Part shown: piece after piece, positions 1-64,000 of the stretch
Layout of the letters: every line of letters begins with the position of its first letter
Position numbering within the stretch: the stretch's first letter is position 1
Assembly (NCBI GenBank): GCA_021904315.1
Contig: CM038918.1
Coordinates: forward strand, 20,273,303-20,337,302
Origin: Sphagnum magellanicum
Taxonomy: Eukaryota; Streptophyta; Sphagnopsida; Sphagnales; Sphagnaceae
DNA: 64,000 bases
Direction of reading: 5' to 3'
Notes under the pieces: generated by a model
Database searches by the model: none
What the model was told of the DNA's origin: nothing
Seen by the model: the letters and a program-made list of their open reading frames with translations, nothing else
Program-made: the position numbers and the translations under genes

Positions 1-291
1 ATGTAGTTCCTGGCTGATCAAGTGCTCCTGTGCCAAAGATCAACATGACAAACTAGTCTGCTGAAGATGTTGGACATCAAAATGTTCTAATAGAGCCTAA
101 GACATAACTTGCAACCATGGGACTTCACTTCAGAATCTTAACAACTAATGTGACACAGGATTAAACCCTACTCCAAGTTTGTTACTGACAGCTGAATAGA
201 GAGGGATGTAGTGAGAGGTGAAACAGACCTGAATGATCTCTATGATGCTTGCGGCCTCCTTTTTGATGTAATTGTCTTCTTTGGTTCTCAC

Positions 292-625
292 CAGAGCCAC
301 TTTCATCACTATCTTCACTTGAAGAGTCAAAATCATGGTGGTTGTGCTTCTTGGCATGCTTGCTGCTACTGTGTTTGTGCTTCCGATGTTTCTTCCTCTT
401 CTTCCTCTCCTCACTGTCATTACTGTCAGCATCTGATTCAGAGCTCCTCTCTTTTCTAGCCCTTTTGTGAGGTTTCAACTCATCACGCTCCTTGCTTTTG
501 GAGTCTGATTTTGCCTTTGATGCCATTTCCAGTCGCTGCTCCCACTTTAAGGGGGCCTCCTTCTTCTCAAGTGCCTTCTGCTTCTTTGCCTCAACCAGCT
601 TGAGAAACTGTTTTTGACTCTCCAT
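292..625 (-). CDS. Lys/Arg/Ser-rich SR-like nuclear protein, N-terminal part (gene runs off window)
   Basis: First coding exon of a minus-strand gene. The ATG at 625 (MESQKQFLKLVEAKK) follows a good acceptor (TTACAG) that places the exon start at 635. The 111 visible residues form a charged helix with a conserved-looking APLKWEQRLE segment (about 24-33), then a Lys/Arg/Ser tail with KKRKKHRKHKH, poly-Ser and acidic Ser-Asp stretches. This composition fits nuclear, RNA-processing-associated SR-like proteins of plants; I recognise no catalytic domain. The frame ends at a GTGAGA donor (291-286) in phase 1. A possible next exon starts at 27 after CACAG and stays open to the window edge, but this is weak. 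The encoded function is inferred from composition only. Several upstream ATGs in the same frame lie before the acceptor and would be intronic. Confidence 0.6.
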
Positions 626-919
626 GGGTCCAACACTGTAACACGCTGTTCTGACCACACCAGTGCTATACCTGTAGCATTGGTTGAAGGAACAGATGCC
701 GGAGAGTGCATCTCACATAGGAAAAACACCATGTTAGCAGGTTGCCCTCATGCAGACCTTATTACACAAGCTTTTAGCATTCTATCCCAAGAAAGAAAAA
801 GAAAACACCATTCCAATCCTACATATATTACAAACATAGTTTGAAAACGTCCATTACAATCCTAGTTTGAAACTAGCCATGCTCAACATTTGGGAAATTA
901 TCACACGAAGATCTCAAAT

Positions 920-1328
920 ACTGGTACTGGCGAGCTCATTCTAAGCCTAAAACCAGCATCAACATCAGAAACTTTTTGGTTGAAGCTCAAAGCTGAAAGA
1001 CTGCATCTGGACAGCAACAAAAGACTGATACTGGGGAGCTCATCCTAACCCTAAAACGAGTCAGCAACATTGAGAATTTTTGGTTAAAGCTCAAAGCTAA
1101 AAGACTGTATCTGGACAGTAACAAAAAACTGATGCTGGCAAGCTCATCCTAACCATAAAACCAGCAACAACGGTGAAAAATTTTGGTTGAATTTCAAAGC
1201 TAAAAGACTACATCTGGATAGCAACAAAACAACTGATACAGATGAGCTCATCCTAACCCTAAAACCAGCTATCAACAGGAAAATCGAAGCTCAAACCTGA
1301 AAGACTACATCTGGACAGCAGCAATAGC
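920..1328. repeat. 104-bp tandem repeat, four copies, in the leader intron
   Basis: Copies start at 920, 1024, 1128 and 1232, exactly 104 bp apart. Each begins ACTG(A/G)TAC-like, continues GAGCTCATCCTAACCCTAAAA and ends with AGACTNCATCTGGACAGCAA. The fourth copy is shortened internally. Copies differ by roughly 10-20 percent. Confidence 0.85.
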
Positions 1329-1688
1329 ATCAGGAAAGTGCCACAAAAGGCTGGAATAATCTCATGACCACAAGAAGCTGTAAAAGAAAACCCTAAACAT
1401 TTCCATGATTGTACCAATAATTTACCAAGAGGGCAAGAGAAGGGGGGAAAAAATACGAGCCCTAGCAGACTCTCCATACACTCCTAATCAGCTCCTCCCA
1501 AGTTCCGAAATAATTTTTCAAGCAAAGTAAAAAAATCCCTACCGACAGTTTTGAAAGCTTTTCTGTGCTGACTCCTGATGGAGAAACAAAAGATTTCCTA
1601 GGTGATAATGCAACAAAACTATGAAACCCTAAAACTAGAAAAACCGCACAAAACAAAAGCACAGATCGATGGGGTGTAGTGTCCTTAC

Positions 1689-2060
1689 CTTATACAACTG
1701 AGAAGAAATCTTCGAAATGTTAATGAATAAAAAAATTCCTCCAAACTTCACTTGATAGAAAAAAGAAACACTTCCTCTCGTTGTTGTCTTCGCCTTTGAG
1801 AAGAACCAGAATCCCAAGCAAAACCAAAAACCCCTCTCTGCTGAGAAAAAAAAAAACAACACCAAAGAAAGAAAAAAATGGTGAAGATTGTAAAGCAAAA
1901 AAAAAGACGGCAAGATCAGTACAGCGATCAGAAGAGAAGAAGCAGCGATGCGAAGTAGACACGCGAGGGAAGAGAGAGCGCGACGAGAGAGAGAACACAC
2001 GCTGCGACGACGACGAAGGAGCAGCGGTGAAGAGAACACGCACGAGGGTCGAAAGGGGGG
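1689..2060 (-). other. Probable 5' leader exon and start region of the SR-like gene
   Basis: On the minus strand this stretch is a pyrimidine-rich leader (long CT and T runs after a GC-rich start near 2060) ending in AAG/GTAAGG, a strong donor at 1688. Splicing to the acceptor at 636 would give a leader intron of about 1.05 kb before the start codon at 625. The exact transcription start is not visible. Confidence 0.45.
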
Positions 2061-3815
2061 GCAGATCGGGCAGATCTAGTTTTTATCATGGGCAGGTCTA
2101 TGTGACCTCGCGTTTTGGCCACCTACCTAGGTTCTCCACGCGTCCGTCTCTTACTCGCTGTTTGTCACGTACATTTTTAGCCTTTTTTGGCCTTTTCTTT
2201 TTTCTTTTTTTTCTTTTTCTTTTTATATTTTTCAGTTATTATTATTACTATTTTGAGGTGGCTCTGTTTCAGGTTCTTTTTTCTTTTTTCTTTTTTCTTT
2301 TTCAAATTTTGTGAAATCGAAATATGGCGAATTTATCCAAAAACAGTAGCAGAATTATTAGAAATTTTTTAAAAAAAAAAATTATTTTCCAATCAAATTC
2401 CCAAGTTTTTGGGTTGAAAAATGACAAAATTTGTTGAAAAAACAAATCAAGGATTTATTTGATTAAAAAAATCTTACAATTTTGGTCACTGCAAAGATGC
2501 TCAAAATTAAGATTTTAAAAAAACTCATTTTCTGACAGTGTAAATTTAATAAATGTGAAAATAATGATTTGTTCTAAGAGTTTTCTTTTCTTTTTTTGGG
2601 TCTTTTTTTTTTTTTTTTTTTTTCCTCCAGAGGGAAATATTTGAGAATACAGAAAATCAGATGAAAGTGGAGTTGTTTTGAGAAAATGGCATTCTCCTTC
2701 CTACTTGCTTTTGGGAATTTATTTATTTATTTATTCATTTTGTTGTTTGTTGTCAAAGTTATTTCAAAAATTTAAAAAAAGAAAAAGTGTGTGCAAAAGT
2801 AATTTATTGAAAGCTTTAAAATAAATTATAATTTCCTTTAAAAAGATGTGAAACAATGTGACAATCACCATGACTTATTTGAAAAGGTCTTCTATTTAAA
2901 ATAGATAATTAGATGAAAGTGAAGTTGAACAAAAGGAATTTTCCTAATTCATTGATTTGGGGAAAATAAATATATTTTGGATTCATTTAAGAAAAAAAGA
3001 ACCTGAAAATTTCTAAATTCTGATAATGACTTTTAAAGTTCATTTGAACTATTGCTAAGTTTATTATGATATTTATTTGAATTTTATTATATGTGAAGAG
3101 CAATAAATATATATAAACTTAATGTGTCTATACATGCACATCAGGGGTTTTCAAACAAAATTGTGATACAAAAAACTTGGCAAAAAAAATCCAAAATTTA
3201 AAGCAAAATTAGTTGAATTTACAGAAGAAAAACACAAATTTCCAAGATTTTCCCAAACTTTTGTCCCCAAAAAATACTACAAAGGGCGGGGAGTATGTAT
3301 GTCAGTATGTATACAATGGGTGTATGTATTTATGTATGTATACGATGGGAGTTCGTGTGCAATGCCAAAAAACGGATGAATTAGGATAATATGAATTCCT
3401 CATCCATGTTCTCGCCCACGCGCAAAAGGAGAAAAAGGCAAAGGGACAAGAGGGAGGTGGGGCCGGGGGTCGGGTATTTCGAGGAAGGTGGTTATGGATG
3501 ACAGATAGAATAAGATGGATGAAAGTGATAGATGATCGAATTTGGATGAAGTGCGACATCCTAGATGCAGCGTCTATGCAGCGTCGAGGAAGGCAAAGGA
3601 AGGAGGCCGGCGCACTCCTTGCAAAGAATCACTTCTTTACCGCACTTTTCCCCCTATCCCAGGTGGCGAGTAAGTTTGTAGGTCGGCTGGAAATTTCGTA
3701 TTTACGCCGGTCGGTAAAAATTCACGGCCCCCCTCTATGGCACTTAGTACTCAATTACTACCTACCAAATGCTGTGGTAAACTCATGTACATAAGTTACT
3801 GTTTTACTGAGGACG
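2061..3815. other. Intergenic, AT-rich, upstream of the SR-like gene
   Basis: No gene seen. It holds long T and A runs (about 2190-2320 and 2590-2630), ATTT microsatellite at about 2719-2738, and TATG-type microsatellite at about 3293-3345. A GC-richer patch at 3400-3490 has no convincing coding potential. Confidence 0.6.
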
Positions 3816-3819
3816 TTAA

Positions 3820-4116
3820 ATTAGCAATGGCTCCTTATCGCTGATTTATAACTCTGCTTCTTTTTTCTCCTGACTGCCCAATTGTCCGACCAAGAAGTGT
3901 CTGGTGCTGCCCAGAGGCATAATTTTGTGTCTTATTATACACATTTTGTATCTGTAATGGACACTAGGAGGCATATTATGCCTCTTAATGTCTACTGCGT
4001 GACCTAAGCATGCATAATACAACCCAAAATTTGTGTCTGGGTTTCATTCATCTTTTTCTCATAAAGATGGATTGGGTCAAGAGCAGACAAGAAAAAAAAA
4101 AGGACCCATTGCTAAT
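3820..4116. mobile_element. MITE-like element with ~16-20 bp terminal inverted repeats
   Basis: The ends are inverted copies: ATTAGCAATGGCTCCTT at the left and, read on the other strand, ATTAGCAATGGGTCCTT at the right, one mismatch. TTAA flanks both sides (3816-3819 and 4117-4120), so the inverted match including the flank is 16 bp without error. There is no coding capacity. An internal near-palindrome (GAGGCATATTATGCCTC, about 3970) suggests foldback structure. The superfamily is uncertain: TTAA fits piggyBac-like targets, TTA would fit PIF/Harbinger. Confidence 0.65.
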
Positions 4117-4121
4117 TTAAC

Positions 4122-5165
4122 AAACACCTTGTTTTCCGTGTGACCTTTTGCCTCCTCCTCCTTGCCTTGGTGCCCAAAGAGCACATGACTAAACTTTTAC
4201 TACTCTTCTCCCTACCAGACTTTTTTTAACTGGCCAGTTTTCCCTAAAAGAGCCAAATTAAAATTTTAAAAGTAGAAATGAAGTGAATTTGAAGGTTTTT
4301 AGTTGCCGTGAGTGAAAAAAATGGAAATAAAAATCACCAGATTCTTATATTTGGGTTTTCATTGTGTAGCCAAAGATGTAGAAGGATGATTAAACACTTC
4401 CACTTTGTTTGTGATTTAAGCCAGATTTGGCTATATACGAAATTCCAAAAAAAACATTGGACATGCATCTTTATTGACACAATTGATAAAAAGTCATAGA
4501 TAAAGTTTGATAAATTTAGTACAAAACTAAAAGTATAGCTTTGATGGCCACTTTTTAAAGTCAGTTGTTAAAAATCTTTACTATGGGCTAAATATTTGGT
4601 GAGAGCTTGCAGGTTACTAGGGTATTGTGAATAGTCTTGATACCTAAAGATTATTAACACAGTGATCTATGTGCTCAAATTGGTTGAAGGACAAAACAAA
4701 TTGTACAAAAGCACCAAGCTTACGAGTTACGGGACACAAAAGAGCATGAATTATGAAATTCAGCCAACCAACAAACACAAATGTGCAAATAGAAATAGAA
4801 AGGTATGAAAATGTGAGAAGGCATGGACATAGATTATATAACTTAATGAACTCGCAAAAATCCAATAAAAGATCGATGGTTGGAACTATCATAGGGGAGA
4901 CAACATCACAAATTTACAGCTTCATGGGTTTATTTCAAATTTGTGCAAAATTTGTTATTTCATAGGTTTGTATTGGCTAAACACGAATGTCATGCATTAT
5001 TTCAACATGAAAGTCATATGTATGATTTTCATGTGTAAGCAACATGAATAAACATACAACATCTGTGTTTAAATAATACAAATAGGCATATGACATTTGT
5101 GTTTAAATAATGCACATGATATTAATATTCAAACAACACAAGTAAATGAATGACATTTGTGTTTA
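4122..5165. other. Intergenic; short degenerate repeats near its end
   Basis: No gene seen. From about 5050 to 5165 three imperfect copies of a ~45-55 bp unit carrying ACATYTGTGTTTAAATAAT follow one another. Confidence 0.45.
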
Positions 5166-5169
5166 TTTG

Positions 5170-7645
5170 CTACGAACATATGAAAAGCAGATTTTGCACG
5201 ACTATTATTGCCAAATCATGACCCATTGAATTTGTGATGAAAAAGGGAAGGCCAAAAGATGCACAACCAGTAAGAACCCAAAAAAAGGAGAAAGTTAGTC
5301 CCTTTCGTGGTAGGAAGTTTTCACCCACAGCCTTTCTAATGTCGCTTGCATGCAAATCATGAGATTTAATAATAATGAGAAGTCTAGAACAAACATCACC
5401 CACCAATGCAATCTTCCTTTCTATAATAAAGGTTAAAACATGCTTAAAAACATATTAACACATTGCTTGAAAAATTGAATGCAAAAAGACAAAGATAAAT
5501 GACCTCACAATTGTCTATTGCAAAAAAAATGGGCACACTCCCTAATGAATAATCCATATCATGCCCAAGTGCACCATGCACCTCCATGGCCATTGGAATA
5601 TTGTGGTGCCCTTCATGAAGCCCTTTATACTTGTGGATCTTAACAATGGCATTAAATTTCACACTTGCACCTACTAGTTTTGACATTCGAAATCATGACC
5701 TCCCGTGTCAGGTTAGTAAGTAGCACATCAACAACAAAAATCTGGTCCTTTCAAGTCATGTAAAGATTGATTTGTAATGAAACTCTTAATGTTATGGCAT
5801 ACCATCCTTCTTTCCATATAATGTGCCCACTCTCTTGAGTGAGGGCATACATGACACCTTGGATGGTGTCATGTGTGGTTATTTGTTGACCTCCAAACAG
5901 GCAACAAATTAAGTGCATGTTAGATACGTTTAACTCATGTCCATAATCACACGTGAGAAGGTTAGATGTTAAGGGTTGAATCAAACCAAAATAAAAACGC
6001 AATGCTAATGTGAAAGTAAAATGTGCGATGTGAAACAAACAAATAGATGGCCTAATAATCAACCATAGTCCAAACCCCTTACGTAAACAAAAACGAATGC
6101 AAGCTCTAGATGTTGAGAAAATGGAGTCATCCTCCAAGATAGACTTAAGGAATGTGTCATGGTGGATGTCCATCAAAGATGCTTGTAGACCTAAGGGCAC
6201 TAGTAATTACCAAACTTTGAAAAGAAGGGTGCATTTCCCTAGATGTAAAAGGAAGGCCATTTTGCATTGCACATAAGCATGATTGAAAAAGGTGTGGGCC
6301 CCCCTCAACTTAAAAAACATATTCCTCCAAAACAAGTCTATTGAAAATATGAAACCTATAACATAAATACAGAACCACCAAAACCCAATTCCTTAGAAAA
6401 GTAAATGGGGCATAATCTTCCATAGAAAAAAAGCTGATACCACCAAAGGATATCAATAATCAAACTTAACACCTCGCTAAAGGGCCTTGAAAAGATTCCC
6501 AAAATCCTAGACCCATAATGTCTTCACATACTTGTATATATTTTTTGTTGAAACCTACCAAAAGAAACAAAAAGGAAAAAGAAGGTATTGTCCATGTGAG
6601 ATAAGAAGGTCAATGAGTTACACATGAAAATAAAATGCCCAAAACAACCTGGGTGTCTCCTAGGAAAACATGATCAATAATATGCACCATGTCCTAAAAT
6701 AAAATGTCGTCCAAAAAATGCATGGCAAAGTCCTGAGAACCCATTGGCACACCTACAAGGCATAGTAAGCCATCTATGACAAAAGTGTAGTTTTGAAGAA
6801 TTTTTATGCTTAAAGATATCCTTGATGGATTCCAAACTTTGCATTTTGACACCTTGACCCTAAGCCCAATTAGGGCTAATTGGTTTAAAATGTGATCAAA
6901 GGCGTGGGTAATTTCACTCATAAGCCTCATAATGTGGGTATCATATGTTAGGGATGGAAAGACACAACTGGGGGACCAACGTGATGGTCTCTAAGAGAGC
7001 TCAATAATGGGCCAAAACAAATAAAAGACCTCCTAAGGGGTCACCTTGCCTTATGCCTAAAGATGACTCAATAATGGTGACCCCCTCCACATGTCGCCTG
7101 TGTTAGTAATAAAGAAAAAAATGAGCACCATAAAACTTGGTAAAAGGGATAATGTTCGCTAAAAGTTCCTTGGCATCACACAATTTTCTAAAACTAGTAG
7201 TTTGAGAAATGTTATTAAAAGTGTTTTCGATGTTAACCTACATCACGACCTAATCAAGGTGTAGGATGAGGAAGGTTTAGACACCAAAGAGGATGGCTCA
7301 TAGCCTTTAAGGGTCAATGCTCCAAATTGATGGGGGGATAGGTGTTCTTGAAATGGCCTTCGAAGCTATAGGACAATGGAGTGACTAATAAGTCAAATAA
7401 ATACCTCATTTATAGCAATAGGATGAAAACCACCAATGTCCTTTGCCATTGCTAACAATCAACTAGCCCCCAACATTAAGGTCACCGACCTAGGGATATC
7501 CCCACAATCAACAACAACAATAGCTTGGAATAATTTCAAAAACCTTGAGGATGGGTCTTTTGGTATGAAACATTTTAAGAGATGTTCATATACCATCCCA
7601 GAAAACCCACCTAAAGACAAATGGGGAGTAGTGGTTAAGGCTTAG
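5170..7645 (-). pseudogene. Decayed LINE-type (non-LTR) reverse transcriptase, copy A
   Basis: Minus-strand translation in shifting frames gives a continuous reverse-transcriptase-like protein. In coding order: a region with SPHQFG near 7300; GIRQGDPLGGLLF at about 7050-7010, the RT palm motif before the catalytic block; GLRVKVSKCKVW and VIDGLLCLVGVPMGSQDF in 6930-6700; CDYG-H-x(n)-HLICCLFGGQ plus a THD box at about 5950-5870; and GLHEGHHNIPMAMEVHG and SHDLHASDIR near the end (5630-5340). Stops and frameshifts are numerous, so it is dead. The C-terminal C/H spacing resembles the zinc-binding tail common in LINE proteins (inference). Copy B on the plus strand at 36-38.9 kb belongs to a related lineage. 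No poly-A tail or target duplication was found. Confidence 0.75.
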
Positions 7646-7649
7646 GTAA

Positions 7650-10265
7650 ACAAAGTCCTATCCAAGACAAAAATGTGTTAAGCTAATAATAAAATATAAG
7701 TGGAGGGACAAGGTTTGAAGGACAGGGGTGCAAATGACGTAGGGTAATAATAATGTTTTCCGACAAAATAATTGGTGTCATGGGTTGGAGAGCTTTTGTA
7801 GTGTGACTGTATTCACCAGCTCTCCCTAAAGTTCAACATTGATGAAATTGAATGGTCAAAAAATCTTCCCATGAGTGATGAGAATGAAGTTTACGTGAAG
7901 CATGTGAAGATTTTTTTTGAAGAAAAGACCAGTCACATGCCATAAACCTCCTAAAACGAGCATAAACCTTTTAGTGACTCAAATGACCTCCTGAAATATA
8001 ATGCAAACACTAACAAAGCAATAGGAGGAAAAAGAACCATGTTAATTCATTTGTCGGGGCTTGAACAATTTGATCAAAAGGTAAGTGAAAAACTTGTTTG
8101 GCCTCATCCTAGATGGCTTAAAGGTTCCTATGAAACAAATGAGGGCATGCGAAATGAGACTCAAACAACCCCAAAATGGAGTTAGATTGAGCCCAAAATT
8201 AACCTCAAGAAGTAAAAGGAATAGAACAGGGAAAAACATAAAAGGGGAAGACACTTGAAAAAATAAAAATAGCTTAATTAGCTTGGGAAATGAGGCTAGC
8301 AGGAAGGTGAGCACTTTTGACATGTTTCGAAAGGTTGCCTAAAATGTAAAGGTCAGAATAATGAAAACAAGGGATATCTTTTGAATCGACGGGGGACGCA
8401 AAGAGGGAGCCATTCAAAAAAAGGCTACACCCAAAACCCCTAGGAAACAAAAGTCCAAGTAACGCCCGCCCCCCCCCCCCCCCAAAAAAAAAAAGACAAA
8501 AATTTTCCTAAAAAAAAAAGACTTTATTATCGTTGCAGGAGGTCGCCATCGATGACAAGCTTGGTCGTTACAAGAGTGCAACAAAAAAAACTATCTAAAA
8601 GAAGAGGTACAAAAGTTCCAAGTGTTGTGAAAAGGTTGTTGGGAAGGTTCACCACACAATTATAATTGCCTCACCATTGTCAAAAACAAGAATTTCGATT
8701 CTCTTGCTCGACATCCATTATTATTGCCCTCAAACCTTCAATCCTTCATGTTCCTTGTAAAACTCCCAATGTTTTCATTATAAACTATTCTTTAAGCTTC
8801 CTTGTTTGAGAAATAGGTTACGAATTTCATGGGTTGTCCAATTATATAATTGGGGAGCTCTTGTCTAATGGCATGTTGCCATGTTAGCAAGATGCTCCTT
8901 ATAATTCATTATGGCCACATTTTAGATTCCCTTGTTCAATTTATAGCTCTAGTAATATTCACTATGGCTGGCTTTTATTGTAGTAAATAACATTTAGTGA
9001 AACCCTAATGTGGTTTGTATTAATTAGTTATGGGCACATCCAAAGTATAAGAAAGTTTTTTTCAAGATGAGCTTTGGCCTCATTGATTGGTTGCACCACA
9101 ACTTTTGACATCCTCAATACACAAATAATTGGTGTAATGTATAATATTTCCATATAGCTCATCTATGTAGGTTAAAAGAGGAAAAATTCTGGCAAGGAAT
9201 ATCAAATAAAATGTGAGGCTATTTGGGAACAACATGGAGGACAAATGAAAAGTATGACAAACAAAATAATAATAATTTGGCCAAACTCACGGCATAAATT
9301 TGAGGAGCATGTGTGGGACATATATGGGGATTATTGGAATAATGTAAAGTACGTGTGACAAAGCATATGGGTTAAATTTGAAGAACACACAAAAGCACAT
9401 TAGGAACACCATCAAGAACCATTATTAGGAACATGTGAGCAAACATGGGCACTAAACCACAACAAATTCAAATTCATCTTTCTTGGCCCCACCCAAAAAA
9501 GGAAAAAAATTGGACATGACCTACTTTTAGTAAATAATGCATACTAGCTAACCCAATGAAATTCTTGGAAAATATTTCCCTTCATCTCTTCAGCACCCAT
9601 TTTGCTCTAGGGTAGTACCCCTCTCTTTGATCGGTGTAAATTAATAGGGAGTAGTAATATGGCTCATGGATGAAGTGGTTCAGAAGCCAAGAATCCCAAA
9701 GACTTGGATTCAATCATTTGTTTGGTGCTGGTTAACAATGTAGACCAAACTGTTGCTATTGATGGAAATGGCCCATACATAGGTACAAAGGTTTCAAAAG
9801 GAAATATTGCTCGTCACAACATGCACTTCTTACTCATGTTATAACCATTCTATGCCCTAAACACTAGCTCAGCCACACCTATCTATCGAGCAATAAATTA
9901 CTAATCTAGTCATTGGATCATATTGAAGAGTTTTGGAGGAAAGAATTGGCACTCAAATACCTATGATAAAAAGTTTAATTTTTTCTCAACTTACATAGGA
10001 TCAATTTATAATTCTAATGTCGAGACATGCATCTTTTTATCATGGTTATTTTATGTTGAAAATTAAGCAACTTAATTGGAGGTTACCATAGTTATTGACA
10101 CATGTCTTGTATGCACACATCATGAACAAATAAGTTAACCCCCCTCTCTCAAAATCACATGAACCTATGTTTCTTTATTCATTGAAAGTAAATAAGTTCA
10201 TGTATCTAGTCATCGTTTTAGAGCCTAATCATCAAAGAATTTGTTGCATGCATGATGCTAAACAC
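7650..10265. other. Intergenic, no gene seen
   Basis: AT-rich sequence without a supported gene. The minus-strand open frame at 8042-8323 is hydrophobic and unrecognised; it may be an extension of LINE copy A. A long C run followed by an A run sits at about 8466-8495. Confidence 0.5.
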
Positions 10266-10267
10266 CT

Positions 10268-10412
10268 GCTATGAACTTTGCCGAGATGATGATCATAGAA
10301 CTACTAGAAGTAACGACCCCTATGGACTTTGCCAGAATGGGAAGCACTCCTGGAAGTAACACCCCCCCCTTATGGACGGACTTTGCTGGAATGAAAGCAA
10401 TACTAGAAGTTT
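10268..10412. repeat. ~50-bp tandem repeat, three degenerate copies
   Basis: Three adjacent units share TATGRACTTTGCC-GAATG, then a CTAGAAGTAAC block and a C run. The copies diverge by perhaps 25 percent. Confidence 0.55.
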
Positions 10413-10659
10413 GAGGGAGTAGGTACGAAAGGTAGTAACAAAAGCATAGTGAAAGCTACTTTTTGTAAAAGAAAATTTGTTTCTTTTGAGAGAGCATATA
10501 AAGCTTTTGAAAAGTAGAGAGATATTCATCCACCTTTTGATTTTATTACAAAAATTTTGGAAAAAAAAAAGTAGGGGACAAAAAGCTTAAAAGGAAAAAA
10601 CCGCATTTGTTATTTGTTGCACCTTTGGGGAACCACCCTGAGGGGAACCAACAGCCATG

Positions 10660-10875
10660 AGGGCACCATCCATTGGAAGGAAGCCTGTTATGACTCAGTT
10701 ATGGATGAACCCCACCAACTGAGCTAACAAACAAACAATCATGAGTTCACTATCCATCCATTGAAAGCTTGTTGTGACTGCATTACGGATGAATGCCCAC
10801 TGAGACATGCAACATCCATTGCAAGCCTGTTATATTAGGGTAAGCTGAACTGAACCCTACTGAGTCATGGATGGA
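10660..10875. repeat. Degenerate repeat with CATCCATTGxAAGCCTGTTAT units
   Basis: Three units beginning near 10663, 10755 and 10813 share CATCCATTG, AAGCYTGTTRT, then ATGGATGAA and CACTGAG blocks at irregular spacing. Confidence 0.45.
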
Positions 10876-10879
10876 ACCC

Positions 10880-12650
10880 ATATGAGTATTATGGTAGTAC
10901 ATTCATGCAGATGGTTAGTGGGTTGTCAGTGGGTAGGTAGAAAAAAACTAAAAACATAGCCTTATAACCTGATGGAAATGTGTTTTCCTGTCCACACTCA
11001 TCCATCTATCCATCCATCCCTCCCTCAAGGTGCACTGGACTGGTGGGTTGTTGTTGGTTTCACTTTGGCCTATATTTGTCGGCACCTGAATGGGTTCAGT
11101 CCTTCCCCAGTTGACACCTTCTCCACATGCCATTCTTTTGGCCCTTTGATATTTTGCATGTTCTAGGGGCCAACCAAAAGCCCAAATTTGACCCCCGGGA
11201 ATTGAGCAAAGCTACGGTTGCAAACCATTTGACTCGCCTTTAAGAACTTAGAAGGAAGCCCAACAAAGATATGGAGGCAAGATACGGAGGCTCCCCTTGA
11301 GTATTAAATTGTCATATCATGTCGAGTGAAGGGAGGAACACTTGGAATGGTTGTGTTATAGGAATTTGTTGATTTGCTTTTTTTGGATTGGGACAAGTTA
11401 ATGAAAAAAAAGTGTTTTTATTGGTGTGTTCTAGATAGAATTAAAGTTTTTCATTGCTCAATCAGCTAAAGAATTTGTGGCATAAAAAGTCTATTCACAT
11501 TATTGCAATTAAGTACTAACCTCAATTGATGACTCTCCGGGGCTGCTCAATAAATAGCACCTCCTTAAAAGCTGGGCATTCAATGTAAAAACTGAACAAT
11601 TAAAACCTATTGATAACAAATTGTGTGGCCTTTCCATATATGTACATCACTTAAGAAATTCTAAGTGGGAATGCTTATAAACACTTACATCATTTGTGCG
11701 AATGGAATAGCATTAGGGTTAGTTTAATCTTTTAGTTTATACCCTTTACGTAAATCTAGCTTAAAGGAATTAAAAACCTAAAATTCATCAAACAAAAAAT
11801 TTAGCTCCTCTCTTTTCATTAACTACCTAAAATTCCTTAAACAATTCAAGTTTAGGGTTTATGGTTGAGGGTTGTGAAGTTTAGGGTTAAACCCTAGACC
11901 CATTCAAGTTTAGCTCCCCACCTTGTCCTTCCCCCAATTACCCAATGCCCCTCACAATTGCCTTATAATGCCTTAATGAACTTCAAACCACATCATGAAA
12001 CTTTGGTGTAGGGTAGAGCCCAAGGCCTCGTGCTTTTAAGAGAATTGGGCCCGTGCTTGGCTCTGGGCATGGGCCGAATTCTGGTGAAGCCCATGGCCTT
12101 GAGTTTTATCAAGCATAAAGAGCTACTTGAATTTTATTTTTTCCTGTTTCATTCCTGTTATCATCAGAAGCATCACGGGAAAACAAACTTGGAAGGGAAA
12201 AAATACATTTCTTAAGGTGCCCATCCAATTACTGTAAAGGAAACTGGATCAGGTCTTTGGGGCCCAAAATGCCTTCCTTCCAAAAGGAGAAGGCAAACCC
12301 CTAATATTTTAGTCGGTAATAACTACCTTATACTAGGTCAGTTTGGTCATTAAATAATCTTCAAAATAATGAAATGAATTTTTGTGAAAAATATGAAGTT
12401 CGCAAGTTGAAAAATCATTGTTATTATCATCGATTACACTCTAAATAATTTCACTTCCTTGTATGACAACTTCATAGTAGATCATGGAAAAAATAATAAT
12501 TTCAAATTTTAAAAAAGAATTATTCTTTTGGGGAAAAAAAAAATCATTTTGTCAATGTGGAAACTGACCCGAGGCTGGGGTAGTGTCCAAAATTTTAAGG
12601 GAAAGAAAAAGTAGTATTTCGACCTCATTCATGATGATCCATAATATTGT
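10880..12650. other. Intergenic, no gene seen
   Basis: No supported gene. A CATC microsatellite lies at about 10998-11025. At 11840-11905 several TTTAGGG/CCCTAAA-like units occur, including an inverted pair around GGGTTAAACCC. Confidence 0.5.
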
Positions 12651-13290
12651 GGTAGGTAAGACCTTTCCTATTTGTTTATTTTATGTTTTTTGGGGGGGGT
12701 GTTTTTTTGGTTTGTTTTTCGGGGTTTGGGCGCGGGAAAAGGGCGGTGGGGTAGGGGGGTAAGTGTATTTTCCTGGGAAGGTGTCCGGTGGTGCGACGTT
12801 ACGCAGCTCATTCCGGGATAGAATGGGTAGTTCGCTATGGGTGGTGCGCGAAAGCTGGGTGAGATTTAGCAGTTCAACTAACTATAGTTAATGATTTGTA
12901 ACCACCTTGACGTCATCACGCTTTCGTGAATGCGCGTTCCTTTTGTCAGGCTTGTGTCGAACGCGTGTGTCCGACATGGGATTTGATTTGGGTATCGCCA
13001 CGCGGCAAGCAGACAGTCTGTTAACGTAAGTTAAACCATGTGCACAGCGAATGAGATCATGCCAGCTGGGTCGAAGCCACCCACAGACTGCGGCCCATCA
13101 ACTACGGGGCTAAAGGAAAGCGCGTTTGTTAGCTAAACAGATGAACAGTAACCAAGAAAGAAGATGGATGGAAGTTACGCATGGATGATATACATCCGTG
13201 AGAAAGCCCATGAAGCGGGGAAGAGCCTTCCTGCGGTAGCGTCGTCTTCTTCTGTCGTCGTCACAGCTCCTCTTTTGCGCTCTCTTTGCG
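12651..13290 (+). promoter_or_regulatory. GC-richer putative promoter region of the CBP60 gene, with a TGACGTCA site
   Basis: This is a clear GC rise in AT-rich surroundings directly upstream of the CBP60 leader. The perfect palindrome TGACGTCA at 12908-12915 is a consensus bZIP/TGA-factor site. No TATA box is obvious at a fixed distance. The transcription start is inferred to lie around 13,200-13,300, where a pyrimidine-rich leader begins. Confidence 0.4.
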
Positions 13291-13299
13291 GTTTTGCAG

Positions 13300-14434
13300 A
13301 GTTCTGGAGCTCGTGAGTTTCTCGATCGGCGTCGTAGATCGCGGTATTTTCTCGTTACCGAAGCTCCTCGCACGCACTGCACTCATCCGGCCGCATCTCC
13401 ATCACAGCTTTTTTTTTCTTATATTATTTTTTCTTTCTTTGTTTCTCGCGATTGATCACTTAGTTCTTGCTCTTTCTTTCTGGTGCTGTTTGGATCCTCT
13501 CAGGCCGGCGCTTGGAGCAAGGAAGCAAGACAACCTTATTCTCCAAAATCGCCTTAGCTTCTCAACCTGAAGAATCTTCTCGTTGTTTTCAGCGCGGTGG
13601 TGGCTATTATCAAGGTATTTTGCTGCCCTCTTTTCTACAGTTTTCCAGTAGAATCGCACCTTCTGTCTCTCCCCTCTTTGGAGCTTGTTGCATCCTATAA
13701 GTTCTCAGCTTCTGGATCACAATCAATTGCGCCGAGCCTTACATTGTTCCTCCTAGGATTTCCCCTGCAGTAGAGTGTCATTCATTGCTGCGGTTGTGTA
13801 GAAACCGATTTGTAGCAAGTCTATTTTCTTACATGATTGCCAATTCTAAGCTGGTCGTTCTTTTTGAATAATGACTCTTGTGTTTACGAGTCTGACCCGC
13901 ATTTTTCAGCTGCAATAGAATAGATCGTCCGTTGTTGCAGTAATATCGGTGTTTTTCGTCGAGTGTAGTTGTTCTTCTTCTGCTACTGCGTACTTAGTTG
14001 TTTCCTGTAGTTCTTCCTCCCGTACAGCAGCTTCCTTCAGTCGATTTGGCGATCTTGTGTGATCCGTTTCTGCTTCTGCAGGTTTTTTTTTACTGCCTGT
14101 ACTTGAAGAGCTCTGTCGTACCTTGACTCCTCTACATCCAGCTTGTCGCCGTTTGTGCAGGATGCGATCACTGCACTGGCGAAGGAGATGATCCAGTTCA
14201 AGCTAGGTTGCTGTGAAGCTACTACAGCCCTCAATTGTTCGAGAGGTGTTATAAAAGTCGCAGACGCGAACTGAAGTCTAGCAATACATTAGGATTGCAA
14301 ACCGATCGTTGCTCGTCACCGCAAGTTTGTTTTTTTCCTTCATCAATCACACACACAAAGCGCCGCAGCTTCACTCTTGCTCTGTGAGACCGATCCCACC
14401 GCTTCGAGAGGAGCAAGCTATAAGGGGGAAAAAA
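13300..14434 (+). other. 5' leader of CBP60, probably containing an intron
   Basis: Pyrimidine-rich leader-like sequence. CAAG/GTATTT at 13,611-13,620 is a candidate donor and TTCTGCTTCTGCAG ending at 14,081 a candidate acceptor. No conserved uORF is recognised. Confidence 0.35.
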
Positions 14435-17400
14435 ATGTCAGGGGACAAGCGACCTATTCCTGAGGATGATGGAAATAGAGACGAAGACTTGCCAGAGCTC
14501 AAGAAGCCCCGCAAAAGTCTCCTCCCGAGGTTATTTTCTCCTCTCCTCTATACTGCACAGTTCAACAGCAATGCAATTGCAACATTCACCAATGTCCGCA
14601 AGTCCTCTCAAGAAACTAAGATGAGAGGACTGAAACAATCCTTGGAATGCACAGAGTCTGGTGATGGCAACAAGCCAGCTGGTCATTAGTTGAGTCCCTT
14701 TGCAAATCTACTTGGACCAAGAAAGTTTATTCCAGAAAGTGTTCTTCCTCGTGCAAAGTGATTGTAACACTCTCAAATGGGATCATGGTTATGGCAGTTT
14801 TCTAATGGAAGCTCTGAAAGTGGAAGGCTTCCATAAACTGTGGCCTCTGTTGGAACCACTCTTTCGGAAAGTGGTGAGCATTCCATCCTTCAATATTCAT
14901 ACCTGCAATTTGGCAGTTGTGGTTCCAAACACTACTTTCAGGGGATGATAACACTAAAAAATAAAGGGCTAAGAGCGACACTCCAAAAAATTCTGGGGCT
15001 TGTTTCCTGGGCATAGATCCTTGATGATCACAAGAATGATCACTTTGCAGCTCTTGACCTGCAATCTTCTTTCCTTTTTTGCGGGGGGCGGGATGCCCCT
15101 AAACCATATGTTGAAGAGATTAGTAGTGAAGTTTTCTTTATGGGTGGGATTGAAAACTCTGGTTTTTTGGTGCAGGTGGGAGAGGAAGTCGAACGTGCAC
15201 TGAAGAATTTCACTCCTAAAGTAGGACCGTGGTGAGTGATTTTGCCCAGTGAAGCAATTTTTTAAATCTTCACAGGATGTGATGTAGAGGTCATGTGACT
15301 CCTACTGCATGCTACAATTCATGTGCTGACATACATTTTAACCTCTTGATGAAATTTATGTAAAGGTTGACAGGTGATTGTGTGAATTTCCACATGGAGT
15401 GCTTGATTCTGACACAGTATTCCTCTCTCTGGTCCATGTTGCTGTGCAAAATATTTCTTGTAATCCATCTGATAAAAAGTTGCTTGCAAAGTTGAGAGAA
15501 ATTTGATTGATAAGGAAGTTCTATATATGTCATGTGCAGGGTACCCCCAAAGAGGATCCAAGGTCCCGATGACCAGAAACTATGGTTGCAGTTCAAGAGC
15601 AAGTTGGCTCTTCCACTCTTCACAGGGAGCAAAGTGGAGGCAGTGGAAGGATCTGGCATTCAGGTGGCACTTGTGGATGCCATCACTGGTCAGGTTGTGT
15701 CTGATGGTGAGGAATCCTGTTTGAAGCTCGAAGTTGTGGTACTACAGGGTGACTTCTCAGTTGGTGATGATGAGAACTGGCCTCAGGCAGACTTTGAGAG
15801 TTTTGTGGTCAAAGAACGGGATGGAAAGAGGCCTCTCTTAACAGGCGATTTGTCTGTGACCCTCAAGGATGGGTTAGGAACCCTTGGTGAGTTCCACTTC
15901 ACAGATAACTCAAGCTGGATTCGCAGCCGTAAGTTTTGTCTTGGTTTGAAGGTTGCTCCAGGCTACTGTGAGGGTGTACGTGTCCGTGAAGCAAAATCAG
16001 AGTCTTTCACTGTGAAAGACCATCGTGGGGAATGTAAGTCTTACTAAACCTTGAATTTCTCTGCCTGCTTTTCCAAGGTGTGGACTGCTGTCATTCTTCA
16101 TTCTGCATTTTTGAAATTCCCATGAATGTGTGTTTTGGTTTCCTAAGAAGAGTCTGTTTGTGGATCAGTGTACAAGAAGCACTATCCCCCAGCATTAGAA
16201 GATGATGTGTGGCGATTGGAAAAGATTGGCAAGGATGGGGCTTTCCACAAGCGACTCAGTCAAGAAGGCATTGAGACTGTTGAACAATTTTTACGCCTCC
16301 TTGTTATGGATCCACAAAAGTTGCGATCTGTAAGTCAAATCATGCTGTGGATTCAATTGAGAGTTCCTCTCTTCAGTGAGGGTTACATTTAGTGAGTACA
16401 TCTTGGTGCTTCTTGTACATCTTAGTTTCTTTGGTCCATGTCAGTGAAAGTTCGGGTGACATCACTTGAGGAGTTGATAAGACAATAGCCTACTGTGCTG
16501 TGGCATCTTCCTCTCAACTCAAATTCTTGCCTCATTCATTGACCAGATGTTGAGGGCTAAGACAGTGGGTTGGAGTCTGTGAGAAAGGCCCTGATGTCTG
16601 TTTGCATGGCAGGCAATGGGAAATGGGATATCAAACAAATTGTGGGAGGGCACTGTAGAACATGCCTTGACATGTCCTTTGAGTTCAAAACTCTATGTGT
16701 ATAGGCCTGGTGGAAAGCTGGAGGTTATTTTCAACAACATTGGTCAGCTAATTGGTCTTGTTGTGAGCAATACGTACCTGGCAATTGAGTCACTGGATAA
16801 CAGCAAAAAGGTAAGAAAAAATTGTTGCTGCATTTGCCTTGCTGCAGTGGTATTGAGCTAGTACCTCCATTTCCTTGCTGATCAGGAGGCCAATTATGCT
16901 ATTCTCTTGTTGGCTTCTCTTTCAAGCTATTAGTTTCAAATGATTGCACAGGACCAGTTGGGCAATAATTTTGCATTACAAGCTATAGAGGTAGATAGTT
17001 TGAATCAAATCTGTGGAACAGTTGAGAGCATAAATTGTACATCACTGATCCATGGAGTTAATTTACAGGTGTATGTGGAGAAGCTAGCAAAGGTGGCATA
17101 TGAGAACTGGCTAACAGATGTACATGAATATGATGGGGAGGCACTCATAAGGGCAAACCCATCATTGAGAGCTATTAGCATGCAAACAGTTGAATCTTCT
17201 ACCAGAGGTCAAAGTTCAGGAGGCCCTGATGTTCATGTACAAGATACAAGGTCTACCCAGACATACCAACAGCAGCTGGCTCTCCCTTCCAGCCATCCAG
17301 CATTTTCCACTTATCATCTATCTTCAAAATTCCCAGAAGTATCAGCTGGACATGGTATTTTTGTAAATTCCTATCACTCAAATGTGCTCAGCATGGCAAA

Positions 17401-18569
17401 ATGTTTGTCTACTCATCAACTGTTATCATCTCCTTGTTTTAATTAGCTATATATTTTGAGTGCTAGCCAACATCATGACTGAGTCTCTCCTTTCCTTCTG
17501 GAAATGACATGAGCTCAGGATGCAGATTTTATATAATGGTTTGCCCAAAATTTTGGGCAGATGATTATATGCTTATCTGCACCCACCATTGGGAACTGAT
17601 GCAGTCGGTGGGCAGTCATGCAGCATGCCACTGCTATTCATGACAAATGTGAAGGTCTGATGTGAGCCACTGTCATAAGGTTATGATGACATTCATTATG
17701 GTTTTATCTTCAAAGCATTGTTGTGGAGATTCTCTGCAGTCTAATAGATGTTTGTTTGTTTACTAGGACTCCACATTGGAGTCACAAGATATGCCTCAGC
17801 TATTTCTTTGCAGTGTCTCTCAAGAGTGCTATAACAAGCTGAATGCATGTATAGGATAGTGTAAGCATAAGTCTGCTCCAGCTACCTGAGGGTTCCATCA
17901 ATTGCAGGCAATGGAGTGGGAGCATCCTGTGCCTACACACCTGAACTGGTGATGCATGGATCTCAATCTTTGCCAACTCAAGCAACCCAACCGCTGGTGG
18001 ATCAGCACATCATGGGATCTGGGCCCTATATGAATGGGCCAAATCAACAGGTGACCGTGGCCACCCCTTCACTGTATGGACCATCAGAAGATATCACTGT
18101 TCTACCATCAAGGTTGGTTCAGGCTTCCCCTCAAAATGCTATGACACCTGCTGCAAGTTTGGCAACTCCTCCCATGACTCCCAGTCTAATGAGCTTGTAC
18201 ACAGAAGCAAATGACTGGCAGCTGTATCAGCGCCAAAATAGTGACCCATGGGCTAGCCTCCAGGGTTATGTGAATGATGATGCAAGAGGCCAAGGGCTCC
18301 ATGGTCAAGATGAATTGCTGCAGTATGCTAATATGGTCTACCCAGACAGCTATGCCAATTTTGGGAACAATGTGGGAGGCTATTGGCAAGATGACTCTAC
18401 TTATGCATACAACTCAGCTCCAGTATGGAGCACAGGGCAAGAAATTCCACGTCGCAATAATGCCAAGTTTGGGTGGTTGAAACTCAAGGCAGCACTCCGG
18501 TGGGGTATTTTCAAACCCAGACCCAATCGTCCCATTAGACATGCACAGCTACAAGAGCATGAAGATTGA
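14435..18569 (+). CDS. CBP60: CBP60-family calmodulin-binding transcription factor
   Basis: Eight exons give a clean 675-residue protein: 14435-14529, 14798-14873, 15176-15231, 15540-16033, 16169-16329, 16613-16810, 17069-17354, 17908-18569, all GT-AG with matching phases. The start is [11 protein letters not shown]. Residues 40-57 carry [17 protein letters not shown] and 58-76 continue with VERALKNF, the usual CBP60 N-terminus. Residues about 84-240 form the conserved plant-specific DNA-binding domain, with [13 protein letters not shown] and [17 protein letters not shown]. The central and C-terminal domains follow ([23 protein letters not shown] at 242-264 in part, then [14 protein letters not shown] and LYVYRPGG). 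After a Ser/Pro/Gln-rich linker the C-terminal helix [14 protein letters not shown] (about 644-657) matches the calmodulin-binding site of CBP60A-F-type proteins, so this resembles the canonical rather than the SARD1/CBP60g type. Family members act in the nucleus in immunity and salicylate control; this copy's target genes are not visible. AATAAA at 19169-19174 is a likely poly(A) signal. Confidence 0.95.
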
Positions 18570-19195
18570 GAAATCCTTCTTCTGCTTTTTTTGCACAGCT
18601 AGATCTTTCTCACCTCATTCGCTTATTTGAACAAAGGTGGAAGATGAAAGGAGATTTGTCTCACAGGTCATGTTTATAGCTGTGTCTGTAGGTCAAATCC
18701 ATTGTTCATACTCTTCAGGAAAAAATTGCACTAGGTCTTTGCTTACAATTCTTCATTTTCTGAGTTAGGGGAAAGGAAAAAAAACATCCAGTTGGGGAGG
18801 CACAGGGTGTGACACAAGTGTGGTAGCCCTGTATCTTTGCATACTTGCTTTCCTCTGGTATGTATGCCACTGTGAAAGATGGTGGTTTTATGTTCAGTTA
18901 AAGCTAGAGTTGAACCACCCTCCTAGGTCATTATGTTTTTGCTTAATCCTTACATTTAAGGTGGTTTAGAGAGTCCTAATGACAAAACTTTCTGGGTTTC
19001 ATTTTTTTACAATCCTGGTGCTATACTCTGAATTGATCAAGGCTTAGATTGGAGTAGGCTTTCTAGCCTCTCCTGCATCGAGCAAAATCACAGGGTGCAT
19101 CATCTTGTAATATAACTCTGGTTGATGCAATGTGCTTTGCATCAGCTTTGCATTATTTCCTTGTTTCCAATAAATTGTGTTGTCTGTCTGTCTCA
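18570..19195 (+). other. CBP60 3' untranslated region
   Basis: T-rich, non-coding sequence after the stop codon, with AATAAA at 19169-19174 followed by a TGT-rich stretch typical of plant poly(A) sites. Confidence 0.6.
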
Positions 19196-19369
19196 TCTTA
19201 GCTTTGCACCTCAATTTTGTTTCAGGAATGCAATGTGGTTATTATCATAAGGTGAAATAAGGTAGATTGTAAGGCATGTCATATCTTTGCTTAGAAAACT
19301 GACTGCAGCAATGTTCCAGCTTCAGCAAGATCACATGATCTAGTTCTGGGTCTGGTTGTAGCACAAGGC

Positions 19370-19665
19370 TGATAGCATGGTCCAGAATGTTTCACTTGAT
19401 GGTTCCAGCAGGAGCTTGATAGCAGTGTTGGTCTGGTATCAACTTGTGAACATACCAGACTGGTCCTAGTATGGTGTTTTCTTTTTTTCCATACCTGGCA
19501 GGTACTGATATCGGTACTGGTATCAATACTGGTATAAAGCAGGTATATACCTAGTATTACCTCAGGTCATGTACCAGACTGGTACTGGTATATTAAGGCT
19601 GGTATTCCCTCAGGCCTTACCTGACTGGTAGGTTCTTCAATACCAGTACTCATATCAGTACCATG
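19370..19665. repeat. Cluster of TACCAG/CTGGTA motifs (dispersed repeat family)
   Basis: Dense direct and inverted copies of GGTACTGGTATC and TACCAGACTGGTA. The same motif style, with a shared GTATTRCCTMAGGTCAT block, occurs in introns of the BRO1-domain gene at 41.3-41.55 and 42.7-42.9 kb. Confidence 0.55.
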
Positions 19666-19680
19666 TACCAAGGTTGCTTA

Positions 19681-20190
19681 CAACACTGGTTGATAGCCTG
19701 GTCCAACTCCTGTCTGGTTCCAGTAGGAGGTTGATAGTATGGTCCAGTTCCAATTTTTGGTTCCAGTAGGAGGTTGATAGTATGGTCCAGTTCCAATTTT
19801 TGGTTCCAGTACAAAGTTGATAGTATGGTCCAGTTCCAATTTTGGGTTCTAGTACAAGGTTGATAGTATGGTTCCAGTTCAAGTTTTTGGTTCCAGTAGG
19901 AGGTTCATAGTAGGGTCCAGTTCCAATTTTTGGTTCCTAGTAGGAGGTTGATAGTATGGGTCCAGTTCAAGTTTTTGGTTCCAGTACAAGGGTGATACTA
20001 TGGGTCCAGTTCAAGTTTTTGGTTCCAGTACGAGGTTGATAGTATGGGTCTAGTTCAAGTTTTTGGTTCCAGTAAGAGTTTAATAGTTGACAGCATGGTC
20101 GAGTTCAAGTTCTGGTTCCAGCGAACAGTTGATAGCACCGTCCAATTGTTGTGGTTCTAGCAGGATGTTGGTAGGATGGTCCAGTTCTGG
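19681..20190. repeat. 43-44 bp minisatellite, about ten to eleven copies
   Basis: The unit reads CAGTAGGAGGTTGATAGTAT, then GGTCCAGTTCCAATTTTTGG, then TTC. Central copies (19,720-20,070) are over 85 percent alike; the outer copies decay in both directions. Confidence 0.85.
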
Positions 20191-20498
20191 GGTCTTGCAA
20201 TGGCCCTCATTCTCAGGTCTTGTTCCAGATGGGACTGAACCGCCTGTTTAGTTACCCACCACTGGATTGAGAACCTGTCGAGACCACAGAACTGGCCAAC
20301 ATTGGTTACAACCAGTGTGGTCCAGGTCTAGGTTTTGAAGAGAACCTCTGATCCTGGTTCCAAGCTATAATAAGCAGATGATGAAAAAACCAAAAAAAAT
20401 TCTCGATATATCTCATTTAAATTTTAAATTTTAAAATTGAAGATACAAAGAATGCACTAAATTTGTGTAGGTGTAATTCTAGCAGAGAAGTGCAATAC
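20191..20498. other. Intergenic, decayed edge of the minisatellite
   Basis: Contains scattered GGTCCAG and GGTTCCA words like the neighbouring minisatellite but no regular period. No gene seen. Confidence 0.45.
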
Positions 20499-20501
20499 TT
20501 A

Positions 20502-20753
20502 GAGCATCTCCACCTGTGCTCAGAATGTCTCTCTGGATTATAAAATTAAATGTGTAAGTCTAGCTGTTTTTATTTTGGCAGCCCCACCAATAAAACTGTA
20601 ATTGAAACTGCATATACGAAGGAAGTACTAATAGCAAAACCACCTGGGCCAATCATTATGATCGACCAATCAGAAATAAACCGGCACATTTTGACTTTTT
20701 CACAATAAATTTTACTGTCTGGAGTAACATACTGAGCATTGGTGGAGATGTTC
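20502..20753. mobile_element. Tourist-like MITE (252 bp) with TTA target duplication
   Basis: Left end GAGCATCTCCACCTGTGCTC and inverted right end GAACATCTCCACCAATGCTC match at 17 of 20 positions and continue a few bases further. TTA flanks both sides (20499-20501 and 20754-20756). This fits a PIF/Harbinger-type non-autonomous element. No coding capacity. Confidence 0.7.
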
Positions 20754-20756
20754 TTA

Positions 20757-22440
20757 CCATTGTTCCCAGTTCAGGGGCAGCTTCACCACATGTCATTCAA
20801 TTCATTACTTAATTATTTTTGAAGATTTGATGTAGGAACAAAAATAATTACTGACTATTTAGTCCAAAATATTCCTTTTTTTTTCACAATTTTTTTTTTT
20901 TCAAATTTTTGGGGAAATTTTCAACATCTTTATGACAACATAATGTAGTGTTAAAGGTACCAAGGTTGAAGGGACTACGGTATTGGCAAGTTCAAACTTC
21001 AAACTAAAAACTTCTCAATTTTGATCTAGAACTTCTCATTAGATGCATGCATTTCTATGAAACATGCCCATCCAACTTATGCACAAATAGTACTCCAAAT
21101 GTCACTTACACATTTTGGCAAGTTTGAACCAAAATGTTCAAGCCTAGACCCTACCCCAATGCATAGTATCTTCCCTTTGGGCAAATCCAACAACGGGTGT
21201 GTGACACTTTGGCCTTGCCATTTACATCAAAAAGTACCTTAAGGCAAAAGAAGAATTATGGAAAGTCAAATATTTCACCATACAAAAATATAATCTTCAA
21301 AAAATCCTCTAAAAGAAACCAAAATCCTTCAAGTTCATATTATAACGCTAAAACTGATCTCAAGTTTTGACACAAGCCAAAATATCATCTTTCAAAAATC
21401 CTCGTATAAAAATAGACCTATTATTACCTAGGGACCAAAATCCCTGAAGCTACTATACTCTATAATGAATCTAAACACAATATCCTTGCCTTGGTAGTGA
21501 AGGCCAATAAAGGAAGGCAAAGACACCCAATCATTTCTTTTTTGAAAAAATCTTGAGTGTTTTCAATGTGCTTATTCCTATGGACATATTGGAGCTTTGT
21601 AAATGTGCATTTATAGAGTGTATCACTAGGATGGCAGATAGGTTATGCTCAAGGTCTTTTTTAAACATATTTTTTAATAATTTTATTTTTTTAAAAAATA
21701 TTAAAATACTTCTAATTTAATATAGAAATATTGCAATACGGAAAACTTGATGATTTTTTCAGAAAATTATCAAACTTAATGGAATTTTCATTACAAAAAC
21801 ACGTTTATTCAAAAAAATTCCAATTCTATTCAATCGACATTGATTTTAAGTTTTCAACTTAAGTATGAAGACATACATGTGATCATATTGTAAATTAATG
21901 ATGTTAAGTTAAATAGTGAACATTTGAAATTTGTATAAGATGGATTGGTTTTTTAAATATGGGTTTTTATTTATTTTAGTGACGATAATTTCATCAGAGC
22001 TTATTTAAGTGGCATGGGTTATAGTCATAGGTTGTACAAAAAGACAATTCTAAGCTGCAAATTTATTAGAGGTTGATTTCAAACAAATTTTTTTTTAAAA
22101 TAAACATTTTACAAGTTGTAATGTTTCAAAATGTCTTTATGGATCCTAGATATCAAAAGAGAAACAAATCTCATAAATTTTTTCAATGTCTTTTGAAATT
22201 TTTATGTCCTTTCAAAAAAATATTTGAATGTTTAGATGTAATTTCATAGAAATGTAAATATGTGTTATTTCATTTGGATATGTTGAGATTATTTCAAAAG
22301 ATTGACATCTTTATTTTTTTTGAGATTAAGCTAGTTTTCAATAAAAATTTCTCCCTTAAATACCTAATTCAAGGATTTAATCCCCACTTGCTTAGCTGAT
22401 TTAATGTTTATCCACCCTAATTACTTCCAAATTTTCAATG
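20757..22440. other. Intergenic, very AT-rich, no gene seen
   Basis: Long A/T runs and no supported reading frame or recognised repeat. Confidence 0.55.
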
Positions 22441-23340
22441 AGTTAAAAACAAGGATGGCTAATTAAATCTTCCCTTGGATGACATTGGGCGGTATCTTGT
22501 ACAATTTGAATGTTGCAACCCCACTTTGCCCAAGTGTGGGGGTGAAGCCCAACACTTGGAAAAGTTGGAGGTTGGGAGTCTTCCGGGATTCCCGAATGTT
22601 TAGAGCTCGACAGCAAGGTCCAAAACACCTCGCATTGGGGTGTTCTTGGTGTCATTGGAAAGGTCTTGAAACGTAGATATCGAAAATGGCCTCGCATTGG
22701 CAATTCGGACATCTGCAGCCCAAGTTATGGGCGAAAGAAGGGCCGGGAGTCAAACTGACAATTTGACTCCCGACCACTAAAAGTCGAGAATCGACCTCTT
22801 CCCGACGTCGCCTTGGAAAGTGCGACACGGCGTTGGAAAGCTCTCGACGAGAGCTACAACATTGATTCAAGACTCGTCCCGATTCGAGTTCAGGGCGAGG
22901 AGCTATGGCCGTTCAAAGTTCCGGGAGTTCAGCCGGGACACTTTCGAGACTCCATTTCGGGAGTTCCAACAAAATGTGCCATTCGGATGTAGCCTCCGTG
23001 ACCAGCCACAGAGAATACTATATGGGGGAAGGTGGTAGCTTCCCCCGAGTCCGGGCCGTGGTGAGTCTTGTGTGTCTAAGTGCCCGTGGCAAGTCCCAAC
23101 ACCCAAGGGTGTCCCGAATGCTAAACTAACCCGATTTGGTTGGTTTTGGATGCAGATTCACACAAGCTAAGCTAGTCCCTCTTCCTAGTCCAATCCCTAG
23201 GCTCCCAACTCGACCCTCTACCCCTTTCTAGAGTTGGAAGCCGGGAGCGTGCTACCAAGTCTCAACTTTCCGCAACTTGACTTTGTGAAACCCTCAAGTG
23301 GGTTTCACCCCGTGACTTGGGAGCGCGTCATTGAATCCTA
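22440..23340. mobile_element. GC-rich island, candidate LTR or other transposon fragment
   Basis: An abrupt ~0.9-kb GC-rich block in AT-rich DNA without a credible gene. It contains two perfect hairpins: arms CGGGAGTCAAA at 22744-22754 with 22762-22772, and AGCTCTCG at 22839-22846 with 22848-22855. Words such as CGAGGAGCTATGGCCGTTC resemble plant LTR text (impression only). No TG...CA ends with a target duplication were established. Confidence 0.35.
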
Positions 23341-24102
23341 TATATATGTGCAAATAACAAAGTTTACAAATATAAACCTTTTTTTTTTTTTGGTTATTTC
23401 ATTATCACTAGTAGTGCATAGTAATGCAGAGCTCAAGTTGATTTAGGTTTGGAAATTGTTGTTAGGACTCTATATGCCTTCTAACAAATCATGAAAAATC
23501 TAGAATGAAAATCCTTCCAAATTGTTCTTGCAAAAGTTTTATAAGCTTTTTAATGGTCAAAATTGATGTGTTTTTTTAAACAACAATATAATTTTGAAAT
23601 AAAATATTATATCTTGAATTTTCAAAAACATTTACAAATTAGTGAAAAACATTTGGCCCAAATTAACATTTCTTTGGGGGCGATCCTCACCAAATGGTAT
23701 TTTTGGAAACTTAGTGTTTTTTGAAGTTATTTCATCAATAGAATTTGAAAAACAGCTTTTATAAAAAAAATCATCAAATTCTATCCTAAGTTCCAATAGG
23801 TAGAAGGATGTTAGAGTTTTTAAGACTTTCATAAATTTTTATTGCCAAATCTAGCTAAATCATCTTATGGATGATCACCACTTTGACTACATCACAAAAT
23901 TGAAACAAAAAACCTTAGCCCAAACATATATGTAAAAAATAGTTCAGAATCAATGGATTATTATTGGCTAACACCGAAGGTGAAAATTTGCCACTTATGT
24001 TACAACATAACCATTTTCTAAGCAAACATTACATGGAATTGAGATATTTCCTTGTGAATTCAATAAATCAGAAATAATGTCAACTAATTACATTTGATGT
24101 AT
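23341..24102. other. Intergenic, AT-rich, no gene seen
   Basis: Nothing recognised before the CACTA boundary; the last three bases (TAT, 24100-24102) are the left target-site copy of the CACTA element. Confidence 0.55.
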
Positions 24103-24660
24103 CACTACTACATATTGTGCTTTTTTACGAAGGGAAAAACAAAAAACCGGAAGGGTTTGCGAAGCAAAAACAACCTGCCATATTTGCGATGTGACACGCA
24201 TCGCACCTTGTGGTTCACCAACCATCACTAATATATAATGTACATTAAATCATCGCAGCACTTTTGCGACATATATCACAACCAAAACTTTGCGACCCTC
24301 TCAGTCTCCGTGCATGCTAGCGATATTCCACAGTTCGCACCTCTTAATCATATTCACAACATTGCAAATTTTTAAATACACAAACTATCGCAAAACACTT
24401 TGAGACTCACAAGAAATCGCAATCTTGCGTTAATCGGCGCATCGCATTTTGCGTTTGAATATGTATCGCAAACCTCATCACAAATTTTTACAAAAGTTTC
24501 CGGTGTTGGACGTATCGCAAGTTGCAGTGTGCGTTAGTTCGCAAAGTAGTAAAAGGGATCCTAGAAAAGGAAGTTTCACAAAAGGTTTCGCAATGTCATC
24601 TAATTTATCACAACCTTTTTTAAATCGCATAAAATCTCGGTGACATTGAGGTAGTACATG
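24103..24660. repeat. Left subterminal repeat array of the CACTA element
   Basis: About fifteen TGCGA/TCGCA words, often as TTTGCGA or its inverse, lie in roughly 550 bp. En/Spm-type elements carry such subterminal arrays as TnpA binding sites; that these are binding sites here is inferred. Confidence 0.7.
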
Positions 24661-24818
24661 CAGTAGTGCAAAGGAGAGTAGTACAAAGTTCCTAAAGGGC
24701 CTACTCTCGGAACTGTAAAGGCTAAAATTCGCTAAAGACTTTGACACAATGAACATTGTGGAGTAATATAGAACCACAAGCCTCAATGGCAATTTGCATA
24801 AAAATAATGAGTAGTACA

Positions 24819-27800
24819 TTATACGTGGTCATCATCCACCTCAGAGGTTGTAAGCACAACCTCTAGTTTCTCACCTATAATAGAATGGGACCGTGGCACA
24901 TATGTGACAACAAATGACCACTCCTCTGGGTTTGGGGGATAAGGAAGATAAAAGCATTGTTTTACATGACTGGGAAAAGTAAATGGTTCTGAAGTTTGCC
25001 AATGAGATGGCTGATAATTGGTGGCAGATGTCTTTAACCGTGTGTGTCCGCACTCATCCTGAACTACAGTGTAATTTGCACCAGCAAGGTTCACTTTAAA
25101 CCACTTGCACTTAAACACATACTCTTCAAACTTTGAATGTGCATCATAAAACACCACCAAGATCTCTTCCAGCTTTCCATAATGTGGCACAATATCTCGA
25201 ACAATATTCCTGTCATGCCGACTGCTTCTAGAGTCCTGAATGAATTGCCCTTGAACTCCACAGTCAAAGCCTCTTTTCATCCAAAGTGGAAATCTTGAAA
25301 TTAATATTGTGTTAGGCATTGTGAATCAACAACTTATATGATAATAGAAACTTCATGCCCATAAAAATCATCCTAGAACATTCTAAAAAACTTGTCTGGA
25401 ATGTGAAGATGAGTTAATATGCCTAATGAAATAGAAAAAATAAATACCTGAAATGTCTTCCTTGTGTCCACATTGCTGAACGTGTTGTCACAACTCTCTG
25501 TGGTCCATGAACAATGGTGCGAACATCATCTGTGATCTCTGGAAAACATGATATACTTTCTCCTTGTGCCAACAATTGATCCACTTCAGCCAACTTCTCT
25601 TTCATGTACTTATGCAACGTAGGAAAAATCCTTGATCTCCCACTCATACTTTTGGCATTCTCATAGAAGTTCCTCCACTCTTCCATGGCATTGCTATTAT
25701 TCAACATGAATGTGGTCAAATGAATTAACTTTGTAGGTAATAACATACGTGTTTGGATGGCACCAGTCAAACGGTCTTCCTCCTCTTCTCTTTCCTCCAT
25801 CTAGACATGAGGACATGATGGATCTATAGTGGCCAAGATGTTGGTGCAATAAAACATGTTCTCTACTGCCAAGTGTCCTGTTGCCATGCTTCCCTCCACT
25901 CGTGCATGGTTACGGACATAACCCTTTAATACTGCCATATATCTTTCAAGCCAATACATCCACCAACAATGCACAGGACCAGCAATGGCTATCTCACCCA
26001 CAAGGTGAATTAGTAAATGCACTTGACAATCAAAAAATGATGGAGGAAAGGCCTTTTCCAACTTGCATACCACCTCTGCTGCTATTACCTTCATTCTTGG
26101 AATCTCCTCTACAAATAACTCCTTTGAGCATACCCATCTCAACAGATATCCCAATGACCAAAGAGCATCTTGTACTTCTGCACTAGCTAAGCCTATTATT
26201 GCCACAAGCAATATGTGCTGCAGTAAATGATGATAGTCATGTGTCTTCAAATACCTTGGCCACTTATGGTCATCGTCCCTACCAAAGGCTTTTTGAAGAT
26301 TAGCTCCATAACCTGCAACAAGGATCCATAAAATTATACAAAAGTATTATAGACATCCAACAGATAGCCAACTATATTTCAAACTCTTTTTCTAGTATAA
26401 GGCATACATATTTAAATATAAATAAAAGCAACATAGTACTTCTAAATTCAACCCTTGCCATCAAAGTTCAAACCTATAGGGAATCGCATCTCTCCTATGC
26501 GATTTCGAAAGTCTTTTCTTTCTTGTGTAGTAAGTGTCCATGGAGCTGATGGTCGCTATTCAATACTTGTGTTAGGATCAACAGTAATCCACACATCGGG
26601 ATGCCTCTCAAAATCCTCACAGGCCTCCCTAAAGTTACTATCCTTCTCTCCATAGAGCTGTTTTATGATAGCCTTGCCCACATTTCCCTCAATGTGCATG
26701 GGGTCCAAGAGATGACGTATTTTCAACTCACCCCAATAGGGCAAACTGTTGAGTATACCCCACCTTGTCAATCCACTACCCTCAAACACCATAGAATCAT
26801 TTGGGTCAATAACTTTATTGGCCACATCCTTCCAATATGCAAAAGTGGTAGTTTCTGGAATATCATGCTCATCACCATAAGGCATGTCAAAAGATGAAAA
26901 TAAAAGTGGGTCTGATCTCATATCATGTCCCAGTGGAAGAAATTTTGTATGGCCAAGGTAAACAATTTTGCGAAGATGGCTTGAGTATTTAGCCATGTCC
27001 TCGAAACTTGGGCCACATGTAGAGCAGGCCTTGTAGCCTTGAGTTTGTAGCCCACTTACAAAACCAAACCCTGATTATAGAAGAGCTGAATATTAGAATA
27101 ATAAATAATCACAAAACATAATAATAATAAAATATATAGAGGCATGTGCATGATTTCTTACCAAGATAGTCATGCATTGTCCACATGCAGATTGCCCTCA
27201 ACTTGAATACACGTGGTATTCCTCCAGTGGTCTTCCTCCCATCATATGCCCATACTCCATCCCACAGTGTTTTGAGCTCATCGACCACTAGTGCTAAGTA
27301 GGTGTCTAGGTTTTTCACCTTACTTGGCCCTGGGATAATAAGAGAAAGCAGCAAAAATCTTTTTCTCATAGACAACCATGGAGGAAGGTTGTAATTCACG
27401 ACAACAACTGGCCAAACAAAGGTAGGTCGTCCCTTTCCTCCAAGTGAATGTGGACTAACACCATCTGATGCTAACCCCAACCTCAGATGCCTAGGGTCAT
27501 GCTCAAACTCTGGCCATGTTGACTCCACATGCTTGTGAGCAAGAGAGTCAACCGGTAACCTCATAACACCAGGCTCTGATCGATGTTTCTTATGCCAAAC
27601 CATTAACTCGGCCAAGTCTGTACATCGATACATGTGCAACAAGCGAGGAATAATGGGAAACCACTTTACTGATTTCCTAGGCACCTTTTTTGTAAGCATG
27701 TGAGGATCATATCGAGCCTCTTCACATGTACTGCACTCCGTTAAATGGGCATTGTTCCCATGAAATAACATGCGGTCATTAACACATGCATGGACAATTT

Positions 27801-28320
27801 GATACTCCATGCCTATGGAGGATAAGATCTTTTTAGCCTCCTTCCAAGATCCTGGCAAAACATTTTCCTCAAGCAGCAAGAGGCTATGACAATACTGGAA
27901 AATGTCTGACAACATAGTATTACTTGCCTTGTGTTTTGCTTGGATGTTTAACAACCCCAGTATGGCTGCTAAACGGCTTAACCTTGCACCTTGAAAAATA
28001 AGTGTTCGAGCATGTGCCTCCGCCTCTTGCCACTGCTGTTGTCCCTAGGCAGTATGTTGATGATGTGGAACATCTGCATTGGCTCCTTCATCATGTGGGT
28101 TGCCAGACATATCATCAACTATGTCAAATCCAAACCAGTCAACCATGAAGTCATCCATTGCTTGTTCTTGGTTTGCAGGCAATGGTGCTTCCTGAACTGG
28201 TTGAGAGACACCTTCATCATGACCAGATAAGTCATTTGATGAAGAATGAGTTGATGAAGAGTCTGATTTGTGTGGCATGCCCATTTCCCGATATGTTGCT
28301 CTCAACCTTCGTGGCAGCAT
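24819..28320 (-). pseudogene. TNP2-type CACTA transposase, three in-frame TAG stops
   Basis: Four exons with matching phases: 28320-27162, 27070-26474, 26312-25448, 25293-24819, 1,031 codons in all, typical for TNP2. An acidic N-terminus leads to the Transposase_21 (PF02992) core: a CxxC pair (STCEEARYDP), FPIIPRLLHMYR, the LRLGLASDGVSPH block with a likely catalytic Asp, then WPVVVVNYNLPPWL and LIIPGP, and GLQTQGYKACSTCGPS and LDPMHIEGNVGK in exon 2. Exon 3 carries the DUF4218 region (HHLLQHILLVA, FPPSFFDCQVHLLIHLVGE, ERYMAVLKGYVRNHARVEGS in part) and exon 4 a DUF4216-like segment. TAG codons interrupt codons 92 (28047-28045), 558 (26558-26556) and 756 (25803-25801); frame and splice sites are otherwise intact. 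An upstream exon with the usual transposase-associated domain was not found. The chosen start is the first ATG of the open exon. Confidence 0.9.
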
Positions 28321-28487
28321 GTCTTCAGAAGGCCGAATATTCTATGCAATACCAAATCTAGAATATCTTAACTATATACCAAACATAGTTGCATATTACA
28401 TTATAAATAAAAAATGCCAAAATGCATGTATATAGATATGGTATGTTATGTCTTAAACAAAGTACATGGTTCAGAAATGGTGGAATC

Positions 28488-29635
28488 CTAACTCCACTCA
28501 TAGTGTGTAAACAACTCATCTCCTGATCTGATGGTCCTAATAACTATAACCAAGCAATGGTCTTCATGATAAGTCTGGCCATATGGTGCTGGAGGAGGTC
28601 CCTCAACAAAAACCCACTCACAATTAGCCCTACGCTTAGGATGAGTCCCCACTGTGCTGTTGATGAAACCAACAATTTTTCCAGAACATATGGGGTCTCC
28701 ATCTATCACCCTCACATCACTATGCCTCCTAGTGCTACCAGCAAAGGTGTCCATCTCAAGAGCAAAGGTCTTCCACTCAGGATGTTATGTGAGGATCCTG
28801 TTCCAATGTCTTCTCTTATAGATAGGCCCACCATAAGGGAACAAAGTAGGACCCTCTCTACGACATCTAACTGAATCCTCTACAATGATGTCCTCACAAG
28901 CATATACTCCATAGCCATGCCTCTCTCTAAGTGTAGAGGTCTTAACAATCCATCGTCTACCCCAAACCACAACCTCCTCGTCATAGGGCAAACTATCAAG
29001 CAACCCAAGAACTGCAGGGTTCCATGATTGGATAATATTGGCACATTTGCCAGTGAACTCACACATACCCCATCTGCCCTCAACAATAGTCCTAGCATGA
29101 CCCTCACTTGGACGTTGTGCTTTGGATCACTGTCTAACGGAGGGCACACGTGGCCTTGCCTCATGATGTGGCTTATTGGCCTCATGAGAGGTACCAATCC
29201 CTACAGCAAATGCATGCGAAAGTGCATTTCCTATGGCAGCTAAAACCCCTTGTGATAGAACATAGGGTGGTGGTTTCATACGGGAACCCTATTACATTCA
29301 AAAAACCACAACAAACCATGGAAGTGAAAATAATTTCAAAGAGGATTTCATGAAAAATAACATGTATCAAAGAGGAAAAAATGACAATGGTAAATGACAC
29401 TTACCACATGAGATGAAGAAGCTCCTGGAGTAAGACCACGATGACGCCCAAATCACTGAATGTGTTGAGCACAGACATATGACTTTTGTGAAATCTGACC
29501 AACACACTTGGTGCATTGGCAAAGCTACCGAGGTGGACCACGAGGAGAATGAGACACCTCTGCCTGCGTATGAGTTGATGTGCCCTCATTTGAGGAGGAT
29601 GAGTCACTAGTGGACACAATGGAAGAGGAAGACAT
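28488..29635 (-). pseudogene. SET-domain-like gene inside the CACTA element
   Basis: Two exons, 29635-29405 and 29288-28488, join in phase 0 across a GTAAGT...TAG intron. The start MSSSSIVSTSDSSSSNEG leads to a CQCTKC-x(n)-H-like zinc motif (about codons 39-58). Exon 2 carries a SET-like series in the right order: GYGVYACEDI (GxG motif), LFPYGGPIYKRRHW (YxG), RVIDGDP, GKIVGFINST (cf. RFINHS), ANCEWVF, and IRTIRSGDELFTHYEW at the C-terminus (cf. GEEL..DY). SET domains methylate protein lysines; the usual DY is HY here and no post-SET cysteines follow, so activity is uncertain. Four in-frame stops break the frame: TAG 29527-29525, TGA 29455-29453, TGA 29129-29127, TAA 28787-28785. It lies about 170 bp upstream of the transposase on the same strand. 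Domain identity is my reading of motifs, not a search. Confidence 0.65.
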
Positions 29636-30271
29636 ATCATCTGTCACATTAATACGACACAAGTGTAAGGCAAAGACCAGATTAGACTTTCAAAAATCAT
29701 GTCATACAACAATATAAACCCTTGACTACTCATAAATTGAGACAACCTAAACAAAAAAGAAATGCATACCTGCATCCAATGTGGGCTCAACAATGCCTAG
29801 AGGACTGGTTGCTCAAATAATCCCAACACCAATTCCGAAATAGGGGGCAATACTGTAAAAACCCTTTGGCATATGCAAAAAAAAACAACAAAATGTTAAA
29901 GCCAGAATAAATTAAAACTTTGCGAACCCCTTGTGAACCCCCCACCATCGCATCCCTTTTCGCACAAAAGCCCTAAACCCTAAAACTTCCTCTTACATTA
30001 GCGAAGTCCTCGACTTCGCAACCCTGCAACATTGCGAAAGTAACAGCATTGCACGACCTTTGCGATAAAACCCGTATTACAAGTTTCGATGCGGGTTACA
30101 TCGCAAGCCCTGAATTGCCGAAAGTCCTTAAGGGGTAGTGAAACGAAATCCCTTGAAGTTGGTGTAGTGAAATCTTTTTGGGGTCCTAGATTGAAACGAC
30201 GTCGGAATTTGAATTCATTCTCGGCATTGCTCGAGAATTGTCGAAGGAAAGCTTGGGCAGAGCGGATTGCA
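29636..30271. promoter_or_regulatory. Divergent promoter region inside the CACTA element
   Basis: Separates the minus-strand SET-like gene from the plus-strand TnpA-like gene. From about 29,915 to 30,120 it contains some seven TGCGA/TCGCA words like those at the element ends, which could allow regulation by the element's own DNA-binding protein (inference). Confidence 0.45.
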
Positions 30272-32047
30272 ATGGCTGGGACTAGTGGAGGGGGTTCTAG
30301 GTCTGGAGGAGGTGACAACAATGAGGAAAGGTTGAGGAAGATGATTGCTGATCACTTGAGAGCTTCAGAGCTCTCTGCAATCGATACTAGGACACCTGAA
30401 GGGTTGGCATCCTTGACAGCCATTTTAGGTCAAGCACTGCAAGCAGGGCTGACTGCTGGGGAAGCACAAAAAGATGAGGAGGCAAGGAAGGCTACAGAAG
30501 CCAAGGCAGCAGAGAAGAAGAGAAAGAGAGATGAGAGAGCAATAACATGAGCTCTCTCACCTAGAACTCTCGAGAAGAAAAGGAGGAAGGATGAGAGGGA
30601 TGCCATCAGAAAGGAGAAGCTCGACCTGAAGAAGAAGGAGGAGGAGAGGAAGAAGCTCCCTTTGATAACATTGGCAGAGGAGGGAATTCCAACCAAGCTG
30701 GCATACACTGGGGCGAAGAGCACCATTAGGCACATTGTCTCCACCAACTTTGCACGAGGAGTTGAGTGGGGCACTCTCTCAAAGGCAGAGCAGAAGAGAG
30801 TGATAAATCAGGTCAAGGGAGCATTTCGAAATGGAGGAGAGCTTGATTCACAGTGGATTACAGACAAGATCTCCAATTCAATGTCTCAAGCAAGATACCA
30901 TGACAGGATGAAGATTCGTGCTCACCTGAAAGACTTGAATGTGTACAGGAACTTGGACAGGCCGCTTCAGTTCTCAGAAGACATCTGGAATGCCTTCTAC
31001 CAGTTTGAGGTGCAGCTGAAAGCAGCAAGGCAGCTGAAGGAGATCACAAAGCAGCTAGCCAAGGCCAAGAAGGCAAGAGAGTTTGGGAGGTCTGACCGTG
31101 ACCTGAAGGCACTGGAGCTGAAGCTTGCTGAATGCCAATCAGTGGTGGACGAGGTTGGTGATCCACCATTGAAGTTCCTGAAGGCAGCAGAGCGAGTGAA
31201 AATGGTTCCAAACACCACCCACAAGGTAGGGCAAGGTGGCATTCCCGGCCTCAAAGCAGCATTTGTAAGTACCCTAAACCCTTTCCTCCATTTTTTTCCT
31301 GCAAAGACTCACATCCTTGTGAGTTTCTGTCAAGTCAAACTGGACTGTTTGCGATACCTTTGCGATGCGAATTGCATCGCAAAGACAGGTATATGGAGTT
31401 TTGGCCTTTTGGGTTGCGATAGTAGATACGATGCGATTTGTTTCGCAAGCTGCTTCGCAAGTGTTAATATGCGAAGGTCTGCGCTTTGCAAAAGTGGTCG
31501 GATTTATGCGTTTTTTTTACCTGTTGTATTATGGGGACAATACAAGAGGTACAAGAGGAAGATCACAGCTGCAGAAATGAATATGGGCCAGGAGCATGGC
31601 AAGGAGCATCTTTTTCAACATGTTGATGCACTATTGGTGAGTGGGTTTGGTTGGGATTCAATTTCTGTTTGTGTTGAAATTGTTTTCATTTGAATCAAGA
31701 TTTTCATTGAATAAGCTTTGCATGTTGAAATGCAGGCATCTAAGGGTGAGAGTGAGAGCTCCGAGGGCAGTAGTGATGAGGAGGAGAGAGCAGGTAGCAC
31801 TGCTCCCAGTGTGCTACCTGCTCCGAGTGCTACCACTAATAGTGGACCCAATTCATTTGTTAGTCGAAATGAAGGTTCTGCAGGGGCCAAAGATAAAGAG
31901 AATAAGGAGGAGGAGGAGGAGGAGGAGGAGGAGGGGCAGGGGGACGATGAAGAGAGGGAGGAGGATGAGCAACCTCCCCCTCCACCAGAGAACACTAGGA
32001 AGAAAGATTCAAGGAAGAAATCCAAGAGGGGAAGGAGGTCTAGATAA
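30272..32047 (+). pseudogene. TnpA-like DNA-binding protein of the CACTA element, one in-frame TGA
   Basis: Three phase-0 exons: 30272-31264, about 31547-31636, 31736-32047; 464 codons. MAGTSGGGSRSGGG is followed by a charged region (KAAEKKRKRDERA), a TGA at 30548-30550, then KLAYTGAKSTIRHIV, AEQKRVINQVKGAFRNGGEL and SQARYHDRMKIRAHLKD. The basic RYHDRMK-type segment and the W-x-Y aromatic pattern after it recall plant En/Spm 'Transposase_24' proteins. A coiled-coil-like Lys/Glu region follows (about 250-310), and the C-terminus is acidic poly-Glu, proline-rich, then KKSKRGRRSR. Opposite orientation to the transposase, position inside the element, and TGCGA hairpins in its first intron suggest the role of TnpA: binding subterminal repeats. 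The second exon's acceptor is my best choice, not certain. Confidence 0.65.
31359..31383. repeat. TGCGA hairpin in the TnpA-like gene's intron
   Basis: Perfect 10-bp arms TTTGCGATGC and GCATCGCAAA around GAATT, inside a cluster of about nine TGCGA/TCGCA words (31,345-31,490). Confidence 0.75.
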
Positions 32048-32159
32048 ACAACTAGTGTGTTAGATACCCAAGGGTTGCAAACCCTTTTACATTGTAAAAT
32101 TTGAAATTTTGATATAGATTTTTTTTTTTTGCGGCCCAAAGTGACCCAAATAAACCCTG

Positions 32160-32770
32160 CTTCCAAAATAAGAATATAGTGACATGCTCTTGCGATACAC
32201 AGTGCATCTCAAAAAAATTTGCGAGTCATAATTCTTTGCAATACTGCAAAAGCCAAAAGACCAATAATACCATGTCACAGACATCGCTACACTCTTGGGG
32301 GTAAAATCATTCTAGAACACGTTTGCGAAATCTATGATTTCGCAAACTTTTAGCGGCATTTTGAGAATCCGAAAAAGTTTGCGTGGTTTCCGATATAAGA
32401 TCTAACCCAAACTTGTTGGGATTCTCAAAATGCCGCTAAGGGTTTGCGATGGACCTTATTTCGGAAACCGATAGACTTTTGAATCGATTCACCAAGTCGT
32501 TGCGGCGATGGGTTTGTTGCAAATAGTTTCTGATGTAATGTCAATCGCAAACGGTATATAGAAGCAGTTACAATCGTAAAAGGTTTGCGATTGTATCAAG
32601 TTTGAGAGTTGTGAAGGACTTGCGATTGTACGGGTGCGAATGTTATAGTATCGCAAAGGCTTAACAATTTGTGAGGAGTTATGGTTCGCAAATGCGGGTT
32701 TTCGGAAACTTCTTTCTTTGTTGTTTGCGATGATATGTGGATCGCAAAATAGCCCCCTGTTGTTGTAGTG
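32160..32770. repeat. Right subterminal repeat array of the CACTA element
   Basis: About thirteen TGCGA/TCGCA words in 600 bp up to the right terminus, mirroring the left end. Confidence 0.7.
32321..32439. repeat. Nested perfect inverted repeats near the right CACTA end
   Basis: A 12-bp hairpin (GTTTGCGAAATC at 32321-32332 with 32336-32347, loop TAT) is followed directly by a perfect 21-bp inverted repeat, arms 32350-32370 and 32419-32439, spaced by 48 bp. Confidence 0.85.
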
Positions 32771-32773
32771 TAT

Positions 32774-35700
32774 GTGTGGATTAAATCATGGTTTCTAATA
32801 CAATTATATTTGCAATGAAAGAAGAGAGAGAGATGACAAATGCTTTAGTTGGCATTCATAGAGGAGAGTCTTTTCACCTAAAGGCTATTGCCTCTAGTTA
32901 GGAGTGAGCTCTATGCCAATCATTTCTATAAAGTTTGAGCCATTGTGGTGTAGGGGGTTGGGTAATGGGGGAAGGAAAAGATCAAAGGTTTTATGGGGGG
33001 GGGGTGGGGGATGTAGGGGCAATGGCCATGTGAATTGGCAATAATGGGAGTCCTTGATTCAAGTTCATATTAATTGAGGACGATGGAAGATAATGATTTG
33101 ATTGAGTTTAGGTGTAATTGGATTTGTAAATATTTTTGATAGGGAAGGGTGGCATTTGGAATCATGCTTGTAAAGAGGAAGTTGTGTGCAAGTGCACTAC
33201 TCTTCATTGACCAACAAATGAGGACTAGGAGGGGTTAACTAACCATGGTCATGAACAATGGTGTTCAAGAAAGAATTGTATTTGTCAAGTTTTTGAGTGA
33301 TAGCAACATTTGGGAATGAATTTGATAAATTGGATGTGAATTGAAGAGATAGGGTTAGTAGGGAAGGGAAATGTGATGAGATTACGGAATGAGAAGATAT
33401 ATAATTGAGTAGAGCAAGAGCATTTTGGGTAGGAATGGAAGCACCATAGGAACCAAAGGGGCACATATTGGTTTCTGCAAGGAAATTGTTAAAAGCAAAA
33501 TCATTAACAAAACATTTCCATCTAGAAGCATGGTGGGCAAGGAGGAATTTTCGAACATGCCATTAATTTTTTTAATGTTTATGTATATAATACTTATTTA
33601 TTTATTTATTTATTTATGTACACAATGACAAAGTGAAGTTTGTGGACATCATAAACTAGTATGTACTTATGGTGCTTTCCAAAGAAATTAAATGACATCT
33701 TTTGTGGCTACTAAGTCATGTAGGTAATGGAGGACCCATTTCAACAACTTTGTGCTTTGACAAATTCTCATTTGTAGGAACAATATTTAACTTTTTTTTG
33801 ATACTTGGCTTGTTTTGTAGAAAAATAAAATTTGAATTTGGTGCACATGGTACAAATGAAACATTTAAGTGTTTTTCTTGTAGTGAATTTTCGCACCAGC
33901 ACAAATTTTTAAAAGGATAGGTGTTCAAGAAAGTTCACCATTTTTTGAAAACAAAATTCAAAAAATTCAAAAAACTGTGAATTTTAAGCCTAAGTTCTAA
34001 GTAGGCGGCCAAAAAAATTCAGGAAACCTTAAAAAGTGGACAATGTCCATATATGTGTTGCCATTTAATGTTCTATCTCTCTTGATTTGCTCACAAATGA
34101 CATTACAACAGAAAAAAATTGAAAATAAAAAACCATGTACCATAGTAAAAAAATATTTCCCTAAGATTATGGATGATATTAAGGAGCACAAAATCCCTTT
34201 ATTGTAATCAATTCATAGGGAAATTTTCCTCTTCAAAACATTGCTTTGCTTTCTTTGTTTGTTTCAAGTTGAAATTAATCTATAATTTTCTCTCTCTACC
34301 ATCTTTTTGGATGAAAAGGAGCATTTTGCCATAAGGTCGAATTGAAATTAAAAGAAATTGAAATTTCCCAATTTTCTACCCAATCTTAATGTAATAAGTT
34401 TAAGTTTGGGTGTTTTTGAAAGGAGATTTGCCCAAGTAATACTCTTTATTCTCCATAGAGTGTAAGACCTCCCTAGTTAGGTTATTCCTTTTGGATTATT
34501 TTTTTGCCCTTGTTGTAGGTGATTTATTTTGTCAACTAACTTCCGAACACCACCGACCAAACCAAGAATCTATCTTTCCCCATAGTTGGGTACACACTTG
34601 TCGAGTTGACGAGTGTCCACCATTGCTAAACAAAACTCAAGAACCGACCCCTTTTGGTGCTAGAAATGCCATACAACATCCTCATGAGCTTTTTACATAT
34701 TGGCTTGATTATACAGGCAGAAATTTAGTTGCGCCTAAAGACGCTTCAACAAGAGTCAGCCCATCTGAATAGCGGCAGAGAAAAATTGTCATATTCCCCA
34801 TGTATTTTTCTCCTCCATGGGAACCCTCAAGAAATGACAACTTCCTTGTAAGAAAATCTTTGAAAATCTTCCAAGCAAGCAAACTCGTGTAAGTACACAA
34901 TAGGTAGTCGTAGATGGGACATAGATAGTTAATATTGGGAAGCTACCTGTATGTACACTCCTTTGTGGTGGAACCGAGATATACTACACACACAAAGCTC
35001 GACTATGTGCTATCTTTGGTTTTAGTTTTGTAGAATGTGCCCTTCTATTTGTGGGCAAGGACAAGTTCCTTAGTAGTGATTTTGTCATGGCCACCTAATT
35101 GATTTTGCACTTGGTTGCACCGACCAACCATTGTGTAAATCCGTACATTTTTGTGGGGAATTTTTTTTCCTCGCCCCACACAATGATATTTGTAGATGAC
35201 AACTCAAGAGACGGAATGTTGGGCAGCTGAAAAAAATATAGTGCTTTGTATGTATCGGACAAGTTTGTTAACCCACCAACCATACAATTGTTGTGGGAAA
35301 AGATTTTGAAGGATTTGCCCAAATCTGAAACCATGTTTGAATCAAGATCCTAATCTTGATGCGTCAATAATAAGTATACAATAATGAATTTTTTTAGTGG
35401 AAATTTCTAACATTGATGTTATGAAACTAAACGTCCAATTAGAAAAATACATTCCTATGGAACAAGCAAATTCATTTTGTGCACATAACTAGTCATATCT
35501 CCTCAAGTCTATGTTTCACAATTCTTCTTCTATATATTTTTAAATAGGAAATTGAATATTTGGATTTCTCATTATTGTAACATGAAATAATTCATGTAAT
35601 ACATATATTATATCATGTAATAAAAATGGTGATCTAGAAAAAGGATTGCATCATTTGTACGTGATGCATAATATACATTCGCCAAATGCCACAATGTACA

Positions 35701-36055
35701 TTTGCAGGAAATATTTTTTAATCTTGCCCTGCCATATGACTAAACCAGCTTTTACCTGTATTGAGTTATCTTCATTTCCAAATAACTTTAATATCTGTCA
35801 ACTTTAATATTTGTCAAGATTTCAATCTTGGACCAATAATGGGTTTGGTTGGCTCCATGGGAATGACCAAAATTGTGAAATGTCCCAAATGAGGACAATT
35901 CTTGGCATAGAGGTTGAAGAAAAATGTTTATATATATATATTCTACCTTTAACCTATATTTGACCCATCTTTATATTCACAATGTAAATATTTGCACCTT
36001 GAATTAGATGGTTACTTTGCGCTTTTCTTAAAAGACTATAAGCTAGACCAAGATC
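32774..36055. other. Intergenic, no gene supported
   Basis: AT-rich DNA. A G run lies at 32996-33010 and an ATTT microsatellite at about 33,595-33,618. Open frames at 34,491-34,772 (plus) and 34,709-35,334 (minus) are unrecognised and lack coding support; they may be old transposon fragments. Confidence 0.5.
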
Positions 36056-36059
36056 TTGA

Positions 36060-38870
36060 ACTTTTTTTTGACTCCTTCAAGTTGGCTTTCCAACATATGT
36101 CACACTTATCAGTAAGCACTACTTTTGGAATGGTTTTTAAACACTTTTAAAATTGTTTTCATCTAGAAGACTTAGCGAAGTGGATTCCTTCAATTGTTTG
36201 AACTTTGTTTTCATATTACATAGGGCCATATTCCATCTTGAATGGCACATGTCCTGGACGCAGTTCACTTTTTAATCATGACCAAACATTCAAGTGGAGT
36301 TCATCTATTGTAGTGAGTGAAGCATTATATCAGTTCATAAGCCATTCTTTATGCCTTTAATTTTACAACACCTTTGTAACACATTTATCCTCACATCAAT
36401 TTGGAATTGTAACTAAAAACAATTGTGAAAAAGTAATCCACAACATCATATGCACTTTGATTAGGTTGTTCTACAAATTGGACGTGGCAAACTCCTTTAA
36501 TTTAGTGTCAAAAGGGGTCACATTTTAAGAACTTTGTGCAATAGGTGGCAACATCATATAATTCATCCCTTTTATACATGCATTTTATGCATTTGAATTT
36601 CCATTGTTTTACAATCATTGTAATTGTGAAGGTGATGTCACAATCATCCCATCTGCCATGGGGACTTGTCAAAGTGATCCCTTGGGAGGGGCATTATTTG
36701 CTTTAACCCATTTTAAGGCATTATGTTTTATAGCCAATTTTTTTTTTTCTTGTTTATTTCCATCCATTGCAAATGAAACTCACATCATAGGTTCCTTTTT
36801 AATTATATCATTTGCGTATAAGCATTTCTAGACTGAACTTCATGTGATAGGTTTTTTTATCCAACCTCATAAATGTGTAGCATGGTTACCTTTTGGCCTA
36901 CCACCTAACTTCAACACCCCATCCCAATTTACCACCCCATAAAAAAGAATTAAAATATTAGGGGTTCCATTGGGCATCCCATCATTCCATTATGAGAAAT
37001 TGCATCTATTGAAACCACACTACCTTGCAACTAAAATTTAGAAAACAACTCATATACAACTATTGTGCAATTATATCTTAAGTTACAATTAATGTGCAAT
37101 TATCCCCCTAGAAATATGGTGTATTAATAAATAAATTGTCATGTTAGAAATTATTTAGTTGTATTATAATTATAAATGAGTTGAAAATGGGTTTTCTATA
37201 TGATAATTTATACACATCATACATACATATGTAATCAACCATGTTTGGTTTTTTCAAAAGTTGTATTTTAGTTGCATGTGGTAATTGTGTTAGAACAATT
37301 GTAAATGTGTCATTAAAAAAACAATTATGGTGTAACTAAGTACAATGTATATACATGCAATCATACCACATGTCCACATTTTCACCACCCATTATTGAAT
37401 ACATTTGCAATTAGTCTTTGATTATAATTCCCATTGATACAATTAACCCAACCACTAATGCACCACTACTAAAGTACTATTATTCAACTATTTTACGATT
37501 ATAATATAACTATTTATAACTTAATAAAAATACATATTCATTAGTTATTTATATCTTCATCATATGTGTTTCATTTTGAATGATTTAAAATGTTATGGGA
37601 GTGCTACCTCAAGCTTTAAAAATCATCTTTGAAATGTAAAGGAAAAGGAATAATGAAAAATACAAAATAAAAAATAAGATTTGCAATTTACAAAACACAT
37701 TTTTTCTTTTTTTTTTCCCTCTTTGGACCCCTCCTATTTTCAAACCTCATAACTTTCTTATTTTTTATTCATTTAAAATAATTTAAAGTGTTATATGAGC
37801 ACCATTTAAAGTTCTACAAATGGTTTTTAAATTTTAATAACAATAGAACAACATAAAAGGATTTTTTTAGGTGTTTGGGAAGTGGCTTTTGTAGCATTTC
37901 ATGGTTTTCTTTTTGAATTTTTGACCGCCTATACTTTGGGGGGCCATAAAGGTTTTTAATTATATTTCATTTTTTATCATTTTTAGTGCCCTAAAGGTGC
38001 CAATAAAAGGGATTCAAGTTTTGTTTGCACACTAGAAACAATGGAGCCCTCCCCTTGGATTTGGCTTGCCTTGAGTGTTTAAATGTTATAGTTGGCTTGC
38101 AGCTTGACCAATCTTCATAACCTTTCAATTATTTTCCTTGGTTTTTTGCATAGTGCTTCATATGTGACTTGGACTACCCCATCCTTTTATTGTATGTATC
38201 CTTCAATGTGTGTGCACACATCCCATCGACCTTATGGGTATACATCTCCTACGTTGTGTTCATGACAACAAACGCATGGGAACCCATGATATAATTTGCT
38301 ACACATTTGATGTCATTGTGCAAGATGTTGGCTTCCATGTGGGACAAGAACAACTACATATGCTTCCTTCAACCACGTTCAATTCTTCTTGTCAACGAAT
38401 CAATATTATGCTCACCAAAAATGACATCCACACATTAGCCAACACTGTCATTGCCAACCCAACGTGAGCATATTTACTTCCCTGATCTTGTGCAACTCAA
38501 GGATTTGTAACCTTCAACACAGCTCAAGCCAAAGAAATTATCTATTGTAACCAGCACCCCATTGATCAATTCCTCTTTTTAAGAATTGACGTATTTGGGC
38601 ATCTACACAAACAAGTTGATATGTTTTTACATGATTGTGCCAATGCCATTTAGAACTTGAAAGGGCCAAAGGGCCTTCATTTCTTGTCTCGATTACTTTC
38701 TTTCGTCAAAAAATTTCAATCACATTGCAAAGGATGCAAACCTCTTCCATCTTAAATTGGGTGGTAACCATAGGCTTAATTACTTCCTAGCTCCCACCCC
38801 TTCAAGACACACCTCCCGTCACCACAGCTGACCTATTGTAGGCGGTTGGTTTTTGACATGGAGAAATACA
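36060..38870 (+). pseudogene. Decayed LINE-type (non-LTR) reverse transcriptase, copy B
   Basis: Plus-strand translation with many stops and shifts gives the same protein order as copy A: VVSEALYQFISHSL and SSHQFGIVTKN at 36,300-36,420, then GDVTIIPSAMGT and DPLGGALFALTHFKAL with FPSIANETHIIG at 36,630-36,800 (RT palm; the usual Asp pair is damaged). PFGLPPNFNTPSQFTTP follows near 36,900. At 38,210-38,460 come PIDLMGIHLLRCVH, GTHD, VLPST-like text and TLANTVIANPT, and FLHDCANAI lies at about 38,630. The C-terminal part ending DVVIADPT-like could be a PD-(D/E)XK-type nuclease fold (speculative). An AT-rich stretch at about 37,000-38,160 seems too long for the missing middle, so a nested insertion is possible. 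Confidence 0.7.
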
Positions 38871-39760
38871 ACCTACTACAACGATCAATTTTGACATGGA
38901 GACATTTTGACATCTAGTTTGAACTAACTTGACATCCTGTAAATTCTCCCTTTTCTTTTTTTCTCATTCCTTTGTATTTTTTTCCAAATCTATGGTGTGT
39001 TTACAAATTATTTTTTTGCAGGGTTGCATCAAATACAAGGATATTTCTCTATTGCCTCTCCCTATTATAACAATTTCTAACCAATGTTGGCCAGTTATCT
39101 AACTTGGCAAGTTAGAACCATTAAAGTTGGGTCTGGTTTTTTTGGAACTGATTCCAAAACCATAAACAAAATGAGATAATTTTAAAACTGGACCTAGAAC
39201 TAGAACGTGAACTAGAGAACTGAGATTTATTTATTTTTAAATTGAAAAAAAAAGACTAGAACCACCTGAGGCTAACCAAGAGTTAATTGCCAATTCCACT
39301 CCAGGTTACCCAAACCCCGATCAGAATTGTGTCTGATTTTCCAAACCAGAACAAGAATTGAAATTTATTGTTTTGAAGAACCGGATCTGGAACCATTCAT
39401 GAACTGGAACTGTTCTAACATATCACAGTACCCAGTTGGCTTTGGCAGTTCTTTGCCGAATAATTAATTTAATCCAAAATTTCTGGTTTGGCAGCTCCCT
39501 TTATAATTCTGAAAATTTCAACATATGTGTAATATATGTAATAAATTCATTTGTATTCTTAAACTATAAATTCATTGTGTTAGGAATTTTTTCTGAAAAT
39601 TTTGACAAAGTTAAAAATAATTTAAATTATGCCGAAGCCACCCAGGTACAGGTACTACAATATTTTTCAGAAGCAACCGAAACCAGAAATTATTTCATAA
39701 AAGTAAAGAACCGCCCAACAATGGTTTTAAATTCTGGATTATGGACTACGTAACCGGCGA
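38871..39760. other. Intergenic; GAACCAG/CTGGTTC-rich stretch
   Basis: No gene. Between 39,060 and 39,430 repeated AACTGG, GAACCA and CTAGAAC words resemble the minisatellite text at 19.7-20.2 kb, without a fixed period. Confidence 0.4.
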
Positions 39761-40490
39761 GAGATGACATTACGTACCAAAAATAGCTGTGGTGTGTAAG
39801 CGCTGTGGCTATTTCTGGTAACGAATATTCTAGAGCCAATTACGGGACATAATCAGTGTCCTTTTACATCCATAACCTGTTCAGCACGGGTGGATGTGGA
39901 TAGCTTTTCATCCACCTGCAGAGGGAGATACAGGCACCATAACATCTGATATAATTGGGGGCATGGATGTCAAATTATGAAGAGACACGTCATTGAGTCA
40001 GCAGCTAATAAAAAGTTCATCCATCCACCCACCCACTCATCAATTCAGTCATCTTTTCATCCATTTATTCATTTATTCATTCATTATATTTCAGTCGTGA
40101 GGTGTCAGTAATAGGCTACCTATCTAAGGAGTGTGTTTGTACGTACCTAGGTGGCGAACTCATAGGTACCTAGTACCTACCTATGCACCTAACCTGGGCA
40201 GTAGGGCAGTTGTTGGACCAACCAAAAAAAAAAAAAAAAAAACTTATGTCAAAAAAAGGACAAAAAAAGACTTCAATCATCTGGACGGCGGAAATCCAGG
40301 AATTCATTACACCTGGCATGATCGCAACGAGCCAGGTGTTCGTAAATGAACGTGGGCTGGCCCAGGTCCCTTCTCGGGATCGCGCAATAAGAGAGCGCCA
40401 ACTCAGCAGTCAACCGAGAGTCCTTCCTTTTGCCCTTTGTTGGTGGTGGCCTCTGGTTTGCTGCTGCAGAAACACAAGCTCCTTCTCGCT

Positions 40491-40524
<34 letters not shown>

Positions 40525-40876
40525 CGTCTCGCAGTTATTTCTGTTGCAATTCCGACGCGAAAATCGCACTTGCAAAACTTAGAGAATCGCTGCTACAATC
40601 CCTGCACTGTCAGCAAAAAATTCTTCTCTTCTTTCCGATTCCGCAATTTGTTCTGTTTTGTTTGATTTCCTGTTTTGCATCGTCTCTTGGACCCTTAAGA
40701 GCTATCGGAGTTCGGATCTCTGTGTCTCTGTGTCTCTCACAGTGAAGCTCTTTTCTTCAGACTGAGATTTTCGTTGTGTGATTTCCGAAAGTGGGTGATT
40801 CGATTTAGTTGTAGCTGATCTCGGAGCTGGGTAGTCCTGGATTTCGTTTGTACACGAACAGCAGTCGAAGAACATC
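39761..40876 (+). promoter_or_regulatory. Upstream region and 5' leader of the BRO1-domain gene
   Basis: Contains a CATC/ATTC microsatellite (40,017-40,085), TACCTA repeats (40,140-40,195), an A run (40,223-40,242) and a CT run at 40,494-40,520 in the presumed leader. CT-rich leaders are common in plants. No clear TATA box could be tied to a start site. Confidence 0.4.
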
Positions 40877-43826
40877 ATGGGATGCATGTGGTCAGCTGCG
40901 GAGTTCAAGGAAGAAGGTGATGACAGTACAGCGGCAGTAGCATCGACTGCTGCTGCAGGTCTACAGACAAGACTTCTTCTCATGGACAATGCAGATGCTC
41001 ATGTATTCATTCCTGGTTTCCGATTGCCGAAGCCAGCTACTGATCTGACTACCGCCTTACAACAACAACAACAACCACAACAACAAGGTATCAACATTCC
41101 TAGTTCACTTGTGAACCGCCTTGTCTCTCTTCGATCTCTCGTGATTCTAGCCATCGCCGCCGGGGGGAGCTACAGCGTGGAGGAATCAGCATCCGTCGTC
41201 TCTGCAAAATTATCAAAGAGAAGAATCTCACAACAAGGTTTGTTTGCAACCAACTCTTTTGTGCTCTTGGAAACAAAACTCTAGATCTGCCAAAGGAAAG
41301 TTTTTCCCTGGTAGTGTGTCTGGTAGGTACCAGTATCAATAAGTGTTGGGTGGGTACGAGGCTGCTGGAACCCTTGTATATAGACTGATACCCGCCTAAC
41401 ATGGGTATACACTTGGTGTGGAAATAGTTACTAAACTGATCATTACTCTAAACCCTATGAGGAGGCTGGTATTGCCTAAGGTCATAGCAGAAGCTTGGTA
41501 AGAAGGGCCTTGATACCCGGTTAATACCCATGCTGATACCAAGGTGCAGGAGGATTTGTTTTACTACACTGCATGTGCAGAAGCCATGGATTCAAAGTAC
41601 AAGATTTCTGTCTATGGCTTTGGTTTCGCAGGTTCTGCAGACTACTCGGAGCTTCAAAAGGCTCTTGGAGATTACTTGCCTCTCTTGTTGGGCTTGACAT
41701 TCACAGGTAATGTATGTGTGTATGTGTGTGTGTGTGGCACCACAACCTCAAAACTTCCAAATTCTTCAAATTTTGTAACAACAACACAACAACAGCAAAA
41801 TGTCGCTCAACTTTTGTGCTCAGATTCTTTGAACAATGAAACAAGGATCATTTTATGGACAATGAATTCCCCACTGAAAAAGGATATAATTCTTTCCTCA
41901 TTTTTTTGCAGAGGAGAAAGTGAGCTCAGCTGTTAAGTTTGAATGGAGCAACCAGGAAGACGAGAAAAAGGTAAAAACACAAAACACAAAAGTGAGCTCT
42001 TGTTCTCTTTTGGTCTCCTGCACACACACTTAATGTTCATCCCCTGAATGGGTGTTTTTAAGGATAGCTCAAAACCCAGCATGAGCATGAGTGGGCAAAG
42101 GCAGGTCCAATGGCAGGCCCAAACACAGGGTGACTTCAAGGATAATTCTATTGTGGGTTGAAGATTATGAGTTTCTTTTCTTTATTTTATGTCTATGAAA
42201 TATTTTTTTGGAAAATGTTTAATTGGGTAAAAAAATTGTAACATTGTGGGTTGATGATTAAGCAGGAGACAGCTTTGCCAAGTGCTTTGTATGAGCTTCT
42301 ATCAGTGTTGCACTTACTAGGCATTCTTGCACTTCAAGAAGCAAATAATTGCCTCACTGCAAAAGCTACTGCTGATGGCTACCTCCCAAGAGTGACTGAA
42401 GGTAAATTTTATTTTTTTTCCATCGTCAACCCATTGTTGGCCACCACAATAATAGTAAGATTTTCAAGTTTGACAAGCTTCTTGTGCTCACTTGGCATGA
42501 ACTTGGCACAACATTATCATGCATGGGATTTAAACTAGATTTATTGTAGCCAAAAAACAATCAATTCTGACCCACCAAGGATTCATGGGTCCTTACTTTG
42601 ATTCTCATGGCTATGATGCGTGTACAACAAGAGTCTCATACATGGTTTGATTAGAGTGTGTGGTGATGTTAATTTTTGAAACACCCATGTGCACGCCCAT
42701 TTTGATCTGGTATATGGATAGGCCTGCATCTGGTACCAACCCTGCTATCAACACTGGTCGCAATGGAACCTGCTAGACTCGTATGATGACCTGAAGCAAT
42801 TCCAACCTTGTACCAATACCAGCCTGGTAGAGACTAGAGAACTGAGGTTATACCAATCATGTGCCAGTTTTATACTAGTTTTGATACCAGGTATATACTT
42901 GCCTCATACCAGCTAAAAATGAATTTCTCAAAATGACATTTGTATAATATGGTGGTTGCAGAAAACAAGAAGAATGCTGTTGAGATCTTGCTGAAAGCAT
43001 CCCAATTTTTTGAGTGTGCTTTAAGTTCAGTGCTACCACAATTGCCAGATGATATCAAGTAAGCCATTTGTTGATTAAAAAGACCAGCTTGAGTATCCTA
43101 CCAGAGGAGTTGCAGATGTGCAAAATCAGTGTCTTAGTAGACTAAGTAAATGTAATGCAATATTATCATATGAATGTAGGTAGGTCTTCTTCTTCTTCTT
43201 CTTCTTTATTTTTTGCAATTCTACCAGACAACCTACTCACGGACAGAGAAAACCACAGTTGTTCTTGCATTGACATTTTGATATACCAGCCTGGTACCTG
43301 TATTTTTTGTCTTGAATTTGATGTAACTTTGAGCTGGAAAATTGGGGTTGCCCAGGGCAAAGTTGCCAGTGGATTTAAGTGAGGATGTGCTAAGAGCTTT
43401 GGAGCAGCAAGCTTTGGGTCAAGTATGATTTCATTTCTTCTTTTCATCTCCCTTGTTCAGAATTTCGTTTACTGTTGTACAAATCTGTTGTTGATATGAA
43501 TTTTAGAAGAGTTTCAAATACCAGCTAACATATTTGCAACAGGCAAGAAATGGGGTAAATGGGTTGACGAGCAAATCTTCCCAAATGTGTGTTCTCTGAT
43601 GGGGAGAGCTTGGACCAATTCTGATCACACCAAGTTGATTGGGTAGTAATTGAAGTAGAAGTTTTGATAGAAGCAATTATATGACTGTTTCTTGTGGGAA
43701 ACAGGGTGTGGAAATACAACTAGGTTTGGCCATCGAAAATGTGAAGGCATCGGTTGCAGTTAAACGAAGACTTGCATGTGAACAAGTCAAATACTGGCTC
43801 CAGGTAAATCCTCTATTCTCTTTAAA

Positions 43827-43864
<38 letters not shown>

Positions 43865-45610
43865 TACGGTAAAACTTTGTGGTTGCATCCATTTCTAGAT
43901 GAAATATATGCAGTGTTTATCATAATTTGACAATAGTGTAATAATATGTGTCGTTAGTTAGGCATCACATTCAAGTGTGAAGGCAAGGTTCAGGGTTCTA
44001 GGGTTTTAGGGTTCATAGGAAAACCCACTGTAGTGTTTTTTGAGGTGAATTCATGTCCTGGTTTCAGGCATATGATTGTGCTTCAAGGGTGTCATTGGAG
44101 CACGGATGGGGACCCAAACACAAGTTGTTTGTGAAATGGAAGCTTGCTGAGGCTCAGGTATGAAAACAATGAAAATCTTTGTTAATATGTCCTCTGAGAT
44201 GCACATCTGCAAGAATCGACATCTTTTTTCATTTACATAATTGCTCATGGTTTTATATTGCATCCCTTGCACCTTTTGGGTACTGATTTTTTTGGGCAAA
44301 TTCTGTTGTTATGGATTTGAATCAAATGTCGGGTGGTGTAGAAGATATGCGAGCTTGCTCTTGAGCGTCATTTTTGTGCTAGAAATAATAGGCAAAAGGC
44401 AGGGAGAGCGGCTCCAAACCAGTTAAGGTGTACTGAAATAGAGAGTTGTTTGTTTTGTTTTTGGGACAGGCAGCAGCATATTACTATCATGGACTTATCC
44501 TAGATGAGAATCCTGAAGATGTTTCACATGCCCAAGCACTTGCTTGCCTTCAAGGAGCTCATGCCTTTCTAAAAGAGGGTCAAAGAACACGAACAAAATT
44601 TGTCAATACCGCACCAATCACAAGGTCTGGTTTTTCTCCAATCCATTGACAATGCTATGCGTCATTCTATGCTTAAATTTTCATGTTTTGCCCAGCCATA
44701 GGTTTTAATCATTTTTCACATTGTGGATTGATTGCTCGTGATGTAAAGGTAAAATCACACTCGGAAGTGAAAAACAAAAAGATAAAACATGGTAAAGAAG
44801 AGTTGATTACGAGCGTCCATATCCAATGTATTTTTAAGCTTACGTTAATGGAGCTTAAAATTAAAGTCTTGAAATGAATGTTAAAATTGAAAGTTCATAA
44901 GAATGTGCTATTGTCCAATAATGTGTTAATACAAACAATTGGGACATATTAAAAGAATTGGTCTTTGGATGATGTTTCATGTTTTTGTTTGACTGGGCAA
45001 TTGCGTGCATTTTAATTGTTGTTGTATTTGTGTAGAGTGCCGCCATTGTGGGGTGCAATGAAATATCTTTCTGAGAAAATCCCAAGAGACACAACAAAGA
45101 AGACTCGTGCTAGTGGTGGCAACATAACCCAAGACAAGTAAAAAATCCATCTCAAACTCTCCCATTTTTGTGTATTTACAACTAGAGTTAGATTATTTAT
45201 TTATTTATGAACTAACTTTAGTTAATAAATAAAGTAGAGTTAACTTTTTTGGTGAACACCCAACTTGTGTTAAGCCAAATTAATTCAAAAGTTCAATTTT
45301 AGGGAAGAATACTACTTACCTTTTCTATATGTTTTAATAAGAGAGCGTGGTAAACCAAAAAATGTACAGGACTCCAATTGCAACCCCACAATTACCAGAC
45401 TTTCCATTGGCCTTGAAAGCGGAGGCATTTATCTTACCACCTGTTGATCGTGCTTGGGAAGCGGTATCATGTTATCAACCCAACCGCGCACCAGTTGAAA
45501 AGGGGCCAGCTTCTCACATGAAAAAGCTTCAAGATGTTCAAAAGTTGCCTGGATTTGACCTACGGCGACAATCGACACTAACTGTTCCTGAGTATGTTCA
45601 TGCAAGATGA
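40877..45610 (+). CDS. BRO1-domain protein (plant endosomal BRO1-like family)
   Basis: Eleven exons with consistent phases give 493 residues: 40877-41237, 41632-41706, 41912-41970, 42266-42401, 42962-43058, 43356-43422, 43705-43803, 44068-44157, 44470-44624, 45036-45137, 45370-45610. The start MGCMWSAAE has Gly2 and Cys3, a typical N-myristoylation/palmitoylation site, as in plant relatives. Residues 46-56 read FIPGFRLPKPA; a Gln run follows. The BRO1 core includes ELQKALGDYLPLLLGL (exon 2), ALYELLSVLHLLGILAL (exon 4), VKRRLACEQVKYW (exon 7), VKWKLAEAQ (exon 8), AAAYYYHGLILDE (329-341) and LWGAMKYLSEKIPRD (exon 10). BRO1 domains are banana-shaped helical scaffolds that bind ESCRT-III; a membrane/endosome role is inferred. 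The C-terminal tail after PPVDRAWE is longer than I expect for the family. AATAAA at 45735-45740 is a likely poly(A) signal. Confidence 0.93.
41320..41560. repeat. TACCAG/CTGGTA-rich insertion in BRO1 intron 1
   Basis: Contains GGTACCAGTATCAAT, GGCTGGTATTGCCTAAGGTC and GATACCC words similar to 19.37-19.66 kb. Confidence 0.5.
42715..42915. repeat. TACCAG/CTGGTA-rich insertion in BRO1 intron 4
   Basis: Inverted relative to 19.5-19.66 kb; shares ATACCAGGTATATACTTGCC-like text with the reverse of that region. Confidence 0.5.
43830..43862. repeat. (TA)n microsatellite in BRO1 intron 7
   Basis: About 16 uninterrupted AT dinucleotides; a (CTT)n run lies at 43,184-43,206 in intron 5. Confidence 0.9.
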
Positions 45611-48600
45611 TCTTCATCACTACCATGGAGTGTCTTCTTTTACAAAGGACAACAACACTTCTTGTCGCCACCAAAAGTCGACCATTGGATTGATACATCT
45701 ATTAGGGTTTTTTTTTTTCTAATGGAGGTTTTCAAATAAATTGTAGGTCTACAAAATTCTACCATCCCTTCTTCGGGTTTTTTAGTATGGGTTTTCGAGG
45801 GGCGCACTACTACTACTGCTACCCAAGAATATGAATTTGTTAGTATGAGTTTTCCCCCTAGAAAACTTACATGTTTATCCATGTATACAAAAATGAGGTT
45901 TAGAATTTAGGAGTAGTAATGCAAACTAAGGTGCAATTCTTTAAGTAGAAGAAGTAGTTAGATGTTTAGTTAGGATTAGGTGACACTAATTGGCACATTA
46001 CCCAACTAGAGTTTTATGCATGAAGAAATTGATGAAAAATATTAGATGAAATTTGCTTTGGAAAGTGCATCCCCATGTTGACTTGGGGTTTGTATATATG
46101 ATGATTATTTTTTAAATTTCTATGGTGAATTGTTTCAAAAAAATCAAGGGAATAGGAGTCGGAAAATATTCCCATTTCTAGATCAATTCACACCTAGTTA
46201 ACGATCAAGTTATAATGAGTAACTTGTAAATTATTTTTTTAATTATTTCAATTTTGTTGTTTTTTGCATGCACTTAGCTTGAGCATGATTGCTATCCTAC
46301 ATGCTTTAAAGTGTTTTAAGATTGTGCTAGCATTTGACACTACAAAAAATCAGTGTTCTTTTTATTTCAATTTTGTGACATAGCCAAGGTGACAATCACC
46401 CAAAAGATGATTTAGCCAAATTTGGCTATCAACAAAATATGAAAGGAAATTTTAAACATCCTTATGCATATATATTGGCTACCCACTTGAAATATGTATG
46501 GAAATCTTATGATTTAAAAAGATTTTTCTAAAACTTCTTTCAAGTTTTGGTGATTTTTTATTGAAATTGTGATAGAAAATTTCCAATTTTTTCCAAATGT
46601 GCAAAAATTCACACCAAAGAATAACATTGTTAAAAATGCCGTAAATGTAAATTAAGGCATCAAAAATATGTTCTCTGTTTGTAAATTCTTTTTTGTAAGC
46701 ATTTTTCCCATGTTAGGTGTATATGTTTCCGATGTTAATTGAATAAATAATTGCATTTCCACATTTGCCAATATGAGGTAATTGCAACCTATAATGGACA
46801 ATTGTGGAAATTACCTTGCTAAAACTTACAAGAATTGACACAATGTAATTGTTGCATGCACCCCCAATCATTTTGTACAAAATGGAGTGGGAATCATGTA
46901 ATCGAAGTGAAATGAAAGTATGTCAATTTTTTGTGAATTTTGGCACAATTATGAGAACTTACCTTTCATCCCAACTATAAGTGTTTTAAGTTGGGCACCA
47001 AAATTATGTCAACTTGTTTTTCAGAAACCTCTATGGACTCTTGACATTTGTTTTTCAAAACCATGTTTCCTTAAAACCTTTCCCCCCATAAAATTGAAAC
47101 TTGGTGAAATGAAATCTTAAGTCTTGTGCATCAAAAGAATCATAGTGTGGCACATAGGTGCAAGTAAAGGAGTCTAACCAAATTCAAAACATATCATGTT
47201 TTATGAACTAGAGGATTTTGTTTCAACAACATTAGCTTGCAAGTTCCAAAAAGAAAGACAACAAATTGTTCTTGCTTGATGATGTTATGGTTTGATGGCT
47301 TTAGTAGAGGTGGATGATATATCATGTCATTGTGTATTTCAACTCCAAAAGGTATTGGAGTATCTTATCTAGTTTGCCACTCAACTTCCAAATAATTATT
47401 TTATTTTTTGAAATCAAATTCATTAATGAAAGTGGTGATTTATGAAATTTTGAATAATAGTAGTTGGCAATGGTGACCTATTATTGCACTTAATATCCAT
47501 GAAAAATCTCATTTAAAAAGGAATATTTCTTTTTCTTTTTCAGTTTAAGCATGTAGTTGGTATGGGTGGCCACTTTTTATTGGTTGTAGAGTGTTAATAA
47601 ATGCAATTTTGGGAATTTTGGGAAATGCCTAGGTCAATGTGTAAGGGCTTTCTTTGAGTTTTGGAAGATCCCAAGGGGAATGGGACATTATATTAGGATT
47701 GAAACATCCCACCCAACAACCCACACTTTTCACCTTGGGTTTTGTGTGGTTGGCCTAATGAATTATCCAATTTTAAGGTTGGTGGGATGAGGTTTTGGAG
47801 CTCTTGTTGGAAAGAGTGTTGGTAACCTTCTCCAACCCATACCTATTATTAGGGATTCATTCATCATATGGTTGGGCACTTATTGATTTCTTTTCACCTT
47901 GGACCTTGTAAACACTCCTCCTCTATGATTCTATGTTGGATACATTTTCATTCATTGGATGTTTTGAATCTTTTTTTTTTAATGTCATGAAAATTTGAAA
48001 ATTATTGTCTATTCTTATGTCAATGTTTACAACTATTGCTATCAACACACATACAAAACATAATATGAAAATATCTTGAATATTATAGCATGTTCAAATC
48101 AAAATGGTTATTCACCTATAAAGAAATCATGAATTCAAACCCAACATTTTCACACACAAAAATATAAAAACTAACATTATATATAGAAACACATCAAAAT
48201 TTACATGTAATAATAAAATGTGTTGAAATCTTGAGATCATACAAATTGAGATTATATCCCATTCACAAAATATTTCAAACTTTGTTCACGTTTGGATTGA
48301 TTCAAAATAACAACCTAAACAACTAAAGGTCCATTCACACACGTCATTAAATTGAAGTTTGTGTAACATTGTTCACATATGCACATCTTCATTGGTAGAT
48401 TGCCGATGTGTCTTGCTAAGGTGGCAACTTAACAAAAGCTTTATTTATAGTTGATAGTGAAATGTTAAAAGCAAGGTGTGGAGGTAAAGTCAAGGCAAAA
48501 TCATACATTCCCATTCAAAAGAGAGGCTAACAACAATGTTAAATTACCAATTTGAAAACTAGAATGGTAAAAACTTAACTCATTGAAAAGAAACATCCTA

Positions 48601-48640
48601 GCAACCCAAAGCTTTGCAACAATGGTTTCACAACATTGTG
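45611..48640. other. Intergenic, no gene seen
   Basis: AT-rich. CACTACAAAAAAT at 46,338 looks like one end of another CACTA element but no partner end was found. Otherwise nothing recognised. Confidence 0.5.
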
Positions 48641-48648
48641 GTGCAACA

Positions 48649-48860
48649 ATGATTTCATAACATTCCAATGTGATTAGTGTGGCAATGGTGTTGCAAGGTT
48701 CTGGTGTAGTGATGGCTTCACAACATCTAGTGTGGTTGCATGGTGATGGCGGCATAAGGTCTTGGTGTAGCAATGGTTTCATAGCGTTCCAATGCGACTG
48801 GCATGGTGATGGCATTGCAAGGTTCTATTGCAGCGATGGCTTCACAAGGATCATAGGCAT
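48649..48860. repeat. ~62-bp minisatellite, about 3.5 copies
   Basis: Units start at 48649, 48712, 48773 and 48836 with ATGG(C/T)TTCAYA, then GTGTGGYAATGGTG-like and GCAAGGTTCTGGTGTAG blocks. Confidence 0.7.
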
Positions 48861-49019
48861 GTTCACATGTTGGCATAATAAAATTGTAAGGAAGTTTGCA
48901 AGCAAATAGGGTGATGGCCAGTCACGGAAAAGGTCGTAGCAACGGAAAGATCAAGGCGCAATAGTGAAAAAGCTTCAATTCCTCAACAACATCACATCAA
49001 TTGGGACCACGATGAAATG

Positions 49020-50140
49020 TTGGGCATTCATTTCTTGCAAATGCACAAAACAAGCAACTCAGAAGGTGTTCATTGATCCAAGAGCACAAATGATACCTGT
49101 TACGCAACGTTGGGATAGAATCCCCAGAAAGTTGCAAAAGAAGCATAAAATCTCAATTCCAAGGAATGACACCCTGTAAAGACAAATGGAGTGCACTTAA
49201 TTCTAATTATAAAAAGATTGCAGACTATCACAAAGGTACTGGATACCATTTTTTTTTTGGGAGTTATTTTTTAGAAAGAAAATAAAAATTCATTTACTTC
49301 AATAGTATAACAAAAAATATTATGAAATGATTGAGAAATTTCAAGGAAAAAAAATCTTCAATGCTCCAATACATATTAAAAATGTGAATGCTGAAGGGGA
49401 TGGAGTCTATAGACCACCTACAGCAAGGTCATAAGATGAACTTGCACCAGAGATACAAGATGAACCTGAAGACATGCAATCACAACATTATGTGCAAGAA
49501 TCTCAAAAACATATTGCAAATGTTCATTGGACAAGATTTGTTGGTTTGGTGGACTTATTTGAGCATTCGACAAAATCACTTTGATCAAGCAATGGCCAAT
49601 GACAATAATGGATTGCAAATGTTCATGGCACAAGACTTGTTAGTTTGGTGGATTTATATGAAGATTCAATGGAGCTTCCTTAATCAAGTAATGGCTAATG
49701 ATCTCCTGCTGTCAATATCTTCAGCAGTCCTACAACACCTATAGCTGGTAACATGGGAATTAAAAGGAGACGCAACAATGTGTTCTCACCAATCATTGAG
49801 TTTATAAACAAAAATAACAAAGTACTTGTATACATAATGGAAAATATCAATGTTAGTCAGTTCAAGATTAAATAACATTGTTCCAAACATCATGACCGCA
49901 CCTTAAAAAAACAATTGTGTTATCTAAAGGTAAGAAATAAGAAGGTACACAAAATGAACAAAAATATGGTTTATGCATTGTCAAACTTGAGCATGGCCAT
50001 GCATCATGCATTCATAAAGGATCAAGCCATGATGCCTCCCCCAATGGTTATTAATTCTTCAAACAAATCTGGAAATGAATAACCAACCCGAGTTCAAGAT
50101 GGATATGGAGATGAACAACCATTTCACAATGGATCAAGAG
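49020..50140 (+). pseudogene. Decayed PIF/Harbinger ORF1 (Myb/SANT-like protein)
   Basis: In shifting frames the plus strand encodes QRWDRIPRKLQKKHKI, then KDKWSALNSNYKKIADYHKG (49,165-49,240), YYEMIEKFQGKK, GDGVYRPPTA and, further on, KRRRNNVFSPIIEFI. The W-x(n)-W-x-Y-KKI pattern is the trihelix/SANT-like domain found in Harbinger ORF1 proteins, which bind DNA and recruit the transposase. Stops and frameshifts show that it is dead. A convergent transposase relic lies 0.5 kb downstream on the minus strand. Confidence 0.6.
49513..49706 (+). repeat. 99-bp (33-codon) tandem duplication within Harbinger ORF1
   Basis: Copies start at 49513 and 49612 with ATTGCAAATGTTCATKG and share TTGTTRGTTTGGTGGA; the length preserves frame. 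Confidence 0.75.
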
Positions 50141-50629
50141 ATGAATTACAAACTTGACATTTTATCAATTTAAATGATAATGAAAAGAAAATGCACTAGA
50201 ATGATGAGGTGGTACAAATAAAATGAAACTTCAAAATATATCAAAAATAATCTCAACATATTTAGATTTTAAATTTGCTTTCATTTGAGACATTGAGATT
50301 TCATCAAATTTAATTCAAGTTGCATTCATTTGGATTTATTTTCATTTGAATACATTTAGATTTCATCTCATTTCAATTCAAGATGCACTTCAATTTCAAT
50401 TGTGAATTACATTGCAGATATGCCAATGAACATCATGAATTTGAAAAACCAAAATTGTAAACTTTCAGAAATCAAACTGCCTATGATTTGTTGGTCTATG
50501 GTTACCAAGGTACTGTTCAATTGCAATGCATTGGTTAATCTTAGATATATGTCCCCTTTGTAATGTAGGTTCAAAATCTGGTTTATTTACCTGATCATTT
50601 CCTAGTTTGTCGATTTGCCTTCAATCCCT

Positions 50630-51897
50630 TGTAGCTATTGGCGCATTCTCTGCTTCCAGCTATTGCATTAGTTCATTAATATTAAAATCTTTCCCATTCA
50701 AGATCATATTGTGTAGCATGCAACAACAAACAACCACGTCGGGAGGAAATGCACATTCAAGTTTGACTTGTTGAGCAATTCTCAAAATGTTTTCTTTAAA
50801 ATCCTAAAACTGTTTTCAACTACAACTCTTACATGGCTGAGTTGTTTGCTGAACAATGCTTGAAAAATAGAATGACGAACTCCCATTAGTTTATGAGGCA
50901 CCATCAACCATGGAAGGAGTAGATAACCTTTATCATCGATTATGTAAGGCCTAATCCCTTCATGCAAAGTGCTTTCATTGAATAGATATCCTTGTGTCGC
51001 TTTCTTGTAAACTAATGATAATCATAACATTTATTGAACTTGACATCCCAACAAAAACATAAAAAAAATGTTTCCTATGGTCAACTGTGTCTTGCATTTA
51101 CATGTTGTATACCTTTGATTTGAACGAATAATAATCACCTGCAAAAATATGCATCGGCTTCTAGATATGGATTTGAACAACATTAATGGCACCTTGGATT
51201 CCATGCAACTTTGATAATTCCTTGAACCCTTCTATCACACGTGACAAATTGTCACCTTCTGCCCATCAAATTTGGCTATTGAAAACATGGTTAATTGCTT
51301 GTACAACTTGCACAACACCAAATGAATTATGGATTTTCCAATTGCAAAAAGTTCACTACATTGCAAAAAATTAGCAGCATGAGCCAACTTGTACAATGAA
51401 CATGCTACTCAAGTGCTCACTGGCACCGCACATCTATATGTTGTATCTTTCTTCTCCATTCGGTGTTTCAATATTTTTGTTAGCTACAACACAAAAGATC
51501 AATTAACTTGAAAATGTTCAATCCACCTTCTATCATCGTACTGCATCATGAGAAATTGGGAAAACCATGTCGTGGACTTGGCCTTCACCCAATCACCTAT
51601 GTCTTGACTCAACAACAAATTAGAAAAATAAGAAAATTTGTAACTATGAAGAAGCAAGGCATTGATCATGCTTTTGAACACATGACCTTTGTCAATGTTT
51701 GCGTCATCACTCAAAGGAAAAAAATGTTGCTCACTTACAAAATCAAAAAACTTGAATGAAAATTCCAAATGCCTATTATTGATATTCAACAAGGCTTGTA
51801 ATTGGATTACAAGTTGCAAGAAATGTGCAAGCAAAATGACTTTCATTGGCCTCATGACTTGAGAAAAAAGGTGGTGCAACAATAAAGACCTTTGCAA
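50630..51897 (-). pseudogene. Decayed PIF/Harbinger transposase (DDE_Tnp_4 type)
   Basis: In coding order on the minus strand: YDDRRWIEHFQV near 51,520; an IGKSIIHLVL-like segment at about 51,330; HGIQGAINVVQIHI at about 51,195, where the family's GAID catalytic Asp appears mutated to Asn; DYYSFKSKVYN and VDHRKHFFYVFVGM; then RPYIIDDKGYLLLPWLM at 50,950-50,900 (cf. the second Asp region), LSHVRVVVENSFRILKK, and FPPDVVVCCCMLHNMIL at about 50,740. Several stops interrupt it. Partner of the ORF1 relic at 49-50.1 kb. Terminal inverted repeats of the parent element were not identified. Confidence 0.75.
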
Positions 51898-52310
51898 ACA
51901 AAAAAATTATGTGAAAACTTTGAAAAATGAATTCGACAAGTGAAAAATGGTGAAACTGGGGTGACACACAAAGATAACACAAATGAAGATGGAGCAGTTG
52001 CAAGTATAGTAATGAATGCAAATGACTTGGAAAGCTTTGTTTTGAGTGCAAACTGAGATGCAAATCTTTGCTTCAAAAGGAAACTACAAGTAAAACAAAC
52101 AAGGAAAAAAAACAAATAGAAAGCAAGAAAAAAAGGAAGTAGCTTCTAGAAATCATGAGAAGAAAAGTAATTGAAAGACATAGCAAAAAGTTGAAGCTAT
52201 GTACAAAGCTTGAACCTACAAGCAATGTCATAAAATGATCGTGAAATGATGTTATCGACATGTGTTTCTTGAACAGAGGTGGGTGATGTTCTGTAATTTG
52301 TGATAATATA

Positions 52311-52573
52311 TCCCTATGTGTGAACACATCCAAAGATGCTATAATAAGACCCAATGAGTTAGTCGGTTGTTAGTTTGCACGAAAGTTTAACAAGTGTTTA
52401 ATATCGGGTATACACAATTAGTGAAGGTATCCTATCCCTATGTGTGAACACATCCAAAAATGCCATAAAAGAATCCAACGAGTTAGTCGGTTGTTAGTTT
52501 GCACAAAAGTCTAACAGGTGTTTAATTTCGGGTATACATTATTAGTGAAGGTATCCTATCCTTATGTGTGAAC
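52311..52573. repeat. 124-bp tandem repeat, two copies plus a partial third
   Basis: Copies start at 52311, 52435 and 52559 with TCCYTATGTGTGAAC; they share GAGTTAGTCGGTTGTTAGTT and AGTGAAGGTATCCTATCC. Confidence 0.85.
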
Positions 52574-53330
52574 CAACCATAAGTTAATTTGATTTATTCT
52601 TAATTAACTAGGACCTAACTGAATAGCTAAACTAATACACATTACAAAAATATTCCAAAAATTATTTTCTAATTGAAATATTTTATGTCCAATTTATGCC
52701 CTAAACTTTACTAGCACTCCTTTATGGATTTCACATTTTTATCTAACTATTGATCAAAGCTTTGTGAATTTTTTTATTGTACTATGTATTGCATTTGATG
52801 AAAACATATAATGTTTTTAAAACCTACAAAAAAAAAAGCTGAACATCATGGGTGCAAAACAAATATTGATATATAATTATCAAGAGTTAAATACCTTATT
52901 AAATATTTAATTGATCAACAAATATTTGAGAAATCAGTATTTTGGGGACAATTTTGGGTTTTTTTCCCCCATCATTATAGTGGAAATTTAAATTACTTTT
53001 TACTTTTTAAAAAATTAATCTTTTTTGCACACCTTTTAATCTCTTTCGAACAATCTAATAAACAAGTGAACCTTGGGAAAATACATAGGATGAATTGCAT
53101 GAAAATGGATGAGAATTGTTTTTGGTCTAATTTGGTGGATGAATTTTCATCCACCATAGACAATCTTACAACTATCCATGAGGCTTGAGGTAAAGGAAAT
53201 TTTTGAAAGGGTGATGGAATTGATTCTTCTTTAAGAGAATTTTCTCAAAAGGATTTTTGTCACAAAGTGGCAAAAATTCGTTAAAAAAAAAGGTTGGACA
53301 GTTGAACATTATCTAATCAATCATACTAAT
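52574..53330. other. Intergenic, AT-rich, no gene seen
   Basis: No reading frame or repeat recognised. Confidence 0.5.
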
Positions 53331-53334
53331 GTGG

Positions 53335-53800
53335 CATGTGTTATTGGCCCAAGTGTGAACACATTCTTTATTTTTCACATTTTCGAATTTTAAAGTTTCA
53401 AAATTCGATAATGTTAACACACTGAGGGCTCAACTGATTTTTCCTTTGAAACTCAATTTTTGCAATTTGTTTGAATTTACAACAACAAGATCCACTCAAA
53501 AATCAATATCTTTCACACCTTTACCCAGACAATTGTGAAATAAATTGGTTAAATCTGACTTGTCAAGGGCTTTCCAACAAGGCCAAGAACACCTCCAAAT
53601 TCCAATACAATTTTCACCTCCAACTTTATTTAGTTTTCATTGAGAAAATGATTCAATAATCAATAGCTTCCACACTGTAGCTCCAAACAATCCAAGTCAG
53701 TGCACCTTTATTCATCCATAGCTTTCCAAAGATATAAAGATCCCAGCATTAAGTGCCATGGTTTGGAAATCTCAGCATGCCAAACAAAACAGAACACCTT
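53335..53800 (+). repeat. Dispersed repeat family, copy 1
   Basis: Shares with copy 2 an ordered set of blocks: GGCCCAAGTGT, CTCAACTGATTTTTC, AAAATCAATATCT, the TTTCCAACAA block, ATTCCAAT, CATAGCTTTCCAAAGA and CTTCATRGATAGAT. Confidence 0.65.
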
Positions 53801-53904
53801 GCTTCATGGATAGATAGATTTATTTTAAAGGAAAAAATTAACTGATTTTAGTTGATTGCATTTGATTGATGGTCACATATTTTTGCTTCAATTTCATTCT
53901 AACT

Positions 53905-54345
53905 AGTGTGGTGTACCTTAGGCCCAAGTGTTACCACATCCTCAACTGATTTTTCATTCCAAAACCTGGTTTTTTGGGATTTATTTGAATTTTCAGCAGC
54001 AGGAATGACTTTAAAATCAATATCTCCCACATTCTAAATCCAAAACTTACCAAATAAATTCCATTAAATCCTGCTCATCAAGATCTTTCCAACAACATCA
54101 AAGGCACATTCCAATTCCTCTGAAATTTTCAGCTGCAATTTAATTTGATTTTCAGTGAAGAAATCATTCAATATTCAAGAACTTTTGCACCACAAGTCCA
54201 AGCATCATGGGAACCAAGCCTGTGCACCCCTCCTAGTTGATAGCTTTCCAAAGACACCAAAAACATGATCTGAAGCATCCTGGTTCAGTGGATCTCATAA
54301 CTACAAAACAAAACAAAACAAACTACCTTCCTTCATAGATAGATG
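53905..54345 (+). repeat. Dispersed repeat family, copy 2
   Basis: Diverged duplicate of copy 1 about 570 bp downstream, in the same order and orientation. Confidence 0.65.
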
Positions 54346-55540
54346 TAAAAGGAGCACATATGGACACATATTCTTCAAAAATCAATCAATCAACTGCTAA
54401 CTGATTTTAACATCAGAACACCCAAAACACATACATACCCTAGTGGATCACATTAAAATTCAAATGCTCAAAGGCCAATATTGTTAAACTTCAATGTCAT
54501 GCACTACTTGATTGGGGCAGGCGACACAATTGAAACTAAGAAAGCCACACCAACAAAACATATACACAAGTGTGCTTTCATTGTGTGTGTATGAGCTTGA
54601 ATTCCTGCGGTGAGTTACATGTGAGTTTAGTTTTGTAAGGAAAAGAGATTAAACTCCTTGAAAGACATTCATTCTACGGGGATAAAGCCCTTGAATATGA
54701 AAATGTCTAAGCCTTGTTCACACTAAACTGGGTTCCAACAACAAAACAAATCTGTTCCCACACAAAACAAATTCTAAAGAAAATTAATGTTTTGTGATAA
54801 ATACCTGACATTGCCTCTTGTCTTGCTTTTGATTCTTGCTCTCTGAGAGTTTACAATGTTTGGTTGCAGTCACCACAGATGCACGTCAAGATTGCATTTT
54901 ACATAAGGGCGTTTGTGCACTATGCACAGTAACCACAACTCAAATGCCATTTTTTTGCCCTGAACTGGACACACCACTAAGTTGCACAAAAGGTACCTTA
55001 GGAAGTAATGTCAGAACTGCAGTCTGAAGACCTAAATTTGACTCATGGTGCAGAGATTGTGAGGTGCAACCTCAAATCTTTGGTCTCAAGAGGTTCTGAA
55101 TGAAGTAGTTCAGTGACCAGAATTGATGGGTAGTTCAGCATCAAAACCAGCAATAACTGACATACCAGAAATGCAGAAGGTTTGTTCAAAACTATTGATG
55201 GAGTAATCATGATCACAAGTCTCTTGTAACTCCAATAAAAACCTGACTGATTTTTGCTAGTGTTTCCAGAGGATGCCTTACAAAGTATAAAATGCCAGTG
55301 GGCTTTTCAAAAAGCATAATAATGGCTATGGAGGTAGGCAGTTTGTTTCTCTAAAGGCCTGCTGGCTTTTTTATTTCCTATCCATGATATTTGTTTAAAA
55401 AAATCCGGCAGCAATTTTTACACTGTGCCAAGCCTGGTCCTAGGGCTTTACCCTGCACAAATACTGTTAGTTCTCATGGCAGCACACTGCACAAACAAAT
55501 AGCAACATGTAACATCTAGAATTTGGTTGAAGTCATCAAA
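54346..55540. other. Intergenic, no gene supported
   Basis: No recognised gene; may include 3' parts of the doubtful minus-strand locus that follows. Confidence 0.4.
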
Positions 55541-57620
55541 ACAGAATCTGAATCTCCTCTCCAAATTGCTACAGCTTACCTGGTTTGTGATCCACCCAGC
55601 TCAAGGAGCAGTCCATGGTCTTCAATCCTGTCAAACTCTCCCCTCCACTTTACTAGTCATCTCCTCATCTCCAGCAACAGTAATTACTTGATTTCCCTGA
55701 GCATCTCTTGTCTTCAAGCAGATGTTAGTGTGCCATGTGAAGCTTTTCTAAAAGCCCATTCTGGTGTCCTTCTATTTTTTCCTAATTAGCCCAAACTTTG
55801 CAAAACTTTCCCCTTTCGTTGCCTGAGACTTCAGTAATGAGAAAGGCTCTCCTTTGTAACTCCCAGTTCAGCTTCTTCTGTGACAATTCCTTCCATTCCT
55901 TAGTGAATATGCAAGTGAGTCCTCAATACGGAGTGTCCATTGTGCTCTGCAGTTGGGTCTGCAATGACTGCAGTTTTCTCTGTCCAGTCTTCCATGACTC
56001 TCCTTGTGACTTCGTGAGAAAATCTTTCAGCTGAAGGTGCAGGGACTTGCCCTCTTGAGTTTTCTATTTCCACTAACAAACCTCAACCTGCAGATCATTG
56101 ATTTTTCACTTCTTGTTATTATGATCTTTCTTCCTGAATGCACCCTCTGCACATGATCACCTTCTACATGATCACCTTTGACTGCCATGCCCACATACTG
56201 CCTGAAGCTACAACCTTTACAGATCTCAGTTCTTCATCAGCAATTGTAAACTCTTTTTCCTACCTTGCTAGCTCCATCAGGATAACCATTTTCAAATGCC
56301 ACTCTCAGCAACTTACTATCCATGGCAGCATCTGCTGCTTGCCTCTTCCAGACATCCAACTCTGCTTGCAGATGCCAACAGTTCAGCTTCAGATTCCTCA
56401 GTTACAAGCAACCCCCTTGACTGCAGCATCATTCACCCAAGAGGCTCATCCTGCAGATTCTTAAGCTTCATGTCCAGCTCAAACTGCACAATCCTTCCCT
56501 CCATTGCTATTTGTCGCACTCCTTTGCCAAGTTTCTGTCTCCATCTCCAAATTCTTGACTGACATGCTGTAATATTATTTTCTCAAACCTCTCTGCTCTT
56601 TGCTTTAGAAACCGCTGCTTGATAATTCAGCAACTGAGAATGAGTCCTGAATATGTTACTGATGGTTTTCAGGAGCCAATACATTAGCTTTCCTTCAATG
56701 GAAAATGGAGAATCAACTTACCATGAAGAGGCTTGAGATCAGGCACATATGTGAGATTTTGATGAAACCCTCACCAGATCCTTCACCTTGTTCCATTTCA
56801 AGGTGTCTGCATTCCTTTGCCTGATTCTTAGCCTGGGAGTCCAACATAAATCCACATCCTTACTTCGCCTCTTGTCAGGAACTTGCACTCTTACAAATCG
56901 GTTCGAACAACACATAAAAGGCACCCGTTGTCTAGTATTCTGTGTGAGAGAGTTCACAATGATTTCATAACTACGGACCTATCCACAAGATCACACTGCT
57001 CAAACGAAATATCCACAGGAATCACTTGACGATCCGTGAAAACGCGTCGGTTTATTACTTGTCATGTACGTTGTTGTAAGATTAGATGCGCAGAAGGGAA
57101 AGAAAATGTGTTTGAGGCTATACACCTTCTCGAGATCCATACGTTGAAGATACAGCCTCTCGCGTGCTGCGCGGCGCTGCTCAACGTTGGCAGAAGGAAA
57201 GGAAAGGAGCCTAGATCAACTATGACTGGCTGCCGGGCTGGTTAACTGGCTTTGCAGGCTATTGCTACATTGGTCCTACAGACTATCTTGCCGTAGTTCC
57301 AGATGAGTAAACTTCGCACAAATGCCGTTTCGCACAGATCTCGCAACGCAAAGCTCAACATCCGCAAAGAAGACGAAAGAGAAGAAATCTTTCCTACAAA
57401 AAAAATAGACAAAACATGAAGAAAAATTTCACAAGACACCGAGAATTTTTTTCTGAAATGTGAGATGGTAGGAATTGAATACCTGCAGATGGCAATAATG
57501 ATCATCTCCTCCATGGACCAGGCGACGCACGATTGTTGCAGAGGAAACAAATCTCGAAGCTCGCTCCAAAGGGCTCGTTGCAAGCGCAAAGCAGCGAAGA
57601 GGGCGGCGGGAAAGCAAAAC
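55540..57620 (-). pseudogene. Possible coiled-coil protein gene or pseudogene, divergent from RPL11
   Basis: The minus strand shows exon-like coiled-coil fragments: QRRAARERLYLQRMDLEK followed by a GT donor (exon about 57,180-57,126), AKNQAKECRHLEMEQ between AG and GT (56832-56787), KNLEMETETWQRSA, MEGRIVQFELDMKLKNLQDE, HLQAELDVWKRQAADAAMDS (about 56,360) and LQLKDFLTKSQ...LQSLQTQLQ (about 56,010). The first two are phase-compatible, but later pieces need frame changes over distances too short for introns. It is therefore either a frameshifted pseudogene, an unresolved multi-exon gene, or misread. A leader-like segment with GAAAG exon text lies at 57,400-57,600. I cannot name a family. Confidence 0.3.
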
Positions 57621-57967
57621 CTTAAACCATTCTCAAGTGTGAACGCAATGTCCAAATTCAAATATCCCATTCACACAGAGTGCGAAAAGTACCTAAACCC
57701 TACACGCAGACGTATGCTGAAGTCATGACGTGTGCAGATAACTTTAGCCGTATATATGTGTGAACAGAGTAGCGTAGCGAGGTAATGTACACTCAGGATG
57801 TGTAGTGTGTAAATCAGGATAAATGGAATCCGATCTTCGTAGTGTGAATAGGGCCCGTCGAATGCTCGTAAACCCAAAGGGCGCAGGCTCAGTTGGGTCC
57901 TTTCTCTTCTCTCGTTCTCGCGCGCCGCCATCGCCTGGTCCCGCTGCTGCTGCTCCAGATCTTAGCC
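57621..57967 (+). promoter_or_regulatory. RPL11 promoter and leader, possibly bidirectional
   Basis: AAACCCTA (57695-57702) is a telo-box core, common in plant translation genes. The leader just before the ATG is CT-rich (TCCTTTCTCTTCTCTCG at about 57,898), like plant ribosomal-protein start regions. Confidence 0.5.
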
Positions 57968-59747
<1,780 letters not shown>

Positions 59748-60930
59748 GTGATCATGCCTATATCGTGGTTGGTAAAACAAAACAAATCTGATGCGTGCAC
59801 ACAGTTCATTAGTGGTAGAATATTGTGGTGGTATAAGGTATTTTGTGTGCATGCAAAGAGTGAAGGGGATTTTTTCTGAAGACATGGATTCCTGGTGTCA
59901 CAATGTTGAGCTTGCAAAAATTGTTCTACTAGTAGTACCTGGATTTGCTCTCTTCATCTTTGTTCCATTTTCTTGAGACAATTTTTGAGCAACTACACAG
60001 ACAATTTGGCATGTGATCATCAAGCTCACATTCCAAAGGCCAAACATGCATTTTGAGAAATTACCATTCAAAAAGTCATAGGTGTCTACCTTTTTGTTCA
60101 AATGTTTATTTGGAGTTTTGTGATGATTACAAGCTTCAATTTTGCTTCAAAACAATTTGAGTTTACATTAGGAACCACCATCCAAAAGGTTCCGGCAAAT
60201 ATTAGCAACTTATTAAGGGGCACAAAGAACCATTGTACAAATCTCAGTTAATAATTGCCTAATTAAAATTCATGTTCTTTTGTTCAATCTCTTTGGTGGA
60301 AACCAAATCTGAGTGAATTTTGTTGGACACTTAAATGTAATGTTTGAATCACCTAAATGTTAGATAACTAGTGAAGCTAGGCTATATATATAACTGTAAA
60401 TTTTATTGAAAAATTGTGGCATACATAACAATAGGAAATATGAAAAGACCAGAAATGTTGTTGATGTTTATTCGTTACAAACTTCTAAATATTTTGATGT
60501 GACTCGGGAGGTTCTGGAGTAACAAGTGATTTGACAACTTATAACAAAAATAATGAAACTTAACGTCTTAGAGATGGTATAGAGATAGTATGTTATTGAT
60601 GCAGCATCAAGCCAATACCTCAAGTGGATAGGATGCATAATTGCCTTGCAAGGGGTTGTTGGTTTATTCACAAGTAGGCCGTGTTGTTTATTAATGCTCA
60701 CTAAACTCTTGCAAAAATCATCAAATTAACCAAAGAATAGGAGAACCATGTGACTACCTAAGGATCACATCCTTCACTGTTGACTGCATAATGATGACGA
60801 AAATGACCACCTTTCAAGCAACAATCCAATTATAGGGTGCAAAGTAAACATAAACCTCACTAAATCTCTCTAGGAAAGAATGAAGTTTCTTTATTTTGTT
60901 TGTTCATCATGTGGAGATCTCCCAAATCAT
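59748..60930. other. RPL11 3' region and intergenic DNA
   Basis: The first few hundred bases are probably RPL11 3' UTR; no canonical AATAAA was found close to the stop. The rest shows no gene. Confidence 0.45.
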
Positions 60931-60939
60931 AACTCCTCT

Positions 60940-61330
60940 TGTCACACTTTTGGTATGGTTGGAAAGCCTTGATAAGTAAAGGTGCACCAAATTGGTTTCA
61001 AAATCTTTCAACTTGTGGTGGAGAAGTTATTGAATATTGAACAAAAATTTCACTAAAGATTTATTTAAATCAAAACAAATATTTATAAGGGAAATTGGGT
61101 GCACTATTGGTATTGTTGAAAAGCCCTTGATGAATAGGACTTACTGAAGCTGTTTTGGAAAAAATTTAGATCTTAAGTACAAGAGATATTGAATTTGAGT
61201 AGTTTTTGTTATTGGAAATTCAATTAGATTACAAAACATAGTTTTGGAAGGAAAAATTAATTAGGTAATCAATTCACACTTGAGCCATTGGCATAGGTTA
61301 CACTAGTCACCATTAAGTAGCAAAATTAAG
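60940..61330 (-). repeat. Dispersed repeat family, inverted copy (about 1.5 units)
   Basis: Read on the minus strand, it aligns with 53.34-54.3 kb: TTCACACTTGAGCCATTGG (cf. GGCCCAAGTGTGAACAC inverted), GATATTGAATTTGAGTAG and GTTGGAAAGCCTTGATAAG blocks correspond in order. Confidence 0.5.
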
Positions 61331-61719
61331 AATTTTTTTGGTTATCCAAAGCCCCTTTTACACTATGTTGAAGGATTGTGACCATGGATGTATCAACCCC
61401 TAAACATGCAAACAATGTAAATTTACACTAAAAGCAACCAATATTGGGCATGTCTATTGTTTAAGGTTAAGAGCCCTCAAAACACATGTCAATAGAGAAT
61501 GGGAAAATGCTTTGATCTTAATCATTTCTTTTGACACTATGAATTAAAGAGAATATCATAATGGGTGGGTCTTACTAGAGACAATATGATTTTATGGATA
61601 AAATTATGTTGGGTTCTTTTACAGAAAAATTGTTCAAACAAAGAATGCTCGTATCACATACATTTCAATTTTTGTGTATTGGGTCCATATGTGCAAAGGC
61701 AAAATACATATATGAAATA

Positions 61720-62585
61720 AATAATGAATGTTGAAAATCTAGTTGATACGTCATTGCAAAAGGTTGGGACTGAAATATGTCATGTAATGTCTGAAATATA
61801 TGGGGTGGTGAAATGTTCAATTAAGAAATTTGTGAGAAAAATTTCCAAATTGATGAGGGTTCATTTGCAATGTTTATTTGTTCAACTTCAAAGTGAAAGT
61901 CAATTAAAAATTTTGGCAAATAAATTTGAAGCATTTTTGTGAAAAGTTTCATTTTATAGGTGAAATTGATGGGTCACATATTTCAATTCTTGCTCCAATA
62001 ATTGGTGGGAAAGACTATTATTATTTATAAAAAAACCATTCAACTTTATGGCAATGGGTTGTTGACACAAAATGTATGTTTTGGGATTATAAATTCATGG
62101 GTAGGAAGTGTGCATGAATGAATTCTTTTCAACCTCACAAAGGTTTAGAAAGATTGCATGAAAGGAAAATGTTTATCATACATACGATTTATCTAGTCTA
62201 ATCTTGAGTGTATTGTCCATTCAAGGGATGTTTGGATGGATTGGAACCATACAAAGTTGATTCAAAATTTATCCCAAATTCAACCTAAATGTGTGTTGAA
62301 TTAGTTGTTGAAGATGTGAAGGGCACATGGGGAACATTGAACTATTATGAAAAAAGTTGATGTATCATTGTGACACATGCTGGATATTGTAGCTACATGT
62401 ATTGTGTTATGCAATATTTGTACAACTGGCAACGGTGGATTTAATAAAGGGTGGATAAAAGAAGTTGAATTTTTTTACGAAAGTGAACCAAAAAAAAAAA
62501 CATTGAGCAAAGGGCAAGAGTTGAAAAGTGAGAAGGCCACCATTGTTGAAATTAGGGTTAAAATTCACCCTAAGCAAAAAATGTA
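61720..62585 (+). pseudogene. Second decayed PIF/Harbinger transposase
   Basis: Plus-strand text includes ILANKFEAF, then after a frame change FHFIGEIDGSHISILAP (61,945-62,000; the DG-x-HI catalytic Asp motif, intact), KDYYYL, STLWQWVVDTKC and, near 62,375-62,450, DIVATCIVLCNICTTGNGG, matching the family's C-terminal ACIVLHN block. Stops and frameshifts are frequent. No ORF1 partner or ends found. Confidence 0.6.
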
Positions 62586-62589
62586 ACAT

Positions 62590-64000
62590 AACCTAATATA
62601 AATTTGAAAAATATATTGAAGTGTTTTTCATTAATGAAATTGAGAAAGATGAAGATCTATTACATGAAGGCACAAGGATGCATGAAACCATATCTAACTC
62701 ATTATAGCATTACAAAATCTTTAAAAAAATTCAATTCATATTATTTGTGGACATGGAGAGTGATATTACATCTATGAGTGAATAACCATTTTTGTACTAG
62801 TTTGGTCATATGGGCATACACGTTTTGCAATATAATCATGGATGTTTGGAATCTTTCAAACATATTTGATGAATAACTTACCACTTGCTCCCAAAAAATT
62901 CTCGTTTGTTTTGAAATTTTATCTTATTTTCCTTATTTGTTGGTGTAGTTTGGGATATAGTCACATCATGTGAAATTTGATGTGATTTCAGATGCCTTCG
63001 TTGTGTTCTCCTTCCATGGCATTTGTTGGCATATGGTTCACTATATTTGTTTCAGTGCCATTTCATAAATCCATTTGTTCAAAATATTGACATTTGTGTC
63101 TATCATTGCAAGAGATTCCATTAACCTCTTGTCACTTTTGTACTCCATAAAACATTTCTTGCAAGATGGTTATGGGAATAAAACCATATGCCCTTTCTCC
63201 ACTTTTTAAAGCCTAATTGGCCTAATCCAAGTCTCTTTTTTTTTGGTTTTTTTATTATATACATAAATATGCTGTCTTTTGGTTGATTTTGTAAATGTTT
63301 CTTCGATTTCCCACTTGAGTTGATGAAATCGACATGACATGAAAACTTTATTTTTGCCTTCACATCAATGTATTGTTAAACACATTAGACTTTCATTCAA
63401 AATGGACATGCAATTCACGTTGGCTACAGTGAAAAAATTTACCATGGTATTTTACTATTTTGTTTCACATGAATACAATATTGTGTGTCTGTGTGTGTTA
63501 ATTATTTTATTTTTGAGTTATATTTTTAAAATTAAAAAAAATTAAAGAAAATTTATGATTAAATTTTTACAATCATTATTTTTGTGTTTCAAGCGTTTCA
63601 TTGCATGTATAAGTGTTATGATTCTTTTTCTTTTGAAGGAGGGGGGGAGGGGGGGGGGGGTGTGCAGGGGGTAATTCACTTTTAATTGCATGTATTTGAG
63701 TAAAGGTCACATGTTAAGTTAAGTTTTCTTTGTTAGAATTTTTTGATCATTTAATTTATGGTTGCATGTTAAAGTTGACTTCAAATTATTAATACACATT
63801 CTATTTTAAAGTGCTGACTCATTCTATGCTAACAAATTTATTTCATATATATTTTGAATTATCACATACGATACATATTTTTACAAATTCCAATATTGAT
63901 GTGATGGCAATGTGCATTTGTGTTAGGATATGATGTGTTTGGACTAGCATGGTGCATCATGTATAATAGGCCCTCCTTGAATTGTAATAAATGTTTCAAC
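62590..64000. other. Intergenic, AT-rich, no gene seen
   Basis: Includes a G-rich run at about 63,640-63,661. No supported gene to the window end. Confidence 0.5.

Follow-up and report, generated by a model that had tools for sequence, protein, structure and literature searches.

The question raised by this locus is why a gene for a SET-like protein should lie directly beside the transposase gene of a CACTA transposon in the moss Sphagnum magellanicum, and whether it is a regular part of that transposon or a single accidental capture. Among the classified repeats of Sphagnum, CACTA elements are the most abundant type, making up 6.8% of the genome (PMC9946827). The stretch of DNA analysed here, termed the window, is 64,000 nucleotides long. 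A previous reading, made from the letters of the window without database searches (the sequence-only reading), had proposed a SET-domain-like gene carried by a CACTA element. Here, we follow up that proposal, beginning with the anatomy of the element and ending with the part that the gene may play in its life.

The CACTA element and its SET-like gene

The transposon in the window is a CACTA/EnSpm element: it has terminal repeats and a 3-bp target site duplication (TSD), a transposase matching PF02992 (TNP2) together with DUF4218 and DUF4216 segments, and clustered subterminal repeats (table 1). The sequence-only reading had described an element of 8.7 kb, and the length in table 1 agrees with it. 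The subterminal motifs TTGCGA and TCGCAA occur at 34 sites within the element and at 8 elsewhere in the window (55 kb); those of the element are placed mostly near the element ends and between the divergent genes (around 29920-31460). These dense repeats are likely to be binding sites for an element protein. The second gene, which runs divergently on the forward strand, gave no convincing Pfam match, and is a possible TNPA-like partner with affinity for the subterminal repeats. Close to the right terminus (32340-32449) lies a 45-nt inverted repeat with 89% complementarity and a 20-nt loop.

Table 1. Features of the CACTA element in the window. Positions are those of the window.
Feature	Position	Strand	Description
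CACTA (EnSpm) element	24103-32770	-	8,668 bp; ends CACTAC...GTAGTG (ends read in sequence)
3-bp TSD, TAT	24100-24102 and 32771-32773		flanks the CACTA element
Subterminal TTGCGA/TCGCAA repeats	left end 24157..24593; second cluster 32190-32747	both orientations
DUF4216 segment	24819..25325	-	PF13952, 2.2e-7
DUF4218 segment of transposase	25801..26346	-	PF13960, 1.2e-30
TNP2 transposase, next segment	26556..27074	-	PF02992, 1.1e-7
TNP2 transposase exon	27109..28341	-	PF02992, 1.8e-37; preceded by acceptor CATAG; one premature stop in window copy
SET-like gene	29635-28488	-	directly upstream of TNP2, same strand as transposase
SET-like gene, exon 2	28488..29288	-	266 codons + TAG; SET-like domain about 28488-28985; two premature stops in window copy
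SET-like gene, intron	29289..29404	-	GTAAGTG...AATAG, phase 0
SET-like gene, exon 1	29405..29635	-	77 codons; CQCTKC...H...GRH zinc-finger-like domain; two in-frame stops in window copy
Divergent second gene	about 30274..32047	+	Lys/Glu-rich, acidic tail

The SET-like gene has the structure that had been claimed for it, namely two exons joined in phase 0 across a GTAAGT donor and an AG acceptor, and its position upstream of TNP2 on the transposase strand is likewise confirmed. Twenty genomic copies were aligned, of which 19 are alignable at the exon junction; here the donor GTAAGTG is found in 19/19 and the acceptor AG in 17/19. The same junction is used in the gene models P0002, P0008, P0010 and P0012 of S. 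jensenii and S. troendelagicum, while models P0003 and P0005 (the latter from S. magellanicum) place the start Met within exon 2 and do without the zinc finger. The gene ends at a terminal stop in 20/20 copies, and the acceptor CATAG of the TNP2 exon is also kept in 20/20.

One feature had escaped the sequence-only reading: the window copy contains four premature in-frame stops in the SET-like gene, two in each exon, and one more in the TNP2 exon. Because of these stops, the SET-like gene of the window is a pseudogene in a dead copy. Other copies in the genome keep the gene open: neither exon has a premature stop or a frame shift in three of the 20 aligned copies, and the SET part has no stop in 48 of 77 full-length genomic rows. 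Premature stops fall at identical codons in several copies (L009-L028 and the window; SET exon 2 and TNP2), and the shared changes are mostly C-to-T. Deamination of methylated cytosines would be expected to leave such recurrent stops and such a C-to-T bias in copies that are silenced.

Carriage of the gene across the genome

The 439-Mb assembly (G000) was searched for both genes. The SET part gave 120 genome matches, which merge to 105 loci. The TNP2 family of the window occupies at least 105 loci, as 128 of 623 candidates were scored, and at 99 of these 105 TNP2 loci a SET part lies directly upstream on the same strand. The gap between SET and TNP2 has a median of 450 bp and measures 440-460 bp in 79 of the 99. 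By contrast, SET was not found within 5 kb of any of 14 other TNP2 loci, whose TNP2 is 41-46% identical. When 20 loci were sampled on the form of the TNP2 match, irrespective of SET content, exon 2 was present in 19 (main piece 89-94% identical at the protein level) and exon 1 in 18; the sole SET-free locus (L015) belongs to another TNP2 family. Among nine shorter TNP2 loci SET was found in five; of the other four, L032-L034 are members of different TNP2 families, and L029 no longer has its 5′ part.

Mobility can be read from the element ends. All nine further elements for which both ends were fetched are flanked by perfect 3-bp TSDs (ATC, CAC, CAT, TTG, TGT, TAT, ATG, ATA and AAT), two of the nine having single-base changes in CACTA; with the window included, TSDs are perfect in 10/10 elements with both ends in view. 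Since 99/105 TNP2 loci carry SET and 10/10 elements show perfect duplications, the gene is not a one-off capture, the point for which the sequence-only reading had proposed a search for further CACTA copies. This Sphagnum CACTA family regularly carries the SET-like gene, which moves with it. A SET gene that is a mere neighbour of TNP2 outside the element is excluded by the same carriage and mobility.

A host SET gene was not found at E 1e-3, and all 120 genome matches form one family (at least 74% identity). On the same two findings, capture of a recognisable host gene fragment in the manner of Pack-CACTA elements was rejected.

SET identity of the encoded protein

Identification of the protein relies on profile comparisons and on its motifs. 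In the HMM check against PF00856, the read-through of the window copy scores 20.3 and 21.1 bits, the latter at E 4e-4; both values lie below the cut-off of 22.4 bits. Relatives do better, with PF00856 detected at E<=0.1 in 16/19. In a scan of nine relatives, P0002, P0014, P0027, P0032 and P0046 are over the cut-off and P0017 and P0045 under it, while P0042 and P0054 have no match; four genomic copies individually exceed the curated cut-off. Comparison with host SET domains by hhalign gave E 2.8e-5, and the profile-profile score of 36.7 stands against values of at most 18.6 for 30 column shuffles. By host SET class, ATX profiles score 25.0 and 26.1 and SUVH scores 18.1, the last of these within the shuffled range. 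Two AlphaFold models of the protein are poor (pLDDT 46 and 56). Taken as sequence comparisons, these results indicate a SET homology that is real but remote.

The motifs GxG, YxG, FINxxxxN and ELxxxY are present, and in the window copy the SET-like motifs follow the order previously reported for them. At the positions that we take to be the catalytic Tyr and the key Asn residues, the catalytic-type Tyr is kept in 38/39 relatives, the first Asn in 41/41 and the second Asn in 39/39 of those covering them, many of these rows being close Sphagnum relatives and so non-independent. The NH of the NHSC motif is changed in 41/41 relatives, to NS, NN or NG (Ser in 36, Asn in three and Gly in two). Methyltransferase activity is therefore uncertain, and because the NH is replaced the protein is filed as SET-like, a divergent relative. 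It is probably a chromatin-marking enzyme of SET type.

Exon 1 and the zinc finger of the transposase

The sequence-only reading had noted a C-x2-C zinc-like N-terminus. Such a feature exists in the form of a C-x-C-x2-C (CQCTKC)...H...GRH domain, and what has to be corrected is its affiliation: the exon 1 domain resembles the N-terminal zinc finger of the TNP2 transposase itself. The comparison comes from TNP2 loci that do not have SET. Locus L001, from another TNP2 family, holds CPCNRC...GHLILNGRH within a single 674-aa frame shared with TNP2, and this stretch matches PF13963 (Transpos_assoc) at 8e-5 and 23.1 bits, under the curated cut-off of 27.7; exon 1 alone fails to reach PF13963. By tblastn, exon 1 is 41% identical over 29 aa (E 3e-4) to locus L033, in the same frame as TNP2 and 63 bases upstream of the stretch that matches TNP2. 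L033 (G000:C4:8434096-8437039) is SET-free, with a TNP2 that is 33% identical, and is broken by a later stop. Its zinc-finger motif stands in frame just before TNP2 with no SET between them, an arrangement that resembles a SET-less state. With a profile built from exon 1, L001 and L033 are only marginal matches (best stretch E 0.03 and 0.004, respectively). The motif pattern itself has six occurrences among 12 TNP2 loci lacking SET, one family accounting for four of them, and none in 40 resampled sets of the same dinucleotide make-up.

As exon 1 resembles the transposase zinc finger, the SET exon would separate the zinc-finger exon from that of TNP2. The TNP2 exon has an acceptor of its own, from which it is open in phase 0, the phase in which exon 1 ends, so in-frame splicing to either SET or TNP2 is possible; we infer that exon 1 is spliced alternatively to the one or the other. 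A fusion of zinc finger, SET and TNP2 does not appear to be the default, since the SET stop is present in every aligned copy. Two predicted models, P0009 of S. jensenii and P0054 of Riccia, skip this stop and join SET to TNP2.

Relatives in other bryophytes

Relatives of the SET-like protein are found in six Sphagnum species, among them S. jensenii, S. troendelagicum, S. balticum, S. tenellum and S. fallax, in the liverworts Calypogeia fissa (73% identity in the SET part) and Riccia sorocarpa, and also among metagenome proteins. Distant relatives in the last group are P0045 and P0080-P0082, and long His/Asp-rich N-termini are seen in P0045, P0080 and P0081.

The neighbourhood of SET and TNP2 extends beyond the mosses, as shown by R. 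sorocarpa P0054, in which a SET region, PF02992 and PF13960 fall within one predicted model. This model, which has no PF00856 match, also lacks the last SET motif, and could be either a true fusion or an artefact of gene prediction. Its identity to the window is 37% for SET (138 aa), 40% for TNP2 (346 aa) and 55% for DUF4218 (151 aa); by the first two values, conservation of SET is about equal to that of one part of the transposase.

Selection in the recent burst

Variation within Sphagnum was examined in a burst of 20 copies that are about 96% identical in DNA, with an expectation drawn from the same mutation types placed at random sites. SET variants common to at least two copies comprise 59 replacing, five stop and 19 silent changes (expected 58.5, 6.6 and 17.9), and purifying selection on SET was not found among these shared variants. 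For TNP2, shared variants number 77 replacing, six stop and 40 silent (expected 82.7, 8.5 and 31.8), and single-copy variants 116, 10 and 56 (expected 125.0, 11.9 and 45.1). The mild signal of constraint on TNP2 is unreliable, because single-copy variants, where none is expected, show it too. Shared variants of exon 1 are 16 replacing, two stop and 16 silent (expected 22.1, 3.8 and 8.0); its single-copy variants, at 27, five and six (expected 25.9, 2.8 and 9.3), give no signal of constraint. In the latest burst, SET looks relaxed and exon 1 constrained. The test is weak, because shared changes are mostly C-to-T and many may be recurrent.

What the SET-like gene may do

The explanation we prefer, to which we give close to an even chance, is that the SET-like gene is an accessory gene of the transposon: its zinc finger would bring a lysine methyltransferase to the DNA of the element, and the marks laid down there would let copies escape or tune silencing. 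The zinc-finger exon would be spliced in phase 0 to the SET exon, yielding a zinc finger-SET protein that ends at the conserved stop, or else be spliced, again in phase 0, past SET to TNP2, yielding a zinc finger-transposase. Guided by the shared zinc finger, the SET enzyme could then reach DNA of the element itself and there mark histones (or the transposase), so that copies escape or tune host silencing. The transposon would benefit from a chromatin modifier directed to the same sites as its transposase. In its fullest form, one gene would make two proteins by alternative splicing around one DNA-reading zinc finger, the transposase and a histone methyltransferase that targets the element itself as a guided chromatin editor; we regard this version as rather unlikely. 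Whether the mark would be activating or repressive is a guess. The profile is slightly nearer to ATX than to SUVH, and other transposon-borne modifiers have been proposed to act against silencing; for these reasons a mark that eases expression seems likelier than self-silencing, if weakly so.

The chief alternative to a methyltransferase is a protein that has lost catalysis. The gene may be an ancient accessory that has kept the SET fold and lost its AdoMet site, its product having a structural or binding role, such as that of a TNP2 cofactor. The replacement of NH in the 41/41 relatives that cover it and the weak Pfam scores would suit such a role, but a pure scaffold would have no need of the two Asn positions and the catalytic-type Tyr that the relatives retain (41/41, 39/39 and 38/39), and we consider it unlikely. 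The same holds, with somewhat more doubt, for the SET exon as a passenger in the present Sphagnum family, an old gain that was useful in some lineages and dispensable for the recent burst. Purifying selection did not emerge among variants of the 20 copies and SET is broken in many of them, as a passenger would be; however, copies decay after insertion and C-to-T changes dominate, so that the selection test has little power, and a passenger is hard to reconcile with retention at 99/105 loci at almost constant spacing or with the about equal conservation of aligned SET and TNP2 parts between Sphagnum and Riccia.

Self-limitation is known in transposons, and a repressive product might help the element to limit its own copies rather than to escape the host. 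A zinc finger held in common with the transposase would indeed target those copies, but the ATX scores (25.0 and 26.1) are slightly above the SUVH score of 18.1, which falls in the range of the shuffles, and both the expectation for a selfish gene and the anti-silencing precedents favour escape, which makes self-limitation improbable. Least credible, to the point of being very improbable, is that the motifs are a chance likeness or a decayed piece of a host gene beside TNP2, neither a SET relative nor a part of the element. The window copy taken alone, below the Pfam cut-off, and the poor AlphaFold models could be read in that way; the PF00856 matches in 16/19 relatives (E<=0.1), the four copies over the curated cut-off and the profile score of 36.7 speak against it. 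If a CACTA family does bring a histone-modifying enzyme aimed by the transposase zinc finger, the countering or tuning of host silencing becomes testable in a moss.

Comparison with known systems

SETMAR is a primate protein in which a SET domain is fused to a mariner transposase. It shares with the Sphagnum element the association of a SET domain with a transposase. The difference is that SETMAR is a fusion, whereas the Sphagnum SET ends at a stop in 20/20 copies, which speaks against one polypeptide, and belongs to a multi-copy family with TNP2. For the anti-silencing proteins of Arabidopsis transposons the names VANC and VANDAL are reportedly in use; to our knowledge, VANC is not a SET protein. 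That Arabidopsis transposons encode sequence-specific anti-silencing proteins is stated in the accessible portion of PMC5735166. As far as that portion describes them, these proteins and the Sphagnum SET share a proposed role, that of a product acting on the element's own copies, which for Sphagnum is inferred.

Pack-CACTA elements are described, in the available text of PMC13317346, as CACTA elements with captured non-transposase coding sequence. On that description both they and the Sphagnum family carry extra coding sequence, but in Sphagnum the gene is fixed in a family that encodes its own transposase, and it lacks a close relative in the host. Fungal DNA transposons, including the CACTA-like Plavaka, carry TET/JBP genes (accessible part of PMC12730594). 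These are likewise epigenetic enzymes on DNA transposons of the wider CACTA group; as characterised there, TET/JBP is a dioxygenase acting on 5-methylcytosine, in place of which the Sphagnum family has a SET protein.

The sequence-only reading knew of no SET-carrying CACTA family. This stands for the literature covered, a part of the open-licence PMC literature without Repbase, where an entry may exist: no paper on SET in CACTA was found. It has to be qualified by SET-bearing DNA transposons of other types that are already in print, namely HarbingerS and MuDR of Phytophthora, which carry SET histone methyltransferase genes (Kojima and Jurka 2014, cited in PMC12730594, in the part accessible). 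Given this precedent, so far as that citation goes, SET-carrying DNA transposons are known in kind. The window's element was not assigned to HarbingerS, its transposase being PF02992/TNP2. By the description in the same source, the Phytophthora elements resemble the Sphagnum CACTA in being DNA transposons with a SET gene, and are set apart by their Harbinger and MuDR transposases and oomycete hosts, compared with CACTA/TNP2, bryophyte hosts and a SET between zinc-finger and catalytic exons. The new points are thus the CACTA type, the bryophytes and the position of SET between transposase exons. With them a plant CACTA family joins the transposon types that carry SET, as would fit a repeated recruitment of histone methyltransferases by transposons.
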